From the NCBI RefSeq assembly GCF_020991375.1, contig NZ_JAJLQZ010000004.1, forward strand, positions 62,001 to 126,000: DNA of 64,000 bases. The letters run 5' to 3'. A program made the position numbers and the translations under genes. How positions within the stretch are numbered: position 1 is the first letter of the stretch; every line of letters starts with the position of its first letter. Below are positions 1 through 64,000 of the stretch, piece after piece. The stretch comes from Glycomyces amatae. Its GTDB lineage: Bacteria; Actinomycetota; Actinomycetes; Mycobacteriales; Micromonosporaceae. The notes under the pieces are model-generated. The model made no database searches. It was not told where the DNA came from and saw only the letters and a list, made by a program, of their open reading frames with translations.

Positions 1-163
1 CGGCCGAGCCGGGAAGGTCGACGCGGAACGTGCACTGGAGTTCGCCGCGGAGGAGGCCCACCGTCACGAGGCTGTGCTCCGGATGGAAACCCAGGAGCAG
101 CGGAGTGGTGGTGATGAGGTCTACGGGCCCGTTGATGCGGATTCTTGCTTGTGTCATGTTCAT
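1..163 (-). CDS. DUF4192 domain protein, N-terminal part (runs off the window)
   Basis: Read on the minus strand, this stretch encodes about 54 residues starting MNMTQARIRINGPVD, then LLLGFHPEHSLVTVGLLRGE, and continues past the left edge. The LLGFxPxxSLVxxGL motif close to the N-terminus is typical of actinobacterial DUF4192 proteins, whose function is not known. Two start codons are possible, ATG at 163 or ATG at 157; neither has a clear Shine-Dalgarno sequence. A hexamer GACAGT lies 6 nt before ATG 163, which would fit a leaderless transcript as seen elsewhere in the window. It is divergent from the small ORF at 281 and from dnaE, with two DnaA boxes between them. The family call rests on the N-terminal motif only. 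Confidence 0.65.
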   Translation of the reverse strand, partial: MNMTQARIRINGPVDLITTTPLLLGFHPEHSLVTVGLLRGELQCTFRVDLPGSA

Positions 164-214
164 ACGTCAACTGTCCGTGACATGCCCATTACCCGCAAGA
201 ATTATTTTTTGGCC

Positions 215-244
215 TGTGGATAACCGAATCGGGCCTGTGGATTA
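215..244. promoter_or_regulatory. Two DnaA boxes, 21 bp apart, upstream of dnaE
   Basis: TGTGGATAA at 215-223 is the exact reverse complement of the consensus DnaA box TTATCCACA. TGTGGATTA at 236-244 differs at one position. Both lie in the same context (GGCCTGTGGAT), and their starts are 21 bp apart, about two helical turns, so two DnaA molecules could bind the same face. They sit between a DUF4192 gene and dnaE. No origin-like array of boxes or AT-rich unwinding element surrounds them, so regulation is more likely than initiation. Confidence 0.6.
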
Positions 245-280
245 TCGGGTGCCGAATGTCCGTTGTGGTAATGGGTTTCG

Positions 281-481
281 GTGCGGACGCCTTCCGGCGA
301 CCCCACCTTCTTCACGCGGCCGCGAGGCGGCGCGCCGCGCGACGTCTCCGAGTCGGCCGTGGAGCTGTTCTTCCCGCTCGACGAGGCGACCGCCGCGGTG
401 TTCGGCGAGGCCGCCGCGGGGGGCGAGACGGACGGCATCGCGGGTGCGGAGTCGGCGCGGCCGCCGGGCCCGGGGGACTAG
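281..481 (+). CDS. small hypothetical protein (66 aa) upstream of dnaE
   Basis: An open frame of 66 codons from GTG 281 with very strong G/C bias at third codon positions, as expected of a real gene in this genome. The middle reads DVSESAVELFFPLDEATAAVFGEA; the end is Gly/Pro/Asp-rich. There is no Shine-Dalgarno sequence, but a TAATGG hexamer lies exactly 6 nt before the GTG, resembling the leaderless arrangement of many other genes here. It ends 95 bp before dnaE. I do not recognise a family. The alternative is a chance ORF in the dnaE leader. Confidence 0.4.
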   Translation: MRTPSGDPTFFTRPRGGAPRDVSESAVELFFPLDEATAAVFGEAAAGGETDGIAGAESARPPGPGD

Positions 482-576
482 TCTTGAAAGTCTGGACCCG
501 GCCGCCCGCGCCCGTGTCGCGCGGGCCCGCGCCGGGCTCGCCCGGGAACAAAACCACAGGTCAGCGGGAGTAAAGC

Positions 577-3500
577 GTGTCGAATCAGTACGTCCACCTG
601 CACGTGCACACCGAATATTCGATGCTGGACGGGGCCGCGAAGCTCAAACCCCTGTTCGCCGAGGCGGAGCGGCTCGGGCAGCCCGCGATCGCGATGACCG
701 ACCACGGGAACATGTACGGCGGGTACGCGTTCTACCAGGAGTCGAAGAAGACCGGGATCAAGCCGATCATCGGCATCGAGGCGTACATCGCGCCGCAGGA
801 CCGGTTCCACAAGAAGCCCGTCTTCTGGGGCGAGCCGAGCCAGCGCGGCGACGACCTCTCCGGCGGCGGCTCCTACACCCACATGACGATGGTCGCCAAG
901 AACTCCACGGGCCTGCGGAACCTGTTCAAGCTCTCCAGCACCGCCTCGTTCGAGGGCTACTACTACAAGCCCCGCATGGACCGCGAGCTCATCGCCCAGC
1001 ACGCGGAGGGGATCGTCGCCACCACCGGCTGCCCCTCCGGCGAGGTCCAGACCCGGTTCCGCCTGGGGCAGACGAAGGAGGCCTACCAGGCCGCCTCGGA
1101 CTACCGCGACATCTTCGGGCCGGAGAACTTCTTCCTGGAGATCATGGACCACGACAACCAGATCGACATGCGCGTCAAGGACGAGCTGTACGAGCTGGGC
1201 CGGAAGATGGGCATCCCGCCGCTGGTCACCAACGACTCCCACTTCGTGACCGAGGACCAGAAGTCCACGCACGCGGCGCTGCTGTGCGTCCAGTCGGGCA
1301 CGACCCTGGACGACCCGAAGCGGTTCAAGTTCGACGGGGAGGGCTACTTCCTGCGCTCGGCCGAGCAGATGTACGGCATCAAGAGCGACGACCTGTGGCA
1401 GGAGGGCTGCGCGAACACGCTGCTCGTCGCCGAGATGGTCGAGTCGTACGACGAGATCTTCGCCGTCCAGGACCGGATGCCGGTCATCGAGGTCCCCGAG
1501 GGCCACGACCAGGGCACGTGGCTGCGCGAGCAGGTCGCGGCCGGCCTCAAGGAGCGGTTCCCGGGCCGGGACGTCCCGGCCGAGTACCTCGAGCGGGCCG
1601 AGCTCGAGCTGAACGTCATCATCAACGCCGGGTACCCCTCGTACTTCCTGGTCGTCGCCGACCTCATCTCCCACGCCCGGTCCGTGGGGATCTACGTCGG
1701 CCCCGGCCGCGGCTCGGCCGCGGGCTCCCTGGTCGCGTACGCCATGAAGATCACGAACATCGACCCGCTCGAGCACGGCCTGCTGTTCGAGCGGTTCCTC
1801 AACCCTGAGCGCGTCTCGATGCCCGACATCGACATCGACTTCGACGACCGCCGCCGCGGCGAGATGATCACGTACGCGACCGAGAAGTACGGCAAGGAGT
1901 TCGTCGCCCAGGTCATCACGTTCGGCACCATCAAGACCAAGGCCGCGATCAAGGACGCCGCGCGCGTCCACCACGGCCAGCCCGGCTTCTCGATCGCCGA
2001 GCGCATCACCAAGGCGCTGCCGCCGCCGGTCGCGGCCACCGACATCCCCCTGTCGGGGATCATGGACCCCGAGCACCCGCGCTTCAAGGAGGCGGGCGAG
2101 GTCCGGGGCCTGATCGAGAACGACGGCGAGGTCCGCCAGATCTTCGACACCGCGCTCGGCCTGGAGGGCCTGATCCGGAACGCGGGCGTCCACGCCTGCG
2201 CGGTCATCCTCTCCTCGCAGCCGCTGGTGGACTGCATCCCCATGTGGGCCAGGCCCGACGGGTCGATCATCACCGGCTGGGACTACCCGTCCTGCGAGGA
2301 CATCGGCCTGCTGAAGATGGACTTCCTGGGGCTGCGGAACCTCACCGTCATCGGTGACGCGATCGAGGCGATCAAGCTCAACAGAGGCATCGACCTCGAC
2401 CTGGACACGCTCGCCACCGACGACGCGAAGACGTACGAGCTGCTCTCCCGCGGCGACAGCCTCGGCGTGTTCCAGCTCGACGGCGGGGCCATGCGCGAGC
2501 TCCTCAAGCGCATGCAGCCCACCGAGTTCAACGACATCATCGCCGTGAACGCCCTGTACCGGCCGGGCCCGATGGCCGCGAACTCGCACAACAACTACGC
2601 CGACCGCAAGAACAAGCGCCAGGACGTCGTGCCGCTGCACCCCGAGCTCGCGGAGGCCCTGGAGGAGATCCTCTCCGAGACGTACGGCCTCATCGTCTAC
2701 CAGGAGCAGATCATGCGCATCGCGCAGAAGCTCGCCGGTTTCACGATGGGCCAGGCCGACATGCTCCGCAAGGCCATGGGCAAGAAGAAGCTCGACGTCC
2801 TGGAGAAGCAGTTCGCGTCGTTCGAAGCGGGCATGCAGTCGAACGGGTTCTCCAAGGAGTCCATCAAGACCCTGTGGGACATCATGCTCCCGTTCGCCGG
2901 GTACGCGTTCAACAAGTCGCACGCCGCCGGCTACGCCCTCGTCGGGTACTGGACGGCCTACCTGAAGGCGAACTACCCCGCCGAGTACATGGCGGCGCTG
3001 CTCACCTCGGTGGGCGACTCGAAGGACAAGGCCGCGGTGTACCTGTCGGAGTGCCGCCGCATGGGCATCACCGTCATGCCGCCGGACGTCAACGAATCGC
3101 GGCACGTGTTCCACCCGGTCGGCAAGGACATCCGCTACGGCATGGGCGCGGTCCGCAACGTCGGCGCGAACGTGGTCGCCGGGATCATCGAGGCGCGCGA
3201 GGAGAAGGGCGCCTACACCGACTTCAAGGACTTCCTCCAGAAGGTGCCGGCGCCGGTGTGCAACAAGCGCACCGTCGAGTCGCTCATCAAGGCGGGCGCG
3301 TTCGACTCCCTCGGGCACGCGCGGCGCAGCCTCGCCGAGGTGCACGAGAAGGCCATCGACGCGATGGTGTCCATCAAGAAGGAGGAGGCCCGCGGCCAGT
3401 TCGACCTGTTCGGCGGGATGATGGCCGATACGAGCGAGACGCTCGGGGTGGACCTGACCATCGGCGACGACGAGTGGGAGCGGCGCGACAAGCTCGCGTT

Positions 3501-4119
3501 CGAACGCGAGATGCTCGGCCTGTACGTCTCCGACCACCCGCTCAACGGCTTCGAGCGGCTCCTGTCGTCGAACGCGGACCGGCCCGTCGCGGCCCTGCAC
3601 GGCGAGGAGCTGCCCGACGGCGCGAACGTGCGCGTCGCCGGGATCCTCCAGAACGTCGCCAAGCGGGTCACCAAGCAGGGCAAGCTGTGGGCGTCGGCCA
3701 CACTGGAGGACCTGGCCGGGTCCATCGAGGTCCGGTTCTTCCCCAACACGTACGAGCTGGTGTCGGAGTCGCTCGCCGACGACCTCGTGTGCTGCGTCAA
3801 GGGCAAGCTCGACCGGCGCGACGGCACCGCCCAGCTCATCGCCCAGGACCTCGCCGTCCTCGACACCTCCAGCGGGCCGGAGGCGAACTCGGCGCCGATC
3901 ACCCTCGCGCTGCGGGCCGCGTCGGTCAACCCGGCGCTCATCGAGAAGCTCTCCGACACGTTCAGGACCCACCGCGGCGAGGCGCAGGTGCGCGTCCAGC
4001 TCGGCAACGGGCCCAAGACGACGCTGCTGGCGTTGGGCGACGCGTGGCGGGTGCGGCCCTCCATCGAGCTGTCGGCCGACCTGAAGGCGCTGCTGGGGGC
4101 CGGCGCCCTCATCGGATAG
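577..4119 (+). CDS. dnaE: DNA polymerase III alpha subunit DnaE
   Basis: Replicative DNA polymerase catalytic subunit, 1,180 aa, the usual length for actinobacterial DnaE1. It starts with a PHP domain carrying HLHVHTEYS (residues 7-15), which in this type can keep proofreading metal-binding residues. The polymerase core has [12 protein letters not shown] near 381-392 and the catalytic aspartates in [12 protein letters not shown] near 416. A finger/HhH region follows, then an OB-fold ([17 protein letters not shown]) near 1,019. GTG 577 is chosen because a GCGGGAG ribosome site lies 6 nt upstream and the PHP domain begins immediately. The gene stands alone, with a perfect terminator palindrome 14 bp after the stop. 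Upstream DnaA boxes hint at control linked to replication. Confidence 0.98.
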
Positions 4120-4133
4120 GCGCCCGCACCGGC

Positions 4134-4169
4134 ACCGGGCCCGGCCGCTGTACAGCGGCCGGGCCCGGT
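4134..4169 (+). terminator. dnaE terminator, 36-bp perfect palindrome
   Basis: An uninterrupted 18-bp inverted repeat centred on GCTGTACAGC, followed by TTT. It starts 14 bp after the dnaE stop codon. Confidence 0.85.
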
Positions 4170-4180
4170 TTCGCCTCCCC

Positions 4181-4209
4181 GCAGCGGATCCGGCCGCCGG
4201 ATCCGCTGC
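4181..4209. terminator. second hairpin in the dnaE / SDR convergent gap
   Basis: GCAGCGGATCCGG and its exact complement flank a 3-nt loop. It probably ends transcription from the opposing short-chain dehydrogenase gene or backs up the dnaE terminator. A tandem duplicate of CTGGACTGCCCCGC follows at about 4212-4239. Confidence 0.6.
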
Positions 4210-4356
4210 GTCTGGACTGCCCCGCCTGGACTGCCCCGCCCGTGCGGGCCTCGGCCGCGCTGCGCGCCCTGACGGCCGCCTCCGGGTCCGCTGCTCACGG
4301 GCGCCGATGCCGCCCGGCCGCGACGGGGGTATGACGGCATTGCCGCCGTACCACCG

Positions 4357-5214
4357 TCACGCGTCGAAGTCGGTGCCCCGCGCGACCGGCTCCCACGCGG
4401 TGAACTCGGCCTGCTGCGCCGCGAGCTCCGCGCCGATCGCGTCCGCCGCGTCGGCGCCGAGCACCAGGCGCAGCGGCACCTCCTCGGCCGCGAGCGCCTC
4501 GAGGATCGCCGTGGCCGCCTTCGCCGGGTCGCCCGGCTGGGTCCCGTCCGAGTCGGGGAACGCGGTCCTGAACGGCCCCACCGTGTCCTCGTATCCGGGG
4601 ACCGGCGCCGACTGGGAGTGGCCGGTCCCGTTCAGGCCGGTGCGGAACGCGCCCGGTTCGACCACGAGCACGTCCACGCCGTGCGGCCGGACCTCCGCGG
4701 CGAGCGCCGCGCTCAGCCCCTCCAAGGCGTGCTTGCTCGCCGAGTAGGCGCCCACGCCCGGGAAGGACATGCGCCCGCCCATGCTGCTGATCTGCACGAT
4801 CGCGCCCGACCCTCGGGCCCGCATGTGCGGCAGGACCGCCCGGACCAGCGCGGCCGGGCCGAAGAAGTGCAGGTCCATCAGGGACCGCAGTTCGGCGTCG
4901 GTCGACTCCTCGACCGCGCCGACATGGCCGCGCCCGGCATTGTTGACCAGGACGTCGATGCGGCCGTACCAGAGCACGGCCTCGGCCACGACCGCGCCCG
5001 CCCGGTCGGGGTCGGTGACGTCCAGGGCCACCGGGACCGCCCGGCCCGGGTGGGCGGCGGCCAGGTCCTCCAGGGCCTCGGGCCTGCGGGCCGTCGCGAT
5101 CACGGTGTCGCCCGCCTCCAGCGCGGCCTCGGCGACGGCGCGGCCGAAGCCCGAGGAGGCGCCGGTGACGAGCCAGACGCGGCCCTGGGCGGTGCGAACG
5201 GGGTTGTCGCTCAT
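4357..5214 (-). CDS. short-chain dehydrogenase/reductase (SDR)
   Basis: A 285-aa NAD(P)-dependent oxidoreductase of the classical SDR type. Visible motifs are TGASSGFG (17-24, cofactor binding), NNAG near 91-94, a serine in the QISSMGG strand, and YSASK (Tyr157/Lys161). Arg residues after the first strand (TARRPE) suggest a preference for NADP. The substrate cannot be read from the sequence. The longer open frame upstream is ignored because ATG 5214 has a strong GAAGGGAA ribosome site. The gene is divergent from a LysR regulator, with a LysR-type box in the 105-bp gap, so it is the likely target of that regulator. Confidence 0.9.
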   Translation of the reverse strand: MSDNPVRTAQGRVWLVTGASSGFGRAVAEAALEAGDTVIATARRPEALEDLAAAHPGRAVPVALDVTDPDRAGAVVAEAVLWYGRIDVLVNNAGRGHVGAVEESTDAELRSLMDLHFFGPAALVRAVLPHMRARGSGAIVQISSMGGRMSFPGVGAYSASKHALEGLSAALAAEVRPHGVDVLVVEPGAFRTGLNGTGHSQSAPVPGYEDTVGPFRTAFPDSDGTQPGDPAKAATAILEALAAEEVPLRLVLGADAADAIGAELAAQQAEFTAWEPVARGTDFDA

Positions 5215-5295
5215 GGTGTTCCCTTCAGCAGTGGTGTCCGCTCCTTTATCCCCCGGGCGCCGCGGGGCCGTCCAATACCGTTCTTCGACCGCGCC

Positions 5296-5313
5296 ATAAA
5301 CGCGACTTATGAT
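5296..5313 (+). promoter_or_regulatory. LysR-type box overlapping a leaderless -10
   Basis: ATAA-N7-TTAT at 5296-5310 contains the T-N11-A spacing of LysR regulators. It overlaps TATGAT at 5308-5313, an excellent -10 that ends 6 nt before the lysR ATG. The position would allow both autoregulation and control of the divergent SDR gene. Confidence 0.55.
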
Positions 5314-5319
5314 CGCTGC

Positions 5320-6201
5320 ATGGAACTGCGGCAGCTCCGGTACCTGGCGGCGATCGGCGAGCACGGGAACCTCGGCAGGGCCGCGAAGGCCCTGTACGTG
5401 AGCCAGCCGGCGCTCTCGTACGCGCTGGGGCGCCTCGAGTCCGAACTGGGGGTGCGCCTGTTCGACCGCATCCCGGCCGGGGTCGCCGCGACCGAGGCCG
5501 GGCGGGAGGTCCTGCGCGCCGCCCGGGAGGCGGTCGCGGCCGCCGACCGGGTCCGGGCGGTCGCCGAGCGGCACCGCCGCAGCGAGGACGGGGTGCTGCG
5601 CGTCGGCTTCGAGGCCAGCGGCGCCGGGGACCTGACGCGGCGGGCCCGCGCCGAGTTCTCCCGCCGGCACCCGCGCGTCCGCGTGGAGCCCAAGCGGTTC
5701 GACTGGGGCGGCGAGGCCGCCGCCGTGCGCGAGGGCCGGGTCGACGTCGCGTTCGTGTGGCTCCCGGCCGACCTCGACGGGTGCCGCAGCGTCCCGGTCC
5801 ACACCGAGCCGCGCGTCGTCGGCCTCCCCGTCGGGCACCGCCTCGCGGACCGGCCGAGCGTCAGCGTCCTCGACACCAACGAGGAGCCGCTCATGTGGAC
5901 GACCGCGGCGCCGCGCGCATGGGTCGACTGGTGGGCCGTCAACCCCCGCCCCGACGGGTCCGAACCGCGGTGGGGGCCCGAGAACGGCAACGTCGAGGAG
6001 ATGCTCGAACAGGTCGCCGAGGGCGCCGCCGTGTGCTTCGCCCCGCAGAGCATGGCCGCCTACTACGCCCGGCCCGACCTGGTGTGGGTGCCGATGCACG
6101 ACGTCGAGCCGCTGCGCGTGGTCCTCGCCTGGCCCCTCGACGCCGAGACGCCGCTGGTGCGCGGCTTCGCCGAGGTCGTCCAAGAACTCGCCGACCTGTG
6201 A
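5320..6201 (+). CDS. LysR family transcriptional regulator
   Basis: A 293-aa regulator. The N-terminal 60 residues form the winged helix-turn-helix (LRQLRYLAAIGEHGNLGRAA, then SQPALSYALGRLESELG). The rest is a periplasmic-binding-protein-like effector domain beginning near VLRVGFEASG. ATG 5320 is placed 6 nt after a TATGAT box and lacks a Shine-Dalgarno sequence, so the mRNA is probably leaderless. It is divergent from the SDR gene and followed 92 bp downstream by a CMD-fold gene that shares a translation-start motif with the SDR gene. The two neighbours may form its regulon. The effector is unknown. Confidence 0.92.
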   Translation: MELRQLRYLAAIGEHGNLGRAAKALYVSQPALSYALGRLESELGVRLFDRIPAGVAATEAGREVLRAAREAVAAADRVRAVAERHRRSEDGVLRVGFEASGAGDLTRRARAEFSRRHPRVRVEPKRFDWGGEAAAVREGRVDVAFVWLPADLDGCRSVPVHTEPRVVGLPVGHRLADRPSVSVLDTNEEPLMWTTAAPRAWVDWWAVNPRPDGSEPRWGPENGNVEEMLEQVAEGAAVCFAPQSMAAYYARPDLVWVPMHDVEPLRVVLAWPLDAETPLVRGFAEVVQELADL

Positions 6202-6293
6202 CCGAGGACGCAGCCGATGCCGGTCCGGGGCGGTCACACCCGTGGCGCGGGGCCCGTCATGACGGTGAAGCACCAATCGAAGGGAACACCGCC

Positions 6294-6764
6294 ATGAGCA
6301 CCTACCCCCGCATCGAGAACCCCGGTCGGCACCTGCCCGTCGTCAACGAGATCGCCGCGGCCGTCAACAAGGTGAACGCCGAGGGCGTCCTCCCCAAGAC
6401 GCTCGTGACCCTCGTGCAGCTGCGCGTCGGCCAGATCCTCGGCTCCAGCTACTTCACCGCCCGCCAGCTCGGCGACGCCGAGGACACCCCCGAGCGGCTC
6501 GGCGCCGTCGCCACCTGGCGGACCTCGCCGTACTTCACCGACGCCGAGAAGGCCGCGCTCGCGCTGGCCGAGGCCGTCCACACCCCGAACCCGAGCGGCG
6601 AGCGTGTCAGCGACGAGCTGTTCGACGAGGCCGGGAAGCACTTCAGCGACCAGGAGATCGTGGCGCTCATCGGGGTCCTCGGGCAGATCGGGTTCTTCAT
6701 CCCGCTGGCCCTCATCGGCAACCCCAAGGTCGGCGTCTCCTTCGCCGAGCAGTGGAGCCGGTAG
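6294..6764 (+). CDS. carboxymuconolactone-decarboxylase-fold protein lacking AhpD cysteines
   Basis: A 156-aa all-helical protein of the CMD/AhpD-like family: LRVGQILG, then DTPERLGAVATWRTSPYFTDAEKAALALAEAV, then a C-terminal helix with ALIGNPKVGVSF. Family peroxidases carry Cys-x2-Cys-x3-His after the QxxG turn. Here these positions are Ser51, Phe54 and Gln58, so redox chemistry of the AhpD type is not expected. ATG 6294 has a GAAGGGAA ribosome site. It may be co-regulated with the SDR gene by the adjacent LysR protein, since both start regions share GAAGGGAACACC. The physiological role is unknown. Confidence 0.85.
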   Translation: MSTYPRIENPGRHLPVVNEIAAAVNKVNAEGVLPKTLVTLVQLRVGQILGSSYFTARQLGDAEDTPERLGAVATWRTSPYFTDAEKAALALAEAVHTPNPSGERVSDELFDEAGKHFSDQEIVALIGVLGQIGFFIPLALIGNPKVGVSFAEQWSR

Positions 6765-6772
6765 CGGCGTGA

Positions 6773-6805
6773 CCGAGGGGCCCGCGCCCGGCGCGGGCCC
6801 CTCGG
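6773..6805. terminator. bidirectional terminator
   Basis: A perfect 15-bp stem (CCGAGGGGCCCGCGC and complement) with a 3-nt loop, between the convergent CMD-fold and DoxX-like genes. Confidence 0.85.
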
Positions 6806-6813
6806 CCGCGGTC

Positions 6814-7161
6814 TCAGGCGAGGACGCCGAGGACGAGCGCGGCGGCGGCCGGGACCAGGTACATGACCGGGTAGGCCACGGTCTTGTACGAGCGGGCCCG
6901 CAGGACCGTGACGACCGCGCCGGTGAAGTAGAGGACGACGCCGATCGCGGCGGCCACGCCGACGACCGGGACGAACAGGCCGACCAGGAGGCCCAGGGCC
7001 CCGGCCGCCTTCGCGGCGCCGAGCCAGGGCCACCACGACCGCGGCACGCCGTACTCGGTGAGCGGTTCGACCACGAACGCGGCCCTGGTCAGGATCGAGT
7101 AGGCCGAGAAGCCCACCCAGAGCGCGGCGGCGACGGTGACGATGATGTGGGCGAGGGCCAT
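6814..7161 (-). CDS. DoxX-like membrane protein
   Basis: A 115-aa protein made almost entirely of four hydrophobic helices, with short polar turns (LTEYGVPRSWWPWLGAAKAAGA between helices 1 and 2). The pattern of a Gly-rich second helix and an Arg/Lys-containing turn (RARSYKT) before the last helix fits the DoxX/DoxX-like family, small inner-membrane proteins of mostly unknown role. It is a single gene converging on the CMD-fold gene and divergent from the FGE-like gene. The family call is from size and topology plus the PRSWWPW turn. Confidence 0.75.
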   Translation of the reverse strand: MALAHIIVTVAAALWVGFSAYSILTRAAFVVEPLTEYGVPRSWWPWLGAAKAAGALGLLVGLFVPVVGVAAAIGVVLYFTGAVVTVLRARSYKTVAYPVMYLVPAAAALVLGVLA

Positions 7162-7285
7162 GGGAGTGCTCCGGTTCGTTTCGCGGTGAGGCTGACATCC
7201 GGTTGAACCGCGGGCCGCCGGGAGTGTGACGGCCGGACCGCGAACGTGTCCGCAGTCACGGGGCTCCGGTCGGGGCGGCCCCGCC

Positions 7286-7291
7286 TAGGAT
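7286..7291 (+). promoter_or_regulatory. leaderless -10 TAGGAT
   Basis: TAGGAT ends exactly 6 nt before ATG 7298. There is no Shine-Dalgarno sequence. Confidence 0.6.
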
Positions 7292-7297
7292 GCGGTC

Positions 7298-7951
7298 ATG
7301 GAGACGATGCGGGCGATCGAGGCCGGGAGCGCGACGCTCACCGACCGGCGCACCGAACGGAGCTGGACCGTCGAGGTCGCGCCGTTCCGGCTGTCCGCCT
7401 TGCAGGTCACGCGCCGCGCCGTCGCCGAGGCCGCCGGGGCCGCCGCGGACGGCGACGAGCTGCTGCCGGCGGTGGACCTCTCCTGGTTCGACGCCGTCCG
7501 CCACTGCAACCGGGTCTCCGAACTGGAGGGCCTGCGCCCCGCCTACGGCCTTCCCGAGACGGACGACGGCGACGCGGTCGTGTGGGACCGGGCCGCCGAC
7601 GGCTACCGGCTCCCCACCGAGGCCGAGTGGGAGTACGCGTGCCGAGCCGGGACGACCGGCCCTCGCTACGGCGACCTCGACGCGATCGCCTGGCACCGCG
7701 GCAACTCCGGGGAGCGCCCCCACCGCGGCGGCGGGAGGCTCCCGAACGCCTGGGGCCTGCACGACATGATCGGCAACGTCTGGGAGTGGTGCTGGGACGT
7801 CTACGACGCCGAGGTCTACCGGGACTACCGGGTCATCAAGGGCGGCGGCTGGTTCGACGAGCACTGGTCGTGCCGGGCCGGGGTGCGCCGCCGCACCATG
7901 CCGTCCCTGGCGATCGACGACCTCGGGTTCCGGCTGGCGCGCAACGCGTGA
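7298..7951 (+). CDS. formylglycine-generating-enzyme-like (SUMF1) domain protein
   Basis: A 217-aa protein of the FGE-sulfatase fold. Family signatures are YRLPTEAEWEYACRAG (103-118), WGLHDMIGNVWEWCWD (152-167), IKGGGWF (180-186) and GFRLARN at the end. True copper-dependent FGE enzymes have two cysteines in a GGSFxCxxxxC motif. Here the first is Asp187 and only the second, Cys192, remains, so sulfatase activation is unlikely. The fold is also used for sulfoxide synthases, binding domains and phage variable proteins. No sulfatase gene is in the window. The start is fixed by the TAGGAT box 6 nt upstream. Confidence 0.88.
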   Translation: METMRAIEAGSATLTDRRTERSWTVEVAPFRLSALQVTRRAVAEAAGAAADGDELLPAVDLSWFDAVRHCNRVSELEGLRPAYGLPETDDGDAVVWDRAADGYRLPTEAEWEYACRAGTTGPRYGDLDAIAWHRGNSGERPHRGGGRLPNAWGLHDMIGNVWEWCWDVYDAEVYRDYRVIKGGGWFDEHWSCRAGVRRRTMPSLAIDDLGFRLARNA

Positions 7952-8023
7952 GCGCGGGCCGGCCCCGAGGTGATCGCCGCCGGGCTCCGGGACGTCGTCG
8001 CCACCCTCGAGGAGTGAGCGGCC

Positions 8024-8824
8024 TCAGGCCCAGTTCGCGCGCCGCGCCGCCCGCCGCAGCACCCGCAGCAGCAGCGGCCCGGTCAGCAGCACCAGCGCCA
8101 CCGTGGTCGCCGCCCGCCCGACGTCCCAGCCCAGCGAGGTGGCGAGCGTGTACGCCAGCAGCCGCGACAGGTTCTCCTCCACGCCCCCGCCCGGGACGTA
8201 CGACAGGTTCCCCTGCGTGATCGCGAACGGCCAGAACGACAGGTTCAGCAGCAGCCCGTACGCCAGGGACGACACCGCGCCGTAGGCCGCCAGCAGCGCC
8301 AGCTCGGCGGCGCGGCCCGCCCGGGAGCCCCCCGTGCGCGGCAGCAGGCCCGCGCCCAGGCCCACGAACGCCGCCGCGAACATCTGGTACGGCATCCACG
8401 GGCCCACCCCGCCCGTGAGCAGCGCCGACGCGAACAGCCCCGTGCAGCCCAGGAGGAACCCGAACCCCGCCCCGAACACCCTGCCCGCCAAGACGATCAG
8501 GAAGAACACCGTCTCCACCCCGGCCGCGCCCGCCCCGAACGGGCGCACCGCCGCGACCACCGCCGACATGACGCCGAGCATCGCCACCGCCCGCGCGTCC
8601 AGGCCGCCGTCCGCGAGCTGGACCAGCACCGACGCCGTCACCAGCGGCAGCAGCAGCGCGAACAGCCAAGGGCCCGACGTGGTCTCGGTGAGCGCCCCGC
8701 CCGGCGCCGCCAGCAGCGGCCACGCCATGGCGACCAGCCCGAACCCCGCCGCCAGCGCCAGCGCGAGCGCCGCCCGCCACCGCACCGGCGGCCGCGGCCG
8801 CACCGCCTCAACCTCCCGCGGCAT
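8024..8824 (-). CDS. ECF transporter S component, probable cobalamin/corrinoid specificity
   Basis: A 266-aa membrane protein with about seven hydrophobic helices. After an N-terminal polar stretch (PREVEAVRPRPPVRWR) it shows RPFGAGAAGVETVFFLIVLAGRVFGAGFGFLLG and PWMPYQMFAAAFVGLGAGLLP, the arrangement of energy-coupling-factor substrate-binding (S) subunits. Its start overlaps the end of the ATPase gene by 17 nt, so it is the last gene of the operon beta-protein, T, A-A, S. Substrate specificity is inferred from the locus: a cobalamin riboswitch and intrinsic-factor-like binding proteins lie upstream. The sequence alone would allow another vitamin. Confidence 0.85.
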   Translation of the reverse strand: MPREVEAVRPRPPVRWRAALALALAAGFGLVAMAWPLLAAPGGALTETTSGPWLFALLLPLVTASVLVQLADGGLDARAVAMLGVMSAVVAAVRPFGAGAAGVETVFFLIVLAGRVFGAGFGFLLGCTGLFASALLTGGVGPWMPYQMFAAAFVGLGAGLLPRTGGSRAGRAAELALLAAYGAVSSLAYGLLLNLSFWPFAITQGNLSYVPGGGVEENLSRLLAYTLATSLGWDVGRAATTVALVLLTGPLLLRVLRRAARRANWA

Positions 8825-10436
8825 CGCCGGTCCCGTCCGCTTCGCGTTCGAGCGCCGCGGCGACCTCGCCCACGGTGAGCCGCCCCGGCAGGACCTTCGC
8901 GACCTGCGGGGCGAACATCGGCGACGCCGCCACGATCTGCCGGGCCGGGCCGTCCGCCACCACCGCCCCGTCGGAGAGGATCACGACCCGGCTCGCGAAC
9001 TCGGCGCAGAACTCGACGTCGTGGGTCGACACGACCACGGCGTGCCCGGCCGCCGCCAGCGCGGCGAGGCGCGCGGCGAGCGCGGCCTTGCCCGGGTGGT
9101 CCAGGCCCCGCGTCGGCTCGTCGAGCAGCAGCAGCGGCGGCGCGGCCGTGAGGGTCACGGCCAGCGCGAGCGCGAGGCGCTGCCCCTCGGACAGGTCCCG
9201 CGGATGCGTCCCGGCGCCGAGCCCGTCCACCAGGTCGGCGAGGATCTTCGCGCAGGTGCCGCGCGGCGCGCCCCCGTCCTCGTCCGCGCCCTCGCACTCG
9301 GCCTCCCACGTCTCCGCGTACAGCAGGTCGGCGGGCTCGGCCGGGACCAGCCCGGCGAGCCGGCGCCGCTCGCCCGGCTTGAGCGACGCGGGGTCGGTCC
9401 CGCCGATCGCGACCCGCCCGCCCGAGCGCCGCCCGGTGCCCTGGAGCGCCCACAGCAGGCTCGACTTGCCCGAACCGTTGCGGCCCATGAGGGCGATGCG
9501 CTCGCCGCGCCCGGCCGCGAGGTCGACGCCGTCGACGGCGCGCACCCCTGGGTGGTCGACGGTGACGCCGCGGGCCTCCAGCAGCGGCGGCCCGGCGGCC
9601 TCGACGGGGGCCGCCGGCTCCAGCCCGGCGAGCCGGTCCCGCAGCCCCGCGGCGTGCCTGCGGGCCTCGCGGATGGTCACGGGCGGGCCCGGCCACCCGG
9701 CGAGGCGGCCCAGCTCGACCACCGGCGGGGCGACCGGGGAGGCCGCGAGGACCTCCGCGACCGGCCCCCACACCGCCCTGCCGCCGTTCAGGAGCAGCGC
9801 CGAGTCGGCGTACTGGGCGACGCGCTCGAGCCGGTGCTCGGCCAGGAGCACCGTGACGCCGAGGTCGTGGACGAGGCGGTGGAGCGCCGACAACACCTCG
9901 TCGGCGGCGGTCGGGTCGAGCGCCGAGGTCGGCTCGTCGAGCACCAGCGCCGCGGGCCCGGCGACCAGGGCCGCGCCGATCGCGACCCGCTGCCGCTGCC
10001 CCGAGGAGAGCCGGGCGAGCGCGCGCCCGCGCACGTCGGCGAGCCCGAGGAGGTCCACGATCTCGGTGACGCGCTTGCGCATCGCCGCCGGATCGACCCC
10101 GAGCTGCTCGGCGGTGTAGGCGAGCTCGAGCTCGACCTCGTCGGTCACGAAGCCCGCCAGCGGGTCCTGCCCGACGTAGCCGACGACGTCGGCCAGGTCG
10201 GCGGGGGCGGCGCCGCGGACCTCGCGTCCGGCGACGCGCACCCGGCCGCTCATGGTCCCGCCGGTGAAGTGCGGGACGAGCCCGTTGACCATCTTCAGCA
10301 GCGTCGACTTGCCCGCGCCCGTGGGGCCCACGAGCAGGCAGAACTCGCCTTCGGGAAGGTCGAACGACACGTCGTCGAGGACGTTCGCGCCCGCGTAGGC
10401 GAAGGAGACGTGCTCGAAGGCGATCCCGCTGCTCAT
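8808..10436 (-). CDS. ECF transporter fused double ATPase (A-A')
   Basis: A 542-aa protein with two ABC ATPase domains in one chain. Domain 1 has GPTGAGKST (37-45), a Q-loop VGQDP, signature LSSGQRQRVAIG and LDEPTSALDP. Domain 2 has GRNGSGKSS, signature LSEGQRLALALA and LDEPTRGLDH. Domain 2 carries an acidic, cysteine-containing insertion (ECEGADEDGG) before its signature. It would energise uptake by the neighbouring T and S subunits. It starts at ATG 10436 with a GAAGGGAA ribosome site and overlaps the T-subunit stop as ATGA. The longer upstream open frame is the T-subunit region in another frame. Confidence 0.93.
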   Translation of the reverse strand: MSSGIAFEHVSFAYAGANVLDDVSFDLPEGEFCLLVGPTGAGKSTLLKMVNGLVPHFTGGTMSGRVRVAGREVRGAAPADLADVVGYVGQDPLAGFVTDEVELELAYTAEQLGVDPAAMRKRVTEIVDLLGLADVRGRALARLSSGQRQRVAIGAALVAGPAALVLDEPTSALDPTAADEVLSALHRLVHDLGVTVLLAEHRLERVAQYADSALLLNGGRAVWGPVAEVLAASPVAPPVVELGRLAGWPGPPVTIREARRHAAGLRDRLAGLEPAAPVEAAGPPLLEARGVTVDHPGVRAVDGVDLAAGRGERIALMGRNGSGKSSLLWALQGTGRRSGGRVAIGGTDPASLKPGERRRLAGLVPAEPADLLYAETWEAECEGADEDGGAPRGTCAKILADLVDGLGAGTHPRDLSEGQRLALALAVTLTAAPPLLLLDEPTRGLDHPGKAALAARLAALAAAGHAVVVSTHDVEFCAEFASRVVILSDGAVVADGPARQIVAASPMFAPQVAKVLPGRLTVGEVAAALEREADGTGDAAGG

Positions 10437-11587
10437 GGTGTTCCCTTCGGCGGCAGTGGTGTTGGCGAGGGGCCTGACGGGGCGAGGAGCGCGGGGGCGG
10501 CGGCGAGGACGATCCCGGCCGCCGCCCACAGCGGCAGCTCAGGGACGCCGAGCGGGTTCGTCGCGGGCCACAGCGCGGCGGGCTCGAGGACGCCCGAGAG
10601 GACGGTCCCGGCCGTCGCCGCCGCCCCCGAGGCGAGCACCGCCCAGTCCAGGGCCCGGAAGCGGTCGGGCCGGTAGCGGGTGTGCGGGACCCGCTTCGAG
10701 GCGAACGCGATCCCGAAGACCGCCGCGGCGGCGCCCACCGCGAGCAGCGACCAGGCCAGCGGGGCCGGTGTCGCGGTGCCGAGCAGCGCGTACGCGCCCG
10801 CGCACAACCCCAGGAGCCCGATGAGGAGGGACGCGCCGGTGGCGCGGCGGGCCGGGGCCGGGACGCCCGCGGCGCGGCCGTACCCGCGCGAGGCCATCGC
10901 GGCGGCGAGCGCGAGCGACCGGTCGAGCGCGTCGTGCAGGACCGGCGCGACGACGGTGCGCATGAGGTTCGCGGGACTGCGGCCCGTGTTGCCGCGCAGG
11001 GCCCGGGCCCTGCGGACCCGGCCGACGCTCTCGACCAGCTGCGGCGCCACCGACAGCGCGACGACGACCGCGACGCTCACCTCGTACAGGGCGGCCGGGA
11101 CCGACCGCAGGAGGCGCCGCGGGCTCGCGAGCGCGTTCGCGGCGCCGACGCAGACCAGCAGCGTCGCCAGGCGCAGGCCGTCGTAGGCGGCCGCCAGGGC
11201 GCCCTCGGCGGTGACGGCCCCGCCGAGCCGGAATCCCGCCGCCCAGTCCGGGAGCGTCACCGACGGGAGCGTGAACAGCACCGTGGGGCCGTCGGACCCG
11301 CCGAAGACGACATAGAAGGCCATGCGGACCGCGACCGCGCTGAGCCCGATGAACAGGAAGACCCGGTAGGCCCCCGACCACGGCTCGTCGCCGCGGCACC
11401 AGGTCACGACCAGGCCGGCGACGGCGGCCACGAGGAGCAGCAGCCACGGGTTCGCGGTGCGCCCGGCCGCGGTGGCGAGCAGGAGCGCCCAGCCCCACCA
11501 GGCGGCGGGGTGGACCGCGGCCCGGACGGGCGCGCGGCGCGGGAGGACCCGCGGGGCTTCGCTCGGCGCGGCGGGAGGCATGGTCAC
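10433..11587 (-). CDS. ECF transporter T component (EcfT)
   Basis: A 384-aa membrane protein of the CbiQ/EcfT family. Hydrophobic helices at both ends flank a cytoplasmic region with RRARALRGNTGRSP and AMASRGYGRAAG, the short Arg-containing coupling-helix motifs that contact the two ATPase domains. GTG 11587 overlaps the preceding stop as GTGA and is preferred; ATG 11581, two codons on, is an alternative. The 3' end overlaps the ATPase gene by 4 nt, so the three transporter genes are translationally coupled. Its last codons (PTPLPPKGTP) double as the ribosome-site region of the ATPase gene. Confidence 0.9.
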   Translation of the reverse strand: MTMPPAAPSEAPRVLPRRAPVRAAVHPAAWWGWALLLATAAGRTANPWLLLLVAAVAGLVVTWCRGDEPWSGAYRVFLFIGLSAVAVRMAFYVVFGGSDGPTVLFTLPSVTLPDWAAGFRLGGAVTAEGALAAAYDGLRLATLLVCVGAANALASPRRLLRSVPAALYEVSVAVVVALSVAPQLVESVGRVRRARALRGNTGRSPANLMRTVVAPVLHDALDRSLALAAAMASRGYGRAAGVPAPARRATGASLLIGLLGLCAGAYALLGTATPAPLAWSLLAVGAAAAVFGIAFASKRVPHTRYRPDRFRALDWAVLASGAAATAGTVLSGVLEPAALWPATNPLGVPELPLWAAAGIVLAAAPALLAPSGPSPTPLPPKGTP

Positions 11588-12237
11588 GCGCGCCGGCCGC
11601 GGCGGCGCCAGACGACGAGCCCGGCGATGACGGCGAGGACCGCGACGGCGGCGAGCCAGGTGAGGGAGCCGCCGGAACCGTCGTCGGCGTTCGCGTCGGC
11701 GGCGGGGGCGGCCGCGTCGGCGGGGGCGATCGCGGGCGGCGAGGCGCCGTCGCCGAAGACCCAGCCTTCGACGTCGCCCGCGCCGGGGGAGGCGTAGGCG
11801 CCGCCGACGGGCGAGTAGGTCCACTCGGCGTCGCCGGTCTCGGCGTGCCAGTACGACCAGTACTCGTCGGCGGGCGGCGCGCCGCCGCAGTCGGTCTCGG
11901 GGAGCTCGTCGATCCGGCAGACCATGCCGCGGATCGCGGCGACCTCGGTGACCGCGAAGCCCGCCTGGGCGAGCGCGTCGAGGCCGTCGGCCGGATCGGC
12001 GGCGCACCCGGTCGCGGGCTCGGGGGCGAGCGGGCCGAAGTCGACCACCACGGTGACGCCGGAGCAGGACTCCTGGGCCGAGGCCGGAGCGGCGGACAGC
12101 GGGACGAGGGCGAAGGCCGCCAGGAGCGCGGCGGCCAGGGCGATGCGCCGGGACCGGATCGCGGCGGGCAGCCCGGAAGCCCTGAGGAGCCGGTGCCGAG
12201 CGCCCCCAGTCGCAAGGGTGACACGGGGGTGCGACAT
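11584..12237 (-). CDS. membrane-anchored beta-domain protein, transcobalamin C-terminal-like (DUF4430-like)
   Basis: A 217-aa exported protein. After an N-terminal segment it has a signal peptide (RRIALAAALLAAFALVPLSA, cleavage near APASAQ), then a small beta-rich domain with LAQAGFAVTEVAAIRGMVCR, EYWSYWHAETG and VEGWVFGDG. A disordered Ala/Asp stretch follows, then a C-terminal membrane helix and Arg-rich stop. The YWxYW and exWxF pattern matches the DUF4430/transcobalamin C-terminal fold that caps corrinoids in intrinsic factor. It is the first gene of the ECF transporter operon. The annotated ATG 12237 and the first ~24 residues lie inside a dispersed repeat element, and no other in-frame ATG/GTG/TTG precedes the signal peptide. 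Confidence 0.75.
   Translation of the reverse strand: MSHPRVTLATGGARHRLLRASGLPAAIRSRRIALAAALLAAFALVPLSAAPASAQESCSGVTVVVDFGPLAPEPATGCAADPADGLDALAQAGFAVTEVAAIRGMVCRIDELPETDCGGAPPADEYWSYWHAETGDAEWTYSPVGGAYASPGAGDVEGWVFGDGASPPAIAPADAAAPAADANADDGSGGSLTWLAAVAVLAVIAGLVVWRRRGRRA
12166..12237 (-). repeat. ATG-hairpin repeat element, copy A
   Basis: Minus-strand sequence begins ATGTCGCACCCCCGTG and ends in CTTCCGGGCTGCC. It is about 80% identical to copy B at 12408-12479 and shares the CCCCC...GGGGG hairpin arms and frame with the other copies. It overlaps the 5' end of the beta-domain gene. Confidence 0.75.
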
Positions 12238-12407
12238 GGCTCGGCTGCTCGGCCGCGGTTCACGGGCCGCCGTGATCGCGGGGGTGCGCGGAACGGCTCG
12301 GAGCAGTCCGAGCGGCGATCGCGGATGCGCGCGGCCATCGAAGCGGCGGGAAGGCGCGGCACCGACGCGCCGCGCCTCCGCCGGCGCACCCGGTCGCCGC
12401 GCGTTTC

Positions 12408-12479
12408 GGACAGCCCGGAAGCCTTGAGGTGCCGGTGTCGAGCGCCCCCGATCGCAAGGGTGACACCCGGGTACGACAT
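12408..12479 (-). repeat. ATG-hairpin repeat element, copy B
   Basis: Begins ATGTCGTACCCGGGTG on the minus strand. It is a near-duplicate of copy A, 242 bp away. A 10-bp-stem hairpin (12485-12517) lies directly upstream, as hairpins do beside copies C and D. The 170 bp between copies A and B holds no gene that I can support. Confidence 0.7.
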
Positions 12480-12526
12480 CGTCCGGGGACCGGCGCCCCG
12501 TTCGGCCGCCGGTCCCCGCGAGGCGC

Positions 12527-12558
12527 GCGCAGCGCCCGCCGTTCGGGCGGGCGCTGCG
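12527..12558 (-). terminator. terminator after the alpha-barrel gene
   Basis: A perfect 14-bp stem (GCGCAGCGCCCGCC and complement) with a 5-nt loop, 33 bp beyond the alpha-barrel gene stop. A second hairpin at 12485-12517 follows. Transcription of the alpha gene may therefore stop before the beta/ECF operon. Confidence 0.7.
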
Positions 12559-12590
12559 CGGGAAGTGCTCGGCGCGGGTCATGCGCGGGG

Positions 12591-13964
12591 CTACCGCTGT
12601 TCCCGGTCGTCGCCGGACCCGTCGTCGCCCTTCGGCTCCGCATTCGGCCCGGCGTCCGCCTCAGCGTTGTCCGATTCGGCGTCCGCCGCAGTGCTCTTCG
12701 ATTCGGCGTCCGCCGCAGTGCTCTTTGATTCGGCGTCCGCCTCGGCGCCCGCGGCCGGGGCCGAGCCGACGACGGCGCCGTCCCGGTCGCCGCCGCGGCG
12801 GCTCCGCAGCGCGAACGCGACGACGAGCGCGGCCAGCACGAGCACCGCCGCGCCGATCGCCCACGGCAGCCACGACGCCGAGTCCTCGTCGGACTCCTCG
12901 GCCGCGGTCGTCCCGGCGACTTCGCCCTCGCCGTTCGCCGCGCAGGCGTCGCCCGGCACCTCGGCCGCGATGTTCGAGGCGTCCAGGTCGGCCAGGTTCT
13001 GGCCCGCTACGGGGACCATGGCCTGCGCCGTCGCCAGCAGGCGCGTCGCCTCGCCGAACTCGGGGTCCTCGGGGTCGGTGTACATGAACGCGCCCGGAGC
13101 CGCTTCGGTGCAGTCGAACTGGAGCTCCAGGAGGAACGCCACGGCCCCCTCGGCCGCGTCGTCCCGCCCCGCCGCCAGGAGGGCCTGCGCGGCCATCGCC
13201 GTCGAGTTCGCGTTCTCGCCGAAGCCGTTGTCGAAACCGCCGCCCTCGGTCTGCGCCGACTCCAGCCAGGACACGGCCGAGTCCAGCGAAGCCGCCGCGG
13301 CCTCGCCCGGCAGCGTCGCCAGCGCCGAGACGACCAGGCCCGTCGAGTCCGGGTCGGAGAGGCAGTCCTCGCCGCCGTCGACGTCGCCGAAGCTGAAACC
13401 GCCGTCGGGGCACTGGATAGCCGCGAACCCCGCCGCCGCCTCCTCGCCCGCGGGGGCGTCGGTGCGCGAGAGCCCGAGCACGGCCCACGCCGTGGTCAGC
13501 GCCGTCCCGTCGCCGTACGTGCCGTTCTCGGCCTGCGCGGACCCCACCTCGTCGGCGAGCCTGATCCCCGCGAAGTCGGTCGGGTCGCCGCCCGCGGTCG
13601 CGACCGCGTACATGGTCTTCCCCGCCGCGCCCGCGCTCAGGACCGGCTCGGTCACGCCCTCGGCCGTGGGGTACACGTACGGTGTGAGCGTCTCGGTGTC
13701 GTTGAGCCACTCGAGCGCGGCCTTGACCTGGTCGCCGCCGACGCCGGCGGCCTGGAGGGCGATGACCGCGTCCAGGGAGGTCGACACGTCGCCGGCCGAC
13801 CAGAAGGGGCCCTCGGACTGGGCGACGAGCCAGCCGGCGGCGGCCTGGGCGGGCGCCTCGAACGACTCGGATTGGGCCTGGGCCGGTGCGGCCGAGGCGA
13901 AGACGGAGATGGAAACGGGCACGACCGCGGCGGCGGCCAGCAGTCGACCGGACAGGTGGCGCAT
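12591..13964 (-). CDS. membrane-anchored alpha-barrel protein with prenyltransferase/squalene-cyclase-type repeats, intrinsic-factor-like
   Basis: A 457-aa exported protein: signal peptide (MRHLSGRLLAAAAVVPVSIS, cleavage near APAQA), then about six helical-pair repeats such as SLDAVIALQAAG, DGGFSFGDVDGG and NSTAMAAQALLAAG. This is the (alpha/alpha)6-barrel signature shared by terpene cyclases and by the alpha domain of intrinsic factor/transcobalamin. Cyclase acid motifs (DxDD) are not seen, favouring binding over catalysis. A membrane helix near 385-407 (LPWAIGAAVLVLAALVVAFA) and an acidic cytosolic tail follow; the tail contains a 9-residue tandem repeat. ATG 13964 has an AGGAAAGG ribosome site. 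It is preceded by a cobalamin riboswitch, the strongest evidence for a role in B12 capture. Confidence 0.85.
   Translation of the reverse strand: MRHLSGRLLAAAAVVPVSISVFASAAPAQAQSESFEAPAQAAAGWLVAQSEGPFWSAGDVSTSLDAVIALQAAGVGGDQVKAALEWLNDTETLTPYVYPTAEGVTEPVLSAGAAGKTMYAVATAGGDPTDFAGIRLADEVGSAQAENGTYGDGTALTTAWAVLGLSRTDAPAGEEAAAGFAAIQCPDGGFSFGDVDGGEDCLSDPDSTGLVVSALATLPGEAAAASLDSAVSWLESAQTEGGGFDNGFGENANSTAMAAQALLAAGRDDAAEGAVAFLLELQFDCTEAAPGAFMYTDPEDPEFGEATRLLATAQAMVPVAGQNLADLDASNIAAEVPGDACAANGEGEVAGTTAAEESDEDSASWLPWAIGAAVLVLAALVVAFALRSRRGGDRDGAVVGSAPAAGAEADAESKSTAADAESKSTAADAESDNAEADAGPNAEPKGDDGSGDDREQR
12673..12741. repeat. 27-bp tandem repeat in the alpha-barrel gene
   Basis: Two and a half copies of a 27-bp unit encode DAESKSTAA repeats in the C-terminal tail. 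The first two copies differ at one base. Confidence 0.85.
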
Positions 13965-14089
13965 TGCCTGACCTTTCCTAGAGCGAGTGGGTCTTCGGGC
14001 AGGCGGCGGCGCCGCAAGCGCCTGTAGACCACGACAGGCGTTGACAAGACGGGTTCGGCGCAGACGGGTATTCGGGCTCACGCGGGTGG

Positions 14090-14220
14090 GCCGAGCTTCG
14101 GAAGGGTGCTCGGCATTCGTTCGACCGTGTCTACTGCAAACGTCGAACCGCGACTACCGTTGCGGGTCAGCGCCGGCCTCTCACCGGACTTCCCCCGCCT
14201 CGCGCCTGTTCAGTTTGGGC
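14090..14220 (-). ncRNA. cobalamin riboswitch (AdoCbl class) upstream of the alpha-barrel gene
   Basis: The minus-strand leader contains GGGAAGTCCGGTGAGAG followed by GCCGGCGCTGACCCGCAAC (plus 14159-14195). This is the conserved core of cobalamin riboswitches (GGGAAnnCCGGTGnGAnnCCGGnGCTGACnCGCAAC). A diverged B12-box-like segment, GCAGTAGACACGGTCGAACG, lies downstream at 14118-14137. A 7-bp hairpin GCCGAGC/GCTCGGC at 14090-14114 could be part of the expression platform. A promoter with TTGACA lies just upstream, and the alpha gene ATG is about 125 nt beyond the platform hairpin. Such elements repress when cobalamin is plentiful. The core match is strong; exact ends are approximate. Confidence 0.85.
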
Positions 14221-14222
14221 TC

Positions 14223-14252
14223 ATTCTCGCGGTCGGCTCCGCCGGGTGTCAA
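14223..14252 (-). promoter_or_regulatory. promoter of the riboswitch transcript
   Basis: On the minus strand TTGACA (14252-14247), an 18-nt spacer and GAGAAT (14228-14223). This predicts a start near 14216, immediately before the riboswitch core. Confidence 0.6.
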
Positions 14253-14276
14253 GGCGGGAGCGCACCCAGTGCGACC

Positions 14277-14301
14277 GTTCACTCGCGTCCCGCGAGTGAA
14301 C
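14277..14301. promoter_or_regulatory. 25-bp perfect inverted repeat between divergent promoters
   Basis: GTTCACTCGCG, 3 bp, then its exact complement. It lies between the riboswitch promoter (minus) and the tetR promoter (plus), 24 and 16 bp from their -35 boxes, so it is a good candidate operator for the adjacent TetR protein. Confidence 0.55.
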
Positions 14302-14317
14302 TCCCGCCTTCCGGTTA

Positions 14318-14347
14318 TTGACCCGTAGCACCGGGTATCGATACGGT
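14318..14347 (+). promoter_or_regulatory. tetR promoter (TTGACC-18-TACGGT)
   Basis: TTGACC at 14318-14323 and TACGGT at 14342-14347, 7 nt before GTG 14355, consistent with a leaderless mRNA. A 10-bp palindrome GTATCGATAC (14335-14344) overlaps the -10. Confidence 0.5.
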
Positions 14348-14354
14348 GCACAAC

Positions 14355-15014
14355 GTGAGCAGAAATAAGAACGCCGATTTGGACAGAGTCCTTCGGGCTG
14401 CGACACGGGTCTTCCTGGAGCGCGGGTTCTCCGCGACGTCCATGTCGGACCTCGTGGCCGCCACCGGCATGAACCGGGCCGGACTCTACGCCGCCTTCGG
14501 CTCCAAGCACCAGCTCTACATCACGGCCCTGGGCCGCTACCGAGAGGACACCGAACCGGAACTGCGCGCGATCACCCGCCGGGCCCTCGACCGGGCGGAG
14601 GGCGAGCGGGTGGACGCCCCCCGGGTCGTCGCCGACCTCCTCGACGTGGTGGCGCGCCACTCCAAGGAGGGCGGCTTCGTCGTCCGCGCCGCCGTGGAAC
14701 TGGCCGACGACCCGGCCACGATGCGCCGCGTCCAGGAGGCCTGGACCGAGCTCGAACGCGACCTGGCCGCGATCCTGGCACGGGCGGTCGAGCGGGGCGA
14801 GATGGACGCCGCGGCCGACACCGACCGCCTGGCCCGCACCGCCCTCGTGTTCGTCCAGGGCGCGCTCGTCACCGGCCACGCCGACGAGGACGACCGCCGC
14901 CTCGCCGACGCCGCGGCGGGCCTGGTCGACCTCCTGTCGGCTCACAGGCCCTCGGCGACCGCCGAGGAGATCCGCAGCCAGGCCCCCGACGACGCCTTGC
15001 TCAACGAGTCGTAG
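14355..15014 (+). CDS. TetR family transcriptional regulator
   Basis: A 219-aa regulator with a clear TetR DNA-binding domain: RVLRAATRVFLERGFSATSM, DLVAATGMNRAGLYAAFGSK, HQLYITALGRY. The C-terminal half is a helical ligand-binding domain with ELADDPATMRRVQEAW. GTG 14355 is preferred over GTG 14346 because the -10 ends 7 nt upstream. The gene is divergent from the B12-binding alpha-barrel gene, with a 25-bp inverted repeat between them. Its last 73 nt overlap the 3' end of the convergent ParA-like gene, so the final ~24 residues are encoded antisense to that gene. The ligand is unknown. Confidence 0.92.
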   Translation: MSRNKNADLDRVLRAATRVFLERGFSATSMSDLVAATGMNRAGLYAAFGSKHQLYITALGRYREDTEPELRAITRRALDRAEGERVDAPRVVADLLDVVARHSKEGGFVVRAAVELADDPATMRRVQEAWTELERDLAAILARAVERGEMDAAADTDRLARTALVFVQGALVTGHADEDDRRLADAAAGLVDLLSAHRPSATAEEIRSQAPDDALLNES

Positions 15015-16300
15015 CGGATCGGCTCCCCCGAGTCGAGGAGCTTCTCGTAGGGCGCCAGCAGCACCGCCCTCGTGCGGGCCGCGAAGTGCCGCTGCACCGC
15101 GGGCAGGTCGACGTCCTTGCGGTGGGCGGGCATCGAGACCACCGACACCGCCCCGCGCACCAGGTCCCGCCTGCCGGTCTGCTCCAGGTGGTCGAGCATC
15201 CTCGCCGCCGTCTCGGCCGAGTCGTTCCGGGCCGACATCGTCACCACCAGCTGGTCGGTCGCGTCGATCGCCGCCTGCCAGTTCGCCGCCCGCACGTTGT
15301 TGCCGGTGTCGACCACGATGAGCTTGTAGAACCGCGAGACGGCCTCGCGCAGGTCCCCGAAGGACTGCGAGGTGAGCATCTCCCCGGCCGTCGCGGACTC
15401 GTCGGAGGCGAGCACGTCGAACATCGCCCCGCCCTGGGCCCGCACGTACTGCGACAGGTCGCCGATGCGCCCGGTCGGGCCCCGGAAGTGGTCGAGGTCG
15501 CGCAGGAGGTCGCGGACGGTGCGGACGTGGAAGTCCTGCTGGGCCCGCATCCCCAGCGTCCCCTGGGTCTCGTTGTTGTCCCAGGCCAGGACGTAGCCGC
15601 CGCGGTGGCGGCCGAAGGTCATGGCGAGCATGAGGACCGCGACGGTCTTGCCCGCCCCGCCCTTGGGGTTGACGACGGTGATCTGGCGCAGGCCCCCGAA
15701 GTTGCGGCGCACGGTCTCGACCGCGCGCTGGCGGGCGCGCTCGCGCGGGCCGGGCGGCAGGGCGACGATGCCGAGGCTGAGGCGGTGGAGCGCCCCGCGC
15801 AGACCGGTCTCGGCCACGGGCGGGCGCGGCGGGACGACGCGGCGGGAGGCGAAGTCGTCGGCGGTGACGCCGACGCGCTCGAGGGCCCCGGCGTGGTCGG
15901 GAAAGGCGGGGACGGGCAGGTGCCCCGCCTGAGGCGGCCCCTGCGGCTGCTGACCGGGCGAGTGCTGCGCCGGCGGGTACTGCTCCGCGGGTGCGGCGGG
16001 CGGCGGGGCGGGCCAGCCGTCGTCGACCGGCTCGAACGGCGCGGCCGGTGGTGCGAGCGACGCCGCATCGGGCTCGGCCGGGGCCGCCTCGGGGCCGGGC
16101 ATCGGCGTCCCCGGGGGCGGCGGCTCGCTGGGCACGTGGTCGCCGCTGCGCGGATGGCGCACCGGCTCCGGCCCCGCCGGATACGGCTGCGGCTCCTGCG
16201 GGGCGGCGTACTGCCGGTTCAGTTCCGGCGGCGCGAACGGTGACCAACCTGGAGCGTCGGGCCGGTGCAGAGGCATGGTGTCCTCTTCGGTGTGCTCCAT
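14942..16300 (-). CDS. ParA/MinD-like ATPase with proline-rich N-terminus
   Basis: A 452-aa protein. Residues 1-135 are Pro/Ala/Gln-rich and probably disordered. From about 200 it is a deviant-Walker ATPase: ITVVNPKGGAGKTVAVLMLA (Walker A 213-219), AWDNNETQGTLGMR, YKLIVVDTGNN and a final QLVVTMSARND strand. This architecture recalls actinobacterial ParA-like proteins linked to secretion systems and polarity, and CpaE/TadZ-type proteins. ATG 16300 is the longest start; ATG 16276, with GAAGAGGACACC before it, is a realistic alternative that trims 8 residues. It lies 93 bp downstream of the helicase-like gene, probably in one transcript. The target it positions is unknown. Confidence 0.85.
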   Translation of the reverse strand: MEHTEEDTMPLHRPDAPGWSPFAPPELNRQYAAPQEPQPYPAGPEPVRHPRSGDHVPSEPPPPGTPMPGPEAAPAEPDAASLAPPAAPFEPVDDGWPAPPPAAPAEQYPPAQHSPGQQPQGPPQAGHLPVPAFPDHAGALERVGVTADDFASRRVVPPRPPVAETGLRGALHRLSLGIVALPPGPRERARQRAVETVRRNFGGLRQITVVNPKGGAGKTVAVLMLAMTFGRHRGGYVLAWDNNETQGTLGMRAQQDFHVRTVRDLLRDLDHFRGPTGRIGDLSQYVRAQGGAMFDVLASDESATAGEMLTSQSFGDLREAVSRFYKLIVVDTGNNVRAANWQAAIDATDQLVVTMSARNDSAETAARMLDHLEQTGRRDLVRGAVSVVSMPAHRKDVDLPAVQRHFAARTRAVLLAPYEKLLDSGEPIRYDSLSKASSGAWLRISSAVAEGL

Positions 16301-16393
16301 CGGGACTCCCAGCGTGAGACGTCGGTTACCCGCCTATTGTGTCCCATCCCTCCGCGGTCGCGTGGGAACTCCGCGTGGCCGGTGCGCGCCGCG

Positions 16394-17605
16394 CTACAGC
16401 AGTCGCGGCTGCTCAGGACCCGAACGCGGACACGGGACCATCCCGAAAGGACTGAACAGTCCTTGGTCCACATCGGCCAGCAGGGGCGAACCCGCACCGG
16501 TGTGGCTGACGTAGGCCAGGTCCCTGGTGCGTCCGAGCGCGACGTAGAGCTCGCGGCGAGCGGCGGGCGTGTTCGGCCAGTCCTCGGCGGTCACCCCGGT
16601 GAGGCACACCACGCGGAACTCGCCGTCGGCGGCCTCGGCGACCGACATGCCGTCGGGGCCGACGACCGCCAGGTCCTCGGCGGCGACGCCCAGGTCGGCG
16701 AGCCGCTCGGTCAGGTCGGCCACGAAGCGCTTCTCGTCGTCGGCGTCCACGGCGAAGTAGCGGCCTATCCCCGAGCCCTCGAGCGCGGGCCGCTCGGGCT
16801 GCACGAGCCGCCCCGGGACGCGGCTGATCGGCTCGATCACCTGGGAGGCGGCGACCAGGACCGCGGCGGGGCTGCGGTGGTTGCGCGACAGGCGCATGAC
16901 GTGGGCCTGCGTGAACTGCTCGCCGAACGCGCCGAACGCGGCCGGGTCGCCCTGGCACAGCGCCGAGTCGGGGTCGCCCGTGGCGGTGACGTCCGCTTCG
17001 GGTCCGCGGTGCTCGGTGAGCCGGCGGAACAGCCGCAGCGGCATGCGCGGGAGGTCGTCGATGAAGAGGTGGCCCAGTTCGAGCAGGTGGCCCGGTTCGG
17101 ACGCCGCCGTGAAGTCGTCGAACTCGGCGACGGTGATCGCGGCGGCCTCGCGGCCCATGATCGCCCCCAGCTCGCGGCGGATGCGGGCGGCGCCCGGCGC
17201 GGCCGCGGCCAGGACCAGGCACTGCCCGGCGGGCACGCCCAGCTCCTGCACGAGGTAGGCCACGCGGCGGATGAGCAGATGCGTCTTGCCGGTGCCGGGG
17301 GAGGCGTTGATGAGCAGCGGGCCCGTCCCGGCGGAGGCGGCGACGCGCTGCATCGCGTCCAGGGAGTCGAGCAGTCCCGCGCCGACCTCGTCCATGCCGG
17401 TCAGCAGGGGGGCGGAGTCCAGCCACGGGTCGGGCGTCCGCGTCGTCAGCGCCGGTTCGGGCATGGGCACCGCTTCGCGGTCGTACTTGGAGTGGGTCCG
17501 GCCCGACGACCGGCGGCGCCGCTCGGCGGTGGCCCGCATGTCGTCGGAGAGTTCGAACAGCGGGGACGCCACCTGTGGTTGCTTGCGTTCATCAGGACGG
17601 CGCAC
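16394..17605 (-). CDS. compact superfamily 1 (UvrD/PcrA-type) helicase-like ATPase
   Basis: A 403-aa protein with SF1 motifs in order: LLINASPGTGKTHLL (motif I, 97-111), HLFIDDLPRM (motif II, diverged from DExQD), VTATGDPDSALC (III), MRLSRNHRSPAAV (IV), VVCLTGVTAEDW (V) and ELYVALGRTRD (VI). UvrD-type helicases are usually 650-750 aa or longer, so the 1B/2B subdomains appear absent and unwinding may be lost. The N-terminus is basic (ERRRRSSGRTHSK). GTG 17605 is 6 nt after a GAGGAT box. The gene precedes the ParA-like ATPase, an unusual pairing. It could act as a nucleic-acid-dependent switch. Confidence 0.8.
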   Translation of the reverse strand: MRRPDERKQPQVASPLFELSDDMRATAERRRRSSGRTHSKYDREAVPMPEPALTTRTPDPWLDSAPLLTGMDEVGAGLLDSLDAMQRVAASAGTGPLLINASPGTGKTHLLIRRVAYLVQELGVPAGQCLVLAAAAPGAARIRRELGAIMGREAAAITVAEFDDFTAASEPGHLLELGHLFIDDLPRMPLRLFRRLTEHRGPEADVTATGDPDSALCQGDPAAFGAFGEQFTQAHVMRLSRNHRSPAAVLVAASQVIEPISRVPGRLVQPERPALEGSGIGRYFAVDADDEKRFVADLTERLADLGVAAEDLAVVGPDGMSVAEAADGEFRVVCLTGVTAEDWPNTPAARRELYVALGRTRDLAYVSHTGAGSPLLADVDQGLFSPFGMVPCPRSGPEQPRLL

Positions 17606-17856
17606 CCCTGCATCCTCGCAGATCGGCGACGCCCGCGAGCCAGCGGCTCCCGCATCTGCGGACGCTCCCGCCGAACCCGAGTCGCTCTCGCATCGCGCCG
17701 GAGGCGAACCCCGCCCGCCGCCGCATCGCGTCGGACCCCCGACGTACGGTCACGGCAAGGGGATCGCTCGAGGGACATATCCGGAATATCAGGATTGCAG
17801 GGGCTTCTCGCGGCCCTCGTCCCGCTCGCGCGCCGCCGGGCCGCGCCCCGGCGGGT

Positions 17857-18096
17857 TCAGCCGCCCGCGAACGGCGGCAGCACCTCGACCGTGGACCCCG
17901 CCGGGAGCGCGGTCTCCGGGTCCTTCGCCGCCAGGCCGTCCACCAGCAGCGTCGCCACCGACAGGACCTTGTCCAGCGCCGGGCCGTGCCGCCGCGCCAG
18001 GACCGCCCGCAGCTCGGCGACGTCCGCGGCGCGCACCTGCTCCTCGCCGCGCCCGGCGGCGGCCTTCGCGCCGGCGAAGTACCTCACGGTCACCAC
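17857..18096 (-). CDS. moaD: molybdopterin synthase sulfur carrier subunit (MoaD family)
   Basis: A 79-aa ubiquitin-like sulfur carrier: VTVRYFAGAKAAAGRGEEQV at the N-terminus and VEVLPPFAGG at the C-terminus. The terminal Gly-Gly is the site that is adenylated and thiocarboxylated before sulfur transfer to precursor Z. GTG 18096 is chosen because GGAGG lies 7 nt upstream, inside the end of moaA. The genes are 2 bp apart, so moaA-moaD form an operon. Other molybdenum cofactor genes (moaC, moaE, mog) are not in the window. A ThiS-like carrier is less likely because of the moaA neighbour. Confidence 0.88.
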   Translation of the reverse strand: MVTVRYFAGAKAAAGRGEEQVRAADVAELRAVLARRHGPALDKVLSVATLLVDGLAAKDPETALPAGSTVEVLPPFAGG

Positions 18097-18098
18097 GG

Positions 18099-19124
18099 TC
18101 AGCCTCCGATCGCCGACATCGGCCGGGCGGGTTGCAGGAACGACGGGTCGTCGATGCCGTGCCCGGGCAGCTTGCCCCACATGGCCTCGCGCCAGCGGTC
18201 GGCGAGCTCGGCGTCGGACGCGCCCGAGCGGGCGAGATCGCGCAGATCGGTCTCGCCGCGCGCGAACAGGCAGTTGCGGACCTGCCCGTCGGCGGTCAGC
18301 CGGGTCCGGTCGCACTCGCCGCAGAAGGGGCGCGTGACCGAGCCGATCACGCCCACCGTGGCGGGGCCGCCGTCGACCAGCCAGGTCTCGGCCGGGGCCG
18401 AGCCGCGGTGGGCCGGGTCGGGGGCCAGGTCGAACTCGGCGCGCAGCGCCGCGAGGATCTCGGCGGCGGTGACCATCTCCTCGCGCCGCCACACGCCGGC
18501 GGCGTCGAGCGGCATCTGCTCGATGAACCGCAGCTGGTACCCGTGCTCGAGCGCGAAGCGCAGCAGTTCGGGCGCCTCGCCGTCGTTGACGCCGCGCATG
18601 AGCACGGTGTTGATCTTGACGGGGGCGAGCCCGGCCTCGGCGGCGCCCGCGATGCCGCGCAGGGTCGCGTCGAGCCGGTCCCGTTTGGCCAGGTCCTTGA
18701 AGGTCCCCGGGCGCAGCGTGTCGAGCGAGACGTTGACGCGGTCGAGCCCGGCGGCCACGAGCGGGCCCGCCAGGCGCTCCAGGCCGATGGCGTTGGTGGT
18801 CAGGGAGATCTCCGGGCGCGGCTCCAAGGCGGCCGCGGCCTCGACGATGCCGACCAGCCCCGGGCGCAGCAGCGGCTCGCCGCCGGTGAAGCGGACCTCC
18901 CGGACGCCGAGGTCGCGCACGGCGATCCCGACCAGCCTGACGACCTCCTCGTCGGTCAGCAGGGTGGGTCTGGGCAGCCACGGCAGTCCAGCCTCGGGCA
19001 TGCAGTAGGTGCAGCGCAGGTTGCAGCGGTCGGTGAGCGAGACGCGCAGGTCGGTCGCGGTGCGACCGTGGCGGTCCCGCAGCCCGGCCGACGCCCCCGC
19101 GGCAGAGGAGGTCGGTGCCAGCAT
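18099..19124 (-). CDS. moaA: GTP 3',8-cyclase MoaA
   Basis: A radical SAM enzyme that converts GTP to 3',8-cyclo-GTP, the first step of molybdenum cofactor synthesis. It is 341 aa. The N-terminal cluster motif is CNLRCTYCMPE and the SAM-binding GGEPLLRPG follows. The C-terminal cluster motif is CGECDRTRLTADGQVRNC. The C-terminus ends in SAIGG, the Gly-Gly tail typical of MoaA. ATG 19124 is chosen because TACGCT sits exactly 6 nt upstream in a leaderless arrangement, with only 17 bp to the preceding gene. A TTG seven codons upstream extends the frame but has no support. Confidence 0.95.
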   Translation of the reverse strand: MLAPTSSAAGASAGLRDRHGRTATDLRVSLTDRCNLRCTYCMPEAGLPWLPRPTLLTDEEVVRLVGIAVRDLGVREVRFTGGEPLLRPGLVGIVEAAAALEPRPEISLTTNAIGLERLAGPLVAAGLDRVNVSLDTLRPGTFKDLAKRDRLDATLRGIAGAAEAGLAPVKINTVLMRGVNDGEAPELLRFALEHGYQLRFIEQMPLDAAGVWRREEMVTAAEILAALRAEFDLAPDPAHRGSAPAETWLVDGGPATVGVIGSVTRPFCGECDRTRLTADGQVRNCLFARGETDLRDLARSGASDAELADRWREAMWGKLPGHGIDDPSFLQPARPMSAIGG

Positions 19125-19130
19125 GGTTCG

Positions 19131-19136
19131 AGCGTA
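19131..19136 (-). promoter_or_regulatory. leaderless -10 TACGCT for moaA
   Basis: Ends 6 nt before ATG 19124 and lies inside the 17-bp gap after the kinase-like gene. Confidence 0.5.
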
Positions 19137-19141
19137 GTTCG

Positions 19142-20047
19142 TCAATATGACAGTTTCGTAAAGTGGGACACGATTCCCATCAATTGGTCACGGAAGGCGC
19201 GGCCGTAGAGGGTGGTGTGGACCAGCAGCGGGAACAGCTGATGGAGCCCCGTGCGCTCCTCCCAGCCCGCCGCGGGCGGGCCGACCTCGGCGTACCCGTC
19301 GAAGATCGCCGCCAGCAGCGGCGTCCCGCCCCACAGCCGCAGGTTCGCCAGGTCGGTCTCGCGATGCCCGCCGTGCGCGGCCGGGTCGATCAGCCACGCC
19401 CGCTCGGCGCCCCACAGCACGTTCCCCCACCACAGGTCGCCGTGCGTCCGCGCGGGCGGCTCCTCGGGCCCGGCCAGCTCCGGCAGCCGCGCCGCCAGCC
19501 GCTCGACCGCGGCGGCGTCGGCCGCGTCGAGGGCCCCGTTGTCGCGCGAGGGCCCCAGGTAGGGCGCGATCCGCCTGGCCGCGTACCACTCGGCCCAGGT
19601 CCCGCCGGACGGCTCGTTGTCCATGAACGCCTCGCCGATGTGGCCGCGCCAGGGCGCGCCGAACCGCTCGGCCCCGGCACGGTGCATGAACGCGAGCTGG
19701 CGGCCCAGCTCCCGGGCGTGCTCGGGGGTCGGCCCGGTCGGCTCGATCCAGGGCTCGACCAGGAGCCGGTCGTCGGCGTAGCGGACCTCGACCACGGCCT
19801 CGCAGGCCTCGCCGAGCCACCGCAGCCCGTTCGCCTCGGCGGCGAGGTGGCCGGGCCGCGGGTCCTCCGCGATCTTCGCGAACAGGCTCGAGCCGTCGTC
19901 GAACGTCAGGCGCTGCGCGGTGGCCGAGCCGGCGCTCGCCGAGGCGAGCGGCATCGCGAAGTCGTTCGCCTTCACCGGCGTCGTGCGCACCCGCTGGTGC
20001 TCGATGAGCTCGGGCAGCAGCCGCAGCCGCTCGTGGACGTCGTTCAC
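19142..20047 (-). CDS. fructosamine kinase / aminoglycoside phosphotransferase-like protein
   Basis: A 301-aa protein kinase-like-fold enzyme. Motifs are LFAKIAEDPRPGHLAAEANGLRWL (ATP-binding lysine), RTHGDLWWGNVLW (catalytic loop HGDLWxGN) and AWLIDPAAHGGHRETDLA (metal-binding D). The HGDLWWGN and IDPAxxxGHRExDLA forms are those of the fructosamine-3-kinase family, which phosphorylates glycated amines for repair or use. GTG 20047 is 6 nt after TACATT (20059-20054), giving a leaderless start. It is divergent from the sulfotransferase-like gene and upstream of moaA, to which it has no known metabolic tie. Confidence 0.85.
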   Translation of the reverse strand: MNDVHERLRLLPELIEHQRVRTTPVKANDFAMPLASASAGSATAQRLTFDDGSSLFAKIAEDPRPGHLAAEANGLRWLGEACEAVVEVRYADDRLLVEPWIEPTGPTPEHARELGRQLAFMHRAGAERFGAPWRGHIGEAFMDNEPSGGTWAEWYAARRIAPYLGPSRDNGALDAADAAAVERLAARLPELAGPEEPPARTHGDLWWGNVLWGAERAWLIDPAAHGGHRETDLANLRLWGGTPLLAAIFDGYAEVGPPAAGWEERTGLHQLFPLLVHTTLYGRAFRDQLMGIVSHFTKLSY

Positions 20048-20126
20048 CGCTCCAATGTAGCGGAGCGCGCCCGGCCCGCCCGACGTGAAAAACTCTTCGT
20101 GTTCACCCCCGCGCCGAGGAGGCCCC

Positions 20127-21320
20127 ATGCGCCGCACCGCCCGCTGGCTCACCGCCGTCAACGCCCTCGGCGCCCCCAGGGTCGCGGCGCAGCGCGCCCG
20201 CGCCGACCGGGTGTTCGACCGCATGGTCGACCGGGCCCAGCACCGGGCCGAGGCCGACGCCGCGCTCGCGTCCGAGCTCATCGACTCCTATCGCTTCCTG
20301 TTCAAGGAGGTCGCCAAGGAGGAGACCCTCTCGATGGTCGGCTGGCAGGGCTTCGTCGACGACCTCTCCCGCCGCATGACCAACCACCTGCGGGTCGAGC
20401 GGCTCATCGCCGAGCACCCCGAGATCGCCGCCGAACCGGTCGAGCGCCCCGTCGTCGTGGTCGGCCTGCCGCGCACCGCCACCACCCTCACCCACAAGCT
20501 CCTCGTCCAGCCCGAGGGCAACCGCGCCCCCCTCATGTGGGAGCTCATGAACACCCACCGCGGCGACATCGACCCGAAACTGCGCGACGCGCTCGTCAAG
20601 GACGCCCAGACGATGGCCGACCTCGCCGCCAGGGCCTCGCCCGTGTGGGACCTCATCCACCCGATGAACGCGCTCCAACCCGAGGAGTGCGTGTTCGCCC
20701 TGCCCCACGGCTACCAGTTCATAACCCGCGCTCGGATGCCCGCCTACCGCCGCTGGGTCGACGAGCGCGACTGCACCGGCGACTACCGCCACCTCAAGCG
20801 CGTCCTCCAAGTGCTCCAGTGGAACCGGCCCCGGCGCCGGTGGGTCCTCAAGTCGCCGTTCCACCTGTTCAACCTCGACGTGCTCCTCAAGGTCTTCGAG
20901 GACGCGACGATCGTGTGGACGCACCGCGACCCGGCCGCGGTCATGGGCTCGTGGTGCTCCCTCGTGGAGACCGGCCGGGCCCTCCACCACCGCGCCTACG
21001 ACGCCGCGGCGATCGGCCCCGAGTGGCTCGACCTCTTCGGGAAGGGCGTCGCGGCCGCGCGCGCCGTCCGCTCGACCGCCCCGCGCGAGCGGTTCGTCGA
21101 CGTGCCCTACCGCTCGCTGACGGCCGACCCGCGCGCCTGCCTGCCGGAGCTCTTCGCGCGACTCGGCATGGAGTGGACCGCGAAGGAGGAGGGGAACCTC
21201 GAGCACGTCCTGGCCCGGCCCCGCACGCGCCGCGGCCACGAGTACCGCCTGTCGCGCTACGGGATCGGACCCGACGACGTCGAGGAGGCCTTCGGCGACT
21301 ACGGCCGCCCGGGGCGCTGA
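20127..21320 (+). CDS. sulfotransferase family protein
   Basis: A 397-aa cytosolic protein of the PAPS-dependent sulfotransferase fold. The 5'-phosphosulfate loop is VVVVGLPRTATTLTHKLL and the 3'-phosphate region is TIVWTHRDPAAVMGSWCSL. Between them is WVLKSPFHLFNLDVLLKVF, typical of the bacterial branch of this family. The acceptor is unknown. ATG 20127 follows a GAGGAGG ribosome site by 4 nt; an upstream GTG at 20085 lacks such a site. The gene is monocistronic and ends with a strong hairpin. Confidence 0.9.
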   Translation: MRRTARWLTAVNALGAPRVAAQRARADRVFDRMVDRAQHRAEADAALASELIDSYRFLFKEVAKEETLSMVGWQGFVDDLSRRMTNHLRVERLIAEHPEIAAEPVERPVVVVGLPRTATTLTHKLLVQPEGNRAPLMWELMNTHRGDIDPKLRDALVKDAQTMADLAARASPVWDLIHPMNALQPEECVFALPHGYQFITRARMPAYRRWVDERDCTGDYRHLKRVLQVLQWNRPRRRWVLKSPFHLFNLDVLLKVFEDATIVWTHRDPAAVMGSWCSLVETGRALHHRAYDAAAIGPEWLDLFGKGVAAARAVRSTAPRERFVDVPYRSLTADPRACLPELFARLGMEWTAKEEGNLEHVLARPRTRRGHEYRLSRYGIGPDDVEEAFGDYGRPGR

Positions 21321-21326
21321 GACGCG

Positions 21327-21356
21327 ACGGGCCCCGGCCGAACGGCCGGGGCCCGT
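21327..21356 (+). terminator. sulfotransferase gene terminator
   Basis: ACGGGCCCCGGCC and its exact complement with a 4-nt loop (GAAC), 6 bp after the stop. Confidence 0.85.
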
Positions 21357-21466
21357 GTGGATTGTCGGTGGGCGGCGCTACGTTGGTCTCGGTCGGGCGG
21401 CGCGGCATGCGGGTGCCGCACCGCCCGACCGGCCGAAGTCCACAAGCGCCGATCGAGAGGGGGTGG

Positions 21467-24713
<3,247 letters not shown>

Positions 24714-24807
24714 GGCGGTCTCGTTCGGGTGGTGCGGGTTCCGGTCCCAGATCCTATCGGGGGCCCGCCGGTTCGCGACGGCCCCTCGTGTCGAGGCCGG
24801 ACGCGAA

Positions 24808-24834
24808 GCGGCCCGCGTCGGTGACGCGGGCCGC
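24808..24834 (-). terminator. citA terminator
   Basis: GCGGCCCGCGTC and its exact complement with a 3-nt loop, 21 bp beyond the citA stop. Confidence 0.8.
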
Positions 24835-24854
24835 CGTCGGCGTGTGCGGGGCGC

Positions 24855-25943
24855 CTACTGCCAGCCCTCGACCTCGTCGAGGCCGCGCGGGCCCGGGCCC
24901 ACGTAGGTGGCCGAGGGGCGCACGATCCGGCCGAGCTTCTTCTGCTCGAGGATGTGGGCGCTCCAGCCGGCCACGCGGGCGCAGGTGAAGATCGGGGTGA
25001 ACAGGTCGGCGGGGACCTCGGCGAAGTCGAGGAGCACCGCGGACCAGAACTCGACGTTGGTGGCGAGCACGCGGTCGGGCTTGCGGGCCTTGAGCTCGGC
25101 CAGCGCGGCCTGCTCGAGGGCCTCGGCGACCTGGTAGCGGGGGGCGCCCAGCTCCTTGGCGGCGGCGCGCAGCACGCGCGAGCGGGGGTCCTCGGCGCGG
25201 TAGACGCGGTGGCCGAAGCCCATGAGGCGCTCGCCGGAGTCGAGGAGGTTCTTGACGTAGGCGTCGGCGTCGCCGGACTTCTCGACCCCTTCGATCATGT
25301 GGAGGACGCGCGAGGGGGCGCCGCCGTGGAGCGGGCCGGAGAGCGCGCCGATGCCGGAGGAGATCGCGGCGGCGGCGTCGGCCCCGGTGGAGGCGACGAC
25401 GCGCGAGGTGAAGGTGGAGGCGTTCATGCCGTGCTCGGCGGCGGACATGAGATAGGTGTCGACGGCCTTGACGTGGGCGGGGTCGGGCTCGCCCCTCCAG
25501 CGCCGCATGAACCGCTCGGTGATGGTGCCGGCCTTGTCGATCTCCGACTGCGGGACGGCGGGGCGGCCGGATCCGCGGGCGGACTGGGCGATGAACGACA
25601 GGGTGGTGACCGAGACGCGGGCGAGATCGTCCCGGGCGGTCTCGTCGTCGATGTCGAGCAGCGGCCGGAGGCCCCAGAAGGGGGCGAGCATGGCGACCGC
25701 GGCCTGGGCGTCGACGCGGGTGTCGCCGGAGGAGACGGGCACCGGCACGGGCTCGGCCGCGGGCAGGCCGTTGCCGAATCTGCCGTCGACGAGGAGGCCC
25801 CATACGTCGCCGTAGGTGCTCTGGCCGACCAGGTCCTGGATATCGACGCCGCGGTAGCGGAGCGATCCACCCTCTTTGTCAGGCTCGGCGATCTCGGTTT
25901 CGAAGGCGACGACGCCTTCGAGGCCGGGCTTGAACTCAGACAT
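24855..25943 (-). CDS. citA: citrate synthase 2
   Basis: A 362-aa type I citrate synthase that condenses acetyl-CoA with oxaloacetate. The sequence follows M. tuberculosis CitA (Rv0889c) closely from memory: GLEGVVAFETEIAEPDKEGG, LRYRGVDIQDLVG, SAAEHGMNASTFTSRVVAST, SGPLHGGAPSRVL, LMGFGHRVYRAEDPR and GWSAHILEQKKLGRIVRPSA. Catalytic His residues sit in the SAAEHG, PLHGG and GFGHR motifs. ATG 25943 has an AGGAG ribosome site 7 nt upstream. A methylcitrate synthase is less likely because no prp genes are present. Confidence 0.93.
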   Translation of the reverse strand: MSEFKPGLEGVVAFETEIAEPDKEGGSLRYRGVDIQDLVGQSTYGDVWGLLVDGRFGNGLPAAEPVPVPVSSGDTRVDAQAAVAMLAPFWGLRPLLDIDDETARDDLARVSVTTLSFIAQSARGSGRPAVPQSEIDKAGTITERFMRRWRGEPDPAHVKAVDTYLMSAAEHGMNASTFTSRVVASTGADAAAAISSGIGALSGPLHGGAPSRVLHMIEGVEKSGDADAYVKNLLDSGERLMGFGHRVYRAEDPRSRVLRAAAKELGAPRYQVAEALEQAALAELKARKPDRVLATNVEFWSAVLLDFAEVPADLFTPIFTCARVAGWSAHILEQKKLGRIVRPSATYVGPGPRGLDEVEGWQ

Positions 25944-26299
25944 CGTTGTACTCCTGAGTGTGTTGTCCCTGTGGTTGCCGACCGGGGGCTTCCGGGAGGC
26001 GACGGTTCGTAGTTATCTGGAAATGGTGCCTCAACCCCGCGGCGGACGGAAGTGCCCTCGGGGCGGGGGTGATCCTGAATGCCGGTACTCCAGCCGCGCA
26101 AAATATGAGACAACCGACGTGAGCCTAGTTATTTGTCCAATTTTGCACTTTTTGATGGGAGGGTTTCGATAATGGGTCTTGTTGGTTTCAACGGTTTCCT
26201 GCGATCTCGCCCACATCGACACGCGTGCCGCAGGTCATCCGACATGAGCTAACGTCAAAGCACATCCCGCCCAGCGATAACGACATGGAGGTACCCCCT
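25944..26299. other. divergent promoter region, citA / aldose epimerase
   Basis: A 356-bp gap with a noticeably AT-rich core at about 26095-26195, unusual for this window. It must hold both promoters. Candidate minus -35/-10 elements (TTGAGG and TACGAA) lie near 26000-26035, but I cannot assign them with confidence. No ORF is supported. Confidence 0.4.
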
Positions 26300-27196
26300 A
26301 TGGCGCTGTCCGGCGAGCAATGGGTGATCGCCTACAACGACCACGAGGCCACCATCGTCGCTGTCGGCGGCGGCGTGCGCTCGTACACCTACCGCGGCCG
26401 CCCGGTCGTCATGACCTACGCCGACGAGGAACTCGCCCCCGGCTGGTCGGGCCACGTGCTGGCCCCCTGGCCGAACCGGGTCCGCGACGGCAAGTACGCC
26501 TACGACGGCACCGAGTACCAGCTGCCGGTCAACGAGATCGAGACGAACACCTCCCTCCACGGCTTCGTGGCCTGGGCCGAGTGGAACGCCGTCGACGTGA
26601 CCGACACCTCGGTCACGCTCGAGTGCCGGCTGCCCGCGCGCCTGGGCTACCCCTGGACCCTGCAGCTGCGCACCCGCTGGTCGGTCGGGCCCGGCGGCCT
26701 GCGCGCCGCCCACACCGTCTCCAACCCCGGCCACAAGACCGCCCCCTTCGGCCTGGGCACCCACTCCTACCTCATGCCCGGCTCCCTGGAGCGGATCGAC
26801 GAGGCGACCCTGCACGTCCCGGCGGGCAAGAAGCTCAAGCTCGACAAGCAGAGCATCCCCGTCGGCTCCGGCCCGGCCGACTTCGGCGACCCCACGGTCC
26901 TCAAGGACATGGTCATCGACGACTGCTACGGGGACCTCGAGCGCGGCTCCGACGGGACGGCCGAAGTGCGGCTGGCCGACCCGGTCTCGGGGCAGGCGGT
27001 GACCGTGTGGATGGACGACTCCTTCGGGTGGGTCCACATCTACACCTCGGACGGCCTCGAGGGCGAGCGCAAGCGCGGCGCGGTGGCGATCGAGCCGACC
27101 ACGTGCCCCCCGAACGCCCTCGCCACCGGCGAGGACCTGATCGAGCTCTCGCCGAGCGAGGCGTGGTTCGGCGTCTGGGGCATCCGCCCCGAGTAG
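26300..27196 (+). CDS. aldose 1-epimerase (mutarotase) family protein
   Basis: A 298-aa galactose-mutarotase-fold enzyme. Visible features are LAPWPNRVRDGKYAY (substrate loop), SLHGFVAW (catalytic-type His), FGLGTHSYLMPG (second His) and VAIEPTTCPPNAL (general-base Glu). It interconverts anomers of a sugar; the exact hexose is not determined. ATG 26300 follows GGAGG (26287-26291) by 8 nt and is preferred to ATG 26285. It is monocistronic with a strong terminator. It is divergent from citA, so sugar entry and the TCA cycle meet here only by position. Confidence 0.92.
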   Translation: MALSGEQWVIAYNDHEATIVAVGGGVRSYTYRGRPVVMTYADEELAPGWSGHVLAPWPNRVRDGKYAYDGTEYQLPVNEIETNTSLHGFVAWAEWNAVDVTDTSVTLECRLPARLGYPWTLQLRTRWSVGPGGLRAAHTVSNPGHKTAPFGLGTHSYLMPGSLERIDEATLHVPAGKKLKLDKQSIPVGSGPADFGDPTVLKDMVIDDCYGDLERGSDGTAEVRLADPVSGQAVTVWMDDSFGWVHIYTSDGLEGERKRGAVAIEPTTCPPNALATGEDLIELSPSEAWFGVWGIRPE

Positions 27197-27210
27197 GCCG
27201 GCAGACTCGC

Positions 27211-27243
27211 GCGAGGGACCGCCCCGACGGGGCGGTCCCTCGC
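27211..27243 (+). terminator. aldose epimerase gene terminator
   Basis: A perfect 15-bp stem (GCGAGGGACCGCCCC) with a 3-nt loop, 14 bp after the stop. Confidence 0.85.
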
Positions 27244-27330
27244 CGCGTCCGCGCCCGAACACCGCTCGCCTTCACTGCGCCGGGTCGTCCACACGCCGCC
27301 CACCAGGCAATGTGTCCACTCCTCACGGAG

Positions 27331-27339
27331 TTATCCACA
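27331..27339 (+). promoter_or_regulatory. DnaA box upstream of the tad operon
   Basis: An exact TTATCCACA, 88 bp before the first tad gene. It is a single box, so its role is uncertain. Confidence 0.45.
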
Positions 27340-27426
27340 GGCGCAAAAGTTCTCCTTGCCGACTTCCCCCGCCGTCGGTCACGGTTACTCCTAGGCACGT
27401 GAACACCACGCAACGTAGGAGCAGCC

Positions 27427-28638
27427 ATGGCAGCGACACTCGACCGCACCACCTCGACCCGCGGCGCCGCGAGCGGCCGCGGCGACCGGGCCCCGGCCGC
27501 CACGGCGGCCGAATCCCTGCTCATCACCGGCGACGACGCCCTCGCCGAGGTGATCGCGCCGCTCGCCGCCGCGGCCGGGCACCCGCTCCACCGCGTCACC
27601 CACCCGCTCGACGCCGCCGCCCTCTGGCAGCGGGCCCCGATGGTCCTCGTCGGACCCGACCTCGCACCCGACTGCGTCGCCTGCGACTTCCCCTCCAGGG
27701 ACCACCTCGTCCTGTGCACCACCATGGCCTGGCTCGGCGCCGACCCCGCCGACACCTCGATGCTGTGGCCCCTCGCGATCCAGATGCGCGCCACCGGCGT
27801 GGTCGCCCTCCCGGACGCACGCGACTGGCTCATCGACCTGTTCACCCGGACCGTCCGCGACGTCGCACCGGCGCCCGTCATCGCCCACGTCGCCGGGCAC
27901 GGCGGCGCCGGGGCCTCCACACTGGCCCTCGCCTCGGCCGCCGACGCCGCACGGGACGGCGGCAGGACCGTCCTCATCGACCTCGACCACACCGGCGGCG
28001 GCATCGACGCCGCCGCCGGGCTCGCCGCCCAACCGGGCTGGCGGTGGCCCTCCCTGGCGAACGCCGGCCTGCTCGAACCCGAGGGGCTGCTCGCCGGCCT
28101 CCCCCGGCGCGGCGGCCTCCACGTCGTCGGCCCCGACCCGCGCAACCCGGCCGAAGTGGACGCCGAAGCGTTCGAGCAGGTGCTGCGCGCGGCCCGCCTC
28201 GCCGCCGACCTCGTCGTGATCGACCTGCCGCGCACCCGCACCCCGGCCGCCGCCCGGGCCGCCGCGGCCGCCCGCGCCGTCGCGGTCACCCTCGGGCCCG
28301 GCCCGCGCTCCTGGGAGGCCGCCCGCAGCGTCACCGCCGCCTACGGCCTCCACAACCCCAACCTCGGCGTGGTCCTGCGCGGCGAGGCCGACGCGCCCCC
28401 CGCCTCCGCCTGGGACGGCCCGCGCGAGGCCGACTGGACCGACCCGCCGGTGTGGGGCGCGGTCCCGACCGACCGCAGGCTCCCGGCCCTGCTGCGCCAG
28501 GGCCGGATCCCCCGCGGCCGCCTCGGCCGCGGCCTCCGCGAACTCGCGGCCGAGCTGGGCCGCGTCCGGCCGCGCGGCCAGCTCATCGGAGCCGGCGCCG
28601 GCGGCGACCGCTTCGACCGGGCCGGTGGGGCCCGATGA
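27427..28638 (+). CDS. ssd: Ssd/TadZ-like ATPase of the Tad system
   Basis: A 403-aa protein corresponding in position and length to the septum-site-determining-like protein of actinobacterial tad loci (M. tuberculosis Rv3660c). The N-terminal part resembles a receiver-like domain (SLLITGDDALAEVIAPLAAA). The C-terminal part is a ParA/MinD-type domain with a degenerate Walker A, HGGAGASTLALASAADAA, then TVLIDLDHTGGGIDAAAGL and LVVIDLPRTRTP. Such proteins localise Tad pilus machinery at a pole or septum. ATG 27427 has an AGGAG site. The stop overlaps tadA by 4 nt. Confidence 0.88.
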   Translation: MAATLDRTTSTRGAASGRGDRAPAATAAESLLITGDDALAEVIAPLAAAAGHPLHRVTHPLDAAALWQRAPMVLVGPDLAPDCVACDFPSRDHLVLCTTMAWLGADPADTSMLWPLAIQMRATGVVALPDARDWLIDLFTRTVRDVAPAPVIAHVAGHGGAGASTLALASAADAARDGGRTVLIDLDHTGGGIDAAAGLAAQPGWRWPSLANAGLLEPEGLLAGLPRRGGLHVVGPDPRNPAEVDAEAFEQVLRAARLAADLVVIDLPRTRTPAAARAAAAARAVAVTLGPGPRSWEAARSVTAAYGLHNPNLGVVLRGEADAPPASAWDGPREADWTDPPVWGAVPTDRRLPALLRQGRIPRGRLGRGLRELAAELGRVRPRGQLIGAGAGGDRFDRAGGAR

Positions 28639-29798
28639 GCCTCGAACTGCTCGACAAGGTCCGCCGCCAGCTCGCGGCCCAGGCCCGGCCCGGCACCGCC
28701 CGCGAAGGCGGCTCGGTGAAGGCGGACATCGTGCGGGCCCTCCGGGCCGCCGGGGCCGCACCGCCCGACCAGGACTCGCTGCTGCGGCTCTCCGGGGCCC
28801 TGCGCGACGACCTCATCGGGGCCGGGCCGCTCCAGCCGCTGCTGGACGACCCCGCCGTCACCGACGTGGTCGTCAACGGCGCGGCAGGCGCCTGGGCCGA
28901 CCGCGGCGAAGGCCTGCGGCCCGCCGACGTCCGCCTCGGCGGGCCCGACGCGATCCGCTCGCTCGCCTGCCGCCTCGCCGCGGCGGCGGGACGGCGCCTC
29001 GACGCGGGCAGCCCGTACGCCGACGTGCGACTGCCGGACGGCACCCGGTTCCACGCGGTCCTGCCGCCGGTCGCCGCCGCGGGACCCTACCTCTCCTTCC
29101 GCACCCACCGGTCGCAGGCGTTCACGCTCACCCAGCTGGTCGAGGTCGACACGCTCACCGCCGACATGGCCGACCTGCTGCTGCGCATCGTCAAAGCCCG
29201 GCTCGCCTATCTCGTGACGGGCGGCACCGGCACCGGGAAGACCACGCTCCTGGCGAGCCTCCTGTCCACCGCGCCCGCCCAGGAGCGGATCGTCATCGTC
29301 GAGGACGCCGCCGAACTCGCGCCCGACCATCCGCACGCCCTCACGCTCGAATCGCGCCCGGCGAACATCGAAGGCGCGGGCGAGGTCGACCTCGCCGCGC
29401 TGGTGCGCCAGGCCCTGCGGATGCGCCCCGACCGGATCATCGTCGGCGAATGCCGCGGCGCCGAGGTGATCGAACTGCTCGGCGCGCTCAACACCGGCCA
29501 CGAGGGCGGCGCGGGCACGCTCCACTGCAACGCGGCCGCCGACGCGCCCGCCAGGCTCGAAGCGCTCGCGCTCCCGCACGGACTGCCGAGGGCCGGGCTC
29601 CACGCCCAGCTCGTGGCGGCCCTGCGCGTCATCGTCCACCTGCGGCGCACCGGCACCGGACGGCAGGTGACGGAGATAGCCCTGATCGGACCCGGCCCCG
29701 GCGAATCGGGACTGCGGGTGTCCACCGCCTGGACCCGCCAGGGCCCCGGCTCCGCCGCAGGCCTCCTCGAACGCCTCCTCCGGGAGCGATCCGCATGA
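28635..29798 (+). CDS. tadA: TadA/CpaF-type pilus assembly ATPase
   Basis: A 387-aa hexameric secretion ATPase. Motifs are LLDDPAVTDVVVNG, LPDGTRFHAVLPPVA, LVTGGTGTGKTTLL (Walker A 196-203), IVIVEDAAEL (Asp box/Walker B region), RMRPDRIIVGECRGAE and TGHEGGAGTLHCNAA (His box). It powers assembly of Flp-type pili. ATG 28635 overlaps the ssd stop as ATGA. The gene is the second of a tightly packed operon whose order ssd-tadA-tadB-tadC-flp-tadE-tadE2 matches Rv3660c-Rv3654c. Confidence 0.96.
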   Translation: MSLELLDKVRRQLAAQARPGTAREGGSVKADIVRALRAAGAAPPDQDSLLRLSGALRDDLIGAGPLQPLLDDPAVTDVVVNGAAGAWADRGEGLRPADVRLGGPDAIRSLACRLAAAAGRRLDAGSPYADVRLPDGTRFHAVLPPVAAAGPYLSFRTHRSQAFTLTQLVEVDTLTADMADLLLRIVKARLAYLVTGGTGTGKTTLLASLLSTAPAQERIVIVEDAAELAPDHPHALTLESRPANIEGAGEVDLAALVRQALRMRPDRIIVGECRGAEVIELLGALNTGHEGGAGTLHCNAAADAPARLEALALPHGLPRAGLHAQLVAALRVIVHLRRTGTGRQVTEIALIGPGPGESGLRVSTAWTRQGPGSAAGLLERLLRERSA

Positions 29799-30064
29799 GC
29801 AGCGCCGCCGCCTCCGCCCTGCCGCCGCCGCGCCGCTGCCGCACCTCCAACCGCCTCCGGCGCCCGCCCGCAGCCCGCCGGCCTCTGCACACCGCCCCGC
29901 CCGCGGACACCCGCCGCACCGGGAACCGCCGGACACGCGCGACCGCCGACCGGAGGGAACGCCTCCGCATGCGCCCCAACGCGACCGACCGGCCGATGGC
30001 CGCCGAGTCCACCGGCCGGCGACCGACCCGGCCCGACCACCACCGGAAAGGAGCCCGAACATGA
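29795..30064 (+). CDS. 89-aa basic ORF between tadA and tadB (unknown)
   Basis: An open frame that starts at an ATGA overlap with the tadA stop and ends at another ATGA overlap with the tadB start. The product is Arg/Pro/Thr-rich and low in complexity (RRPPAARRPLHTAPPADTRR) with no recognisable domain. Coupling at both ends is what a real operon gene would show. Against it, tadB has its own strong GGAAAGGAG ribosome site just before its ATG, and long frames arise easily in this GC-rich DNA. It resembles the basic extensions of the later pilin-type genes in this operon. Confidence 0.4.
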   Translation: MSSAAASALPPPRRCRTSNRLRRPPAARRPLHTAPPADTRRTGNRRTRATADRRERLRMRPNATDRPMAAESTGRRPTRPDHHRKGART

Positions 30065-30738
30065 CCGCCGTAACCCGAGCCCTCGTCGCCCACCGGCCGA
30101 AGACCGCGGCCGCCTGCGCCGCACTCATCGCGGCAGCAGCCGCCGCCTGGCTCGCCGGGTACCGCCACAACGGCGGACTCGGCCTCCTCGCGGCGGCCGG
30201 AGCCGGAGCCGTCGCCGCCGTCTACACCGCGGCCGCCGTGACCGCATGGCATCGCGCCCTGCACCGCAAGCGGCACCGCGAAGCAGGCCGCGCCGCCGCC
30301 GACACGATCGCCTACCTGGCGGCCGACCTCGCCGCGGGCACCGACCCGGCCCGCGCCGTCGCCGCGGCCGAACCCGACTGGCCCACCGAGGCCGCCGCCA
30401 CCGCGAAGCGCCTCAGGGCGGCACTGCGGATCGCCGCCGAACTCGGCGCCCCCGCGGCCGAACTGTGCCGGCGCCTCGCCGAGCACCTCCGCGAGGACGA
30501 GCAGGCCGCCGCCCGGACCCGGGCCCAGACCGCCTCGATCCGCGCCACCGCCGCGCTCCTCATCGCACTGCCCGCGGCCGGTGTCGCCCTCGGCGAAGCG
30601 CTCGGCGTCGACGCCGTCGCCTTCCTCTTCGCCGGCCCCGCGGGGCTCGGCGCGGCCGCCGCCGCGATGGGCCTCCAGGGCATGGGGCTCGCCTGGACGG
30701 GCCTGCTCATCCGATCCGTCGACGCGGGAGGTGCGTGA
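30061..30738 (+). CDS. tadB: TadB-like pilus assembly membrane protein
   Basis: A 225-aa protein with two N-terminal hydrophobic helices (AAACAALIAAAAAAWLAG, LGLLAAAGAGAVAAVYTA) and two near the C-terminus, flanking a helical cytoplasmic region (AADTIAYLAADLAAGTDPARAVAAAE) of the type II secretion F-domain kind. It is the first of two split platform proteins. ATG 30061 follows GGAAAGGAG by 7 nt. It is shorter than the ~300 aa of proteobacterial TadB, as expected for actinobacterial versions. The stop overlaps the tadC start (TGATG). Confidence 0.85.
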   Translation: MTAVTRALVAHRPKTAAACAALIAAAAAAWLAGYRHNGGLGLLAAAGAGAVAAVYTAAAVTAWHRALHRKRHREAGRAAADTIAYLAADLAAGTDPARAVAAAEPDWPTEAAATAKRLRAALRIAAELGAPAAELCRRLAEHLREDEQAAARTRAQTASIRATAALLIALPAAGVALGEALGVDAVAFLFAGPAGLGAAAAAMGLQGMGLAWTGLLIRSVDAGGA

Positions 30739-31337
30739 TGGCGCGCCGACTCCTGGGCCCGCTCGCGGGCGTCGCGGCCGCCTTCGCGATCGGCGGCCCC
30801 ACCGGGATCGTCCTCGGCTTCGGCACCTGGTGGCTGGTCGCCCGGCTCCTGCGGTCCGATCCCGACCGCACCGAGCGGACCGCCGCCGGGCGCCTCGCCC
30901 CGGCATGGCCCTGGACGCTCGACCTGCTCGCCGCCGGGATGCGCGCCGGGGCGCCGTTCCCGCAGGCCGCGTTCGCGGTCGCCGACGCCGACGACCCGCG
31001 GATCGGCGAACGGCTGCGCCGCTTCGCCGGAGCGATCCACCTGGGCGCCACCGCGACCGAGGCGCTGCCTGAACTCGGGCGCCTGCCGGGCGCCGCCCGC
31101 CTGGCCCGGCAGCTCGACCGGTCCGGCGACTCGGGGGCGGCGATCGCGGGGGGCCTCGAGCAGCTGGCGGCCTCGCTCCGGTCGGAGCTGCGCACCCGGG
31201 CCGAGGAGCGCGCCGGACGCGCCGCCGTGGCGCTGGTCGGACCGCTGTGCCTGTGCTTCCTGCCCGCCTTCGTGATCGCCGGGATCGGCCCGGTCGTGTT
31301 CGGCATCGTCGCCGACACCCTGACCGCCGGCCTGTGA
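30738..31337 (+). CDS. tadC: TadC-like pilus assembly membrane protein
   Basis: A 199-aa protein with an N-terminal hydrophobic segment (LAGVAAAFAIGGPTGIVLGFGTWWLV), a cytoplasmic T2SS-F helical bundle (PWTLDLLAAGMRAGAPFPQAAFA) and a C-terminal pair of helices (LCLCFLPAFVIAGIGPVVFG). The FLPAFVxxGIxPV ending is diagnostic of TadC/TadB platform proteins. It starts one base before the end of the tadB stop codon, so the pair is translationally coupled. Confidence 0.88.
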   Translation: MARRLLGPLAGVAAAFAIGGPTGIVLGFGTWWLVARLLRSDPDRTERTAAGRLAPAWPWTLDLLAAGMRAGAPFPQAAFAVADADDPRIGERLRRFAGAIHLGATATEALPELGRLPGAARLARQLDRSGDSGAAIAGGLEQLAASLRSELRTRAEERAGRAAVALVGPLCLCFLPAFVIAGIGPVVFGIVADTLTAGL

Positions 31338-31385
31338 CCGCGACCTTGAACCACTCTGTCCGACAACCGAAGAGAGGAAACCGCA

Positions 31386-31946
31386 ATGAACGCGAACACC
31401 GAGACGACCATCGCCCTCCCGACCCGCCGGGCCCGCCGGGCCCCCGGCAGGCCCGACCCGCGACCGGCCTCCTGCCGCCCCGGCGACCGGCAGCGGCCCG
31501 GCTGCAGGGCCGCCAGCGCCTGCCGGAGGCCCTCGTGCGACCAGGCGCGGGCCCCGCGCAGCGAACCGGCCGAGCAGCCGGCCGCCGACCGGCGGACCGC
31601 CGGGGCCGCCCTCGAATCCCGCTGGTCGCCGGGCGCCAACCGGTCCAGGCCGCCGATCACCGCGGGCCCGCCGGCGGTGCCCGACGACCGCCCGGCCCCG
31701 GCGAAGCCGAGTCCGAACCCCCGGCAGGAGGACGAGTGGAGTCCGGGCCGGATGCGGGGCGTGACCCGACCGGGCTGGGGCGGGAGGTTCGCCGCGAAGA
31801 TGCGCGGCGAGAGCGGCATGAGCACCGCCGAGTACGCGGTCGGCACCCTCGCGGCGGTCGCCTTCGCCGGGGTCCTGCTGAAGGTGGTCACGTCGGGGCC
31901 GGTCCAGAGCGCGCTGAGCGCCCTGATCGAGAAGGCCCTGGGATGA
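31386..31946 (+). CDS. Flp-type pilin (DUF4244) with very long N-terminal extension
   Basis: A 186-aa product. The last 43 residues are a complete Flp/DUF4244 pilin: cleavage motif G144|M145 then STAEYAVGTLAAVAFAGVLL and a short polar tail. Family members are normally about 60-70 aa with a short leader. Here about 120 residues of Arg/Pro/Cys-rich, low-complexity sequence precede it. ATG 31386 has an AGAGAGG ribosome site and is the natural translational start; an internal ATG at 31752 would give a normal-sized pilin but has a poor site. The stop overlaps tadE as ATGA. It would be processed by a prepilin peptidase not found in the window. Confidence 0.8.
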   Translation: MNANTETTIALPTRRARRAPGRPDPRPASCRPGDRQRPGCRAASACRRPSCDQARAPRSEPAEQPAADRRTAGAALESRWSPGANRSRPPITAGPPAVPDDRPAPAKPSPNPRQEDEWSPGRMRGVTRPGWGGRFAAKMRGESGMSTAEYAVGTLAAVAFAGVLLKVVTSGPVQSALSALIEKALG

Positions 31947-32746
31947 CCGCGTCGATCCGGCAGGCCCGGAAGCCCCGTCGCCGCCGATCACCGGAACCGG
32001 GCACCGCTCTGGACGAGTGGGCCGTGAACCGCCTGGTGGCGACCGGCATCGCACCGCGCTCCGCTCAGGGAGGCCGGGCTCCGGCCTGGCGGGCCGCTGC
32101 GGGCGACACCGCACCGGACACGGTCCCGAACAGGCAGGCCCCGGCCCGGTCGGCGACGAGCAGCGCTGCACCGCACCGCGCTCGAGGAAGTAGGGTCCCG
32201 GTCCGGGCCGCGACCGCGGACGGCACCTCGCCGAAGACCGTCCCCCGGGGTCGGGCTCCGGCCCGGTGGGCGGTGGCGAGGCGCATCTCGCCGTACACCG
32301 CCACCGGGAAACGGGTCCTGTCGCGACAGGGAGCGGATCCGCCGGCGAGCCCCGGCACGGGGGAACGCGCGCCGCGGCGGCGGTTCGGCCGCCGGGCGCA
32401 CCCCGGCGACCGGGGCCAGGGCGGGTTCGTGACCGCCGAGATGGCGGCGGCGCTCCCGGCCGTGGTCGCGGTGCTGGCGCTGGGCCTGTGGGCGGTGGCG
32501 GCGGTGGGCATGAAGGTCCGCGCGATCGACGCGGCGAACAGCGCCGCGATCGCCGCCGCCAGAGGGGAGGACGCGCAGGCGGTCGCTGCGGCCTATCTTC
32601 CCGAGGGCGCCTCGGTCGCCGTCTCGACCGACGGCGAGGTGGCGCGGGCGAGGGTCACGGCCCCGACCCGGCCGCTGGGTCCGCTGACGCCGCCGCTGTC
32701 GATCACCGCCGAGGCCGCGGCGCCGCTGGAACCGGGTCTGCCGTGA
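31943..32746 (+). CDS. tadE: TadE-like pseudopilin with long N-terminal extension
   Basis: A 267-aa product. A TadE segment begins near 160: GFVTAEMAAALPAVVAVLALGLWAVA, with the conserved Glu after the cleavage-type Gly, followed by MKVRAIDAANSAAIAAARGE and a beta-rich end. The first ~155 residues are basic, Pro/Ala-rich and partly repetitive (RAPAWRAAAGDTAPDTVP and RAPARWAVARRISP-type units). TadE homologues are normally about 110-150 aa. ATG 31943 overlaps the pilin stop. Whether the extension is translated is uncertain; no better internal start with a ribosome site was found. Confidence 0.75.
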   Translation: MTASIRQARKPRRRRSPEPGTALDEWAVNRLVATGIAPRSAQGGRAPAWRAAAGDTAPDTVPNRQAPARSATSSAAPHRARGSRVPVRAATADGTSPKTVPRGRAPARWAVARRISPYTATGKRVLSRQGADPPASPGTGERAPRRRFGRRAHPGDRGQGGFVTAEMAAALPAVVAVLALGLWAVAAVGMKVRAIDAANSAAIAAARGEDAQAVAAAYLPEGASVAVSTDGEVARARVTAPTRPLGPLTPPLSITAEAAAPLEPGLP

Positions 32747-33219
32747 TGCGGCCGCCGAAGCCGGTCGGGCGGGCCGCGGCCGCGAGCGGACGGTCCGTGG
32801 GCGGTGCGGCAGGTCGCCGTCAGGCCGGTGGCGGAGCGGACCGCGGGCGGCCCGGCCGGGTCGTGAAGAGCGACCGGGAGCGGGGCTCGGCGACGGTGCT
32901 GGCGGCCGGGGTGGCGGCGGCGCTGGTGGTGATGGCGGTGGCGTTCACCGCGGTCGGCCAGGCGAGCGCCGCCCGCCACCGGGCCCAGGGTGCGGCGGAC
33001 GCCGCCGCGCTGGCGGGCGCCGCGAGGGTCCTGTTCGGAGACGGGGAGGCCTGCGGCGCGGCGAGGGCGATGGTGGAGGAGGCGGGCTCTGCGTTGGAGG
33101 GCTGCGAGGTGGACGGCGTGGAGGTGACGGTCGCCGTGAGCGAGGTCCCGGCGGGCATACCGGCAGCCTTCGGTCCGGCCCGAGCGGTCTCCCGGGCGGG
33201 CCCGGTCATGGTGGAGTAG
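32746..33219 (+). CDS. Rv3654c-like TadE-like secreted/pseudopilin protein
   Basis: A 157-aa product corresponding to the helicase/secretion-neighbourhood TadE-like protein at the end of actinobacterial tad operons. After a basic ~45-residue leader comes RGSATVLAAGVAAALVVMAVAF, then QASAARHRAQGAADAAALAGA, the family signature, and a cysteine-containing C-terminal part (GEACGAARAMVEEAGSALEGC). ATG 32746 overlaps the tadE stop. The leader is longer than in the ~85-aa mycobacterial protein. It is the last gene of the operon, followed by a hairpin. Confidence 0.8.
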   Translation: MRPPKPVGRAAAASGRSVGGAAGRRQAGGGADRGRPGRVVKSDRERGSATVLAAGVAAALVVMAVAFTAVGQASAARHRAQGAADAAALAGAARVLFGDGEACGAARAMVEEAGSALEGCEVDGVEVTVAVSEVPAGIPAAFGPARAVSRAGPVMVE

Positions 33220-33233
33220 GACGAGCGAACACC

Positions 33234-33267
33234 GGTCCCGGCGGCCGAGGCCAGGCCGCCGGGAACC
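33234..33267 (+). terminator. tad operon terminator
   Basis: A 13-bp stem (GGTCCCGGCGGCC) with one bulged A and a 7-nt loop, 14 bp after the last tad gene. Confidence 0.7.
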
Positions 33268-33928
33268 GAAAACAGCAAGACAGGTCTTCAGCGTTGCTAT
33301 TAGGTGTGCTGGTAGGCGGAGGGTGGGCACGGGGGAGGGGGAGGGGCCCCGGAAGATCTCCGGCCGATCCGGCTGAAGGCCCCGGCAGGCCCGGTTCTCG
33401 CACCGCCCGCGGCTCTTGCGCTATCGCAAGCCGTGTTGGATCATCTGGCCCGCCGCCCGCCGATGCGGGGCACCGGCCTTCGAGGGCTGACTGCCGACCG
33501 CTGAGGTTCGAACACCGTTAGCCGCTCGCCGAACGGCCCGGTCTTCGCGGCGTCGACCCGCGGCGGCTCGCGCTGGACGGTCGGTGTGGGCCGCCCGCAG
33601 CGTGCACCAGTCTTCCCGCTCGGCCGCCTCGAGAGGCGAACCGACCGATGCGGCGTCCGCCGCCGGGCACTCGCGCGCCGAATCGCCGTGCGCCCTTTCG
33701 CAATTCCCGGCCGACGACCGCGGCCCGATGCGGCGCCCCGCCCACCGCTGACCGCTGCCGGACGCCCGCGCGTCAGCTCGCCGCAGGGCGCCTCGCGGCT
33801 CGCGCGAGGCGTGCTGGCCGCTTCCTCGCCACCCCCATCTCTCCCTGGTCGACCCCCGGCCGAGGCGGCTCGGTCACACTCCGGGGTGTCGCGGGCCCGC
33901 GGATGATGCGCGCGGGCCCCGGGCTGTC
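33268..33928. other. 660-bp gene-poor region
   Basis: No ORF here has the codon bias or motifs of a real gene. It includes a hairpin CTTGCG-CTAT-CGCAAG at 33417-33432 and a CpG-rich stretch. The segment GAGGTTCGAACACC near 33501 looks like a tRNA T-arm, but no cloverleaf can be built around it. It may be decayed sequence. Confidence 0.4.
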
Positions 33929-33934
33929 TACACT
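33929..33934 (+). promoter_or_regulatory. leaderless -10 TACACT
   Basis: Ends exactly 6 nt before ATG 33941. There is no Shine-Dalgarno sequence. Confidence 0.55.
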
Positions 33935-33940
33935 CGCGAC

Positions 33941-34789
33941 ATGGAGAAACACCGTTCTTCACCTGACTCGGCGCCCGCGACCCGGTCGCCGGGCCGCCGC
34001 ACATTCCTCATGTGCCGCCCCGCCTACTACGCGGTCGAGTACGCCATCAACCCTTGGATGGACACGACCGCGCCCGTCGACACCGAACTCGCCTGCGCCC
34101 AGTGGGACGAGCTCGTCGACGTCTACACCCGCCTCGGTCACGACGTCATCCGCATCGAGCCCGAGCCCGGCCTGCCCGACATGGTCTACGCCGCCAACGG
34201 CGCCTTCGTGGTCGACGGCATCGCGTACGGCGCGAGCTTCCGCCACCCCCAGCGCCGCCCCGAAGCCGACGCCCACGAGAAGTGGTACCGCACCGGCGGC
34301 TGGACGTACGCCGAGCCCGAGTTCGTCAACGAAGGCGAAGGCGACTTCACCTACCTGCCCGGCCGCGAGCTCATCCTCGCCGGCTGGGGCTTCCGCACCG
34401 ACGCCCGCGCGCACGCCGAGGCCGCCGACGTGTTCGGCCGCCAAGTCGTCTCGCTGCGCCTGGTCGACCCCTGCTACTACCACCTCGACACCGCGCTCGC
34501 GCCCCTCGACGACGAGCGCATCGCCTACTACCCGGAGGCCTTCGCCCCCGGCAGCCGCCTGCTGCTCGAACGGCTCTTCCCCGACGCGGTGATCGCCGAC
34601 GCCGAGGACGCCGCCGCGTTCGGCCTCAACTTCGTCTCCGACGGCCGCAACGTCGTCGTCAACGCCGAGGCGACCGGCATGGCCCGCAAGCTCCGCGACG
34701 CCGGGTACGAGCCCGTCCCGGTCGACCTCTCCGAGCTCAAGAAGGGCGGCGGCTCCGTCAAATGCTGCACCGCCGAACTGCGCCGGTGA
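33941..34789 (+). CDS. dimethylarginine dimethylaminohydrolase (DDAH) family protein
   Basis: A 282-aa protein of the guanidino-group-modifying (arginine deiminase) superfamily. Motifs are LMCRPAYYAVEYAINPWM, DMVYAANGAFVVDG, EGEGDFTYLPGRELILAG, CYYHLDTALAPL (catalytic His) and GGGSVKCCTAELRR (catalytic Cys near the C-terminus). Such enzymes hydrolyse methylated arginine or related guanidines to citrulline or similar. An N-terminal polar stretch of about 20 residues precedes the core. The start is set by the TACACT box 6 nt upstream. It is monocistronic with a strong terminator. Confidence 0.9.
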   Translation: MEKHRSSPDSAPATRSPGRRTFLMCRPAYYAVEYAINPWMDTTAPVDTELACAQWDELVDVYTRLGHDVIRIEPEPGLPDMVYAANGAFVVDGIAYGASFRHPQRRPEADAHEKWYRTGGWTYAEPEFVNEGEGDFTYLPGRELILAGWGFRTDARAHAEAADVFGRQVVSLRLVDPCYYHLDTALAPLDDERIAYYPEAFAPGSRLLLERLFPDAVIADAEDAAAFGLNFVSDGRNVVVNAEATGMARKLRDAGYEPVPVDLSELKKGGGSVKCCTAELRR

Positions 34790-34844
34790 CCGCCGACCGG
34801 TGAACCTCCGGTCTCGGACGCCTTGATCGGACGCCCTGAGACGC

Positions 34845-34889
34845 AAGGGGGGCGGGTACTCCGGCTTCGCCGGGGCACCCGCCCCCCTT
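34845..34889 (+). terminator. DDAH gene terminator
   Basis: Outer stem AAGGGGGGCGGGT with its exact complement, and an inner CCGGC-TTCG-CCGG hairpin, about 55 bp after the stop. Confidence 0.8.
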
Positions 34890-35010
34890 CATCGACCGCG
34901 GGTCGTTCTCGAGGATGCGGGCCGCGTCCTGCCAAGGCGCCCCCGCGGCGCCCGCGCGGTCCGCATCCCGGCCGGTCGCGCCGGTCGGCGGCGCGGCCGG
35001 GCTCAGGGCC

Positions 35011-35784
35011 TCAGGCCGCGGCCAGCGTCGGCCCGAATCCCTGCGGCTGGGCCGCCGACCGCGCCTGCGGGTACGGCGCGGGCCGCGGCGGCGCCGGCGG
35101 GCGCGCCCGGTCCGCCTCCTGCGTGGGCCGCGGCGCGGGCACCGCCACGTGGTCGAGGGCCATGGTCGGCTCCTCCACGACCGCGGGGCGGGTGCGGTCG
35201 GCCACCACCGACGCCGGATGGCCGGTCCCGGCGGTGAACACCGCCGCCAGCGGCGCGGTGAAGGCGCCGCCCGCGCCCTCGAGCGGGCTCTGGAGGACCT
35301 CGGGGCGCGCGGGCCGGGGCGCGTTCACAGGCCTGGCCACCGCCTTCGGGCGGCGGAACGCCCGGGCCAGGAGGGCGTCGATCCGCCAGACGCGCTTGGC
35401 GTGGCTGGCCGGCAGCCAGAAGTGCCAGCGGTGCGGCTCGGCCGCGTCCGGTCCCTCCAGGGCGGTGAAGTTCAGTTCGACCCCGGGCCCGGCCGGGTCG
35501 GCCGACCACCGGAGGTTCTCGACCGCCGCCACCGGCGCGTCGAGGCACAGGCGCACCCGGCCGAGCAGCCGCGACTGGCGCGTCACGACCAGCCGCTCGC
35601 CGGTGAGCATGAGGACGTGGTCGCCGCTGCCGAGGCCGTCGGAGCCGACGCACCTGCTCAGCAGGGACACCTGGTCGCCGGCGCGGATGTTGCGGCGAAG
35701 GATCGGGACGTGCCGGGACAGGGCCGTCGTGGTCAGGCCGGCTTCTGCCGAACAGGCGAGCATCGTGCGTGAGAAAAGATCCAT
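35011..35784 (-). CDS. PH-like domain protein with proline-rich tail (function unknown)
   Basis: A 257-aa protein. Residues 25-145 look like a bacterial PH/GRAM-type beta fold: VSLLSRCVGSDGLGSGDHVL, MLTGERLVVTRQSRLLGRVR, VELNFTALEG and a closing helix SHAKRVWRIDALLARAF. The C-terminal ~100 residues are Pro/Ala/Arg-rich and probably disordered. ATG 35784 is chosen; a GTG at 35823 would add 13 residues. No enzymatic motif is seen. It has no obvious operon partner; the acidic membrane protein gene upstream is on the same strand with a 184-bp gap. Confidence 0.6.
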   Translation of the reverse strand: MDLFSRTMLACSAEAGLTTTALSRHVPILRRNIRAGDQVSLLSRCVGSDGLGSGDHVLMLTGERLVVTRQSRLLGRVRLCLDAPVAAVENLRWSADPAGPGVELNFTALEGPDAAEPHRWHFWLPASHAKRVWRIDALLARAFRRPKAVARPVNAPRPARPEVLQSPLEGAGGAFTAPLAAVFTAGTGHPASVVADRTRPAVVEEPTMALDHVAVPAPRPTQEADRARPPAPPRPAPYPQARSAAQPQGFGPTLAAA

Positions 35785-35968
35785 CTGCGTGTACCCCACC
35801 AGGTATCCGTGTGCGTCCGTCACTGTGCGACGCGCTCTCACTAGGGGTAACGGCAATCCGCATGTGCAGGTTACGGCTGCGGCGTGTCCTTGCCCACAAC
35901 TCACCCCTTCGGGCGAGCATCCGTCGGAACCGCCCGCGGTCCGGGGCCGGGTCGGCGGGGGAGCGGGG

Positions 35969-36514
35969 TCAGTCCCACTCCGGCAGTTCGATCGCGTCGA
36001 ACTCCGGGCGCAGCCGCGGGTCCTCGCCGTCCGGCCGCCACTCGTAGTCCCAGTCCGGGACGCCGGCCTCCGCGTCGGGCGGGCACCAGCTGCCGTCCTC
36101 CTCGACCGGGACGAGCTCCGGGTCGCCCCCGCCGTCCTCGGCCTCGCCCTGCTCGACCGGGGCCGCGGGCTCCTCGGGGGCCTCCTCGGCCGGCTCGGGC
36201 TCGGCGTCGCCCCTCGGTTCCGCCTGCGGCTCGGCCGGGCTGGAGTCGACCTCGGCGGGGCCCCCCGGCTCGCCGGTCCCCTCCGCCCCGGGGTCCTCAC
36301 CGGACTCCTCGGCGGGGTCCTCCTCGGCCTCGATGACCACCGTCCCGGACTCGAACTCCAAGGGCTCGGCGGCCTCCACGCCGCCGTACAGGCTCCTGGT
36401 GAAGGTCCACCCGATCAGGGCGAAGGACGTCACGGTCCCCGCGCTCACCCCCACCAGGGCGAACCACACCCCCGCCGGCCAGTGTCCCCCCTGGTCGCCG
36501 CCAGTGCCGTGCAC
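35969..36514 (-). CDS. single-pass membrane protein with acidic extracytoplasmic domain
   Basis: A 181-aa protein with one membrane helix near residues 13-36 (VWFALVGVSAGTVTSFALIG). A strongly acidic Glu/Pro-rich linker of about 90 residues follows, then a Trp/Asp-rich end (CPPDAEAGVPDWDYEWRPDG). GTG 36514 has a GGGAAGGGGG site upstream. The TTG further upstream is not convincing. The gene is divergent from the branched-chain dehydrogenase operon. I do not recognise a family. Confidence 0.65.
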   Translation of the reverse strand: MHGTGGDQGGHWPAGVWFALVGVSAGTVTSFALIGWTFTRSLYGGVEAAEPLEFESGTVVIEAEEDPAEESGEDPGAEGTGEPGGPAEVDSSPAEPQAEPRGDAEPEPAEEAPEEPAAPVEQGEAEDGGGDPELVPVEEDGSWCPPDAEAGVPDWDYEWRPDGEDPRLRPEFDAIELPEWD

Positions 36515-36738
36515 CGCGCCCCCTTCCCGCCACCCCCGTGCGACGAAACGGCCGTTCAGGACCGATGATGTCGAGGATCCGGCGCCCTCGGCGCCGCTCG
36601 CGAACCGCAGACCAGTCCAGTTCAACTACTCAGTGTCAGACTTCAACCCCGAATGGTAATCGGGGACCGGCTGTGACGCGCACCGCCCAGGACTTTGGGA
36701 TGCTAGGAGCACCGGAACACGAATATGAGGAGGCAACA

Positions 36739-37905
36739 ATGGGCGGCCAACCGCGTCCAGCCAAGAAGACGGCCAAGAACCGTCCGAAACCCGCCTCAAC
36801 GAACGAACCAGAGTTCGTGCAGCTGCTGACCCCCGAGGGCCGGCGGATCGACCATCCCGACTACGACCTGAACCTCACCGACGACGAGTACCGCGGCCTC
36901 TACCGCGACCTCGTCGTCACCCGCGAACTGGACGCCCAGGGCACCGCCCTGCAGCGCCAGGGCCAGCTCGGCCTGTGGCCGAGCCTGCTCGGCCAGGAGG
37001 CCGCCCAGGTCGGCTCCGGCCGCGCCCTGCGCCCCCAGGACACCGTCTTCCCTGCCTACCGGGAGCTCGGCGTCCAGTGGTGCCGGGGGCTCGACCTGAT
37101 CTCGTCGTTCGCGCTCTTCCGCGGGACCGACCTCGGCGGCCGCGACGTGGCCGCCGACCGCTTCAACATGTACGCGATCGTCATCGCCTCCCAGACCCTC
37201 CACGCCGCCGGCTACGCCATGGGCGTGGCCATGGACGGCGCGGTCGGCACCGACGACGGCGAGGCCGTCGTCGTCTACCACGGCGACGGCGCGACCAGCG
37301 AGGGCGACTTCAACGAGGCCCTCGTCTGGGCGGGCGTGTTCAACGCCCCGCTGGTGCTGTTCTGCCAGAACAACCAGTACGCGATCTCCGAGACCAACGC
37401 CCGCCAGTTCCGGCTCCCGCCGTACCGCCGGGCCGAGGGCTTCGGCGTCCCCGGGACCCTCGTCGACGGCAACGACGTCCTCGCGACCTACGCCGTCACC
37501 CAGGGGGCGCTCGACCGCGCCCGCCGCGGCGAGGGCCCGAGCCTCATCGAGGCCTACACCTACCGGATGCAGCCGCACACCACCTCCGACGACGCCACCC
37601 GCTACCGGGACGAGGCCGAGCTCGACTTCTGGCGCGCCAAGGACCCGATCGTCCGCTACCGCAAGTGGCTGGCGGCCGAGCAGCTCGCCGACGAGTCCTA
37701 CTTCGCGGGCGTGGACACCGAGGCGGGCGAGCTCGTCCGCGAGCTGCGCGCCCGCGTCATGGCCCTGACCGACCCGGAGATCGCCGAGATGTTCGACAAC
37801 GTGTACGCCGAGATGCCCCCGGGCATCGCGGCCCAGCGGGCGGAGGCCCTCGAGTTCCAGGCCTCGCTCGACGACGCCACGACCGAGGGGAGCGAGGCCC
37901 GATGA
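36739..37905 (+). CDS. bkdA: branched-chain 2-oxoacid dehydrogenase E1 alpha subunit
   Basis: A 388-aa thiamine-diphosphate enzyme subunit. The TPP motif is YHGDGATSEGDFNEALVWAG ending in CQNNQYAIS, and the C-terminal phosphorylation-loop region is YRMQPHTTSDDATRYR, with the HTTSDD form of branched-chain and pyruvate E1 alpha. It decarboxylates 2-oxoacids with the E1 beta subunit. ATG 36739 has a GAGGAGG ribosome site. It heads a three-gene operon with ATGA overlap to the next gene. Pyruvate dehydrogenase function is possible; valine dehydrogenase in the same window favours branched-chain substrates. Confidence 0.9.
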   Translation: MGGQPRPAKKTAKNRPKPASTNEPEFVQLLTPEGRRIDHPDYDLNLTDDEYRGLYRDLVVTRELDAQGTALQRQGQLGLWPSLLGQEAAQVGSGRALRPQDTVFPAYRELGVQWCRGLDLISSFALFRGTDLGGRDVAADRFNMYAIVIASQTLHAAGYAMGVAMDGAVGTDDGEAVVVYHGDGATSEGDFNEALVWAGVFNAPLVLFCQNNQYAISETNARQFRLPPYRRAEGFGVPGTLVDGNDVLATYAVTQGALDRARRGEGPSLIEAYTYRMQPHTTSDDATRYRDEAELDFWRAKDPIVRYRKWLAAEQLADESYFAGVDTEAGELVRELRARVMALTDPEIAEMFDNVYAEMPPGIAAQRAEALEFQASLDDATTEGSEAR

Positions 37906-38876
37906 CGACCATGACCATGGTGAAGGCGCTCAACGAAGGCCTGCGCCGCGTCCTCGAGGACCAGCCGAAGTCCCTCGTGATGGGCGAGGACGTGGGCCGC
38001 CTCGGCGGCGTCTTCCGCGTCACCGACGGCCTCCACAAGGACTTCGGGTCCGACCGCATCATCGACACCCCGCTCGCGGAGTCCGGCATCATCGGCACCG
38101 CGATCGGCCTCGCGCTGCGCGGCTACCGGCCGATCTGCGAGATCCAGTTCGACGGCTTCGTCTACCCCGCCTTCGACCAGCTCGTCTCGCAGCTCGCGAA
38201 GATCCCGAACCGCTCCGGCGGGCGCGTGCGCCTGCCCGTCGTGGTCCGCATCCCCTACGGCGGCGGCATCGGCGCGATCGAGCACCACTCGGAGTCCCCC
38301 GAGGCGTACTTCGCGCACACCGCCGGCCTCAAGGTCGTCACCTGCTCCGACCCGGCCGACGCCTACTGGATGATCCAGCAGGCCGCCGCCGGCGACGACC
38401 CGGTGATCTTCTTCGAGCCCAAGCGCCGCTACCACGCCAAGGCCGAGGTCGATACCGGCGCCGCCGGACTGGACCTCTACCGGGCCCGGACCGTCCGCGA
38501 AGGCCGCACCGCGACCCTCATCGCCTACGGCCCCACCGTGGACGTGGCCGTGAACGCCGCCGCCGCGGCCGCCGAGGAGGGCCTCGACCTCGAGGTGATC
38601 GACCTGCGCGCCCTCTCCCCGATCGACTGGGAGCCGCTGTTCGCCTCGGTCCGCAAGACCGGCCGGGCCGTCGTCGTCCACGAGGCCCCCGGCAACGTGG
38701 GCATCGGCGCCGAGGTCGCCGCCCGGGTCACCGAGGAGTGCTTCTACTCCCTGGAGGCGCCCGTGCTGCGGGTGACCGGCTACGACGTCCCTTATCCGGC
38801 GAGCCGCCTCGAAGACGACTACCTTCCGAACCTGGACCGGGTGCTCGACGCCGTCGACCGGTCCCTCGAGCACTGA
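37902..38876 (+). CDS. bkdB: branched-chain 2-oxoacid dehydrogenase E1 beta subunit
   Basis: A 324-aa transketolase-like subunit. Features are VMGEDVGRLGGVFRVTDGL, DTPLAESGIIGTAIGLALRG, EIQFDGFVYPAFDQLVSQ, RIPYGGGIGAIEHHSES and VIDLRALSPIDWEPL. It completes the TPP active site with E1 alpha and provides the E2 docking face. The ATG overlaps the E1 alpha stop by 4 nt, giving coupled synthesis in equal amounts. The E2 gene starts 10 bp after its stop. Confidence 0.95.
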   Translation: MTTMTMVKALNEGLRRVLEDQPKSLVMGEDVGRLGGVFRVTDGLHKDFGSDRIIDTPLAESGIIGTAIGLALRGYRPICEIQFDGFVYPAFDQLVSQLAKIPNRSGGRVRLPVVVRIPYGGGIGAIEHHSESPEAYFAHTAGLKVVTCSDPADAYWMIQQAAAGDDPVIFFEPKRRYHAKAEVDTGAAGLDLYRARTVREGRTATLIAYGPTVDVAVNAAAAAAEEGLDLEVIDLRALSPIDWEPLFASVRKTGRAVVVHEAPGNVGIGAEVAARVTEECFYSLEAPVLRVTGYDVPYPASRLEDDYLPNLDRVLDAVDRSLEH

Positions 38877-38886
38877 GGAGCCGGAC

Positions 38887-40203
38887 ATGGGTCAGAAGAT
38901 CACGTTCAACCTGCCCGACCTCGGCGAAGGGCTCACCGAGGGCGAAGTCGCCGCCTGGCTCGTCGAGCCGGGCGGGGAGGTCAAGCTCAACCAGCCGTTC
39001 GTGGAGGTCGAGACCGCCAAGGCCCTCGTCGAGGTGCCCAGCCCCTACGACGGGGTTCTCGCCGAGCACCACGCCGAGGCCGGGGCCACCGTGGACGTCG
39101 GCAAGCCGCTCGCGACCTTCGAGGTCGAGGGCGCCGAGGCGCCCGCCGCCCCGAAGAAGGAGGAGCGCACGCCCAACCTCGTCGGGTACGGCGCGCGCGA
39201 GGCCGGGTCCAAGCGGCGCAAGCGCCGCCCGGGCGCCGCGGCCCCCGAGGCCGCGCCGACGCCGCCTCCCCCGCCGCCCGCGGTCGCCCCCGAGCCGCAG
39301 GCCGAGGAGCCGCCCCCGGCCGCGCCGGCCGGCCCGGTGCTCGCCAAGCCGCCGGTCCGCAAGCTCGCCAAGGACCTCGGCGTCGACCTCGCGCAGGTCG
39401 CGGCGACCGGCCCGAACGGCACGGTCTCCCGCGCCGACGTGGAGGCCGCCGCGGGCCGCGGCTCCGGCGGGTCCGCACCGGTCCGCGTCCAGGCCGCCGC
39501 CGAGGACCAGCGCCTCCCCATCAAGGGCGTGCGCAAGCTGACCGCGCAGAACATGGTCGCCTCGGCGTTCACCGCGCCGCACGCCACCGTGTTCCTCACC
39601 TGCGACGTCACCGGCATGATGGAGACGGTCAAGGAGTTCAAGGGCCGCAAGGAGTTCGCCGACGTCAAGGTGACCCCCCTGCTGTTCGTGGCCAAGGCGG
39701 TCCTGCTGGCCGCCCGCCGCCACCCGATGATCAACGCCCAGTGGGACGAGGCCGCCCAGGAGATCGTCGTCAAGCACGACGTCAACCTCGGCATCGCCGC
39801 CGCCACCCCGCGCGGCCTGGTCGTCCCGAACGTCAAGGCCGCCCAGGACCTGAGCCTGGTCGACCTGGCCGAGGCCCTCACCGCGCTGGCCCGCACGGCC
39901 CGCGAGGGGAGGACCTCGCCGGCCGACATGGCCGGGGGCACGATCTCGATCACCAACGTCGGCGTCTTCGGCATGGACACGGGCACGCCCATCCTCCCGC
40001 CGGGGGAGTCGGCGATCCTCGTGTTCGGCGCGGTCCGGCCGCAGCCGTGGGTGCACGAGGGCGAGATCACCGTCCGGCAGGTGACCACGCTCGGGCTGTC
40101 CTTCGACCACCGGCTCATCGACGGGGAGCTCGGCTCGCGGTTCCTCGCCGACGTGGGCGCGTTCCTCCAGCACCCGGGGGAGACGCTCCTCGCCTGGACG
40201 TGA
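38887..40203 (+). CDS. bkdC: dihydrolipoamide acyltransferase E2 component
   Basis: A 438-aa E2. There is one lipoyl domain (DLGEGLTEGEVAAW, lipoylated Lys45 in VETAKALVEVP) and a Pro/Ala linker. A peripheral subunit-binding domain follows near 155-195 (KPPVRKLAKDLGVDLAQVAATGP), then the catalytic domain ending in LSFDHRLIDGELGSRFLADV with the active-site His. The ribosome site GAGGAGCC precedes ATG 38887. No E3 gene is adjacent; dihydrolipoamide dehydrogenase must be encoded elsewhere. The operon has no obvious terminator within 100 bp. Confidence 0.95.
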   Translation: MGQKITFNLPDLGEGLTEGEVAAWLVEPGGEVKLNQPFVEVETAKALVEVPSPYDGVLAEHHAEAGATVDVGKPLATFEVEGAEAPAAPKKEERTPNLVGYGAREAGSKRRKRRPGAAAPEAAPTPPPPPPAVAPEPQAEEPPPAAPAGPVLAKPPVRKLAKDLGVDLAQVAATGPNGTVSRADVEAAAGRGSGGSAPVRVQAAAEDQRLPIKGVRKLTAQNMVASAFTAPHATVFLTCDVTGMMETVKEFKGRKEFADVKVTPLLFVAKAVLLAARRHPMINAQWDEAAQEIVVKHDVNLGIAAATPRGLVVPNVKAAQDLSLVDLAEALTALARTAREGRTSPADMAGGTISITNVGVFGMDTGTPILPPGESAILVFGAVRPQPWVHEGEITVRQVTTLGLSFDHRLIDGELGSRFLADVGAFLQHPGETLLAWT

Positions 40204-40654
40204 TCAAGGGCACCGACGATTCGTTGGCGGAACTCGGCGTTCGGTGTTGTAATTGAGGCACGGAAACAACGGGGAAACATGACTTCGAAGTTTCCGAACG
40301 TCTCGGATAACTGAGACCGCGAACTTTATCTCCTCCCAACTGGTGCGGCGGACAGCGCCGAGTCCCCGCACCGCGGAGACCCTCTCCAGGGGGTTCTCAC
40401 ACCGGCCGGTCGCCGCGTTTGCCATGAGGGGTGGGCAACCGCTGGCGGCCGGCCTTTCTCATGCCCTCGATCGCCGCCCCGCCTCCCCTGCCGCTGACGC
40501 TCTGTCGCGGGTTCCTCGCCGCACCGCCGCCCGCCGCGGCGCGCTGCCCTGCCGCTTAACCCTGTCGAGTGACCGTGAGCGCCGCTGCGGTACCGTGTTG
40601 CCGTCTGGCGTGCCCCCAAGACGCCAGGCCGGAAAGCAGCATTGAGGAGCAGCC
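40204..40654. other. intergenic region with leader hairpin before a LppU-like gene
   Basis: A 451-bp gap. The first part is relatively AT-rich and contains GGAAAC/GTTTCC arms near 40270-40292. GTGCGG/CCGCAC arms lie near 40342-40371. A TACCGT box at 40591-40596 and a CTGGCGT/ACGCCAG hairpin at 40605-40627 lie just before the GTG at 40655, so the mRNA probably has a structured leader. No gene is supported. Confidence 0.4.
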
Positions 40655-42049
40655 GTGACCTCCGAGCAAGGCAACACGCCAGCCAAGGGCGAGAACCCCG
40701 ACGACCGGGCCGCCGAGACCGACGCCGCCGAGGCCCCGAGTCCCGCCCCCGAACCGGCGAGCCCCGACGCTGCCGACGACAGCGCCCCCTCGACCGCGCC
40801 CGCGGACGAGCGCGCGCCCGAGGCCGCCCCGGCCGAGGACCCGGAGGCCCCCGCGGCGACCGCTCCCGAACCCGAGGCGCCGGCCGCTCCCGCCGAGCCC
40901 GAGGCACCCGCCGCGGACGAGGGCGCGACCGAGTCGGTCCCGGCCGCCGCGGCCCCCGACGTCCCCCCGGCGCCCATGGCCGACGGCGCGCCCGAGGCCC
41001 CGCCGGCCCCCGCCGTCGAGGAGGGCGCCACCCAGTCCCTGCCGACCACCGCGGCCAACGAGATCGAGATCCCGGTCGCCCCCGCCGCGGACGCCGCGCC
41101 CGAGCAGGTCGCGCCCGCCGCTCCCGAGGCCCCCGCCGCGCCGCAGGCGTCCCCGCCGGGCCCGCAGTTCGACGAGGACGGCACGCAGATCCTGCGCCTG
41201 GGCCCCTCGTCCCCGCCCGCCGCGCCGCCCGCTCCCGACGTGGCCGAGGAGCGCACCGAGGTCCTCCCGCCCCAGGGCGTCTCGGGCTTCAACGCGCCGC
41301 CGCCCCACGGCGACCAGCCCCCGGCCCCGGCCCCCTCGCCGGCCTCGGCCTGGCCCTCGCCGCCGCCGAACCCGCTCGCGAACCAGCAGCAGCCCGTGAA
41401 CCCGGCCGCGGCGCCGCCGCCCCCGCCCGCCGCGCCGTACGCGCCGCCCGCCTCGGCCTACCAGCCGCCGCAGGGCGCGCCGCAGCAGCCGGCCCAGTCG
41501 GACGACACCCAGAAGCTCATCATCGGCCCGCACAACCCGCACAGCGAGCCGCCGCCCGCGCCGGCCTCGGCCTACGCGCCGTCCGCGCAGCCGGGCCAGT
41601 CGCAGCCGCAGATGGCGCCGCAGTACACGCAGCCGGGCATGCCGCCCGGCTCGGTCCCGCCCGGCCAGTACCCGCCCCAGCCGGCCCCCGGCGCCTCGGG
41701 CGGCGGCCGCAAGAAGGCGCTCGTGCCGATCCTGGCGGGCGTGGCGGCCCTGGTCGTGATCGCCGCGGCCGTGGGCGTCTACTTCCTGCTGTTCGCCGCG
41801 CCGAAGTTCGAGGAGGGCGGCTGCGTCCGCCACACCAGCGGCGACCAGGCCGAGGCGATCGACTGCGCCGACGCCAAGGACGGCGAGGACTACGAGATCG
41901 TGCAGCAGGTCGGCGACGGCCAGGAGTGCGCCGACGCGGGCCGCGAGACCCTCACCGTCGGCGAGGACGTCTACTGCCTGAGCCTCCTCGGCGCCCCCGA
42001 CGAGGGCGAGGGCGGCGAGGACGCCGCCGAGTCCCCCTCCGAGGAGTAG
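40655..42049 (+). CDS. proline-rich membrane protein with LppU-like extracytoplasmic domain
   Basis: A 464-aa protein. About 350 residues of Ala/Pro/Glu- and later Pro/Gln-rich, probably disordered cytosolic sequence come first. They contain three short acidic-Thr motifs (EGATQSLP, EDGTQILRLG, DDTQKLIIGP) that look like repeated phospho- or FHA-type targets. A membrane helix follows near 355-378 and an extracytoplasmic domain with four cysteines (GGCVRHTSGDQAEAIDCADA, ECADAGRE, VYCLSLLG), resembling LppU/SCO3897 proteins. GTG 40655 has a GAGGAG site. The paralogue at 46660-47601 has the same layout. Function is unknown. Confidence 0.75.
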   Translation: MTSEQGNTPAKGENPDDRAAETDAAEAPSPAPEPASPDAADDSAPSTAPADERAPEAAPAEDPEAPAATAPEPEAPAAPAEPEAPAADEGATESVPAAAAPDVPPAPMADGAPEAPPAPAVEEGATQSLPTTAANEIEIPVAPAADAAPEQVAPAAPEAPAAPQASPPGPQFDEDGTQILRLGPSSPPAAPPAPDVAEERTEVLPPQGVSGFNAPPPHGDQPPAPAPSPASAWPSPPPNPLANQQQPVNPAAAPPPPPAAPYAPPASAYQPPQGAPQQPAQSDDTQKLIIGPHNPHSEPPPAPASAYAPSAQPGQSQPQMAPQYTQPGMPPGSVPPGQYPPQPAPGASGGGRKKALVPILAGVAALVVIAAAVGVYFLLFAAPKFEEGGCVRHTSGDQAEAIDCADAKDGEDYEIVQQVGDGQECADAGRETLTVGEDVYCLSLLGAPDEGEGGEDAAESPSEE

Positions 42050-42138
42050 TCGAACCCCCTCAAAGGCTGATAAATCACGATATATCCGGCCTTAAGGGAC
42101 CCCTGGCTCAAAAATATACCCAAGGTACGACATGCCTC

Positions 42139-42171
42139 CCGGGGCCGACGGACACGCGCCGTCGGCCCCGG
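42139..42171 (+). terminator. terminator after the LppU-like gene
   Basis: A perfect 13-bp stem (CCGGGGCCGACGG) with a 7-nt loop, about 90 bp after the stop. Confidence 0.7.
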
Positions 42172-42256
42172 ACCACTATGCGAGACCTCCTCGGAAACGG
42201 GGGTCGCGCTCGTCTCCTCCGAGCCCGCCGCGCCGCCCCTGACCTCGGGTCCGGGC

Positions 42257-42262
42257 TAGGCT
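42257..42262 (+). promoter_or_regulatory. leaderless -10 TAGGCT
   Basis: Ends exactly 6 nt before ATG 42269. There is no Shine-Dalgarno sequence. Confidence 0.55.
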
Positions 42263-42268
42263 CGCCCG

Positions 42269-44071
42269 ATGGCACAGTCTCGCGTGCGCGCGGCCCCGCT
42301 CACCGGCCGCGGCTGGCTCAACACCGGCGACCGGCGGCTCGACCTCGCGAGCCTGCGCGGCAAGGTCGTCGTCCTCGACTTCTGGACCTTCTGCTGCATC
42401 AACTGCCTCCACGTCCTCGACGAGCTGCGCCCCCTCGAGGCCAAGTACGGCGACGCACTCGTCATCGTCGGCGTCCACTCCCCGAAGTTCGAGCACGAGC
42501 GCGACCCCCGGGCTCTCGCCGCGGCCGTCGAGCGCTACGGCGTCGAGCACCCCGTGCTCGACGACCCCGACCTCAAGACCTGGGACGCCTACGCCGCCCG
42601 GGCCTGGCCCACCCTCGCCGTCATCGACCCCGAGGGCTACGTCGTGTCCACGATGGCCGGCGAGGGCCACCTCGAGGCCCTCGACGCCGTGATCGGCGAC
42701 CTCGTGGCGACCCACGCCGCCCGCGGGACCATCGACCCCGAGGGCAGCCCCTACGTGGCCGTACCGCCCGCCGAGACCCTCCTCCGCTTCCCCGGCAAGG
42801 CCGTCGAGCTGCCCGGCGGCGACGTCCTCGTCACCGACTCGGCCCGCCACCGCCTGGTCCGCCTCGCCCCCGACCTGGCCACCGTCACCGCCGTCATCGG
42901 CACCGGCGAGCGCGGTCGCACCGACGGCCCCGAGCCGCGCTTCAACGAACCCCAGGGCCTCGTCCTGCTCCCCGAGGCGGTCGCCGCGGCGGTCGGCTAC
43001 GACGTCGTCGTCGCCGACACCGCGGGCCACCTCCTGCGCGGCGTCGACCTCGCCGCCGGCACCGCCGTCACCGTCGCCGGGACCGGGCGGCAGTGGCGCA
43101 TGGACCGCGGCTCGGACGCGGCCCTCGACGTCGACCTCTCCTCGCCCTGGGACCTCGCCTGGTTCGAGGACCGCGTCGTCGTCGCCATGGCCGGCATCCA
43201 CCAGCTGTGGTCCTTCGACCCGGTCGCGGCGACCGCGGGCCCCTACGCCGGGACCACCGTCGAGAGCCTCAAGGACGGCCCCCTCGACCAGGTCTGGATG
43301 GCCCAGCCCTCCGGCCTCGCCGTCGGCCCCGCCGCGAACGGCGGCGAGCGCCTGTGGCTGGTCGACGCGGAGACCTCCGCGCTCCGCTGGGTCGAGGGCG
43401 GCGAGATGCGCACCGCCGTCGGCCAGGGCCTGTTCGACTTCGGCCACGTCGACGGCCCCGCCGCCGAGGCGCTCATGCAGCACCCGCTCGGCCTCGCGGT
43501 CCTCCCCGACGGGCGGATAGCCGTGGCCGACACCTACAACGGGGCCCTGCGCGTCTTCGACCCGGAGACCGGGCGCGTCGCCACCCTGGCGTCGGGCCTG
43601 GCCGAACCCAGCGACGTCGTCGTCCTGGGCGGCCGCGTGCACGTGGTCGAGTCCGCCGCGCACCGCCTGACCGCCCCCGACCTGGACGAGGCCGCCGTCG
43701 GCGGGCGGCACCACCGGGTCGCCCGCAAGCGCACCAAGGTCGCGCCGGGCCCGCTGCGCCTCGAAGTGCTCTTCGAGCCGGCCGCGGGCCAGAAGCTCGA
43801 CCACACGTACGGCTCGCCGATCCGGGTCGCCGTCGCCGCCGACCCGCCCCAGCTCCTCGCCGAGGGCGCGGGCGCGGGCGAGGAGCTCGGCCGCGGCCTC
43901 GTCCTCGCGGACGGGATCGACCGCGGCGTCCTCCAGGTGGTGGCCCAGGCCGCGACCTGCGACGCCGAGGCCGAGCACCCGGCGTGCCACCTCACCCGCC
44001 AGGACTGGGGCGTACCGGTCGAGGTCGCCGAGGACGGGGCGCGGACGCTGCGGCTGGTGCTGCGGTCCTGA
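42269..44071 (+). CDS. NHLRC2-like thioredoxin and NHL-repeat protein
   Basis: A 600-aa cytosolic protein. Residues 14-150 form a thioredoxin-like domain with VVLDFWTFCCINCLHVLDELRP (CxxC at Cys43/Cys46) and ARAWPTLAVIDPEGYVV. The rest is an NHL beta-propeller with repeats such as RFNEPQGLVLLP, DVDLSSPWDLAWFED, QPSGLAVGP and QHPLGLAVLPDGRIAVADTYNGALRVFD. A small C-terminal domain with two cysteines follows. This matches the conserved NHLRC2 family, whose substrate is unclear. The gene is monocistronic and starts at a leaderless-type ATG. Confidence 0.92.
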   Translation: MAQSRVRAAPLTGRGWLNTGDRRLDLASLRGKVVVLDFWTFCCINCLHVLDELRPLEAKYGDALVIVGVHSPKFEHERDPRALAAAVERYGVEHPVLDDPDLKTWDAYAARAWPTLAVIDPEGYVVSTMAGEGHLEALDAVIGDLVATHAARGTIDPEGSPYVAVPPAETLLRFPGKAVELPGGDVLVTDSARHRLVRLAPDLATVTAVIGTGERGRTDGPEPRFNEPQGLVLLPEAVAAAVGYDVVVADTAGHLLRGVDLAAGTAVTVAGTGRQWRMDRGSDAALDVDLSSPWDLAWFEDRVVVAMAGIHQLWSFDPVAATAGPYAGTTVESLKDGPLDQVWMAQPSGLAVGPAANGGERLWLVDAETSALRWVEGGEMRTAVGQGLFDFGHVDGPAAEALMQHPLGLAVLPDGRIAVADTYNGALRVFDPETGRVATLASGLAEPSDVVVLGGRVHVVESAAHRLTAPDLDEAAVGGRHHRVARKRTKVAPGPLRLEVLFEPAAGQKLDHTYGSPIRVAVAADPPQLLAEGAGAGEELGRGLVLADGIDRGVLQVVAQAATCDAEAEHPACHLTRQDWGVPVEVAEDGARTLRLVLRS

Positions 44072-44189
44072 ACCGGCCCGGCTATTTCACCCGCCGGGCG
44101 CGTGTCACGGATCGGCGCCGCGCCCGCCGCGCATTACGTTGTCCCGAGCAGACCGCATTCCGAAGCACGGCATACAGGGAGGACCCGTT

Positions 44190-44387
44190 GTGACCCCAGA
44201 GGCGCAGGTCGAAGGACGCTACGCGGACTACGAGCACTGGCTGGTGCTCAACGCCGCCGACCAGATCGTCACCGTCGGCAGGCTGCTGGAGCAGCAGGTC
44301 CGCACCCTCGAGTACCTCACCCCCGACGCCGCGGCCGGCCTCGCCGCGTTCGAACCGGACCTCACCGGTATCCGGCTGAACGGCTAG
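44190..44387 (+). CDS. small hypothetical protein (65 aa)
   Basis: A 65-aa acidic, helical-looking protein (TPEAQVEGRYADYEHWLVLN, QIVTVGRLLEQQVRTLEYL). GTG 44190 has a good AGGGAGGA ribosome site 6 nt upstream, which supports a real gene and a start later than the ATG-like codon at 44139. It lies 118 bp after the NHLRC2-like gene. No family is recognised. Confidence 0.6.
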   Translation: MTPEAQVEGRYADYEHWLVLNAADQIVTVGRLLEQQVRTLEYLTPDAAAGLAAFEPDLTGIRLNG

Positions 44388-44737
44388 CCGAACCCGGCCG
44401 GACAGCCGAGCCCCGGCCGTCCTCATCGGAGTAACGTCGGCCCCCACGCGAGGGGCGCGTCCCCCCGCCCGGCGGCGCCCCGCCTCCACCCCGGAGGCGC
44501 GAGCGGCCCGCGGCGGGGCCGGCGAGCCCCGACGCGCGACGGCCGTCCCGGGGCCGGCCCGCGCCGCGCACCGGGTCCTCGACCCGGGCGGGCGGGCCGT
44601 CGATCGGGCACTCAACGGGCACTGAGCGATTCCCGGCATCACCGGCGCCGGGACGGCCTTCCCCGCACCGCTACGCTGACAGCGAAGTCGCGGCACAGCG
44701 GCGCTGGGGCGTCGCCCCGCGCTGATACCGTCGATGG
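44388..44737. other. intergenic region ending in a leaderless promoter
   Basis: A 350-bp, very GC-rich gap without a supportable ORF. TACCGT at 44726-44731 lies exactly 6 nt before GTG 44738 and is the probable -10 of the next gene. Confidence 0.45.
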
Positions 44738-45589
44738 GTGGAATCTTTCGAGAGGCCCTTCGGCGACGAGTCCGGCCCCGTCCAAGCCCCGATGCACCCC
44801 GCGTGGATCCGCATCATGCCGTGCAGCATCGAGTTGTTCCGCACCGTCCCCTCCGTGAACCCGTTCCCGGCCGGCTGGTGGGCCGAGGCCTTCCCCGACG
44901 ACGACATCTGGAACGAGCCGGTCTGGTGCGACCCCGGCGACGTCGACGACTGGATCGCCGAGGCCTCCGAGCACCACCTGGGCGCCTCCCCCGAGGTCAT
45001 CGAGAAGGAGGCCCGCGAGGAGTACGACCGGGCCACCGCCGAGCGCAGCGAGCGCATCGACACCTTCACCACCCACTGCCGCCGCGCGGGCCTGCCCGTC
45101 CCGCACACCGTCCGCGACCTGCTCGAGTTCCTGCTCGCCCTCGGCCTGTACCGCTCCGAGATGCGCGACGGGAAGCTCCTGGTCGCCCCGCAGCTGTACA
45201 TCAACCCGTTCGACGTGCTCGCGTTCGACAAGGTCGAGGCCGTCGAGGAGGCCGCCGACCAGCGCGGCGACCTCGAGGAGCTGACGGCGATCGCGATCCG
45301 CCGGGTCGGCGGGGTCGACTACGAGTTCGACGAGGAGGGCCAGTTCACGCTGCCGGGCAACGCCAAGTCCGCCACGGTCACCGTGAGCCTGGCCGCGCTC
45401 GCCGAGGACGCGGGCGTCCCGGCGCCGGTGATCCGCGGGATGCTCATGGAGCTGGCCGAGGACGGCGACGTCGCCGGGTCGGTCGACCTGGGAGCGGTGC
45501 CGGTGTCCGAGGAGTTCACGCTCACCGCCTCCGACGACCTGCTCGGCGGCTACCCGAACGACGAGCTGCTGCCGCCCGAGCACGCCTGA
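44738..45589 (+). CDS. hypothetical protein (283 aa)
   Basis: An acidic soluble protein without signal peptide or membrane helix. The N-terminal half contains EAFPDDDIWNEPVWCDPGDVDDW and a helical stretch (PEVIEKEAREEYDRATAERSERIDTF). The second half looks like two small helical or winged-helix units (TVRDLLEFLLALGLYR; SLAALAEDAGVPAPVIRGMLMELAEDGDV), the latter reminiscent of a transcriptional winged helix. No catalytic motif is visible. It resembles uncharacterised actinobacterial proteins, but I cannot name the family. GTG 44738 is set by the TACCGT box. Confidence 0.6.
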   Translation: MESFERPFGDESGPVQAPMHPAWIRIMPCSIELFRTVPSVNPFPAGWWAEAFPDDDIWNEPVWCDPGDVDDWIAEASEHHLGASPEVIEKEAREEYDRATAERSERIDTFTTHCRRAGLPVPHTVRDLLEFLLALGLYRSEMRDGKLLVAPQLYINPFDVLAFDKVEAVEEAADQRGDLEELTAIAIRRVGGVDYEFDEEGQFTLPGNAKSATVTVSLAALAEDAGVPAPVIRGMLMELAEDGDVAGSVDLGAVPVSEEFTLTASDDLLGGYPNDELLPPEHA

Positions 45590-45627
45590 CCGCCGGTCAC
45601 GGGGCCGCGTGAGCGGGCCCGCACCCC

Positions 45628-45671
45628 ATTCACCCCCAGTTCACCTCCGCGTCCACTGCCGTGCACCTCGA
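45628..45671 (+). promoter_or_regulatory. PHO box (PhoP-type 11-bp direct repeats) upstream of pstB
   Basis: Four consecutive 11-bp units: ATTCACCCCCA, GTTCACCTCCG, CGTCCACTGCC and GTGCACCTCGA. They match the actinobacterial PhoP repeat (GTTCACC-type half followed by 4 bp), strongly in units 1 and 2 and weakly in 3 and 4. It lies 60 bp before pstB. Confidence 0.7.
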
Positions 45672-45731
45672 TGGCGTTCCATGAGGGCAGGACACGTTAA
45701 CGGCGGTTGACATTCGGTGATTGGAGTTCGC

Positions 45732-46598
45732 GTGAGCGTGAACGAGACTGGTACCCGCGCCAAGGCGCCCTTCACGGGCATCGCCCCCCAGGCCCGCGCG
45801 GGCGCGGCCGCGCCGGCCGCGACCGAGACGGTCATCGAGCTCAAGGGCGTCGACATCCACTACGGGAAGGCCCACGCGGTCCGCGGCGTCTCCCTGCCGG
45901 TGGCGCGCAACCAGATCACCGCGATGATCGGCCCCTCCGGCTGCGGCAAGTCGACCGTGCTGCGCTCGATCAACCGCATGAACGACCTCATCCCCGGCGC
46001 GAGGGTCACCGGCGAGGTCACCTACCACGGCCAGGACATCTACGGCCCGGGCGTGGACCCGATCGCGGTGCGCCGCCACATCGGCATGGTCTTCCAGAAG
46101 GCCAACCCGTTCCCCAAGTCGATCTTCGACAACGTCGCCTACGGCCTGCGCATCAACGGCATGAAGGACGACCTGGCCGACCGGGTCGAGCGGGCCCTGC
46201 GCGGCGCGGCCCTGTGGGACGAGGTGAAGGACAACCTCAAGAAGAGCGCCCTGGCGCTCTCGGGCGGCCAGCAGCAGCGCCTGTGCATCGCCCGCGCGAT
46301 CGCGGTCCAGCCGGAGGTCCTGCTCATGGACGAGCCGTGCTCGGCGCTCGACCCGATCGCGACCGCGCGCATCGAGGAGCTCATGAACGAGCTGGTGCGC
46401 GAGTACACGATCGTGATCGTCACCCACAACATGCAGCAGGCCGCGCGCGTCTCGGACGCGACCGCGTTCTACTCGGCGGCGATCGACGACGCGGGCGAGC
46501 GGTACGGCTTCCTCGTCGAGTTCGACGAGACGCAGCGGCTGTTCTCCAACCCCTCGGACAAGCGCACCGAGGACTACATCACGGGCCGCTTCGGCTAG
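45732..46598 (+). CDS. pstB: phosphate ABC transporter ATPase PstB
   Basis: A 288-aa ABC ATPase. PstB features are [40 protein letters not shown] (Walker A with the RxNRMNDL Pst hallmark), [45 protein letters not shown] and [18 protein letters not shown]. It drives high-affinity phosphate uptake with PstSCA. An Ala-rich N-terminal extension of about 30 residues precedes the domain. GTG 45732 has GGAG 5 nt upstream. It stands alone: no pstS, pstC or pstA is adjacent, but a PHO box is. Confidence 0.95.
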
Positions 46599-46601
46599 CG
46601 C

Positions 46602-46650
46602 GGACACGGCGAAGGGGGGCGGCCTCGGGCCGCCCCCCTTCGCCGTGTCC
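46602..46650. terminator. 23-bp perfect bidirectional terminator
   Basis: A 23-bp exact inverted repeat with a 3-nt loop, starting 4 bp after the pstB stop and ending 10 bp before the convergent gene stop. Confidence 0.9.
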
Positions 46651-46659
46651 GCCGCCCGG

Positions 46660-47601
46660 CTACAGGTCGTTGGCGCACAGCAGCGCCAGCACGTTGTCCT
46701 CGAAGTCGACGATGGAGAAGTACCAGTCGGTGCCGCAGCTCAGGCCCTCGGCGTCGAGCTCCTCCTTGCTCATCGGGACCGGGTCGTCGTAGGTGACGGT
46801 GCTCTGGACCTCGTAGAGGGCCGAGCCCGAGCCGCAGTCGACGGTCCACCACGAGTCGCTGTCGTCGAAGCAGTCGCCGGTGTCGGGGATGACCGGCGTC
46901 TTGTCCGGGTCCTCCGGGTCGGCGGCGCCGGTCGCCTCGTAGCAGTACAGGGAGTCCAGGACGCCCGAGGAGTACACGGTGTGCCAGGTCTGCCAGGCGC
47001 CGCCGGGGTAGACCGCGCCCCATCCGGCGCCGCACAGGTCGTAGGCGACCTGCGAGTCGACGAGGTTGCCTTCGGCGTCGACCTCGGCGTCGACGTCGTA
47101 GGACTGCGCGGTGATGGTCCAGAACGCGGTGGCGTCCGAGCAGTCGACGAGCGCGAGGCCGTCGCCGGCGATGGTCGGCGAGTACGGCAGGCACTGGCCG
47201 ACCTCGGAGCCGGCCGCCTCCTCGGTGGTCGGGTCCTCCTGCGGGGAGGTCGCCTCCTCCGAGGCCTCTGCCGACGAGGTCTTCTCGCCGCCGTCGGCGA
47301 TGTCCTCGCCGTCGCCGCGCAGGTTCAGCGTCACCAGCAGGACCGCGCCGAGCACGAGCACCGTGGCGCCGACGACGATGCCGCCGATGAGGCCGAGGTT
47401 GCGCCCCGGCGGCTCGGGCGGCAGGACCGGCCCGCCCCCGTAGGGCGAGGTCGGCTGCCCGTACGGCTGGCCGCCGCCGTAGGACGGCTGCTGCGGCTGG
47501 CTCCCGTACGGGGTCTGCCCGCCGCCGTAGGGCGACTGGTATCCGTAGCCGGGCGTCTGCGGCTGGTCCGGCGAGGGACCGTAGTTGGGAGGGACAGTCA
47601 T
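46660..47601 (-). CDS. proline-rich membrane protein with cysteine-rich extracytoplasmic domain (LppU-like)
   Basis: A 313-aa protein. A Gly/Pro/Tyr/Gln-rich cytosolic segment of about 65 residues (repeated SPYGGG/TPYGS motifs) precedes a membrane helix near 68-92 (LGLIGGIVVGATVLVLGAVLL). A Glu/Ser-rich linker follows, then an extracytoplasmic region with eight cysteines, starting VGQCLPYSP and ending LSCGTDWYFS...LLCANDL. Two VGxC-like repeats (GQCL and GDCF) suggest a duplicated LppU-type domain. It shares the layout of the 40655-42049 product. TAGCGT lies 6 nt before ATG 47601. Function is unknown. Confidence 0.75.
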   Translation of the reverse strand: MTVPPNYGPSPDQPQTPGYGYQSPYGGGQTPYGSQPQQPSYGGGQPYGQPTSPYGGGPVLPPEPPGRNLGLIGGIVVGATVLVLGAVLLVTLNLRGDGEDIADGGEKTSSAEASEEATSPQEDPTTEEAAGSEVGQCLPYSPTIAGDGLALVDCSDATAFWTITAQSYDVDAEVDAEGNLVDSQVAYDLCGAGWGAVYPGGAWQTWHTVYSSGVLDSLYCYEATGAADPEDPDKTPVIPDTGDCFDDSDSWWTVDCGSGSALYEVQSTVTYDDPVPMSKEELDAEGLSCGTDWYFSIVDFEDNVLALLCANDL

Positions 47602-47607
47602 AGGGCC

Positions 47608-47613
47608 ACGCTA
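47608..47613 (-). promoter_or_regulatory. leaderless -10 TAGCGT
   Basis: On the minus strand, ends exactly 6 nt before ATG 47601. Confidence 0.55.
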
Positions 47614-47779
47614 TAGCGCCGCGTCAACATCGCCCACCCGCAGGACCGGTCGATCGTAAGCGACATCGCAGCTCAGGGCGGTGTTCGCGGCCGGTGTGCG
47701 CCGCATGTCGCGAGTGCGCCGGGACACGCCGCCCGGCGGGTTCGGGCCCGGTCGCGGCCCCTGGGCCCGCCTGCCCGGA

Positions 47780-49225
47780 TCAGAGCGTGTCGGGCAGGAC
47801 CAGGACGCGCTCGACCGTGTAGTCGTCCATGGCCGAGCGCACGCCCTCGCGTCCGACGCCGGAGGCCTTGACGCCGCCGTAGGGCATCTGCTCGGCCCGG
47901 AACGAGGGCACGTCGCCGATGACGACGCCGCCGACGTCGAGGGTGCGGTGGGCGAGCATCGCCTGCGGCAGGCTCTCGGTGAACACGCCGGCCTGGAGGC
48001 CGTACCGGGAGTCGTTGACCGCGTCGAGGCCCTCCTCGAAGCCGTCGACGCTGGCGAGCACCAGCACCGGCCCGAAGACCTCCTCGCGCAGGACCTTCGC
48101 GTCGGGGCGGACGTTCGCCAGGACCGTGGGCTCGACGAGCGCGCCCGAGCGGGGGCCGCCGCCGCACAGGACCTTCGCGCCCTCGTCGACGGCCTCCTCG
48201 ATCCAGGAGGCGACGCGCGCCGCCGCCGCCTCGCTGATGAGCGGCCCCACCTTGCAGGAGGGGTCGTTCGGGTCGCCGGAGGGCAGGGCCTTGACGCGCT
48301 CGACGATGCGCCCGGCCATGTCCGCGAACGCGGGCGCCTCGATGAAGACCCGCTGCACCGCGATGCAGGACTGCCCGGCCTGGTAGTTGCCGAACATCGC
48401 GATCCGCTCGGCCGCCCAGTCGCGCCGGGAGTAGTCGGCGGCGACCAGGGCCGCCGCGTTGCCGCCCAGTTCGAGCGTCACGTGCTTGTCGGGGACGCGC
48501 CGCAGGATCCGCCTGCCGACGGGCCCGGACCCGGTGAAGGAGACGACGGGCAGCCGCGGGTCGTCCACGAGCTGCTCGGCCCGGTGGTCGGGGACCGGCA
48601 GCACCGACAGCATCGCGGGCGGCAGGTCGGTCTCGGAGAACAGGGCTCCCAGGTGCAGGGCCGACAGCGGCGTGGCCGGGGCGGGCTTGAGCACGATGGG
48701 GCAGCCCGCCGCGATCGCTGGGGCGACCTTGTGCGCCACGAGGTTCAGCGGGAAGTTGAACGGGGCGATGCCCAGGACCGGTCCGCGCGGGAAGCGGCGG
48801 ATGAGGGCCATGCGGCCCTCGGCGGCCGGGTCGGTGTCCAGGCGCTGCGCCTCGCCGCCGAAGCGGCGGGCCTCCTCGGCGGCCCACCGGAACGTCGAGA
48901 CGGCCCGGTGCACCTCCGTGCGGGCCCACGCGATCGGCTTGCCCGACTCGGCGGTGATGAGCTCGGCGCACGTCTCGGCCTCCTCGTCGAGGCGCCGGCG
49001 CACGTGCTCGAGCGCCTCGGCCCGCACGTGCGCGGGCAGGCCCGCGCATTCGCGCGCGGCGCCGGCGGCGGCCGCCACGGCGGCCTCGACCTGCCCGGAG
49101 GTGGCCCAGGAGGTGGCGCCGACGGGCGACCCGTCGAAGGGGTGGGTGACGAAGAACTCCTCCTCGCCGTGCTGCGGACGGCCTGCCACCCAAATGGGCG
49201 AAACGGGACGGAGACGTTGGGACAT
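47780..49225 (-). CDS. NAD(P)-dependent aldehyde dehydrogenase
   Basis: A 481-aa ALDH superfamily enzyme. Motifs are LGIAPFNFPLNLVAHKVAPAI, VSFTGSGPVGRRIL (cofactor loop), VTLELGGNAAALV (catalytic Glu), GNYQAGQSCIAVQR (catalytic Cys near residue 286) and EEVFGPVLVLASVDGFEEGL. It resembles the glyceraldehyde-3-phosphate/lactaldehyde/succinate-semialdehyde group, but the substrate is not fixed. TAGGCT lies 6 nt before ATG 49225, which also has a GGAGG, so both leaderless and led initiation are possible. It is monocistronic on the minus strand. Confidence 0.93.
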   Translation of the reverse strand: MSQRLRPVSPIWVAGRPQHGEEEFFVTHPFDGSPVGATSWATSGQVEAAVAAAAGAARECAGLPAHVRAEALEHVRRRLDEEAETCAELITAESGKPIAWARTEVHRAVSTFRWAAEEARRFGGEAQRLDTDPAAEGRMALIRRFPRGPVLGIAPFNFPLNLVAHKVAPAIAAGCPIVLKPAPATPLSALHLGALFSETDLPPAMLSVLPVPDHRAEQLVDDPRLPVVSFTGSGPVGRRILRRVPDKHVTLELGGNAAALVAADYSRRDWAAERIAMFGNYQAGQSCIAVQRVFIEAPAFADMAGRIVERVKALPSGDPNDPSCKVGPLISEAAAARVASWIEEAVDEGAKVLCGGGPRSGALVEPTVLANVRPDAKVLREEVFGPVLVLASVDGFEEGLDAVNDSRYGLQAGVFTESLPQAMLAHRTLDVGGVVIGDVPSFRAEQMPYGGVKASGVGREGVRSAMDDYTVERVLVLPDTL

Positions 49226-49231
49226 GCCTCC

Positions 49232-49237
49232 AGCCTA
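49232..49237 (-). promoter_or_regulatory. leaderless -10 TAGGCT
   Basis: On the minus strand, ends exactly 6 nt before ATG 49225. Confidence 0.5.
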
Positions 49238-49384
49238 CGGGTTCGCGCGCCTGCGCCGCTGCGGTTGGGGCCCGCGAATCCTCCCGTTCCGCCCGGCGCG
49301 CCGAGGGGCCCGCGGCCGCTCGCGCCGCGCACCGGTTTCACCACCCGGATGCGTTCATTTGCCTGCCCAAGGCATGATGAGGGC

Positions 49385-50050
49385 ATGAGTGAACAGCAAT
49401 CAGGTGCGGGCTATCCGCAGCAGCCCACTTCCGGCCAGCCACAGCAGGCCTACCAGCAGGCGTACGCCTCCCCGCAGGCCCAGTACCAGGCGCAGCAGCA
49501 GTACGCGGCCTACGCCCCGCCGGCCCCGTCGCTGTTCGACAAGCTCGGCGTGCCGTCCATGCCCGCGATCCTCGGCCTCTCCGGCCTGGGCGCCCTGGCC
49601 CTGTCCGGCCTCATCACCGGCACCAGCGACGGCACCGACCTCCAGGGCGACGTGGCGGGGAACCTGTACGGCTTCCCCTCGGTCCTGACGGCCGTCATCG
49701 TCGTGTTCGCGTTGGCGCTGTTCACCGGTGAGAAGCTGCGGTCGCTGTGGAAGGCGCTGACCGTGGCGGGCGCCGGCGTGTTCCTGGCGACGTTCCTGTA
49801 CGAGCTCCTGTCGCTGCCGGACGGCAGCTCCGCCTCGGACGCCTCGGCCTGGATCGGCGCGCTCCTGCTCCTGGGCGCGTACGCCCTGTTCGTCGCGGGC
49901 GCGCTCCTGGTCCCCGGCACGGCCGCCGCCGCGCCCGCCGCCCCGGCCTACCCGACCGGGCAGCAGCCCGCCGCGCAGCCGCAGGCGCCGCAGGCCCAGC
50001 AGGCGCCCCAGACGCAGCAGAACCCGTGGCCGCAGGCGCCGCAGCAGTAG
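49385..50050 (+). CDS. four-helix membrane protein with Gln/Ala/Pro-rich ends (DUF5336-like)
   Basis: A 221-aa protein. Its Gln/Ala/Tyr-rich N-terminal tail (PQQAYQQAYASPQAQYQAQQ) and Pro/Gln/Ala-rich C-terminal tail flank four hydrophobic helices between about 55 and 180 (AILGLSGLGALALSGLITG, VLTAVIVVFALALF, VAGAGVFLATFLYELL, ALLLLGAYALFVAGALLV). The layout resembles the mycobacterial Rv0954-type (DUF5336) envelope proteins. CATGAT lies 6 nt before ATG 49385, a weak leaderless match. It ends in a strong hairpin. Function is unknown. Confidence 0.75.
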   Translation: MSEQQSGAGYPQQPTSGQPQQAYQQAYASPQAQYQAQQQYAAYAPPAPSLFDKLGVPSMPAILGLSGLGALALSGLITGTSDGTDLQGDVAGNLYGFPSVLTAVIVVFALALFTGEKLRSLWKALTVAGAGVFLATFLYELLSLPDGSSASDASAWIGALLLLGAYALFVAGALLVPGTAAAAPAAPAYPTGQQPAAQPQAPQAQQAPQTQQNPWPQAPQQ

Positions 50051-50071
50051 ACGACCTGTCGCAGACGGCGA

Positions 50072-50105
50072 AAGCGGCGGCGAGACCGAGGTCTCGCCGC
50101 CGCTT
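50072..50105 (+). terminator. terminator after the four-helix membrane protein gene
   Basis: AAGCGGCGGCGAGAC and its exact complement with a 4-nt loop (CGAG), 21 bp after the stop. Confidence 0.85.
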
Positions 50106-50298
50106 CACTGCTGTCGGTTGTGGATGTCGTGTCCGCGCCGTGTCCGAAGTCCTCGCTCCAGAGAGCCGCGCCCGCGGCGCGCCCTCGGTCGAGGGGGAGC
50201 GGTTGCGGATACGGGGTCGCCGAGGCGCCGTCGCAGGCGCCTGCTCGCACTGGATATGGAGATCGCGGGTATCGGTCGGTCGGGCCCGCCGGGTCGGT

Positions 50299-50571
50299 TC
50301 ACGGCCGTGGGCCGCGAGGCCGTCCGGTTAACTGCTTCTTCGGCGGGAGCCAGTCATCTTCACGGAGGTCGTCTTCGTCTCCGTCGTACCGATCGTCGGC
50401 GTAAGCGTCGTACGGGTCCGGCTCCTCTTCAGGAGTGTCGGGCTCGACGTCCACGTCCTCGCGACCACTTCCCAGCTCGCGCTCGAGCGCGCGCAGGTCG
50501 GTGTTCGGAGCATGGTACTTGAGCTTCCGGGCCACTTTGGTCTGCTTCGCCTTAGCTCGGCCGCGCCCCAT
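50299..50571 (-). CDS. DUF3073 family protein
   Basis: A 90-aa protein starting MGRGRAKAKQTKVARKLKYH, the invariant N-terminus of the actinobacterial DUF3073 family. A strongly acidic second half follows (EPDTPEEEPDPYDAYADDRY) with a basic end. The basic-then-acidic pattern suggests nucleic acid or ribosome contact, but no function is established. The upstream open frame from 50706 is ignored because the conserved family start is ATG 50571. It lies downstream of valine dehydrogenase on the same strand. Confidence 0.92.
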   Translation of the reverse strand: MGRGRAKAKQTKVARKLKYHAPNTDLRALERELGSGREDVDVEPDTPEEEPDPYDAYADDRYDGDEDDLREDDWLPPKKQLTGRPRGPRP

Positions 50572-50755
50572 ATGGCTCGACCCCCTCGCACAGAAATCAT
50601 CGGGGCAGCCGTTAAGGCGCCCCGGAATGCTTGCAATCTCTTCGTGGCTCCTACGGTACAACCTCGCGGCGCCCGACTGCATCCCGGCCCATGAGTTGGA
50701 TGCCACAGATTACCGGCGATGACCACCAGATCGGCACGAACATCCGCCCGAAAAA

Positions 50756-50770
50756 TGAGACTCATTCTCA
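50756..50770 (-). promoter_or_regulatory. Fur-family-like palindrome
   Basis: On the minus strand TGAGAATGAGTCTCA: 5-bp arms TGAGA/TCTCA and 12 of 15 matches to the 7-1-7 Fur core. It lies 185 bp upstream of the DUF3073 ATG and 99 bp past the valine dehydrogenase stop. A chance palindrome is possible. Confidence 0.35.
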
Positions 50771-50869
50771 CTATGCGGAGCCGTAAGGCCACGTAGCGCC
50801 CCTCCCGGCATGCGGGACCCGGCCCCCGCGGCGGCCGCCGCGGCAGACCGGGCCCGAAGCGGGGACCGC

Positions 50870-51940
50870 CTAGCGGAACACGCGCAGCCGCTGGAGGCGA
50901 CCCACGGCCGCCATCCGCTCCTCGGCGAGCGCGTCCGCGGCAGCGACGGGGGTCGTGCCCTCGCCCTTGGCGCGCTCCAGGATCCGCGCCGTGGTCGCGA
51001 AGATCCCGGTGGTGCGGCGCTCGGCCCGCTTGAAGTCGAACGCCCCGTCGTACTCGTCGGCGACCTGGATGACCCCGCCGGAGTTCACCACGTAGTCGGG
51101 GCAGTAGAGGACGCCGGCCCGCTCGAGCTCGTCGGCGATGCCCGGCTCGGCCAGCTGGTTGTTCGCGGCCCCGCAGACGATCTCGGCGTCGAGGGTCTTC
51201 AGCGACCGCTCATTGAGGACCCCGCCGAGCGCGCACGGCGCGTACACGTGCACGCCGGAGGCGACCAGCTCCTCGGCGTCGGCGACCAGGCGCACCCGCG
51301 GGAAGTGCTCGGCGGTCCAGGCGAGCGCCGCCGGGTCCACGTCGCAGGCGACGACCTCGGCGCCGGCCTCGAGCAGGTGCGGGACGAGGTGGCGCCCGAC
51401 CTTCCCGAGCCCGGCCACGCCCACCGTCCGCCCGGTGAGGTCGACCGCGCCCCAGCGGTGCTGCGCGGCCGCGCGCATCGCCTGGAACACGCCGAACGCG
51501 GTGAGGATCGAGGAGTCGCCGGCGCCCCCGGCCTCGGGGCTGCGCCCGCTCACGTGGCGGGTCTCGCGGGCGATGTGGTCCATGTCCTCGACGTAGGTGC
51601 CGACGTCGCACGCGGTCACGTAGCGCCCGCCCAGCGACTCGACGAAGCGGCCGTAGGCCCGCAGGAGCGCCTCGCTCTTGTCGACGCCCGGGTCGCCCCA
51701 GATGACGGCCTTGCCGCCGCCGTGGTCGAGCCCCGCGATCGCGTTCTTGTAGGCCATCCCCTCCGACAGGTGCAGCACGTCGGTGAGGGCCTCCTCCTCG
51801 GACGCGTAGGGGTAGAAGCGGGTGCCGCCCAGGGCCGGGCCGAGCGCGGTGGAGTAGATCGCGATGATCGCCCGCAGTCCCGACTCGGGGTCGTGGCAGA
51901 ACACGACCTGCTCGTGGCCGCTGGCGTCGAAGATGCTCAT
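50870..51940 (-). CDS. vdh: valine (branched-chain amino acid) dehydrogenase
   Basis: A 356-aa NAD-dependent Glu/Leu/Phe/Val dehydrogenase. Motifs are [46 protein letters not shown] (catalytic Lys in YKNA and GGGK), [23 protein letters not shown] (Rossmann loop) and [18 protein letters not shown]. It deaminates branched-chain amino acids to 2-oxoacids, the substrates of the E1/E2 complex at 36.7-40.2 kb. ATG 51940 has a GGAGA site. The divergent hypothetical gene and bldC follow, the same neighbourhood as vdh (SCO4089) and bldC (SCO4091) in Streptomyces coelicolor, as I recall it. Confidence 0.94.
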
Positions 51941-52048
51941 GGCTTGGTCTCCAGTTCTTCTTCAGGGGTCGGGCCCGGGCGCGGGGCGCCGCGAGGCCCC
52001 GCCCCGGGGGCGGCCGGGTCTCGGCCGACTCACTCTCGTAGCGCGGGT

Positions 52049-52927
52049 ATGCCTACGCCCCCAGCATATGACTATGGAAGTATCTGCCTCGTGTACGCAC
52101 CGAACGCGTCCTATCTGCGCGTCTACGAGCCGGCGGGCGCCTTCGTCGACGCCGACTACTGGCGCGCGTACGCCGCTTCGGGACGCGCGGTCGACGCCCT
52201 CGAGGGCCCGCGCCTGCGCCGCGAGGCGCTGTACGAGCGCATCGGCTGGCCCTGGCGCGGCGTCCCCGCGTTCGGGCGGGACGCGTACGTCATCGACCGG
52301 GGCCGCGAGGCCGATCCTCTCGTATGCCCCTGGAACCTGCGCTACCGGATCGCCGCCTCCGCGCTCGAGGTGAAGCGCCTGACGCCCGAGGCGGTCGCCG
52401 AGGCGCTGTTCCCGCCGGAGTTCCTGGCCTCGGCCGCCGAGGTGGTCGCGCTCGACGACGGGGCCGACCGCCACGACGCCCCCGCGGACGCGCACGAGCA
52501 CGTCGCGTCCTGGTCGGTGCCGCTGCGCTGGTTCGCGTGCGTGCGGCCCGAGGACCGCGAGCTGGTGATCCAGCCCGGCCACGCGCAGCTGCGGTACCGG
52601 ACGCCGATCGCCAAGTCCCGCACCGGCCTCGTGGTGGCCCGCAACCTGGTGCGGGCCGAGTTCGGGGAGGGCGCCGACCTGGGCGAGGCCCTCGCGGAGA
52701 CGGGGCGGTGGCTCGACGGGTTCCACCGCGACTCGGTGGTCGAGCTCGACTACGGCGGCCTGGTCTCCAGGATGGACGCCGCGGAGCTGCGGGACGAGGA
52801 CTCGGTCGACCTGACCTGGCAGGCCCTGGACCACCTGGGCGCCTCCGAGCCGGAGGACGCGCAGGAGTGCTATGCGCGCCTTGTCGACCGATGGCGTGAT
52901 CATCGTCTCGCCGAACGGCTGAACTGA
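52049..52927 (+). CDS. conserved hypothetical protein between vdh and bldC
   Basis: A 292-aa soluble protein with no signal peptide or helix. The core reads VYAPNASYLRVYEPAGAFVDADYW, then VEPxxW-like segments (CPWNLRYRIAASALEVKRL, SWSVPLRWFACVRPEDREL) and a helical end (GEALAETGRWLDGFHRDSVVELDYGGL). The position matches the uncharacterised gene between vdh and bldC in Streptomyces. ATG 52049 is used; GTG 52091, directly before VYAPN, is a plausible alternative and would remove 14 poorly conserved-looking residues. Function is unknown. Confidence 0.8.
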   Translation: MPTPPAYDYGSICLVYAPNASYLRVYEPAGAFVDADYWRAYAASGRAVDALEGPRLRREALYERIGWPWRGVPAFGRDAYVIDRGREADPLVCPWNLRYRIAASALEVKRLTPEAVAEALFPPEFLASAAEVVALDDGADRHDAPADAHEHVASWSVPLRWFACVRPEDRELVIQPGHAQLRYRTPIAKSRTGLVVARNLVRAEFGEGADLGEALAETGRWLDGFHRDSVVELDYGGLVSRMDAAELRDEDSVDLTWQALDHLGASEPEDAQECYARLVDRWRDHRLAERLN

Positions 52928-53132
52928 GCACTCTTCGGATCCCTTCGCAAGCCCGCTGCCAGGTAGTTCGCTTGTGGACTGATCACTCGGCTGAGTGAAC
53001 CGAGCGGAAAGTCCAAGCAAAATCGGCCGTTCGGCCTATGTCGGACATCTACGACAGGCCGGACGATTGCAGAAGGAACGAATCAAGGCTCGGCGCCGGT
53101 GATTCGCAGCCCGTCTGTGGAGGAGAAGAACG

Positions 53133-53354
53133 ATGACGACAGAGCTGAACCTTCCGGTGGAGTCCGAAGCCCTGCTCACCCCGTCCGAGGTCGCCGCGAT
53201 GTTCCGCGTCGACCCCAAGACGGTCACCCGCTGGGCGAAGGCCGGGAAGATCTCGGCGATCCGGACCCTCGGCGGCCACCGCCGCTACCGCGAGTCCGAG
53301 ATCCGCGCCCTCATCAACGGCGAGATCCCGGCCCAGCGCGTCGCCGCGGAGTAG
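53133..53354 (+). CDS. bldC: developmental regulator BldC (MerR-like HTH)
   Basis: A 73-aa DNA-binding protein consisting of one winged-helix MerR-type domain: LLTPSEVAAMFRVDPKTVTRWAKAGKISAIRTLGGHRRYRESEIRALI. This is nearly the Streptomyces BldC sequence. BldC binds direct repeats cooperatively and holds back sporulation. ATG 53133 follows GGAGGAG by 8 nt. A 205-bp upstream region and a 230-bp stretch before the terminator suggest an mRNA with long untranslated ends. Here the N-terminus is slightly longer (TTELNLPVESEA). Confidence 0.96.
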   Translation: MTTELNLPVESEALLTPSEVAAMFRVDPKTVTRWAKAGKISAIRTLGGHRRYRESEIRALINGEIPAQRVAAE

Positions 53355-53584
53355 CCGCGGCGCAGGCGCCCCCGACCAGGCGCCGACGCAGCAGTGACAC
53401 GACGGCGTCGCCACCGCCCCAGCGCGGCGGCGGCGCGAGGAACCGAGGCCGGACCACCCTTCCGGCCGCACCGCCCATGGGAACCGCGGATGTCGGCGCC
53501 GCGGGCCCTGCGACGACGAGGCAGCGGGCCCTCCCTCAGGGCCCGCGCCCCCGAACGCCCACCGGTGCTCCGGCCCCGACCTTG

Positions 53585-53608
53585 AAGACCCGCTGCAAGG
53601 CGGGTCTT
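53585..53608 (+). terminator. terminator downstream of bldC
   Basis: AAGACCCGC and its complement with a 6-nt loop, followed by TTTCTC. A further GGGCCCT/AGGGCCC hairpin lies near 53528-53546. No gene is supported between bldC and this hairpin. Confidence 0.65.
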
Positions 53609-53624
53609 TCTCGTGTCCGCGGCG

Positions 53625-53695
53625 ATGTCGGACCCCTGTGCCGGGGTTGTCGAACAGGGGGCCCGCCGTTCCGGGTCTCGCTTCACGCCGCCCTC
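53625..53695 (+). repeat. ATG-hairpin repeat element, copy C
   Basis: Begins ATGTCGGACCCCTGTG and ends CGCCGCCCTC on the plus strand. The hairpin arms are CCCCTGT/ACAGGGG, compensating relative to CCCCCGT/ACGGGGG of copy D. It lies 16 bp after the bldC-side terminator. Confidence 0.85.
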
Positions 53696-53806
53696 ACCGC
53701 GGTCCGGCGACCGCGGCTCCCGGCGACCGCGCCCCGGCGGCCCCGTCCCGGTCCCCAGGCGCGCATTCCCGATGCGCCGCCGGGGAGCACGTGCCACGCT
53801 TGAGGC

Positions 53807-54334
53807 GTGTCGCGCAGGAGGAGCCTCGCCGTGGCCACCGCCGTCGCCGCGGTGGTCCTCGCCTTCGCCCTCGCCGTGCCCCTGATCAACAAGGCCGTCT
53901 CCCCCACGGTCGACGTCGGCGGCGACACCTTCGTCCTCGAAGGCGTCACCGTCACCGCCCCCGACGAGGTCCGCATGCGCCCCGGCTACTACCAGCCCGA
54001 GTCCGGCAGGGCCGCGTTCCTCGTGGGCGACGCCGAGGTCGACATCGCCGTGGCCGGGCCGTACGACTTCGACGCCGAGTACCTGGCCGACGAGATGGCG
54101 CGCCTCCTGGAGGTCCAGCCCGGCGTCCGGCTCACCGAGCCGCGCGACTGCGCCGCCGACGGCGTCGAGGGCGCCGGCCGCAGCTTCGTCACCGAGACCG
54201 GGGCCGGCTTCGCCTGCGCGTTCGTCCACGACGAGATCCGCGCCGAGGTCACGGCCACCGGCGCCTCGCTCGACAACGCCACTGTGGACAGGATCGACGC
54301 GCTCATCGCCCAGCTGTCCTTCGGGGCCGCCTGA
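53807..54334 (+). CDS. exported or membrane-anchored hypothetical protein (175 aa)
   Basis: A 175-aa protein with an N-terminal hydrophobic segment (LAVATAVAAVVLAFALAVPLI) after SRRR, acting as a signal anchor or signal peptide. A beta-rich extracytoplasmic domain with two cysteines (PRDCAADGVEG, GFACAFVHDE) follows. No family is recognised. GTG 53807 is 6 nt after CACGCT, a weak leaderless match. The stop overlaps the PrsW gene by one base, so the two are translationally coupled and may work together, for example as protease and partner. Confidence 0.7.
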   Translation: MSRRRSLAVATAVAAVVLAFALAVPLINKAVSPTVDVGGDTFVLEGVTVTAPDEVRMRPGYYQPESGRAAFLVGDAEVDIAVAGPYDFDAEYLADEMARLLEVQPGVRLTEPRDCAADGVEGAGRSFVTETGAGFACAFVHDEIRAEVTATGASLDNATVDRIDALIAQLSFGAA

Positions 54335-55200
54335 TGCGGCCCGACCCCGCCTCCCCCGTCCAGTGGACGGCCGCGCTGCTCATCGGCGCGGCCGCGATCC
54401 TGCTGCTGCACAGCACCCTCCCGGTCGCGCTGGCCTACCCGAGGGCGGGGACGACCGCGCTGGTCCTGTTCTCGCTCTTCGCCGTCCCGTTCGCGATCAT
54501 GCGGCGGCGCCTCGCCGCGTGGCTCGCGCTGCCGGTCCCGGCGCTCGCCCTCGGCCTGGCGTGGGGCGCGACGGTGGCGGTCATGACCTCGCTGTACGGC
54601 TCGCGGGCCCTGCACGGGCTCATGGCGACCGCGTGGGGGCCGGCGTGGGCCGAGCGGTGGGCGCCGGTGCTGGCCGCGCCGGTGGTCGAGGAGGTCGTCA
54701 AGGCGGCCGGGGTGGTCCTCGTGGTCGCCGTCGCCTGGGGGCGCGTCCACGGCGTGCTCGACGGGATCGTGCTGGGCGCGTTCTGCGGGGCGGGGTTCCA
54801 GATCGTGGAGGGCTACGCCTTCGCCATGTCGAGCACGGTCCTGAACCGGGCGGGCGACGTGGTGGAGCCGGTGGTCGCGGTGTTCATCGTGCGCGGGGTG
54901 CTCGCCGGGCTGTGGAGCCACGCGATCTTCACGGCGATCGTGGGCGCGGGGGTCGCGTACGCGGCGACGCGGCGGACGCGCCGCTCGGTGTGGGCGGCGG
55001 CCGGATCGCTGGCGGCGGTGATCGCCCTGCACGCGCTGTGGAACTCGCCGCTGCTGCGTGACGGCCTCGGGCTGGGCGCCGCGGCGGTGCTCGCCGGGGT
55101 GATGGTGAAGGGCCTGCCCGCGGTGCTCATCGTGTGGTGGCTGGTCCGCTGGGCCAAACGCGAGGAGGACCCGGTGGGGCGGCCGCTCGAGGCGGCCTGA
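54334..55200 (+). CDS. PrsW-family intramembrane protease
   Basis: A 288-aa protein with about eight membrane helices. PrsW signatures are APVVEEVVKAAGVVL (EExxK, Glu119/Glu120), DGIVLGAFCGAGFQIVEGYAF, GLWSHAIFTAIVGAG (the SHxxFT His) and ALHALWNSP (second conserved His region). These are glutamic intramembrane proteases of the CPBP/PrsW superfamily that cut anti-sigma factors or lipid-linked substrates in other bacteria. It is coupled to the upstream exported-protein gene. Its target is unknown; no anti-sigma factor gene is nearby. Confidence 0.9.
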   Translation: MRPDPASPVQWTAALLIGAAAILLLHSTLPVALAYPRAGTTALVLFSLFAVPFAIMRRRLAAWLALPVPALALGLAWGATVAVMTSLYGSRALHGLMATAWGPAWAERWAPVLAAPVVEEVVKAAGVVLVVAVAWGRVHGVLDGIVLGAFCGAGFQIVEGYAFAMSSTVLNRAGDVVEPVVAVFIVRGVLAGLWSHAIFTAIVGAGVAYAATRRTRRSVWAAAGSLAAVIALHALWNSPLLRDGLGLGAAAVLAGVMVKGLPAVLIVWWLVRWAKREEDPVGRPLEAA

Positions 55201-55228
55201 ACGGCCCGGGCGGGAGCCGGACCAAGAC

Positions 55229-55299
55229 GAGGGCAGCGCGAAGCGAAACCCGGAACGGCGGGCCCCCCGTTCGACAACCCTGGCACGGGGGTCCGACAT
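55229..55299 (-). repeat. ATG-hairpin repeat element, copy D
   Basis: Begins ATGTCGGACCCCCGTG on the minus strand; arms CCCCCGT/ACGGGGG. It is the closest to the consensus and very similar to copy C over its full 71 bp. Confidence 0.85.
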
Positions 55300-55323
55300 T
55301 TCGGCGGGCGGCGGCAGACGCGA

Positions 55324-55351
55324 GGAAGGCCCGCTTCTCGGCGGGCCTTCC
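55324..55351. terminator. hairpin beside repeat copy D
   Basis: GGAAGGCCCGC and its exact complement with a 6-nt loop. It may terminate the PrsW gene transcript. A similar, decayed hairpin flanks copy E. Confidence 0.55.
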
Positions 55352-55372
55352 GGGGTGGTCGGGGAACGCGTA

Positions 55373-55417
55373 GCAATGCCGCCCGGGTCTGAGCGCGCGG
55401 CACCCCGGCGGCATTGC
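55373..55417. other. strong imperfect hairpin
   Basis: GCAATGCCGCC pairs exactly with GGCGGCATTGC, with further CGGGT/ACCCCG pairing inside. It lies in the convergent gap between the PrsW gene and mutY; role unknown. Confidence 0.5.
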
Positions 55418-55567
55418 AGTTGCCCGGTTGCGACCGCCGTGAGGCGTCCGCTCCCGCCTGGGCCCCTTGTCGTGCGTCCGGTCCGCGGTCGACGCGACGG
55501 TGGTTGGCGCGAGCCGCGTCGTCGTGTTCCTGGCCGGCCGCTCGGGGCGGCCCTGCGGTAGGCGATT

Positions 55568-55650
55568 CGGCCCTGGCACCGGTGGTGAGTCGGACTCTGG
55601 AGTCCGTCCGGTGCCTCACTTGGTGACCAGTGAGGTTCGACCCAGGGCCG
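55568..55650 (+). ncRNA. candidate structured RNA with a three-way junction
   Basis: Closing stem CGGCCCTGG (55568-55576) with CCAGGGCCG (55642-55650). Inside it, helix 2 is CACCGG/CCGGTG, topped by CGGACT-CTGG-AGTCCG. Helix 3 is CCTCACT/AGTGAGG with an 8-nt loop. All stems are perfect, and 57 of 83 nt are paired. The segment TTCGAC joins helix 3 to the closing stem. It is not a tRNA because no T-arm forms. It is intergenic between convergent genes. Strand is undecided; the same pairings form on either strand, and no promoter is clear. Confidence 0.4.
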
Positions 55651-55727
55651 CCGATTTTCGGTATCGGCGCCGACCGAGCATCGTGAAGTTCTCTCAATTC
55701 AGACGCTACCAGCGGCCGATGGGTTTG

Positions 55728-56630
55728 TCACCGACTCGGCAGTTCGAATCGCCCGGCTTCGTCGGTCTCGACCAGGCCTTCGGCGATGAGCTGCGCGACG
55801 GCCTCGCCGAGCATCCTCGCGTCCGGCCACACCGCGTCGACCCGGTCCCGCTCGACGGGGCCGTCGGCGTCCCTGAGCAGCGCCATCACCTCGCCGCGCA
55901 CATGCCGGTTGGTGCCTTTGTACCGCTGGCGCTTGCGGCTGGGCCCGGCCGGGACCTCCTGGCCGGAGAACCCGCACGCGTCGCTCACCGGGCAGGTCCC
56001 GCACTCGGGCTTGCGGGCGGTGCACACCAGCGCCCCGAGCTCCATGAGCGCCAGGGACAGGCGGGCGGCGGTCGGCGCGTCCGGCGGCAGGAGCGCCTCG
56101 GCGGCGGCCAGGTCGGCCCTGGTCGTGGCGGTGCCGGCGTCGCTGCGCCCGCCGAAGCGGGCCACGACGCGGCGGACGTTCGTGTCCACGACCGCGTGCC
56201 GCCCGCCGTAGTGGAAGACCGCGACCGCGGCGGCCGTGTAGACGCCGATGCCGGGCAGGCGCTCGAGCTCGGCGGGGTCGGAGGGGACGACGCCGCCGTG
56301 GTCGGTCGCGACGATCCGCGCGCACTCCTGGAGGCGCAGGGCCCGCCGCGGGTAGCCCATGCGGCCCCATTCGCGCAGGACGTCGGCGGCGGGTGCGGCG
56401 GCGAGGTCGGCGGGTTCGGGCCAGCGCGCCATCCAGGCCTCCCAGACGGGGGCGACGCGGGCGACCTGGGTCTGCTGGCTCATGACCTCGGAGACGAGCA
56501 CGCCCCAGGCGGTGGTGCCGGGGCGGCGCCAGGGGAGCTCGGTGCGGTTGTGCGCGTCGAACCAGGGGAGGAGCCGTTCGGCGAGCAGGTCGGGCGAGGG
56601 GAGGGCCTCGGGTGTTTCCACGGCGCGCAT
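55728..56630 (-). CDS. mutY: A/G-specific adenine glycosylase MutY
   Basis: A 300-aa base-excision repair enzyme that removes adenine mispaired with 8-oxoguanine. Features are SEVMSQQTQVARV (catalytic Glu48), the helix-hairpin-helix LPGIGVYTAAAVAVF, HAVVDTNVRR (catalytic Asp149) and the iron-sulfur loop CTARKPECGTCPVSDAC (C-x6-C-x2-C-x5-C). The C-terminal recognition domain is short, as in other actinobacteria. ATG 56630 is chosen because CACAAT lies 6 nt upstream and the conserved region starts soon after. The open frame continues back into repeat copy E, but that is not needed for the protein. Confidence 0.96.
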   Translation of the reverse strand: MRAVETPEALPSPDLLAERLLPWFDAHNRTELPWRRPGTTAWGVLVSEVMSQQTQVARVAPVWEAWMARWPEPADLAAAPAADVLREWGRMGYPRRALRLQECARIVATDHGGVVPSDPAELERLPGIGVYTAAAVAVFHYGGRHAVVDTNVRRVVARFGGRSDAGTATTRADLAAAEALLPPDAPTAARLSLALMELGALVCTARKPECGTCPVSDACGFSGQEVPAGPSRKRQRYKGTNRHVRGEVMALLRDADGPVERDRVDAVWPDARMLGEAVAQLIAEGLVETDEAGRFELPSR

Positions 56631-56709
56631 CCTCTCATTGTGGGCGCGGGGCCGGACGGCCGGCGGGGAGGGCCCCGCCGGTGTGCGGCGAGCGCTTGCG
56701 GATCGGGTC

Positions 56710-56780
56710 GAGGGCAGCGCGAAGCGGACGGCGGATCGCTGGGCCCCCGGTTCGACAACCCTGCCACGGGGCTCCGACAT
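56710..56780 (-). repeat. ATG-hairpin repeat element, copy E
   Basis: Begins ATGTCGGAGCCCCGTGG on the minus strand and ends GCGCTGCCCTC. It is in frame with mutY without an intervening stop, 80 bp upstream of the mutY start. Confidence 0.8.
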
Positions 56781-56901
56781 TTCGGTGGGCGGCGGTCGAC
56801 GCGAGGAAGGCGCACTTCTCTGCGGGTCCTGCGGGGCGGGCTTCGGCCCGGCCGCGGGACGCAGGGGCGTGTAATTCCGCTGGTGCGGCGCTCGGCTGCG
56901 T

Positions 56902-56907
56902 TAGCGT
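56902..56907 (+). promoter_or_regulatory. leaderless -10 TAGCGT
   Basis: Ends exactly 6 nt before GTG 56914. Confidence 0.55.
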
Positions 56908-56913
56908 CCCGGC

Positions 56914-57585
56914 GTGGAGGGTTTCAAGGGCAGGTTCGTGAAGGGGTCGGAGCCGGAGTCGGTCTACTGGCGGCGGCGGGCGATCGTGGCCGGGGCGGTG
57001 CTCGCGCTCGTGCTCCTGGTCGTGTTCGGCCTCAGCGCACTCGGCGGCGACGGGGACGAGCGGGAGGCCGCGGCCGACGCGTCCCCCGGCGAGTGGCAGC
57101 CGCCCTCGCCGTCGGGCACCTTGCAGCGCCCCTACTTCCCCGAGACGCCCACCGCCGAGGCGTCCGCCGAGCCCACGGAGGCCGAGACCTCGACCGCCCC
57201 GCCGGTCGCCGCGTGCCCGGCCGAGGACCTCATGCTCCAGGTGGTCGCCGCCTTCGGCGAGGCCCGCTCGGGCTCGGAGGTCCCGGTGAGCGTGCTGGTC
57301 GCCAGCGGCGCCGACACCGCGTGCACGGCCGACCTGCGCGAGGTCGCCGTCGAGCTCGCCTCGGGCGCCGACGTCGTCTACTCCACCGCGCACTGCGAGA
57401 CCTCGAAGGGCGAGGAGGTCGAGCTGAGCGGCGGCCAAGGCCAGACGGTCGAGTTCGCCGTCGACGGCCTGGCGTCCGAGGAGGGCTGCCGCGGCGCCCG
57501 CCGCGAACTGCCCGCCGGGGAGTACGAGCTGCGCGCCCGCCTGGGCGAGGCCGTCTCGGCCCCGACGGTCCTCCGGCTGACCTGA
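56914..57585 (+). CDS. single-pass membrane protein with extracytoplasmic cysteine-containing domain
   Basis: A 223-aa protein. A short basic cytosolic N-terminus (YWRRR) precedes one membrane helix near 24-43 (AIVAGAVLALVLLVVFGLSAL). A Pro/Glu/Thr-rich linker of about 55 residues follows, then a beta-rich domain of about 120 residues (CPAEDLMLQVVAAFGEARSG, CTADLREVAVELASGADVVY, HCETSKGEEVELSGGQ, GCRGARRELPAGEYELRA) with four cysteines that could form two disulfides. The fold looks immunoglobulin-like. It lies between mutY and disA; many actinobacteria have a comparable hypothetical there. Function is unknown. Confidence 0.75.
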   Translation: MEGFKGRFVKGSEPESVYWRRRAIVAGAVLALVLLVVFGLSALGGDGDEREAAADASPGEWQPPSPSGTLQRPYFPETPTAEASAEPTEAETSTAPPVAACPAEDLMLQVVAAFGEARSGSEVPVSVLVASGADTACTADLREVAVELASGADVVYSTAHCETSKGEEVELSGGQGQTVEFAVDGLASEEGCRGARRELPAGEYELRARLGEAVSAPTVLRLT

Positions 57586-57673
57586 GGCTCGTGCGACCGG
57601 CCTGGACCTCGCGACCGGAGCGTGCGCGAGTGCCGGGCGACCGGCGCGGAGGCGGTCCCGGGCCGTGCCGGCC

Positions 57674-58738
57674 TCAGATGTAGCGGTCGAGGATGGAGAC
57701 CTCGGCGAGCCGCGTGAGCGACTCGCGGATGCTCTGGGCCCGGCCGGGGCCGACCCCGTCCACGTCCTGGAGCTCCTCGACGGTGACGCCGAGCAGCTCC
57801 GGCAGCGCCCCGAAGTGCCCCACGACCCGCTCGATCACGGCCTCGGGGAGCCGGGGGACCTTCGCGAGCATCCGGTACCCGCGCGGGCTGACGCGCCGGT
57901 CCAGCACGTCCGGCGAGTTCGGGTAGCCCAGGGACCGGGCCACCGCGGTGAGGTCGAGGAGCTCGGGGGAGCCCATCCCGTCGACGACGCTCATGGCCTT
58001 GGGGTAGTCGCCGCCCTCGGGCAGGTAGTCGCGGACGATCAGCTCCCGGTCGGCCTCGACCCCGGCCATGAGCTCGTCGAGCTGGAGCGCCAGCAGCCGC
58101 CCGTCGGTGCCGAGCTCGATGACGTGCCCCTCGACCTCGTCGGCGATGTGGCGGGCCATCTCCAGGCGCTGGAGCACGGTCACCGCGTCCCGCACGGTCA
58201 CGAGGTCCTCGATCTCCAGGCTGGAGAGGTTCCCGGCGACCTCGTCGAGGCGCAGCTTGTACCGCTCGAGCGTGGCCAGGGCCTGGTTGGCGCGCGAGAG
58301 GATCTGCGTGGACGGCTCCAGCAGGTGGTGGATGGCGCCCATGTACAGCCCGATGGTGTGCATCGACTGGCTGACGGAGATCACGGGGAAGCCGGTCTGG
58401 ATCGCGACGCGCTCGGCGGTGCGGTGGCGGGTGCCCGACTCGTTGGAGTGGATCGAGGGGTCGGGCATGAGGTGGACGCCGGCGCGGACGATCCGCGAGC
58501 CGTCGGTGGTCAGCACCACCGCGCCGTCCATCTTGCACAGCTCGCGCAGGCGCGTGGCGGAGAACTCGATGTCGAGCTCGAACCCGCCGGTGCACAGCTC
58601 CTCGACGAGGCCGTCGCAGCCGACGACGATGAGGGCTCCGGTGCGGCCCCGCAGGATGCGCTCCAGGCCGTCGCGCAGTGCGGTGCCGGGCGCCATGGTG
58701 GCCAGTGTGGCCCGCAGGCCCTCGTCAGGTTTCGACAC
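57674..58738 (-). CDS. disA: diadenylate cyclase DisA
   Basis: A 354-aa DNA-integrity scanning protein that makes cyclic di-AMP from two ATP. The cyclase domain has the DGA motif (KMDGAVVL, Asp71-Ala73) and the RHR motif (GTRHRTAE, Arg104-Arg106). A helical spine follows, and the C-terminal DNA-binding helix-hairpin-helix domain contains VEELQDVDGVGPGRAQSIRESL. GTG 58738 lies 8 nt after a GGGGGG run. Length matches mycobacterial DisA (~358 aa). The usual partner radA is not adjacent here; the upstream neighbour is a PH-like membrane protein gene. Confidence 0.97.
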   Translation of the reverse strand: MSKPDEGLRATLATMAPGTALRDGLERILRGRTGALIVVGCDGLVEELCTGGFELDIEFSATRLRELCKMDGAVVLTTDGSRIVRAGVHLMPDPSIHSNESGTRHRTAERVAIQTGFPVISVSQSMHTIGLYMGAIHHLLEPSTQILSRANQALATLERYKLRLDEVAGNLSSLEIEDLVTVRDAVTVLQRLEMARHIADEVEGHVIELGTDGRLLALQLDELMAGVEADRELIVRDYLPEGGDYPKAMSVVDGMGSPELLDLTAVARSLGYPNSPDVLDRRVSPRGYRMLAKVPRLPEAVIERVVGHFGALPELLGVTVEELQDVDGVGPGRAQSIRESLTRLAEVSILDRYI

Positions 58739-58975
58739 CACTGGTACCCCCCAATGCTGGATGGTCCGCCGGCGTGCCTGCCGGGCGGTGGACGCGACCT
58801 CGCGCCAGGGGCTTGGGCGCCGGGTCGCCTCCAGTGTACGGATCGACTGCGGGAGGCAGGGGGCGGCATTTGGGGCAAGCCGTGCATCCCGTGCGGTGAG
58901 ACCGAGGTCATGCCCCGGGCGGTGTGCGGAGAGTGGACGTTCGCTCACGGCGCCGCCCGCGGCGGGCGGGCGCGC

Positions 58976-59569
58976 TCAGAGCCGGTCGACGACCTGGACG
59001 TGGCCGGGCGCGTACGAGGTGAGTCGCGCCAGGAGCTGCTGCGCCTCGGGTGCGAAGTCCTTGCAGCGCACGGCCAGGTCGAACCCGGCGACGAGGCCCT
59101 CGGTGGCGCGGTTGGCCTCGCGCAGGACCGAGCGGCCGATGAACCCGGGCCGGTCGGAGCCGCCGCGCCCGAGGTAGACGTCGGCGGCGAAGAGGAGGTA
59201 CGAGGTGCCGCGGCGGCGGGACCCGACGTGGATGGCGGCGAGCTCCTCGACGTTGCTCCAGGGGATGAGCAGGCTCTTGCCGAAGCTGGGGCGCACGCGC
59301 AGCCCGAAGTGGTTGACCATGAGCCGCGGCGGGCGCACGAGCGGGACGAGGAAGCAGGCCGCCCCGAGCAGGGCGATGACCGTGAAGAACCCGGGCAGGG
59401 CGGCGACGGGGTTCGGCTCGCCGGAGTCGAGGGTGCCCGGCTCGGTGCGGACGAGGCCCACGAGCGCGCCGATCACGGCGGCGCACGCGAGCGAGTAGAG
59501 GACGAGGGAGGAGATGCGACGGGTGGGTGAACTGCGCTCGACGACGACCCATTCTGAGCTCCTGCGCAC
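58976..59569 (-). CDS. membrane protein with PH-like domain (DUF-type, unknown)
   Basis: A 197-aa protein. Two membrane helices near 21-41 and 58-80 (LVLYSLACAAVIGALVGLV, AALPGFFTVIALLGAACFLVPLV) are followed by a PH-like cytoplasmic domain: PRLMVNHFGLRVRPSFGKSLLIPWSNVEELAAI, a pattern common in small bacterial PH-domain membrane proteins. The end is helical (APEAQQLLARLTSYA). GTG 59569 has GGAGG 6 nt upstream. It precedes disA on the same strand with a 237-bp gap. Function is unknown. Confidence 0.7.
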   Translation of the reverse strand: MRRSSEWVVVERSSPTRRISSLVLYSLACAAVIGALVGLVRTEPGTLDSGEPNPVAALPGFFTVIALLGAACFLVPLVRPPRLMVNHFGLRVRPSFGKSLLIPWSNVEELAAIHVGSRRRGTSYLLFAADVYLGRGGSDRPGFIGRSVLREANRATEGLVAGFDLAVRCKDFAPEAQQLLARLTSYAPGHVQVVDRL

Positions 59570-60018
59570 TGCTCACCTCCGACACGCAACTGTAGTCAGC
59601 TCCGCCGCGTCCCGCTACGCCTGAGGACGAGTCGCGGCGGCCGGGGGCGGCGGAGTGCGCCGCCCCGTCCGTTGCGACCGAGGCGGACGCCCGCGTGATC
59701 ATGTCGTGCCCGGTACCCGGTACCCGGTGCCCGGTGCCCGGTGCCCGGTGCAGCGGTCGGTGCTGCGGCCTGCGGCCGCGCGATCGCCCCGCGCCCGAGA
59801 ACCGGTCCTGCGGGCGGCCGGGCGCCCCGCGACCGAGCCGTCGCGTGTGAGGCGGACGAACCCCGCGCCAGAAGCGGGCTCGCGATGCGGCGCCCGCGGA
59901 GCCCGCCGGACCGCGATCCGCCTGGCGGCCGCGAAGCGCCCGAGGCAGTATGGACGGCGGCCGGTGCGCCCCGCTCCGCCGCTCCCGCGGCACCGCCGCG
60001 GCCATGGAGGCACACGAC
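59570..60018. other. 449-bp divergent intergenic region
   Basis: It contains the heptanucleotide repeat at 59709-59750 and otherwise GC-rich sequence without a supportable gene. Promoters for the flanking divergent genes must be here; I could not place them confidently. Confidence 0.4.
59709..59750. repeat. heptanucleotide tandem repeat (CCCGGTA/G)6
   Basis: Six exact-length units: CCCGGTA twice, then CCCGGTG four times. It is a likely site of slippage. Confidence 0.95.
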
Positions 60019-60693
60019 GTGAACGAGCCCATGACCTCAGCGCCGCACTGGCCGGACGCCGCGACGCTGCGCGAACGCCTGCGGCACGTCTACTGGATCG
60101 GCGGCGGCAGCGGCGCCGGGAAGTCCACCGTCGCCGCCCGGCTCGCCGACCGGCACGGCCTGCGCCTGTACTCGACCGACGCGACGATGGCCGACCACGC
60201 CCGCCGCACCACGCCCGAGCACGCCCCGCACCTGCACGAGTTCATCGCCATGGACATGGACGAGCGCTGGGTGCACCGCTCCCCTGAGACGATGCTCGGG
60301 ACCTTCCACTGGTTCCGCGGCGAAGGCTCCCACCTCATCGTCGAGGACCTGCTCGCGCTGCCCGAGGGGACCGGCGTGGTCGCCGAGGGCTTCCGGCTCT
60401 TGCCGTCGCTCGTCCGGCCCCTCCTGGCGGACCCGGCCCGGGCCGTCTGGCTCCTGCCGACGCCGCGCTTCCGCGAGGCCGCCATCCGCAGCCGCGCCTC
60501 CCCGGACGACGGCTTCCTCCAGCGCACCAGCGATCCCGAGCGGGCCGCCCGGAACCTCGCCGAACGGGAGCGGATGTTCACCGAACACCTGCGACGCGTG
60601 ACCCGGGACCTCGGACTGTCGGTGGTCGACGTGGACGGCACCGCGACCGAGGACGAGTCGGTCGAGCGCGTGAGCGCGATGTTCGGACTCTGA
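60019..60693 (+). CDS. P-loop kinase-like protein
   Basis: A 224-aa soluble protein with a Walker A motif HVYWIGGGSGAGKSTVAARLA near the N-terminus and LRLYSTDATMADHARR after it, as in shikimate/gluconate/AAA-type small-molecule kinases. Other features are VVAEGFRLLPSLV and RTSDPERAARNLAERERMF, a basic helix typical of a phosphoryl-acceptor lid. The substrate is unknown. GTG 60019 is chosen because TGGAGG lies 8 nt upstream; ATG 60004, inside that ribosome site, would add five residues. It is a single gene. Confidence 0.8.
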   Translation: MNEPMTSAPHWPDAATLRERLRHVYWIGGGSGAGKSTVAARLADRHGLRLYSTDATMADHARRTTPEHAPHLHEFIAMDMDERWVHRSPETMLGTFHWFRGEGSHLIVEDLLALPEGTGVVAEGFRLLPSLVRPLLADPARAVWLLPTPRFREAAIRSRASPDDGFLQRTSDPERAARNLAERERMFTEHLRRVTRDLGLSVVDVDGTATEDESVERVSAMFGL

Positions 60694-60912
60694 CGGCCCG
60701 TCCGCACCTCCGGTGGCGGGGCCCATGACGTGGGCGACGACTTCGGCGGTGAGCGCTCCCCGGCCGAGTGCGAGGGCGGGCGGCCACAGCGCGCGAAGGC
60801 CTCGACGCCGAGCGGCCCCCGGTCCAATGCGGAGGCGGGCACCCGGGTCCCGCCCGAAGGCGCTGCGGCCCTGAAGCGGGCGGGATCGCAGAGGCCGGCG
60901 GGGCCGGGTTCC

Positions 60913-60985
60913 GGGGCAGCGCGAACACCCGCCGCGCCGCTGGGAAAGGGCCCCCGGTTGCAAGCGTGCCCCAGGGGTCCGACAA
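60913..60985 (-). repeat. ATG-hairpin repeat element, copy F
   Basis: Begins TTGTCGGACCCCTGGGG on the minus strand and ends CGCGCTGCCCC. It is the most diverged of the six, with the start changed to TTG but the frame still open. It lies between the kinase gene and the glucosidase gene; the rest of that 339-bp gap holds no supported gene. Confidence 0.7.
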
Positions 60986-61032
60986 AACGGCGCCCGCTGT
61001 GGTCTGCGGCACGAGCGCCTTCCCGGCGCCGG

Positions 61033-62628
61033 TCAGTTCCCGGTGCGCAGCCAGACCGCCGCGTCCGGCGGGAGCCTCGCCGGCCCCGCCGCCGCCTCGC
61101 CCAGCTCCGCGCTGGCCACCAGCGGCGCGCCCTCGGGGAGGTCGACCTCGCGGCGGGACAGGTTCACCACGCACGTGAAGCCCGGGTCCCGCTCGAAGGC
61201 GAGCACCCCCTCCCCGCTCTCCAGCCAGCGCATCCCCCCGTCCCCCAGCGCCTCCTCGTCCCGCCTGACGCGCAGCGCCAGCCGGTACAGCGACAGCATC
61301 GAGTCCGCGTCGCCCAGCTGCCTCGCCGCCGTCAGCTCCCGCCACTCCCGCGGTTGCGGCAGCCACGCGCCGCCCGCCCCGAACTCGAACGGCGGCGCCT
61401 CCCCGCCCCACGGCAGCGGCACCCGGCACCCGTCCCGGCCCAGGTCCAGCCCGGCCGTGCGCCGGAACACCGGGTCCTGCCGCGCCTCCTCCGGCAGGTC
61501 GAACACCTCCGGCAGCCCCAGCTCGTCCCCCTGGTACACGTACACCCCGCCCGGCAGGGCCATGCTCAGCAGCGCCGCCGCCCGCGCCCGCCGCGTCCCC
61601 AGCCCCAGGTCGGACGGCACGCGGTGCAGCCGCCCCGTGAACGCGGTGTCCTCGCGCCCGTACCGGGTCGCGTGCCGGGTCACGTCGTGGTTCGACAGCA
61701 CCCACGTCGGCGGCGCGGCCACCTTCGCGTGCGTCGCCAGGGTCCGGTCGATCACGTCCCGGAGCGCCCCGGCCTCCCACGCGCACTTGAGGAACGCGAA
61801 GTTGAACGCCGTGTGCAGCTCGTCCGGGCGCAGGTACCGCGCGAACCGCTCGGGATCGTCGAGCCAGATCTCGCCCACGAAGCACCGCTCGCCCCCGTAC
61901 GAGTCGAGCACCCGCCGCCAGTCGCGGTAGATCTCGTGCACCTCGGGGCGGTCCTTGTCGGCGGCGGGCTTCCCGTCGGCGAAGGACGGCAGGTCCGGGT
62001 GCTCCTCGGGCTTGTCCGGCAGGCCCTGCTGCTTGACGAGCCTGGCGGCCACGTCGATGCGGAAGCCGTCCACGCCGCGGTCCAGCCAGAACCGCAGGAT
62101 CGAGGTGAACTCGGCCCGCACCTCGGGGTGGTCCCAGTTCAGGTCCGGCTGGGTCGAGTCGAACAGGTGCAGGTACCACTGCCCGTCGTCCACTTGGGAC
62201 CAGGCCGGGCCGCCGAAGCGGGACTGCCAGTTGTTGGGCCAGTTCCGGAAGTGGAACCGCTCGCGCTCGGGGGAGCCCGCGCCCGCGCGCAGCGCCTCCT
62301 GGAACCAGGGGTGCCGGTCGGAGGTGTGGTTCGGCACGATGTCGACGATGACCTTCAACCCGTGCTGGTGCGCGGCGCCGATGACCCGCTCGGCGTCCTG
62401 AAGGGTCCCGAACGACGGGTCGATCGCCCGGTAGTCGGCCACGTCGTAGCCGCCGTCGGCCATCGGCGAGTCGTACCAGGGGCTGAGCCACAGCGCGTCC
62501 ACGCCGAGGTCGCGCAGGTACGGCAGCCGCGCCTCGAGCCCGGCGAGGTCGCCGACCCCGTCGCCGTCGCCGTCCGCGAAACTGCGCAGGTACACCTGGT
62601 AGATCGCCGCGTCCCGCCACCAGCTCAT
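61033..62628 (-). CDS. GH13 alpha-glucosidase
   Basis: A 531-aa glycoside hydrolase of the alpha-amylase family. Features are WWRDAAIYQVYLRSFADGDGDGVGDLAGL, ALWLSPWYDSPMADGGYDVADY, DIVPNHTSDRHPWF (region I), GFRIDVAARL (nucleophile Asp near 190), CFVGEIWL (acid/base Glu near 251) and VLSNHDVTRH (region IV). The GD(G/C)VGDL and short B domain match oligo-alpha-1,4/1,6-glucosidases that work in the cytosol on imported oligosaccharides. ATG 62628 overlaps the Gfo/Idh stop as ATGA, so it is in the sugar ABC operon. Confidence 0.93.
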   Translation of the reverse strand: MSWWRDAAIYQVYLRSFADGDGDGVGDLAGLEARLPYLRDLGVDALWLSPWYDSPMADGGYDVADYRAIDPSFGTLQDAERVIGAAHQHGLKVIVDIVPNHTSDRHPWFQEALRAGAGSPERERFHFRNWPNNWQSRFGGPAWSQVDDGQWYLHLFDSTQPDLNWDHPEVRAEFTSILRFWLDRGVDGFRIDVAARLVKQQGLPDKPEEHPDLPSFADGKPAADKDRPEVHEIYRDWRRVLDSYGGERCFVGEIWLDDPERFARYLRPDELHTAFNFAFLKCAWEAGALRDVIDRTLATHAKVAAPPTWVLSNHDVTRHATRYGREDTAFTGRLHRVPSDLGLGTRRARAAALLSMALPGGVYVYQGDELGLPEVFDLPEEARQDPVFRRTAGLDLGRDGCRVPLPWGGEAPPFEFGAGGAWLPQPREWRELTAARQLGDADSMLSLYRLALRVRRDEEALGDGGMRWLESGEGVLAFERDPGFTCVVNLSRREVDLPEGAPLVASAELGEAAAGPARLPPDAAVWLRTGN

Positions 62629-63962
62629 GCCGCCTCCCAAGCGATCGTGCGTCCTTCGAGCCGCGACCGCTCGGCCGCGAACGCCATCCGGTGGCCGTCC
62701 AGAGAGGACTCCAGGCTCGTGCCCGGGTCGCCCCCCGGCGCGGTCAGCGCCGTGATGAACGCGTCCACCAGCGCCTCGTCGCCGCCCGAGTGCCCCCGGT
62801 GGTCCGGCTCCCCCTCGGCGTCGACGGGGCCCGAGCGCACCTCCACCGCCTGGTGCCCCATCGGCGCCCGCGCGAAACGCCGGACGACCCGCGCCTCGGT
62901 CAGCACCGGCAGCACCGCCGCGGGGGAGAACAGGTCCACTTCGAGCGCGCCGGTCCGCAGGTTCCCCGCGATCTCCCCCGCCGTGCCCGTCAACCGCACC
63001 GTCCGGGTGTTCTGCCCGGTGAACGCCGAGGTCGAGAGGGTCGCGGTGAGGCCGCCGGGGAAGGCGACCACGGTCTGCTGGTGGTCGACGACGTCGTTGT
63101 CCGAGCGGAACACGCACCGCCCGTACGGCCCCTCCCGCAGCGCCGCCATGCGGCCCTCGGGCGTCAGGTCGTCGCCCAGCAGCGCCACCGGCCACGCGTC
63201 CGTGTCCGCCAGGGCCTCGACGTAGTAGCGCGGCGCGTAGAACGGGCACGAGTCGGCCGCCGGGCACCCGTCGAGGCAGCGGTCCGGGGCGCCCTCGGGC
63301 GCGTGCTCGGGCCGGAAGTACCGCAGCGAGCCCGCGCTCGCCACCGACGCGGGGGCCTCGCCGGCGAACCAGCGGATGACGTCGAGGTCGTGGCAGGTCT
63401 TGGCGAGCACCATCGGGCTGGCGGTCGCGAGATTGCGCCAGTTCCCGCGCACGTAGGAGTGCGCGTAGTGCCAGAAGCCGATGTTCTCCTCGACGCGCAT
63501 GGTCACGAGGCGCCCGATCGCGCCGGAGTCCACCACGGCCCGGATGGTGCGCCAGAACGGCTGGTACCGCATGACGTGGCTGATCCATATACGCGCCTTG
63601 GACTCCCGTGCGGCGGCGGCGAGGGCCTCCAGGTCCTCGGGGGTGGTCGCGGCGGGCTTCTCGAGCAGGATCGGCAGCCCGGTCCCCACGGCGGCCAGCG
63701 CGGCGTCGAGGTGGAGCCGGTCGGGCAGGGCGATCACGAGGGCGTCCAGGCCGATCGACGCGGCGTCGGCGACGAGGTCCCGCCAGTCGGGGTAGCGGTG
63801 CGCCGCGGCGACACCGGCCTCGTCGGCGAGCCGGTCCCGGCGGCGGCGCAGCGGGTCGGCGACCGCGGCGACCGCCGCGCGGTCGGGGTGCTCGAGCGCC
63901 CAGCGCCCGTACGCGCTGGAGCCGCGCGCCCCGGTTCCCATGATGCCCAGTCGGATCGCCAT
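62625..63962 (-). CDS. Gfo/Idh/MocA family oxidoreductase
   Basis: A 445-aa NAD(P)-dependent sugar oxidoreductase. The Rossmann start is MAIRLGIMGTGARGSSAYGR. The dinucleotide/catalytic motif is LLEKPAATTPEDLEAL, followed by the HVMRYQPFWR and KTCHDLDVIRWFAG segments. A CLDGCPAADSC cluster of three cysteines is found in many sugar-cluster members and may bind metal. It probably oxidises or epimerises a sugar released by the glucosidase or brought in by the ABC transporter. ATG 63962 is 5 bp after the end of the upstream permease gene; the 3' end overlaps the glucosidase gene. Confidence 0.93.
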   Translation of the reverse strand: MAIRLGIMGTGARGSSAYGRWALEHPDRAAVAAVADPLRRRRDRLADEAGVAAAHRYPDWRDLVADAASIGLDALVIALPDRLHLDAALAAVGTGLPILLEKPAATTPEDLEALAAAARESKARIWISHVMRYQPFWRTIRAVVDSGAIGRLVTMRVEENIGFWHYAHSYVRGNWRNLATASPMVLAKTCHDLDVIRWFAGEAPASVASAGSLRYFRPEHAPEGAPDRCLDGCPAADSCPFYAPRYYVEALADTDAWPVALLGDDLTPEGRMAALREGPYGRCVFRSDNDVVDHQQTVVAFPGGLTATLSTSAFTGQNTRTVRLTGTAGEIAGNLRTGALEVDLFSPAAVLPVLTEARVVRRFARAPMGHQAVEVRSGPVDAEGEPDHRGHSGGDEALVDAFITALTAPGGDPGTSLESSLDGHRMAFAAERSRLEGRTIAWEAA

Positions 63963-63967
63963 GCGCC

Positions 63968-64000
63968 TCAGCCTTTCTCCGCGCCCGACGTCAGGCCCGT
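63968..64000 (-). CDS. carbohydrate ABC transporter permease, C-terminal end (partial)
   Basis: Only the last ten codons are in the window: TGLTSGAEKG then stop. The GLTxGAxKG ending is typical of MalG-type (CUT1) sugar ABC permeases. The spacing of 5 bp to the Gfo/Idh gene supports one operon. The call rests on a short tail and on context. Confidence 0.55.
   Translation of the reverse strand, partial: TGLTSGAEKG

Follow-up and report, generated by a model that had tools for sequence, protein, structure and literature searches.

A probable corrinoid uptake operon with a two-piece extracytoplasmic catcher in Glycomyces amatae

Locus organization and proposed function

The minus strand of the window (the whole 64-kb stretch of DNA analysed here, from the soil bacterium Glycomyces amatae) probably carries an ECF-type uptake operon for cobalamin, or another complete corrinoid, equipped with a two-piece extracytoplasmic catcher. 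The features run in the order riboswitch, alpha, beta, EcfT, EcfA-A' and S. The cobalamin riboswitch aptamer (14046..14252) lies 82 nt 5' of the start codon of alpha (12591..13964), whose 457-aa product has a signal-like N-terminus, a predicted alpha/alpha toroid, a C-terminal membrane segment and an acidic tail. Beta (11584..12237; 217 aa) follows after an intergenic gap of 353 nt and combines a signal-like N-terminus, an SCO2322-related domain and a C-terminal membrane segment. As read from the sequence, beta overlaps the gene for EcfT, a CbiQ family protein (10433..11587), by 4 nt; this gene overlaps that for EcfA-A', a fused double ABC ATPase (8808..10436), by 4 nt, and the latter overlaps the gene for a putative ECF substrate-binding S component (8024..8824) by 17 nt. 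All features that the initial annotation had described at the locus are real and were recovered at the positions it claimed, on the minus strand, and its interpretation of the locus as a split corrinoid catcher is partly supported.

In intrinsic factor and transcobalamin, a toroid and a small beta domain on one secreted chain hold cobalamin between them. At the present locus, low intracellular cobalamin would lead the riboswitch to permit production of alpha, and the coupled genes from beta through EcfT and EcfA-A' to S would supply the importer. The presence of the riboswitch and the gene order are observed; its control may take in all the genes, those from beta to S beyond the intergenic gap as well. 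Once exported, toroid and beta domain would sit anchored side by side on the outer face of the membrane, where they may close on one corrinoid in the way that intrinsic factor and transcobalamin do with their two domains. The corrinoid would then be handed to S, which would toggle it inward on the EcfT/EcfA-A' motor.

Transporter genes

EcfT scores above the cut-off of the CbiQ model (PF02361; 35.6 bits, cut-off 25), and EcfA-A' contains two ABC ATPase stretches (PF00005). The ECF_ATPase models of NCBIfam are the top matches for EcfA-A', yet their equivalog cut-offs are not reached. The S component is a putative assignment that rests on a sub-threshold match to ECF_trnsprt (PF12822; 18.9 bits, threshold 30.7), on seven hydrophobic segments and on position, and both its place and its sequence are conserved in relatives. 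Searching the PDB with the S profile brought up neither CbrT nor any other B12-binding S component, the three matches obtained being unrelated (E of at least 0.19). This comparison was at the level of sequence, and S may still share a fold with CbrT.

The exported proteins

In a simple hydropathy scan, each exported protein shows two hydrophobic segments, the N-terminal one at residues 8-26 in alpha and 32-50 in beta, the C-terminal one at residues 368-386 and 191-209, respectively. Among rows from related genomes, the C-terminal segment is retained by 22 of 26 for alpha and by 22 of 26 for beta, in agreement with the membrane anchoring first suggested for the two proteins.

All Pfam matches of alpha fall below threshold, the best being SQHop_cyclase_C (20.0 bits against 26.1) and Prenyltrans (17.3 bits against 26.5). 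Among the best 60 of its 76 PDB matches, the closest relatives are squalene-hopene cyclases, and neither transcobalamin nor intrinsic factor appears. Cobalamin_bind (PF01122) does not match the window alpha and matches a single member (E 1.7e-4) of the 46 aligned alpha proteins, which were drawn from 158 toroid matches; it was found in none of 394 class genomes, in a search that matched no control either. Judged by its sequence relatives, alpha is an alpha/alpha toroid. The sequence matches bear out the likeness to intrinsic factor that had been claimed for it at the level of membership of this superfamily, and not at that of the intrinsic-factor alpha domain specifically.

For the window beta, Pfam returns nothing at E values up to 1, and its profile finds no relative among PDB sequences up to E 10. 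It matches the NCBIfam model SCO2322_fam (NF040672) at 35.1 bits for the protein and 37.2 bits for the domain, below the cut-off of 85, and 40 of 41 window-type beta sequences likewise match this model weakly. Profile-profile alignment with hhalign, using 41 beta stretches picked from 49 plus the window, relates beta to DUF4430 with an E value of 4e-4 one way and 3.6e-5 the other; column shuffling, applied to one of these directions, gave 0 alignments as good in 100 trials. DUF4430 itself reaches transcobalamin-1 at only E 0.068. Beta is probably a remote relative of the transcobalamin-like DUF4430 domain. Its earlier description as DUF4430-like may hold as a profile-profile similarity, but not as a Pfam assignment, since the DUF4430 model matches 0 of the 41 beta sequences.

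The cobalamin riboswitch

The RF00174 match at the locus (32.9 bits, cut-off 31.5) is the sole over-threshold Rfam match in the window. A match lies just 5' of alpha in 29 of 30 alpha genes from relatives, at a distance of 79-245 nt, a count that leaves out two partial alpha matches (G017:C12 and G036). Thirteen of these exceed the Rfam cut-off and 16 are below it at a genome E of at most 4e-4; the single alpha gene with no such match, in G037, begins 92 bases from a contig end. Cobalamin-class riboswitches were also found by cmscan in five of seven loci of a set chosen by S and in eight of 11 SCO2322-branch loci. RF00174 matches occurred in 40 of 40 named records as well, but these are not tied to contigs and so stand outside the locus counts. 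Across 25 aligned instances (21 of 27 printed instances and four others), compensatory two-sided change is seen at four of 15 consensus pairs. Folded alone, the element is not more stable than its shuffled versions (z +0.67). The link to corrinoids drawn by the initial annotation is borne out by the riboswitch at the locus and by those 5' of alpha in relatives; where relatives were checked for association with a non-corrinoid pathway, the conserved partner proved to be cobalamin riboswitches instead.

Recurrence in related genomes

Alpha was found in 28 and beta in 27 of 41 related genomes. The order alpha, beta, T, S is present in 23 of 26 fetched regions, and the other three (L080, L081 and L085) are broken by contig ends. 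A search with S alone gave 80 loci, the best 80 of 554 and leaning to close relatives of the window S, of which the 65 with at least 9 kb 5' of S were used for counting. Among these actinobacterial loci, 62 have beta and three have none, and alpha is present in 57 (51, plus six permuted) and absent from eight. In 57 of the 65, a same-strand riboswitch core is located no more than 900 nt from alpha, beta or T; the search for this core gave 0 hits over 1.46 Mb of shuffled sequence. Four more loci have a core that is not assigned to a gene, and none was found anywhere in L144, L174, L179 and L198. The loci compared in this work are not independent: L201-L230 belong to a single genus, Glycomyces contributes about 22 rows, and the genomes of L121-L123 are duplicates of ones already included. 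In a wider sample, SCO2322-type beta occurs in 162 of 394 class genomes. Both the connection of beta with an ECF transporter, in series with EcfT, EcfA-A' and S, and the proposal that alpha and beta belong together hold in relatives, where the transporter arrangement is kept and the two genes are linked in almost all loci.

Fusions and circular permutation

Alpha and beta are joined in a single reading frame at 21 loci, of which 20 have the order beta-alpha and one the order alpha-beta; a looser test of fusion gives 23. Both proteins also occur in two circular orders. Of the 156 loci considered, 16 could not be classified for circular order; among 118 loci, 77 are unpermuted in both alpha and beta, 41 are permuted in both, and none is mixed. 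The branch with both proteins permuted is the one that includes SCO2322, and the two domain halves of the window beta are in the opposite circular order to the SCO2322 family. A regular expression for diverse beta proteins matched none in L261-L280 because the betas there are permuted. A tree of S covers 91 of 120 rows, after removal of 13 near-identical Glycomyces rows and 16 without labels; on it, the permutation switched about once.

Because alpha and beta are linked, are naturally fused in both orders and change circular order jointly, we infer that they act as one binder. We tentatively suggest, as a reading somewhat short of an even chance, that actinobacteria possess an old, separately anchored B12 trap of the intrinsic-factor type, whose halves co-evolve as one clamp and were permuted once, together, in the branch that includes the SCO2322 family of Streptomyces. 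The order of the genes, their control by the riboswitch and the ECF partner would have stayed as they were. This would be a new topology for a B12 binder and the first known concerted permutation of interacting domains on separate chains.

Substrate and alternative readings

Of the alternatives weighed, cobalt transport and a role as a terpene cyclase came out as unlikely. The substrate could be cobalt or a corrin precursor (cobinamide, cobyrinate) and not finished cobalamin: EcfT and EcfA-A' resemble CbiQ and CbiO, passages of PMC2667541 and PMC7689651 describe cobalt transporters also preceded by cobalamin riboswitches, and CbrUVT is listed for uptake of cobyrinate diamide in a part of PMC8123684. 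The host genome, which is 100% complete, argues against this. Neither CbiC nor CobS, the two proteins by which the synthesis pathway was checked, is matched in it, so that cobalt or cobinamide could not be converted to cobalamin by the known route. It does encode three proteins with B12-binding domains, MetH among them, and its only other RF00174 match lies just 5' of metE. Given the lack of CbiC and CobS matches, the presence of MetH and this second riboswitch, the host should need imported B12. Within the genus, alpha and beta are kept in 22 of 22 genomes and CbiC is matched in only four of these, plus one match below the cut-off, which favours import of the complete cofactor over that of cobalt. 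We regard a cobalt or precursor substrate as improbable.

Alpha might instead be an enzyme, such as a secreted protein resembling class II terpene cyclases, or a prenyl-binding protein, with beta a separate binder, the two being neighbours and not halves. The squalene-hopene cyclases among its listed PDB matches would fit such a role, as would the D-x-D-D motif of class II terpene cyclases, of which the first Asp is kept in 41 and the third-position Asp in 44 of the 46 alpha members. Its last Asp is missing from all 46, however, and alpha is exported, lies under cobalamin riboswitches, is fused to beta in 21 loci and shares its circular form with beta in 118 of the 118 loci with both classified, which makes this reading very improbable. 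A better but still unlikely alternative is that beta serves as the sole capture subunit associated with S, alpha being an optional accessory, for example a B12 shuttle or store at the level of the wall, with no alpha-beta clamp. Beta accompanies T-A-S without alpha in six window-type and 15 permuted (SCO2322-branch) loci, and in four genomes of 1.3-2.2 Mb (L261, L262, L263 and L265) the riboswitch lies directly before beta. As such beta-plus-ECF loci exist (eight of the 65 S-chosen loci and the 15 of the SCO2322 branch), and beta with the ECF genes is evidently enough there, alpha is not indispensable; against a purely independent beta, the fusions and the joint permutation point to a common structural unit wherever both proteins are present. 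The two-piece catcher for a complete corrinoid is the reading we prefer.

Relation to known systems

Burroughs, Balaji, Iyer and Aravind (2007; PMC1796856) predicted, in passages of their paper, that secreted transcobalamin-like SLBB proteins in CbiO/CbiQ operons scavenge B12. According to these passages, the SLBB systems also pair an exported transcobalamin-like beta domain with an alpha/alpha toroid, adjoin genes for a CbiO-like ATPase and a CbiQ-like membrane protein, and occur in hosts that usually lack B12 synthesis. The window shows the combination by which such a scavenging system is recognised: CbiQ-like and CbiO-like genes next to one for an exported protein, with neither CbiC nor CobS matched in the host. 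The systems differ in that toroid and beta domain are described there as fused, in either order, and the clade is assigned to low-GC Gram-positives, planctomycetes and certain archaea, whereas those of the window are separate anchored proteins and the present set is actinobacterial. The window beta is, moreover, too divergent for the Pfam DUF4430 model, and cobalamin riboswitches precede the genes of the present set; the text of PMC1796856 contains neither 'riboswitch' nor 'permut'. The initial annotation had presented the layout as without a characterised precedent, which, as far as the literature search reached, stands for the split, riboswitch-linked actinobacterial form but not for the kind of system, already proposed in the passages cited.

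The likeness to animal intrinsic factor and transcobalamin would lie in the toroid plus small beta domain and in B12 as the likely ligand, and in one relative (L127) both lie on a single chain in the matching alpha-then-beta order; the window, by contrast, has two membrane-anchored chains and no significant PF01122 match. Genes of the SCO2322 family (NF040672) likewise sit in an operon with T, A and S, but the window beta differs from it in score and circular order as described above. ECF-CbrT of Lactobacillus delbrueckii is a characterised ECF vitamin B12 transporter in which, according to parts of PMC5997447, the S component itself binds the substrate, and CbrUVT is treated as a B12-related ECF system in passages of PMC8123684 and PMC6593275. 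The window would resemble ECF-CbrT in transporter type and B12 substrate, and differs in its two exported proteins, its fused EcfA-A' and an S profile with no sequence match to a CbrT chain. An earlier naming of the alpha-beta-ECF set was not found in the open-licence PMC literature; as far as the literature search reached, the split, riboswitch-linked actinobacterial form and the concerted circular permutation are new.

This set, found again in many other actinobacteria, appears to represent an as yet uncharacterised system for the capture and import of vitamin B12. Many actinobacteria lean on B12 made by others, and to our knowledge B12 uptake in Gram-positive actinobacteria, including Streptomyces, is poorly known; the set provides a concrete and widespread candidate for it. 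It also bears on the origin of animal B12 carriers, because the toroid-plus-beta plan as separate anchored proteins, its fusions in both orders and its two circular orders all adjoin like transporter genes.

Locus organization and conservation

All of the parts claimed in the initial annotation were located on the minus strand of the window. In order of transcription, these are a cobalamin riboswitch (14046-14252), the exported toroid protein alpha (12591-13964), the small exported protein beta (11584-12237), EcfT (10433-11587), the double ATPase EcfA-A' (8808-10436) and a putative S component (8024-8824). Overlaps of 4 nt (beta/EcfT), 4 nt (EcfT/EcfA-A') and 17 nt (EcfA-A'/S) join the last four genes. 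The 353-nt gap between alpha and beta, far shorter in several relatives, contains a direct repeat in two copies with an inner inverted repeat (12155-12245 and 12405-12479, minus strand), one of which enters the start of beta; two weaker, partial copies lie elsewhere in the host genome. The cytoplasmic tail of alpha (12591-12760, minus strand) is acidic, with short tandem repeats (AESKSTAAD). A divergent TetR-type regulator (14346-15014, plus strand) lies next to the riboswitch and an FGE-sulfatase-domain protein (7298-7951, plus strand) is convergent with the S gene, both candidate members of the system at most.

Alpha is present in 28 and beta in 27 of 41 related genomes; the difference is genome G036, where alpha gives only a short match. 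The order alpha-beta-EcfT-S is kept in 23 of 26 fetched regions, the remaining three running out at a contig border, and both proteins are retained in all 22 genomes of the host genus. Named genomes were scanned with an S alignment alone, so that neither alpha nor beta was used as a criterion. The best 80 of 554 loci were all actinobacterial, and counts rest on the 65 of these whose sequence extends 9 kb or more upstream of S. The co-occurrence of alpha and beta with ECF genes and cobalamin riboswitches, put forward as a check in the initial annotation, was observed: beta is found in 62/65 loci, alpha in 57/65 (a toroid with the window's circular order in 51, a permuted toroid in six more) and a riboswitch core, on the same strand and no more than 900 nt ahead of alpha, beta or EcfT, in 57/65. 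The named family nearest to beta, SCO2322 (NCBIfam), has matches in 162 of the 394 class genomes scanned, and in 134 these exceed the family cut-off.

By a strict test, alpha and beta are fused in a single frame in 21 loci, 20 as beta-alpha (often beta-alpha-alpha, in Streptomyces and kin) and one as alpha-beta; the latter, L127 from a Nocardioidaceae genome, has one toroid, one beta and one membrane anchor. Streptomyces loci with the fused beta-alpha-alpha gene also carry a divergent toroid gene (L134 1789-2688, L137 1679-2581 and similar loci; minus strand), in many cases preceded at a distance of some 340-410 nt by a separate riboswitch core. Two genomes of the same family (L077, L078) have alpha-beta-alpha-beta ahead of EcfT; the first pair is possibly secreted, as its proteins have no membrane segment at the C-terminus.

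Alpha and beta proteins

Alpha is, by profile comparison, a member of the alpha/alpha toroid superfamily, matching squalene-hopene cyclases in the PDB at 1.4e-35, with SQHop_cyclase_C matched by 25/46 members. The last Asp of the cyclase motif D-x-D-D is missing in 46/46. The initial annotation described an intrinsic-factor-type barrel; the toroid assignment stands, but a specific match to the animal B12 carrier was not obtained: PF01122 (Cobalamin_bind) is matched by 1/46 members and transcobalamin is absent among the 60 listed of 76 PDB matches.

Beta, to which transcobalamin C-terminal features were ascribed, has no Pfam match in any of 41 sequences. The beta profile does align with DUF4430 over 71-73 columns (hhalign E 4e-4 one way round and 3.6e-5 the other), compared with control values of E 0.71 (an unrelated family) and about 0.5 (reversed profiles), and 0/100 column shuffles, run in one direction, came near the real score (27.0 vs at most 18.9). 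We consider the relation of beta to the DUF4430/transcobalamin C-terminal domain probable, not proved, since hhalign gives modest probabilities of 35 and 71 per cent and DUF4430 itself finds transcobalamin-1 in the PDB no better than at E 0.068. Burroughs et al. (2007; PMC1796856) connect the transcobalamin C-terminal domain structurally with proteins of bacteria.

Joint circular permutation

In the SCO2322 branch, beta carries [YWSYW...VEGWxF] ahead of [VVxDFG...C...GxDVL...CGxxxYPxxxC], whereas window beta has the two parts the other way round. Profile comparison bears this out: the first part matches the C-half of window beta (E 2.7e-17; N-half 0.41) and the second the N-half (2.6e-8; C-half 0.12). 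The SCO2322-branch toroid behaves likewise: its first part matches the C-half of window alpha at 1.6e-36 (N-half 7.6e-8) and its second the N-half at 9.8e-23 (C-half 1e-6), the far weaker cross-matches being due to internal repeats. Permuted beta rearranged to window order also matches DUF4430 (1.1e-5 and 6.6e-4).

Among 156 loci scanned, 140 were classified. Alpha and beta agree wherever both were classified (77 loci unpermuted, 41 permuted, none mixed), these 118 concordant loci not being independent cases; single-protein loci comprise 15 with permuted beta, six with unpermuted beta and one with unpermuted alpha. Mapped onto a quick tree of 91 S sequences, the label needs a minimum of two changes, though one change is also possible; with so few changes, both proteins were probably permuted in a single old event, or in two that were close together. 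The fold can survive permutation in both cases, because the toroid forms a closed ring and a beta-grasp has its two ends near each other. Joint permutation is the best hint of a geometry common to alpha and beta.

Riboswitches and host B12 metabolism

The claimed corrinoid link of the operon holds. Across the 41 genomes, the cobalamin riboswitch RF00174 matches 79-245 nt upstream of 29/30 alpha genes (13 above the Rfam cut-off, 16 below), and the remaining gene begins 92 bases from a contig end. The core pattern behind the 57/65 count, which allowed at most four substitutions, had no matches in 1.46 Mb of shuffled sequence; in four further S loci, overlooked by that count, the core precedes a permuted alpha. 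Above threshold, cmscan found a cobalamin-class riboswitch in 5/7 S loci examined and in 8/11 loci of the SCO2322 branch, several of which have beta as their first gene. Invariant core positions are common to all instances, with two-sided change in 4/15 consensus pairs. In L261, L262, L263 and L265 (genomes of 1.3-2.2 Mb), an AdoCbl or cobalamin riboswitch directly precedes permuted beta, then EcfT, EcfA-A' and S; alpha was not found in the fetched stretches.

Neither CbiC nor CobS had a match in the complete host genome, which encodes MetH and two other proteins with a B12-binding domain. The host's one other RF00174 match (L100 1501-1704 = G000:C1:41301-41504, minus strand) lies 42 nt upstream of Pfam-confirmed metE, the cobalamin-independent methionine synthase. 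Of the 22 genomes of the genus, all of which keep alpha and beta, four have CbiC above cut-off and one below it. Together with the riboswitches, these observations fit import of a finished corrinoid better than import of cobalt.

Proposed working and relation to known systems

Cobalamin would be held between alpha and beta and handed over by them to S, EcfT and EcfA-A' would energize transport, and the riboswitch would govern the whole operon. The 21 loci with beta-EcfT-EcfA-A'-S but without alpha speak against a strict clamp; beta may thus be indispensable, with alpha serving to improve affinity or reach.

ECF-CbrT is a characterized ECF B12 transporter (PMC5997447), and CbrUVT is named in metabolic reconstructions (PMC8123684 and PMC6593275). 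No report of SCO2321-SCO2325 as a B12 system was found in the open-licence literature. Burroughs et al. (2007; PMC1796856) proposed that bacterial transcobalamin-like domains scavenge B12 in concert with toroids and CbiO/CbiQ genes. The accessible text of that paper mentions neither riboswitches nor permutation and assigns this clade to planctomycetes, archaea and low-GC Gram-positives, whereas the window-type loci are actinobacterial. The system is a fresh variant of a kind, still at the prediction stage, that Burroughs et al. (2007) had already predicted.
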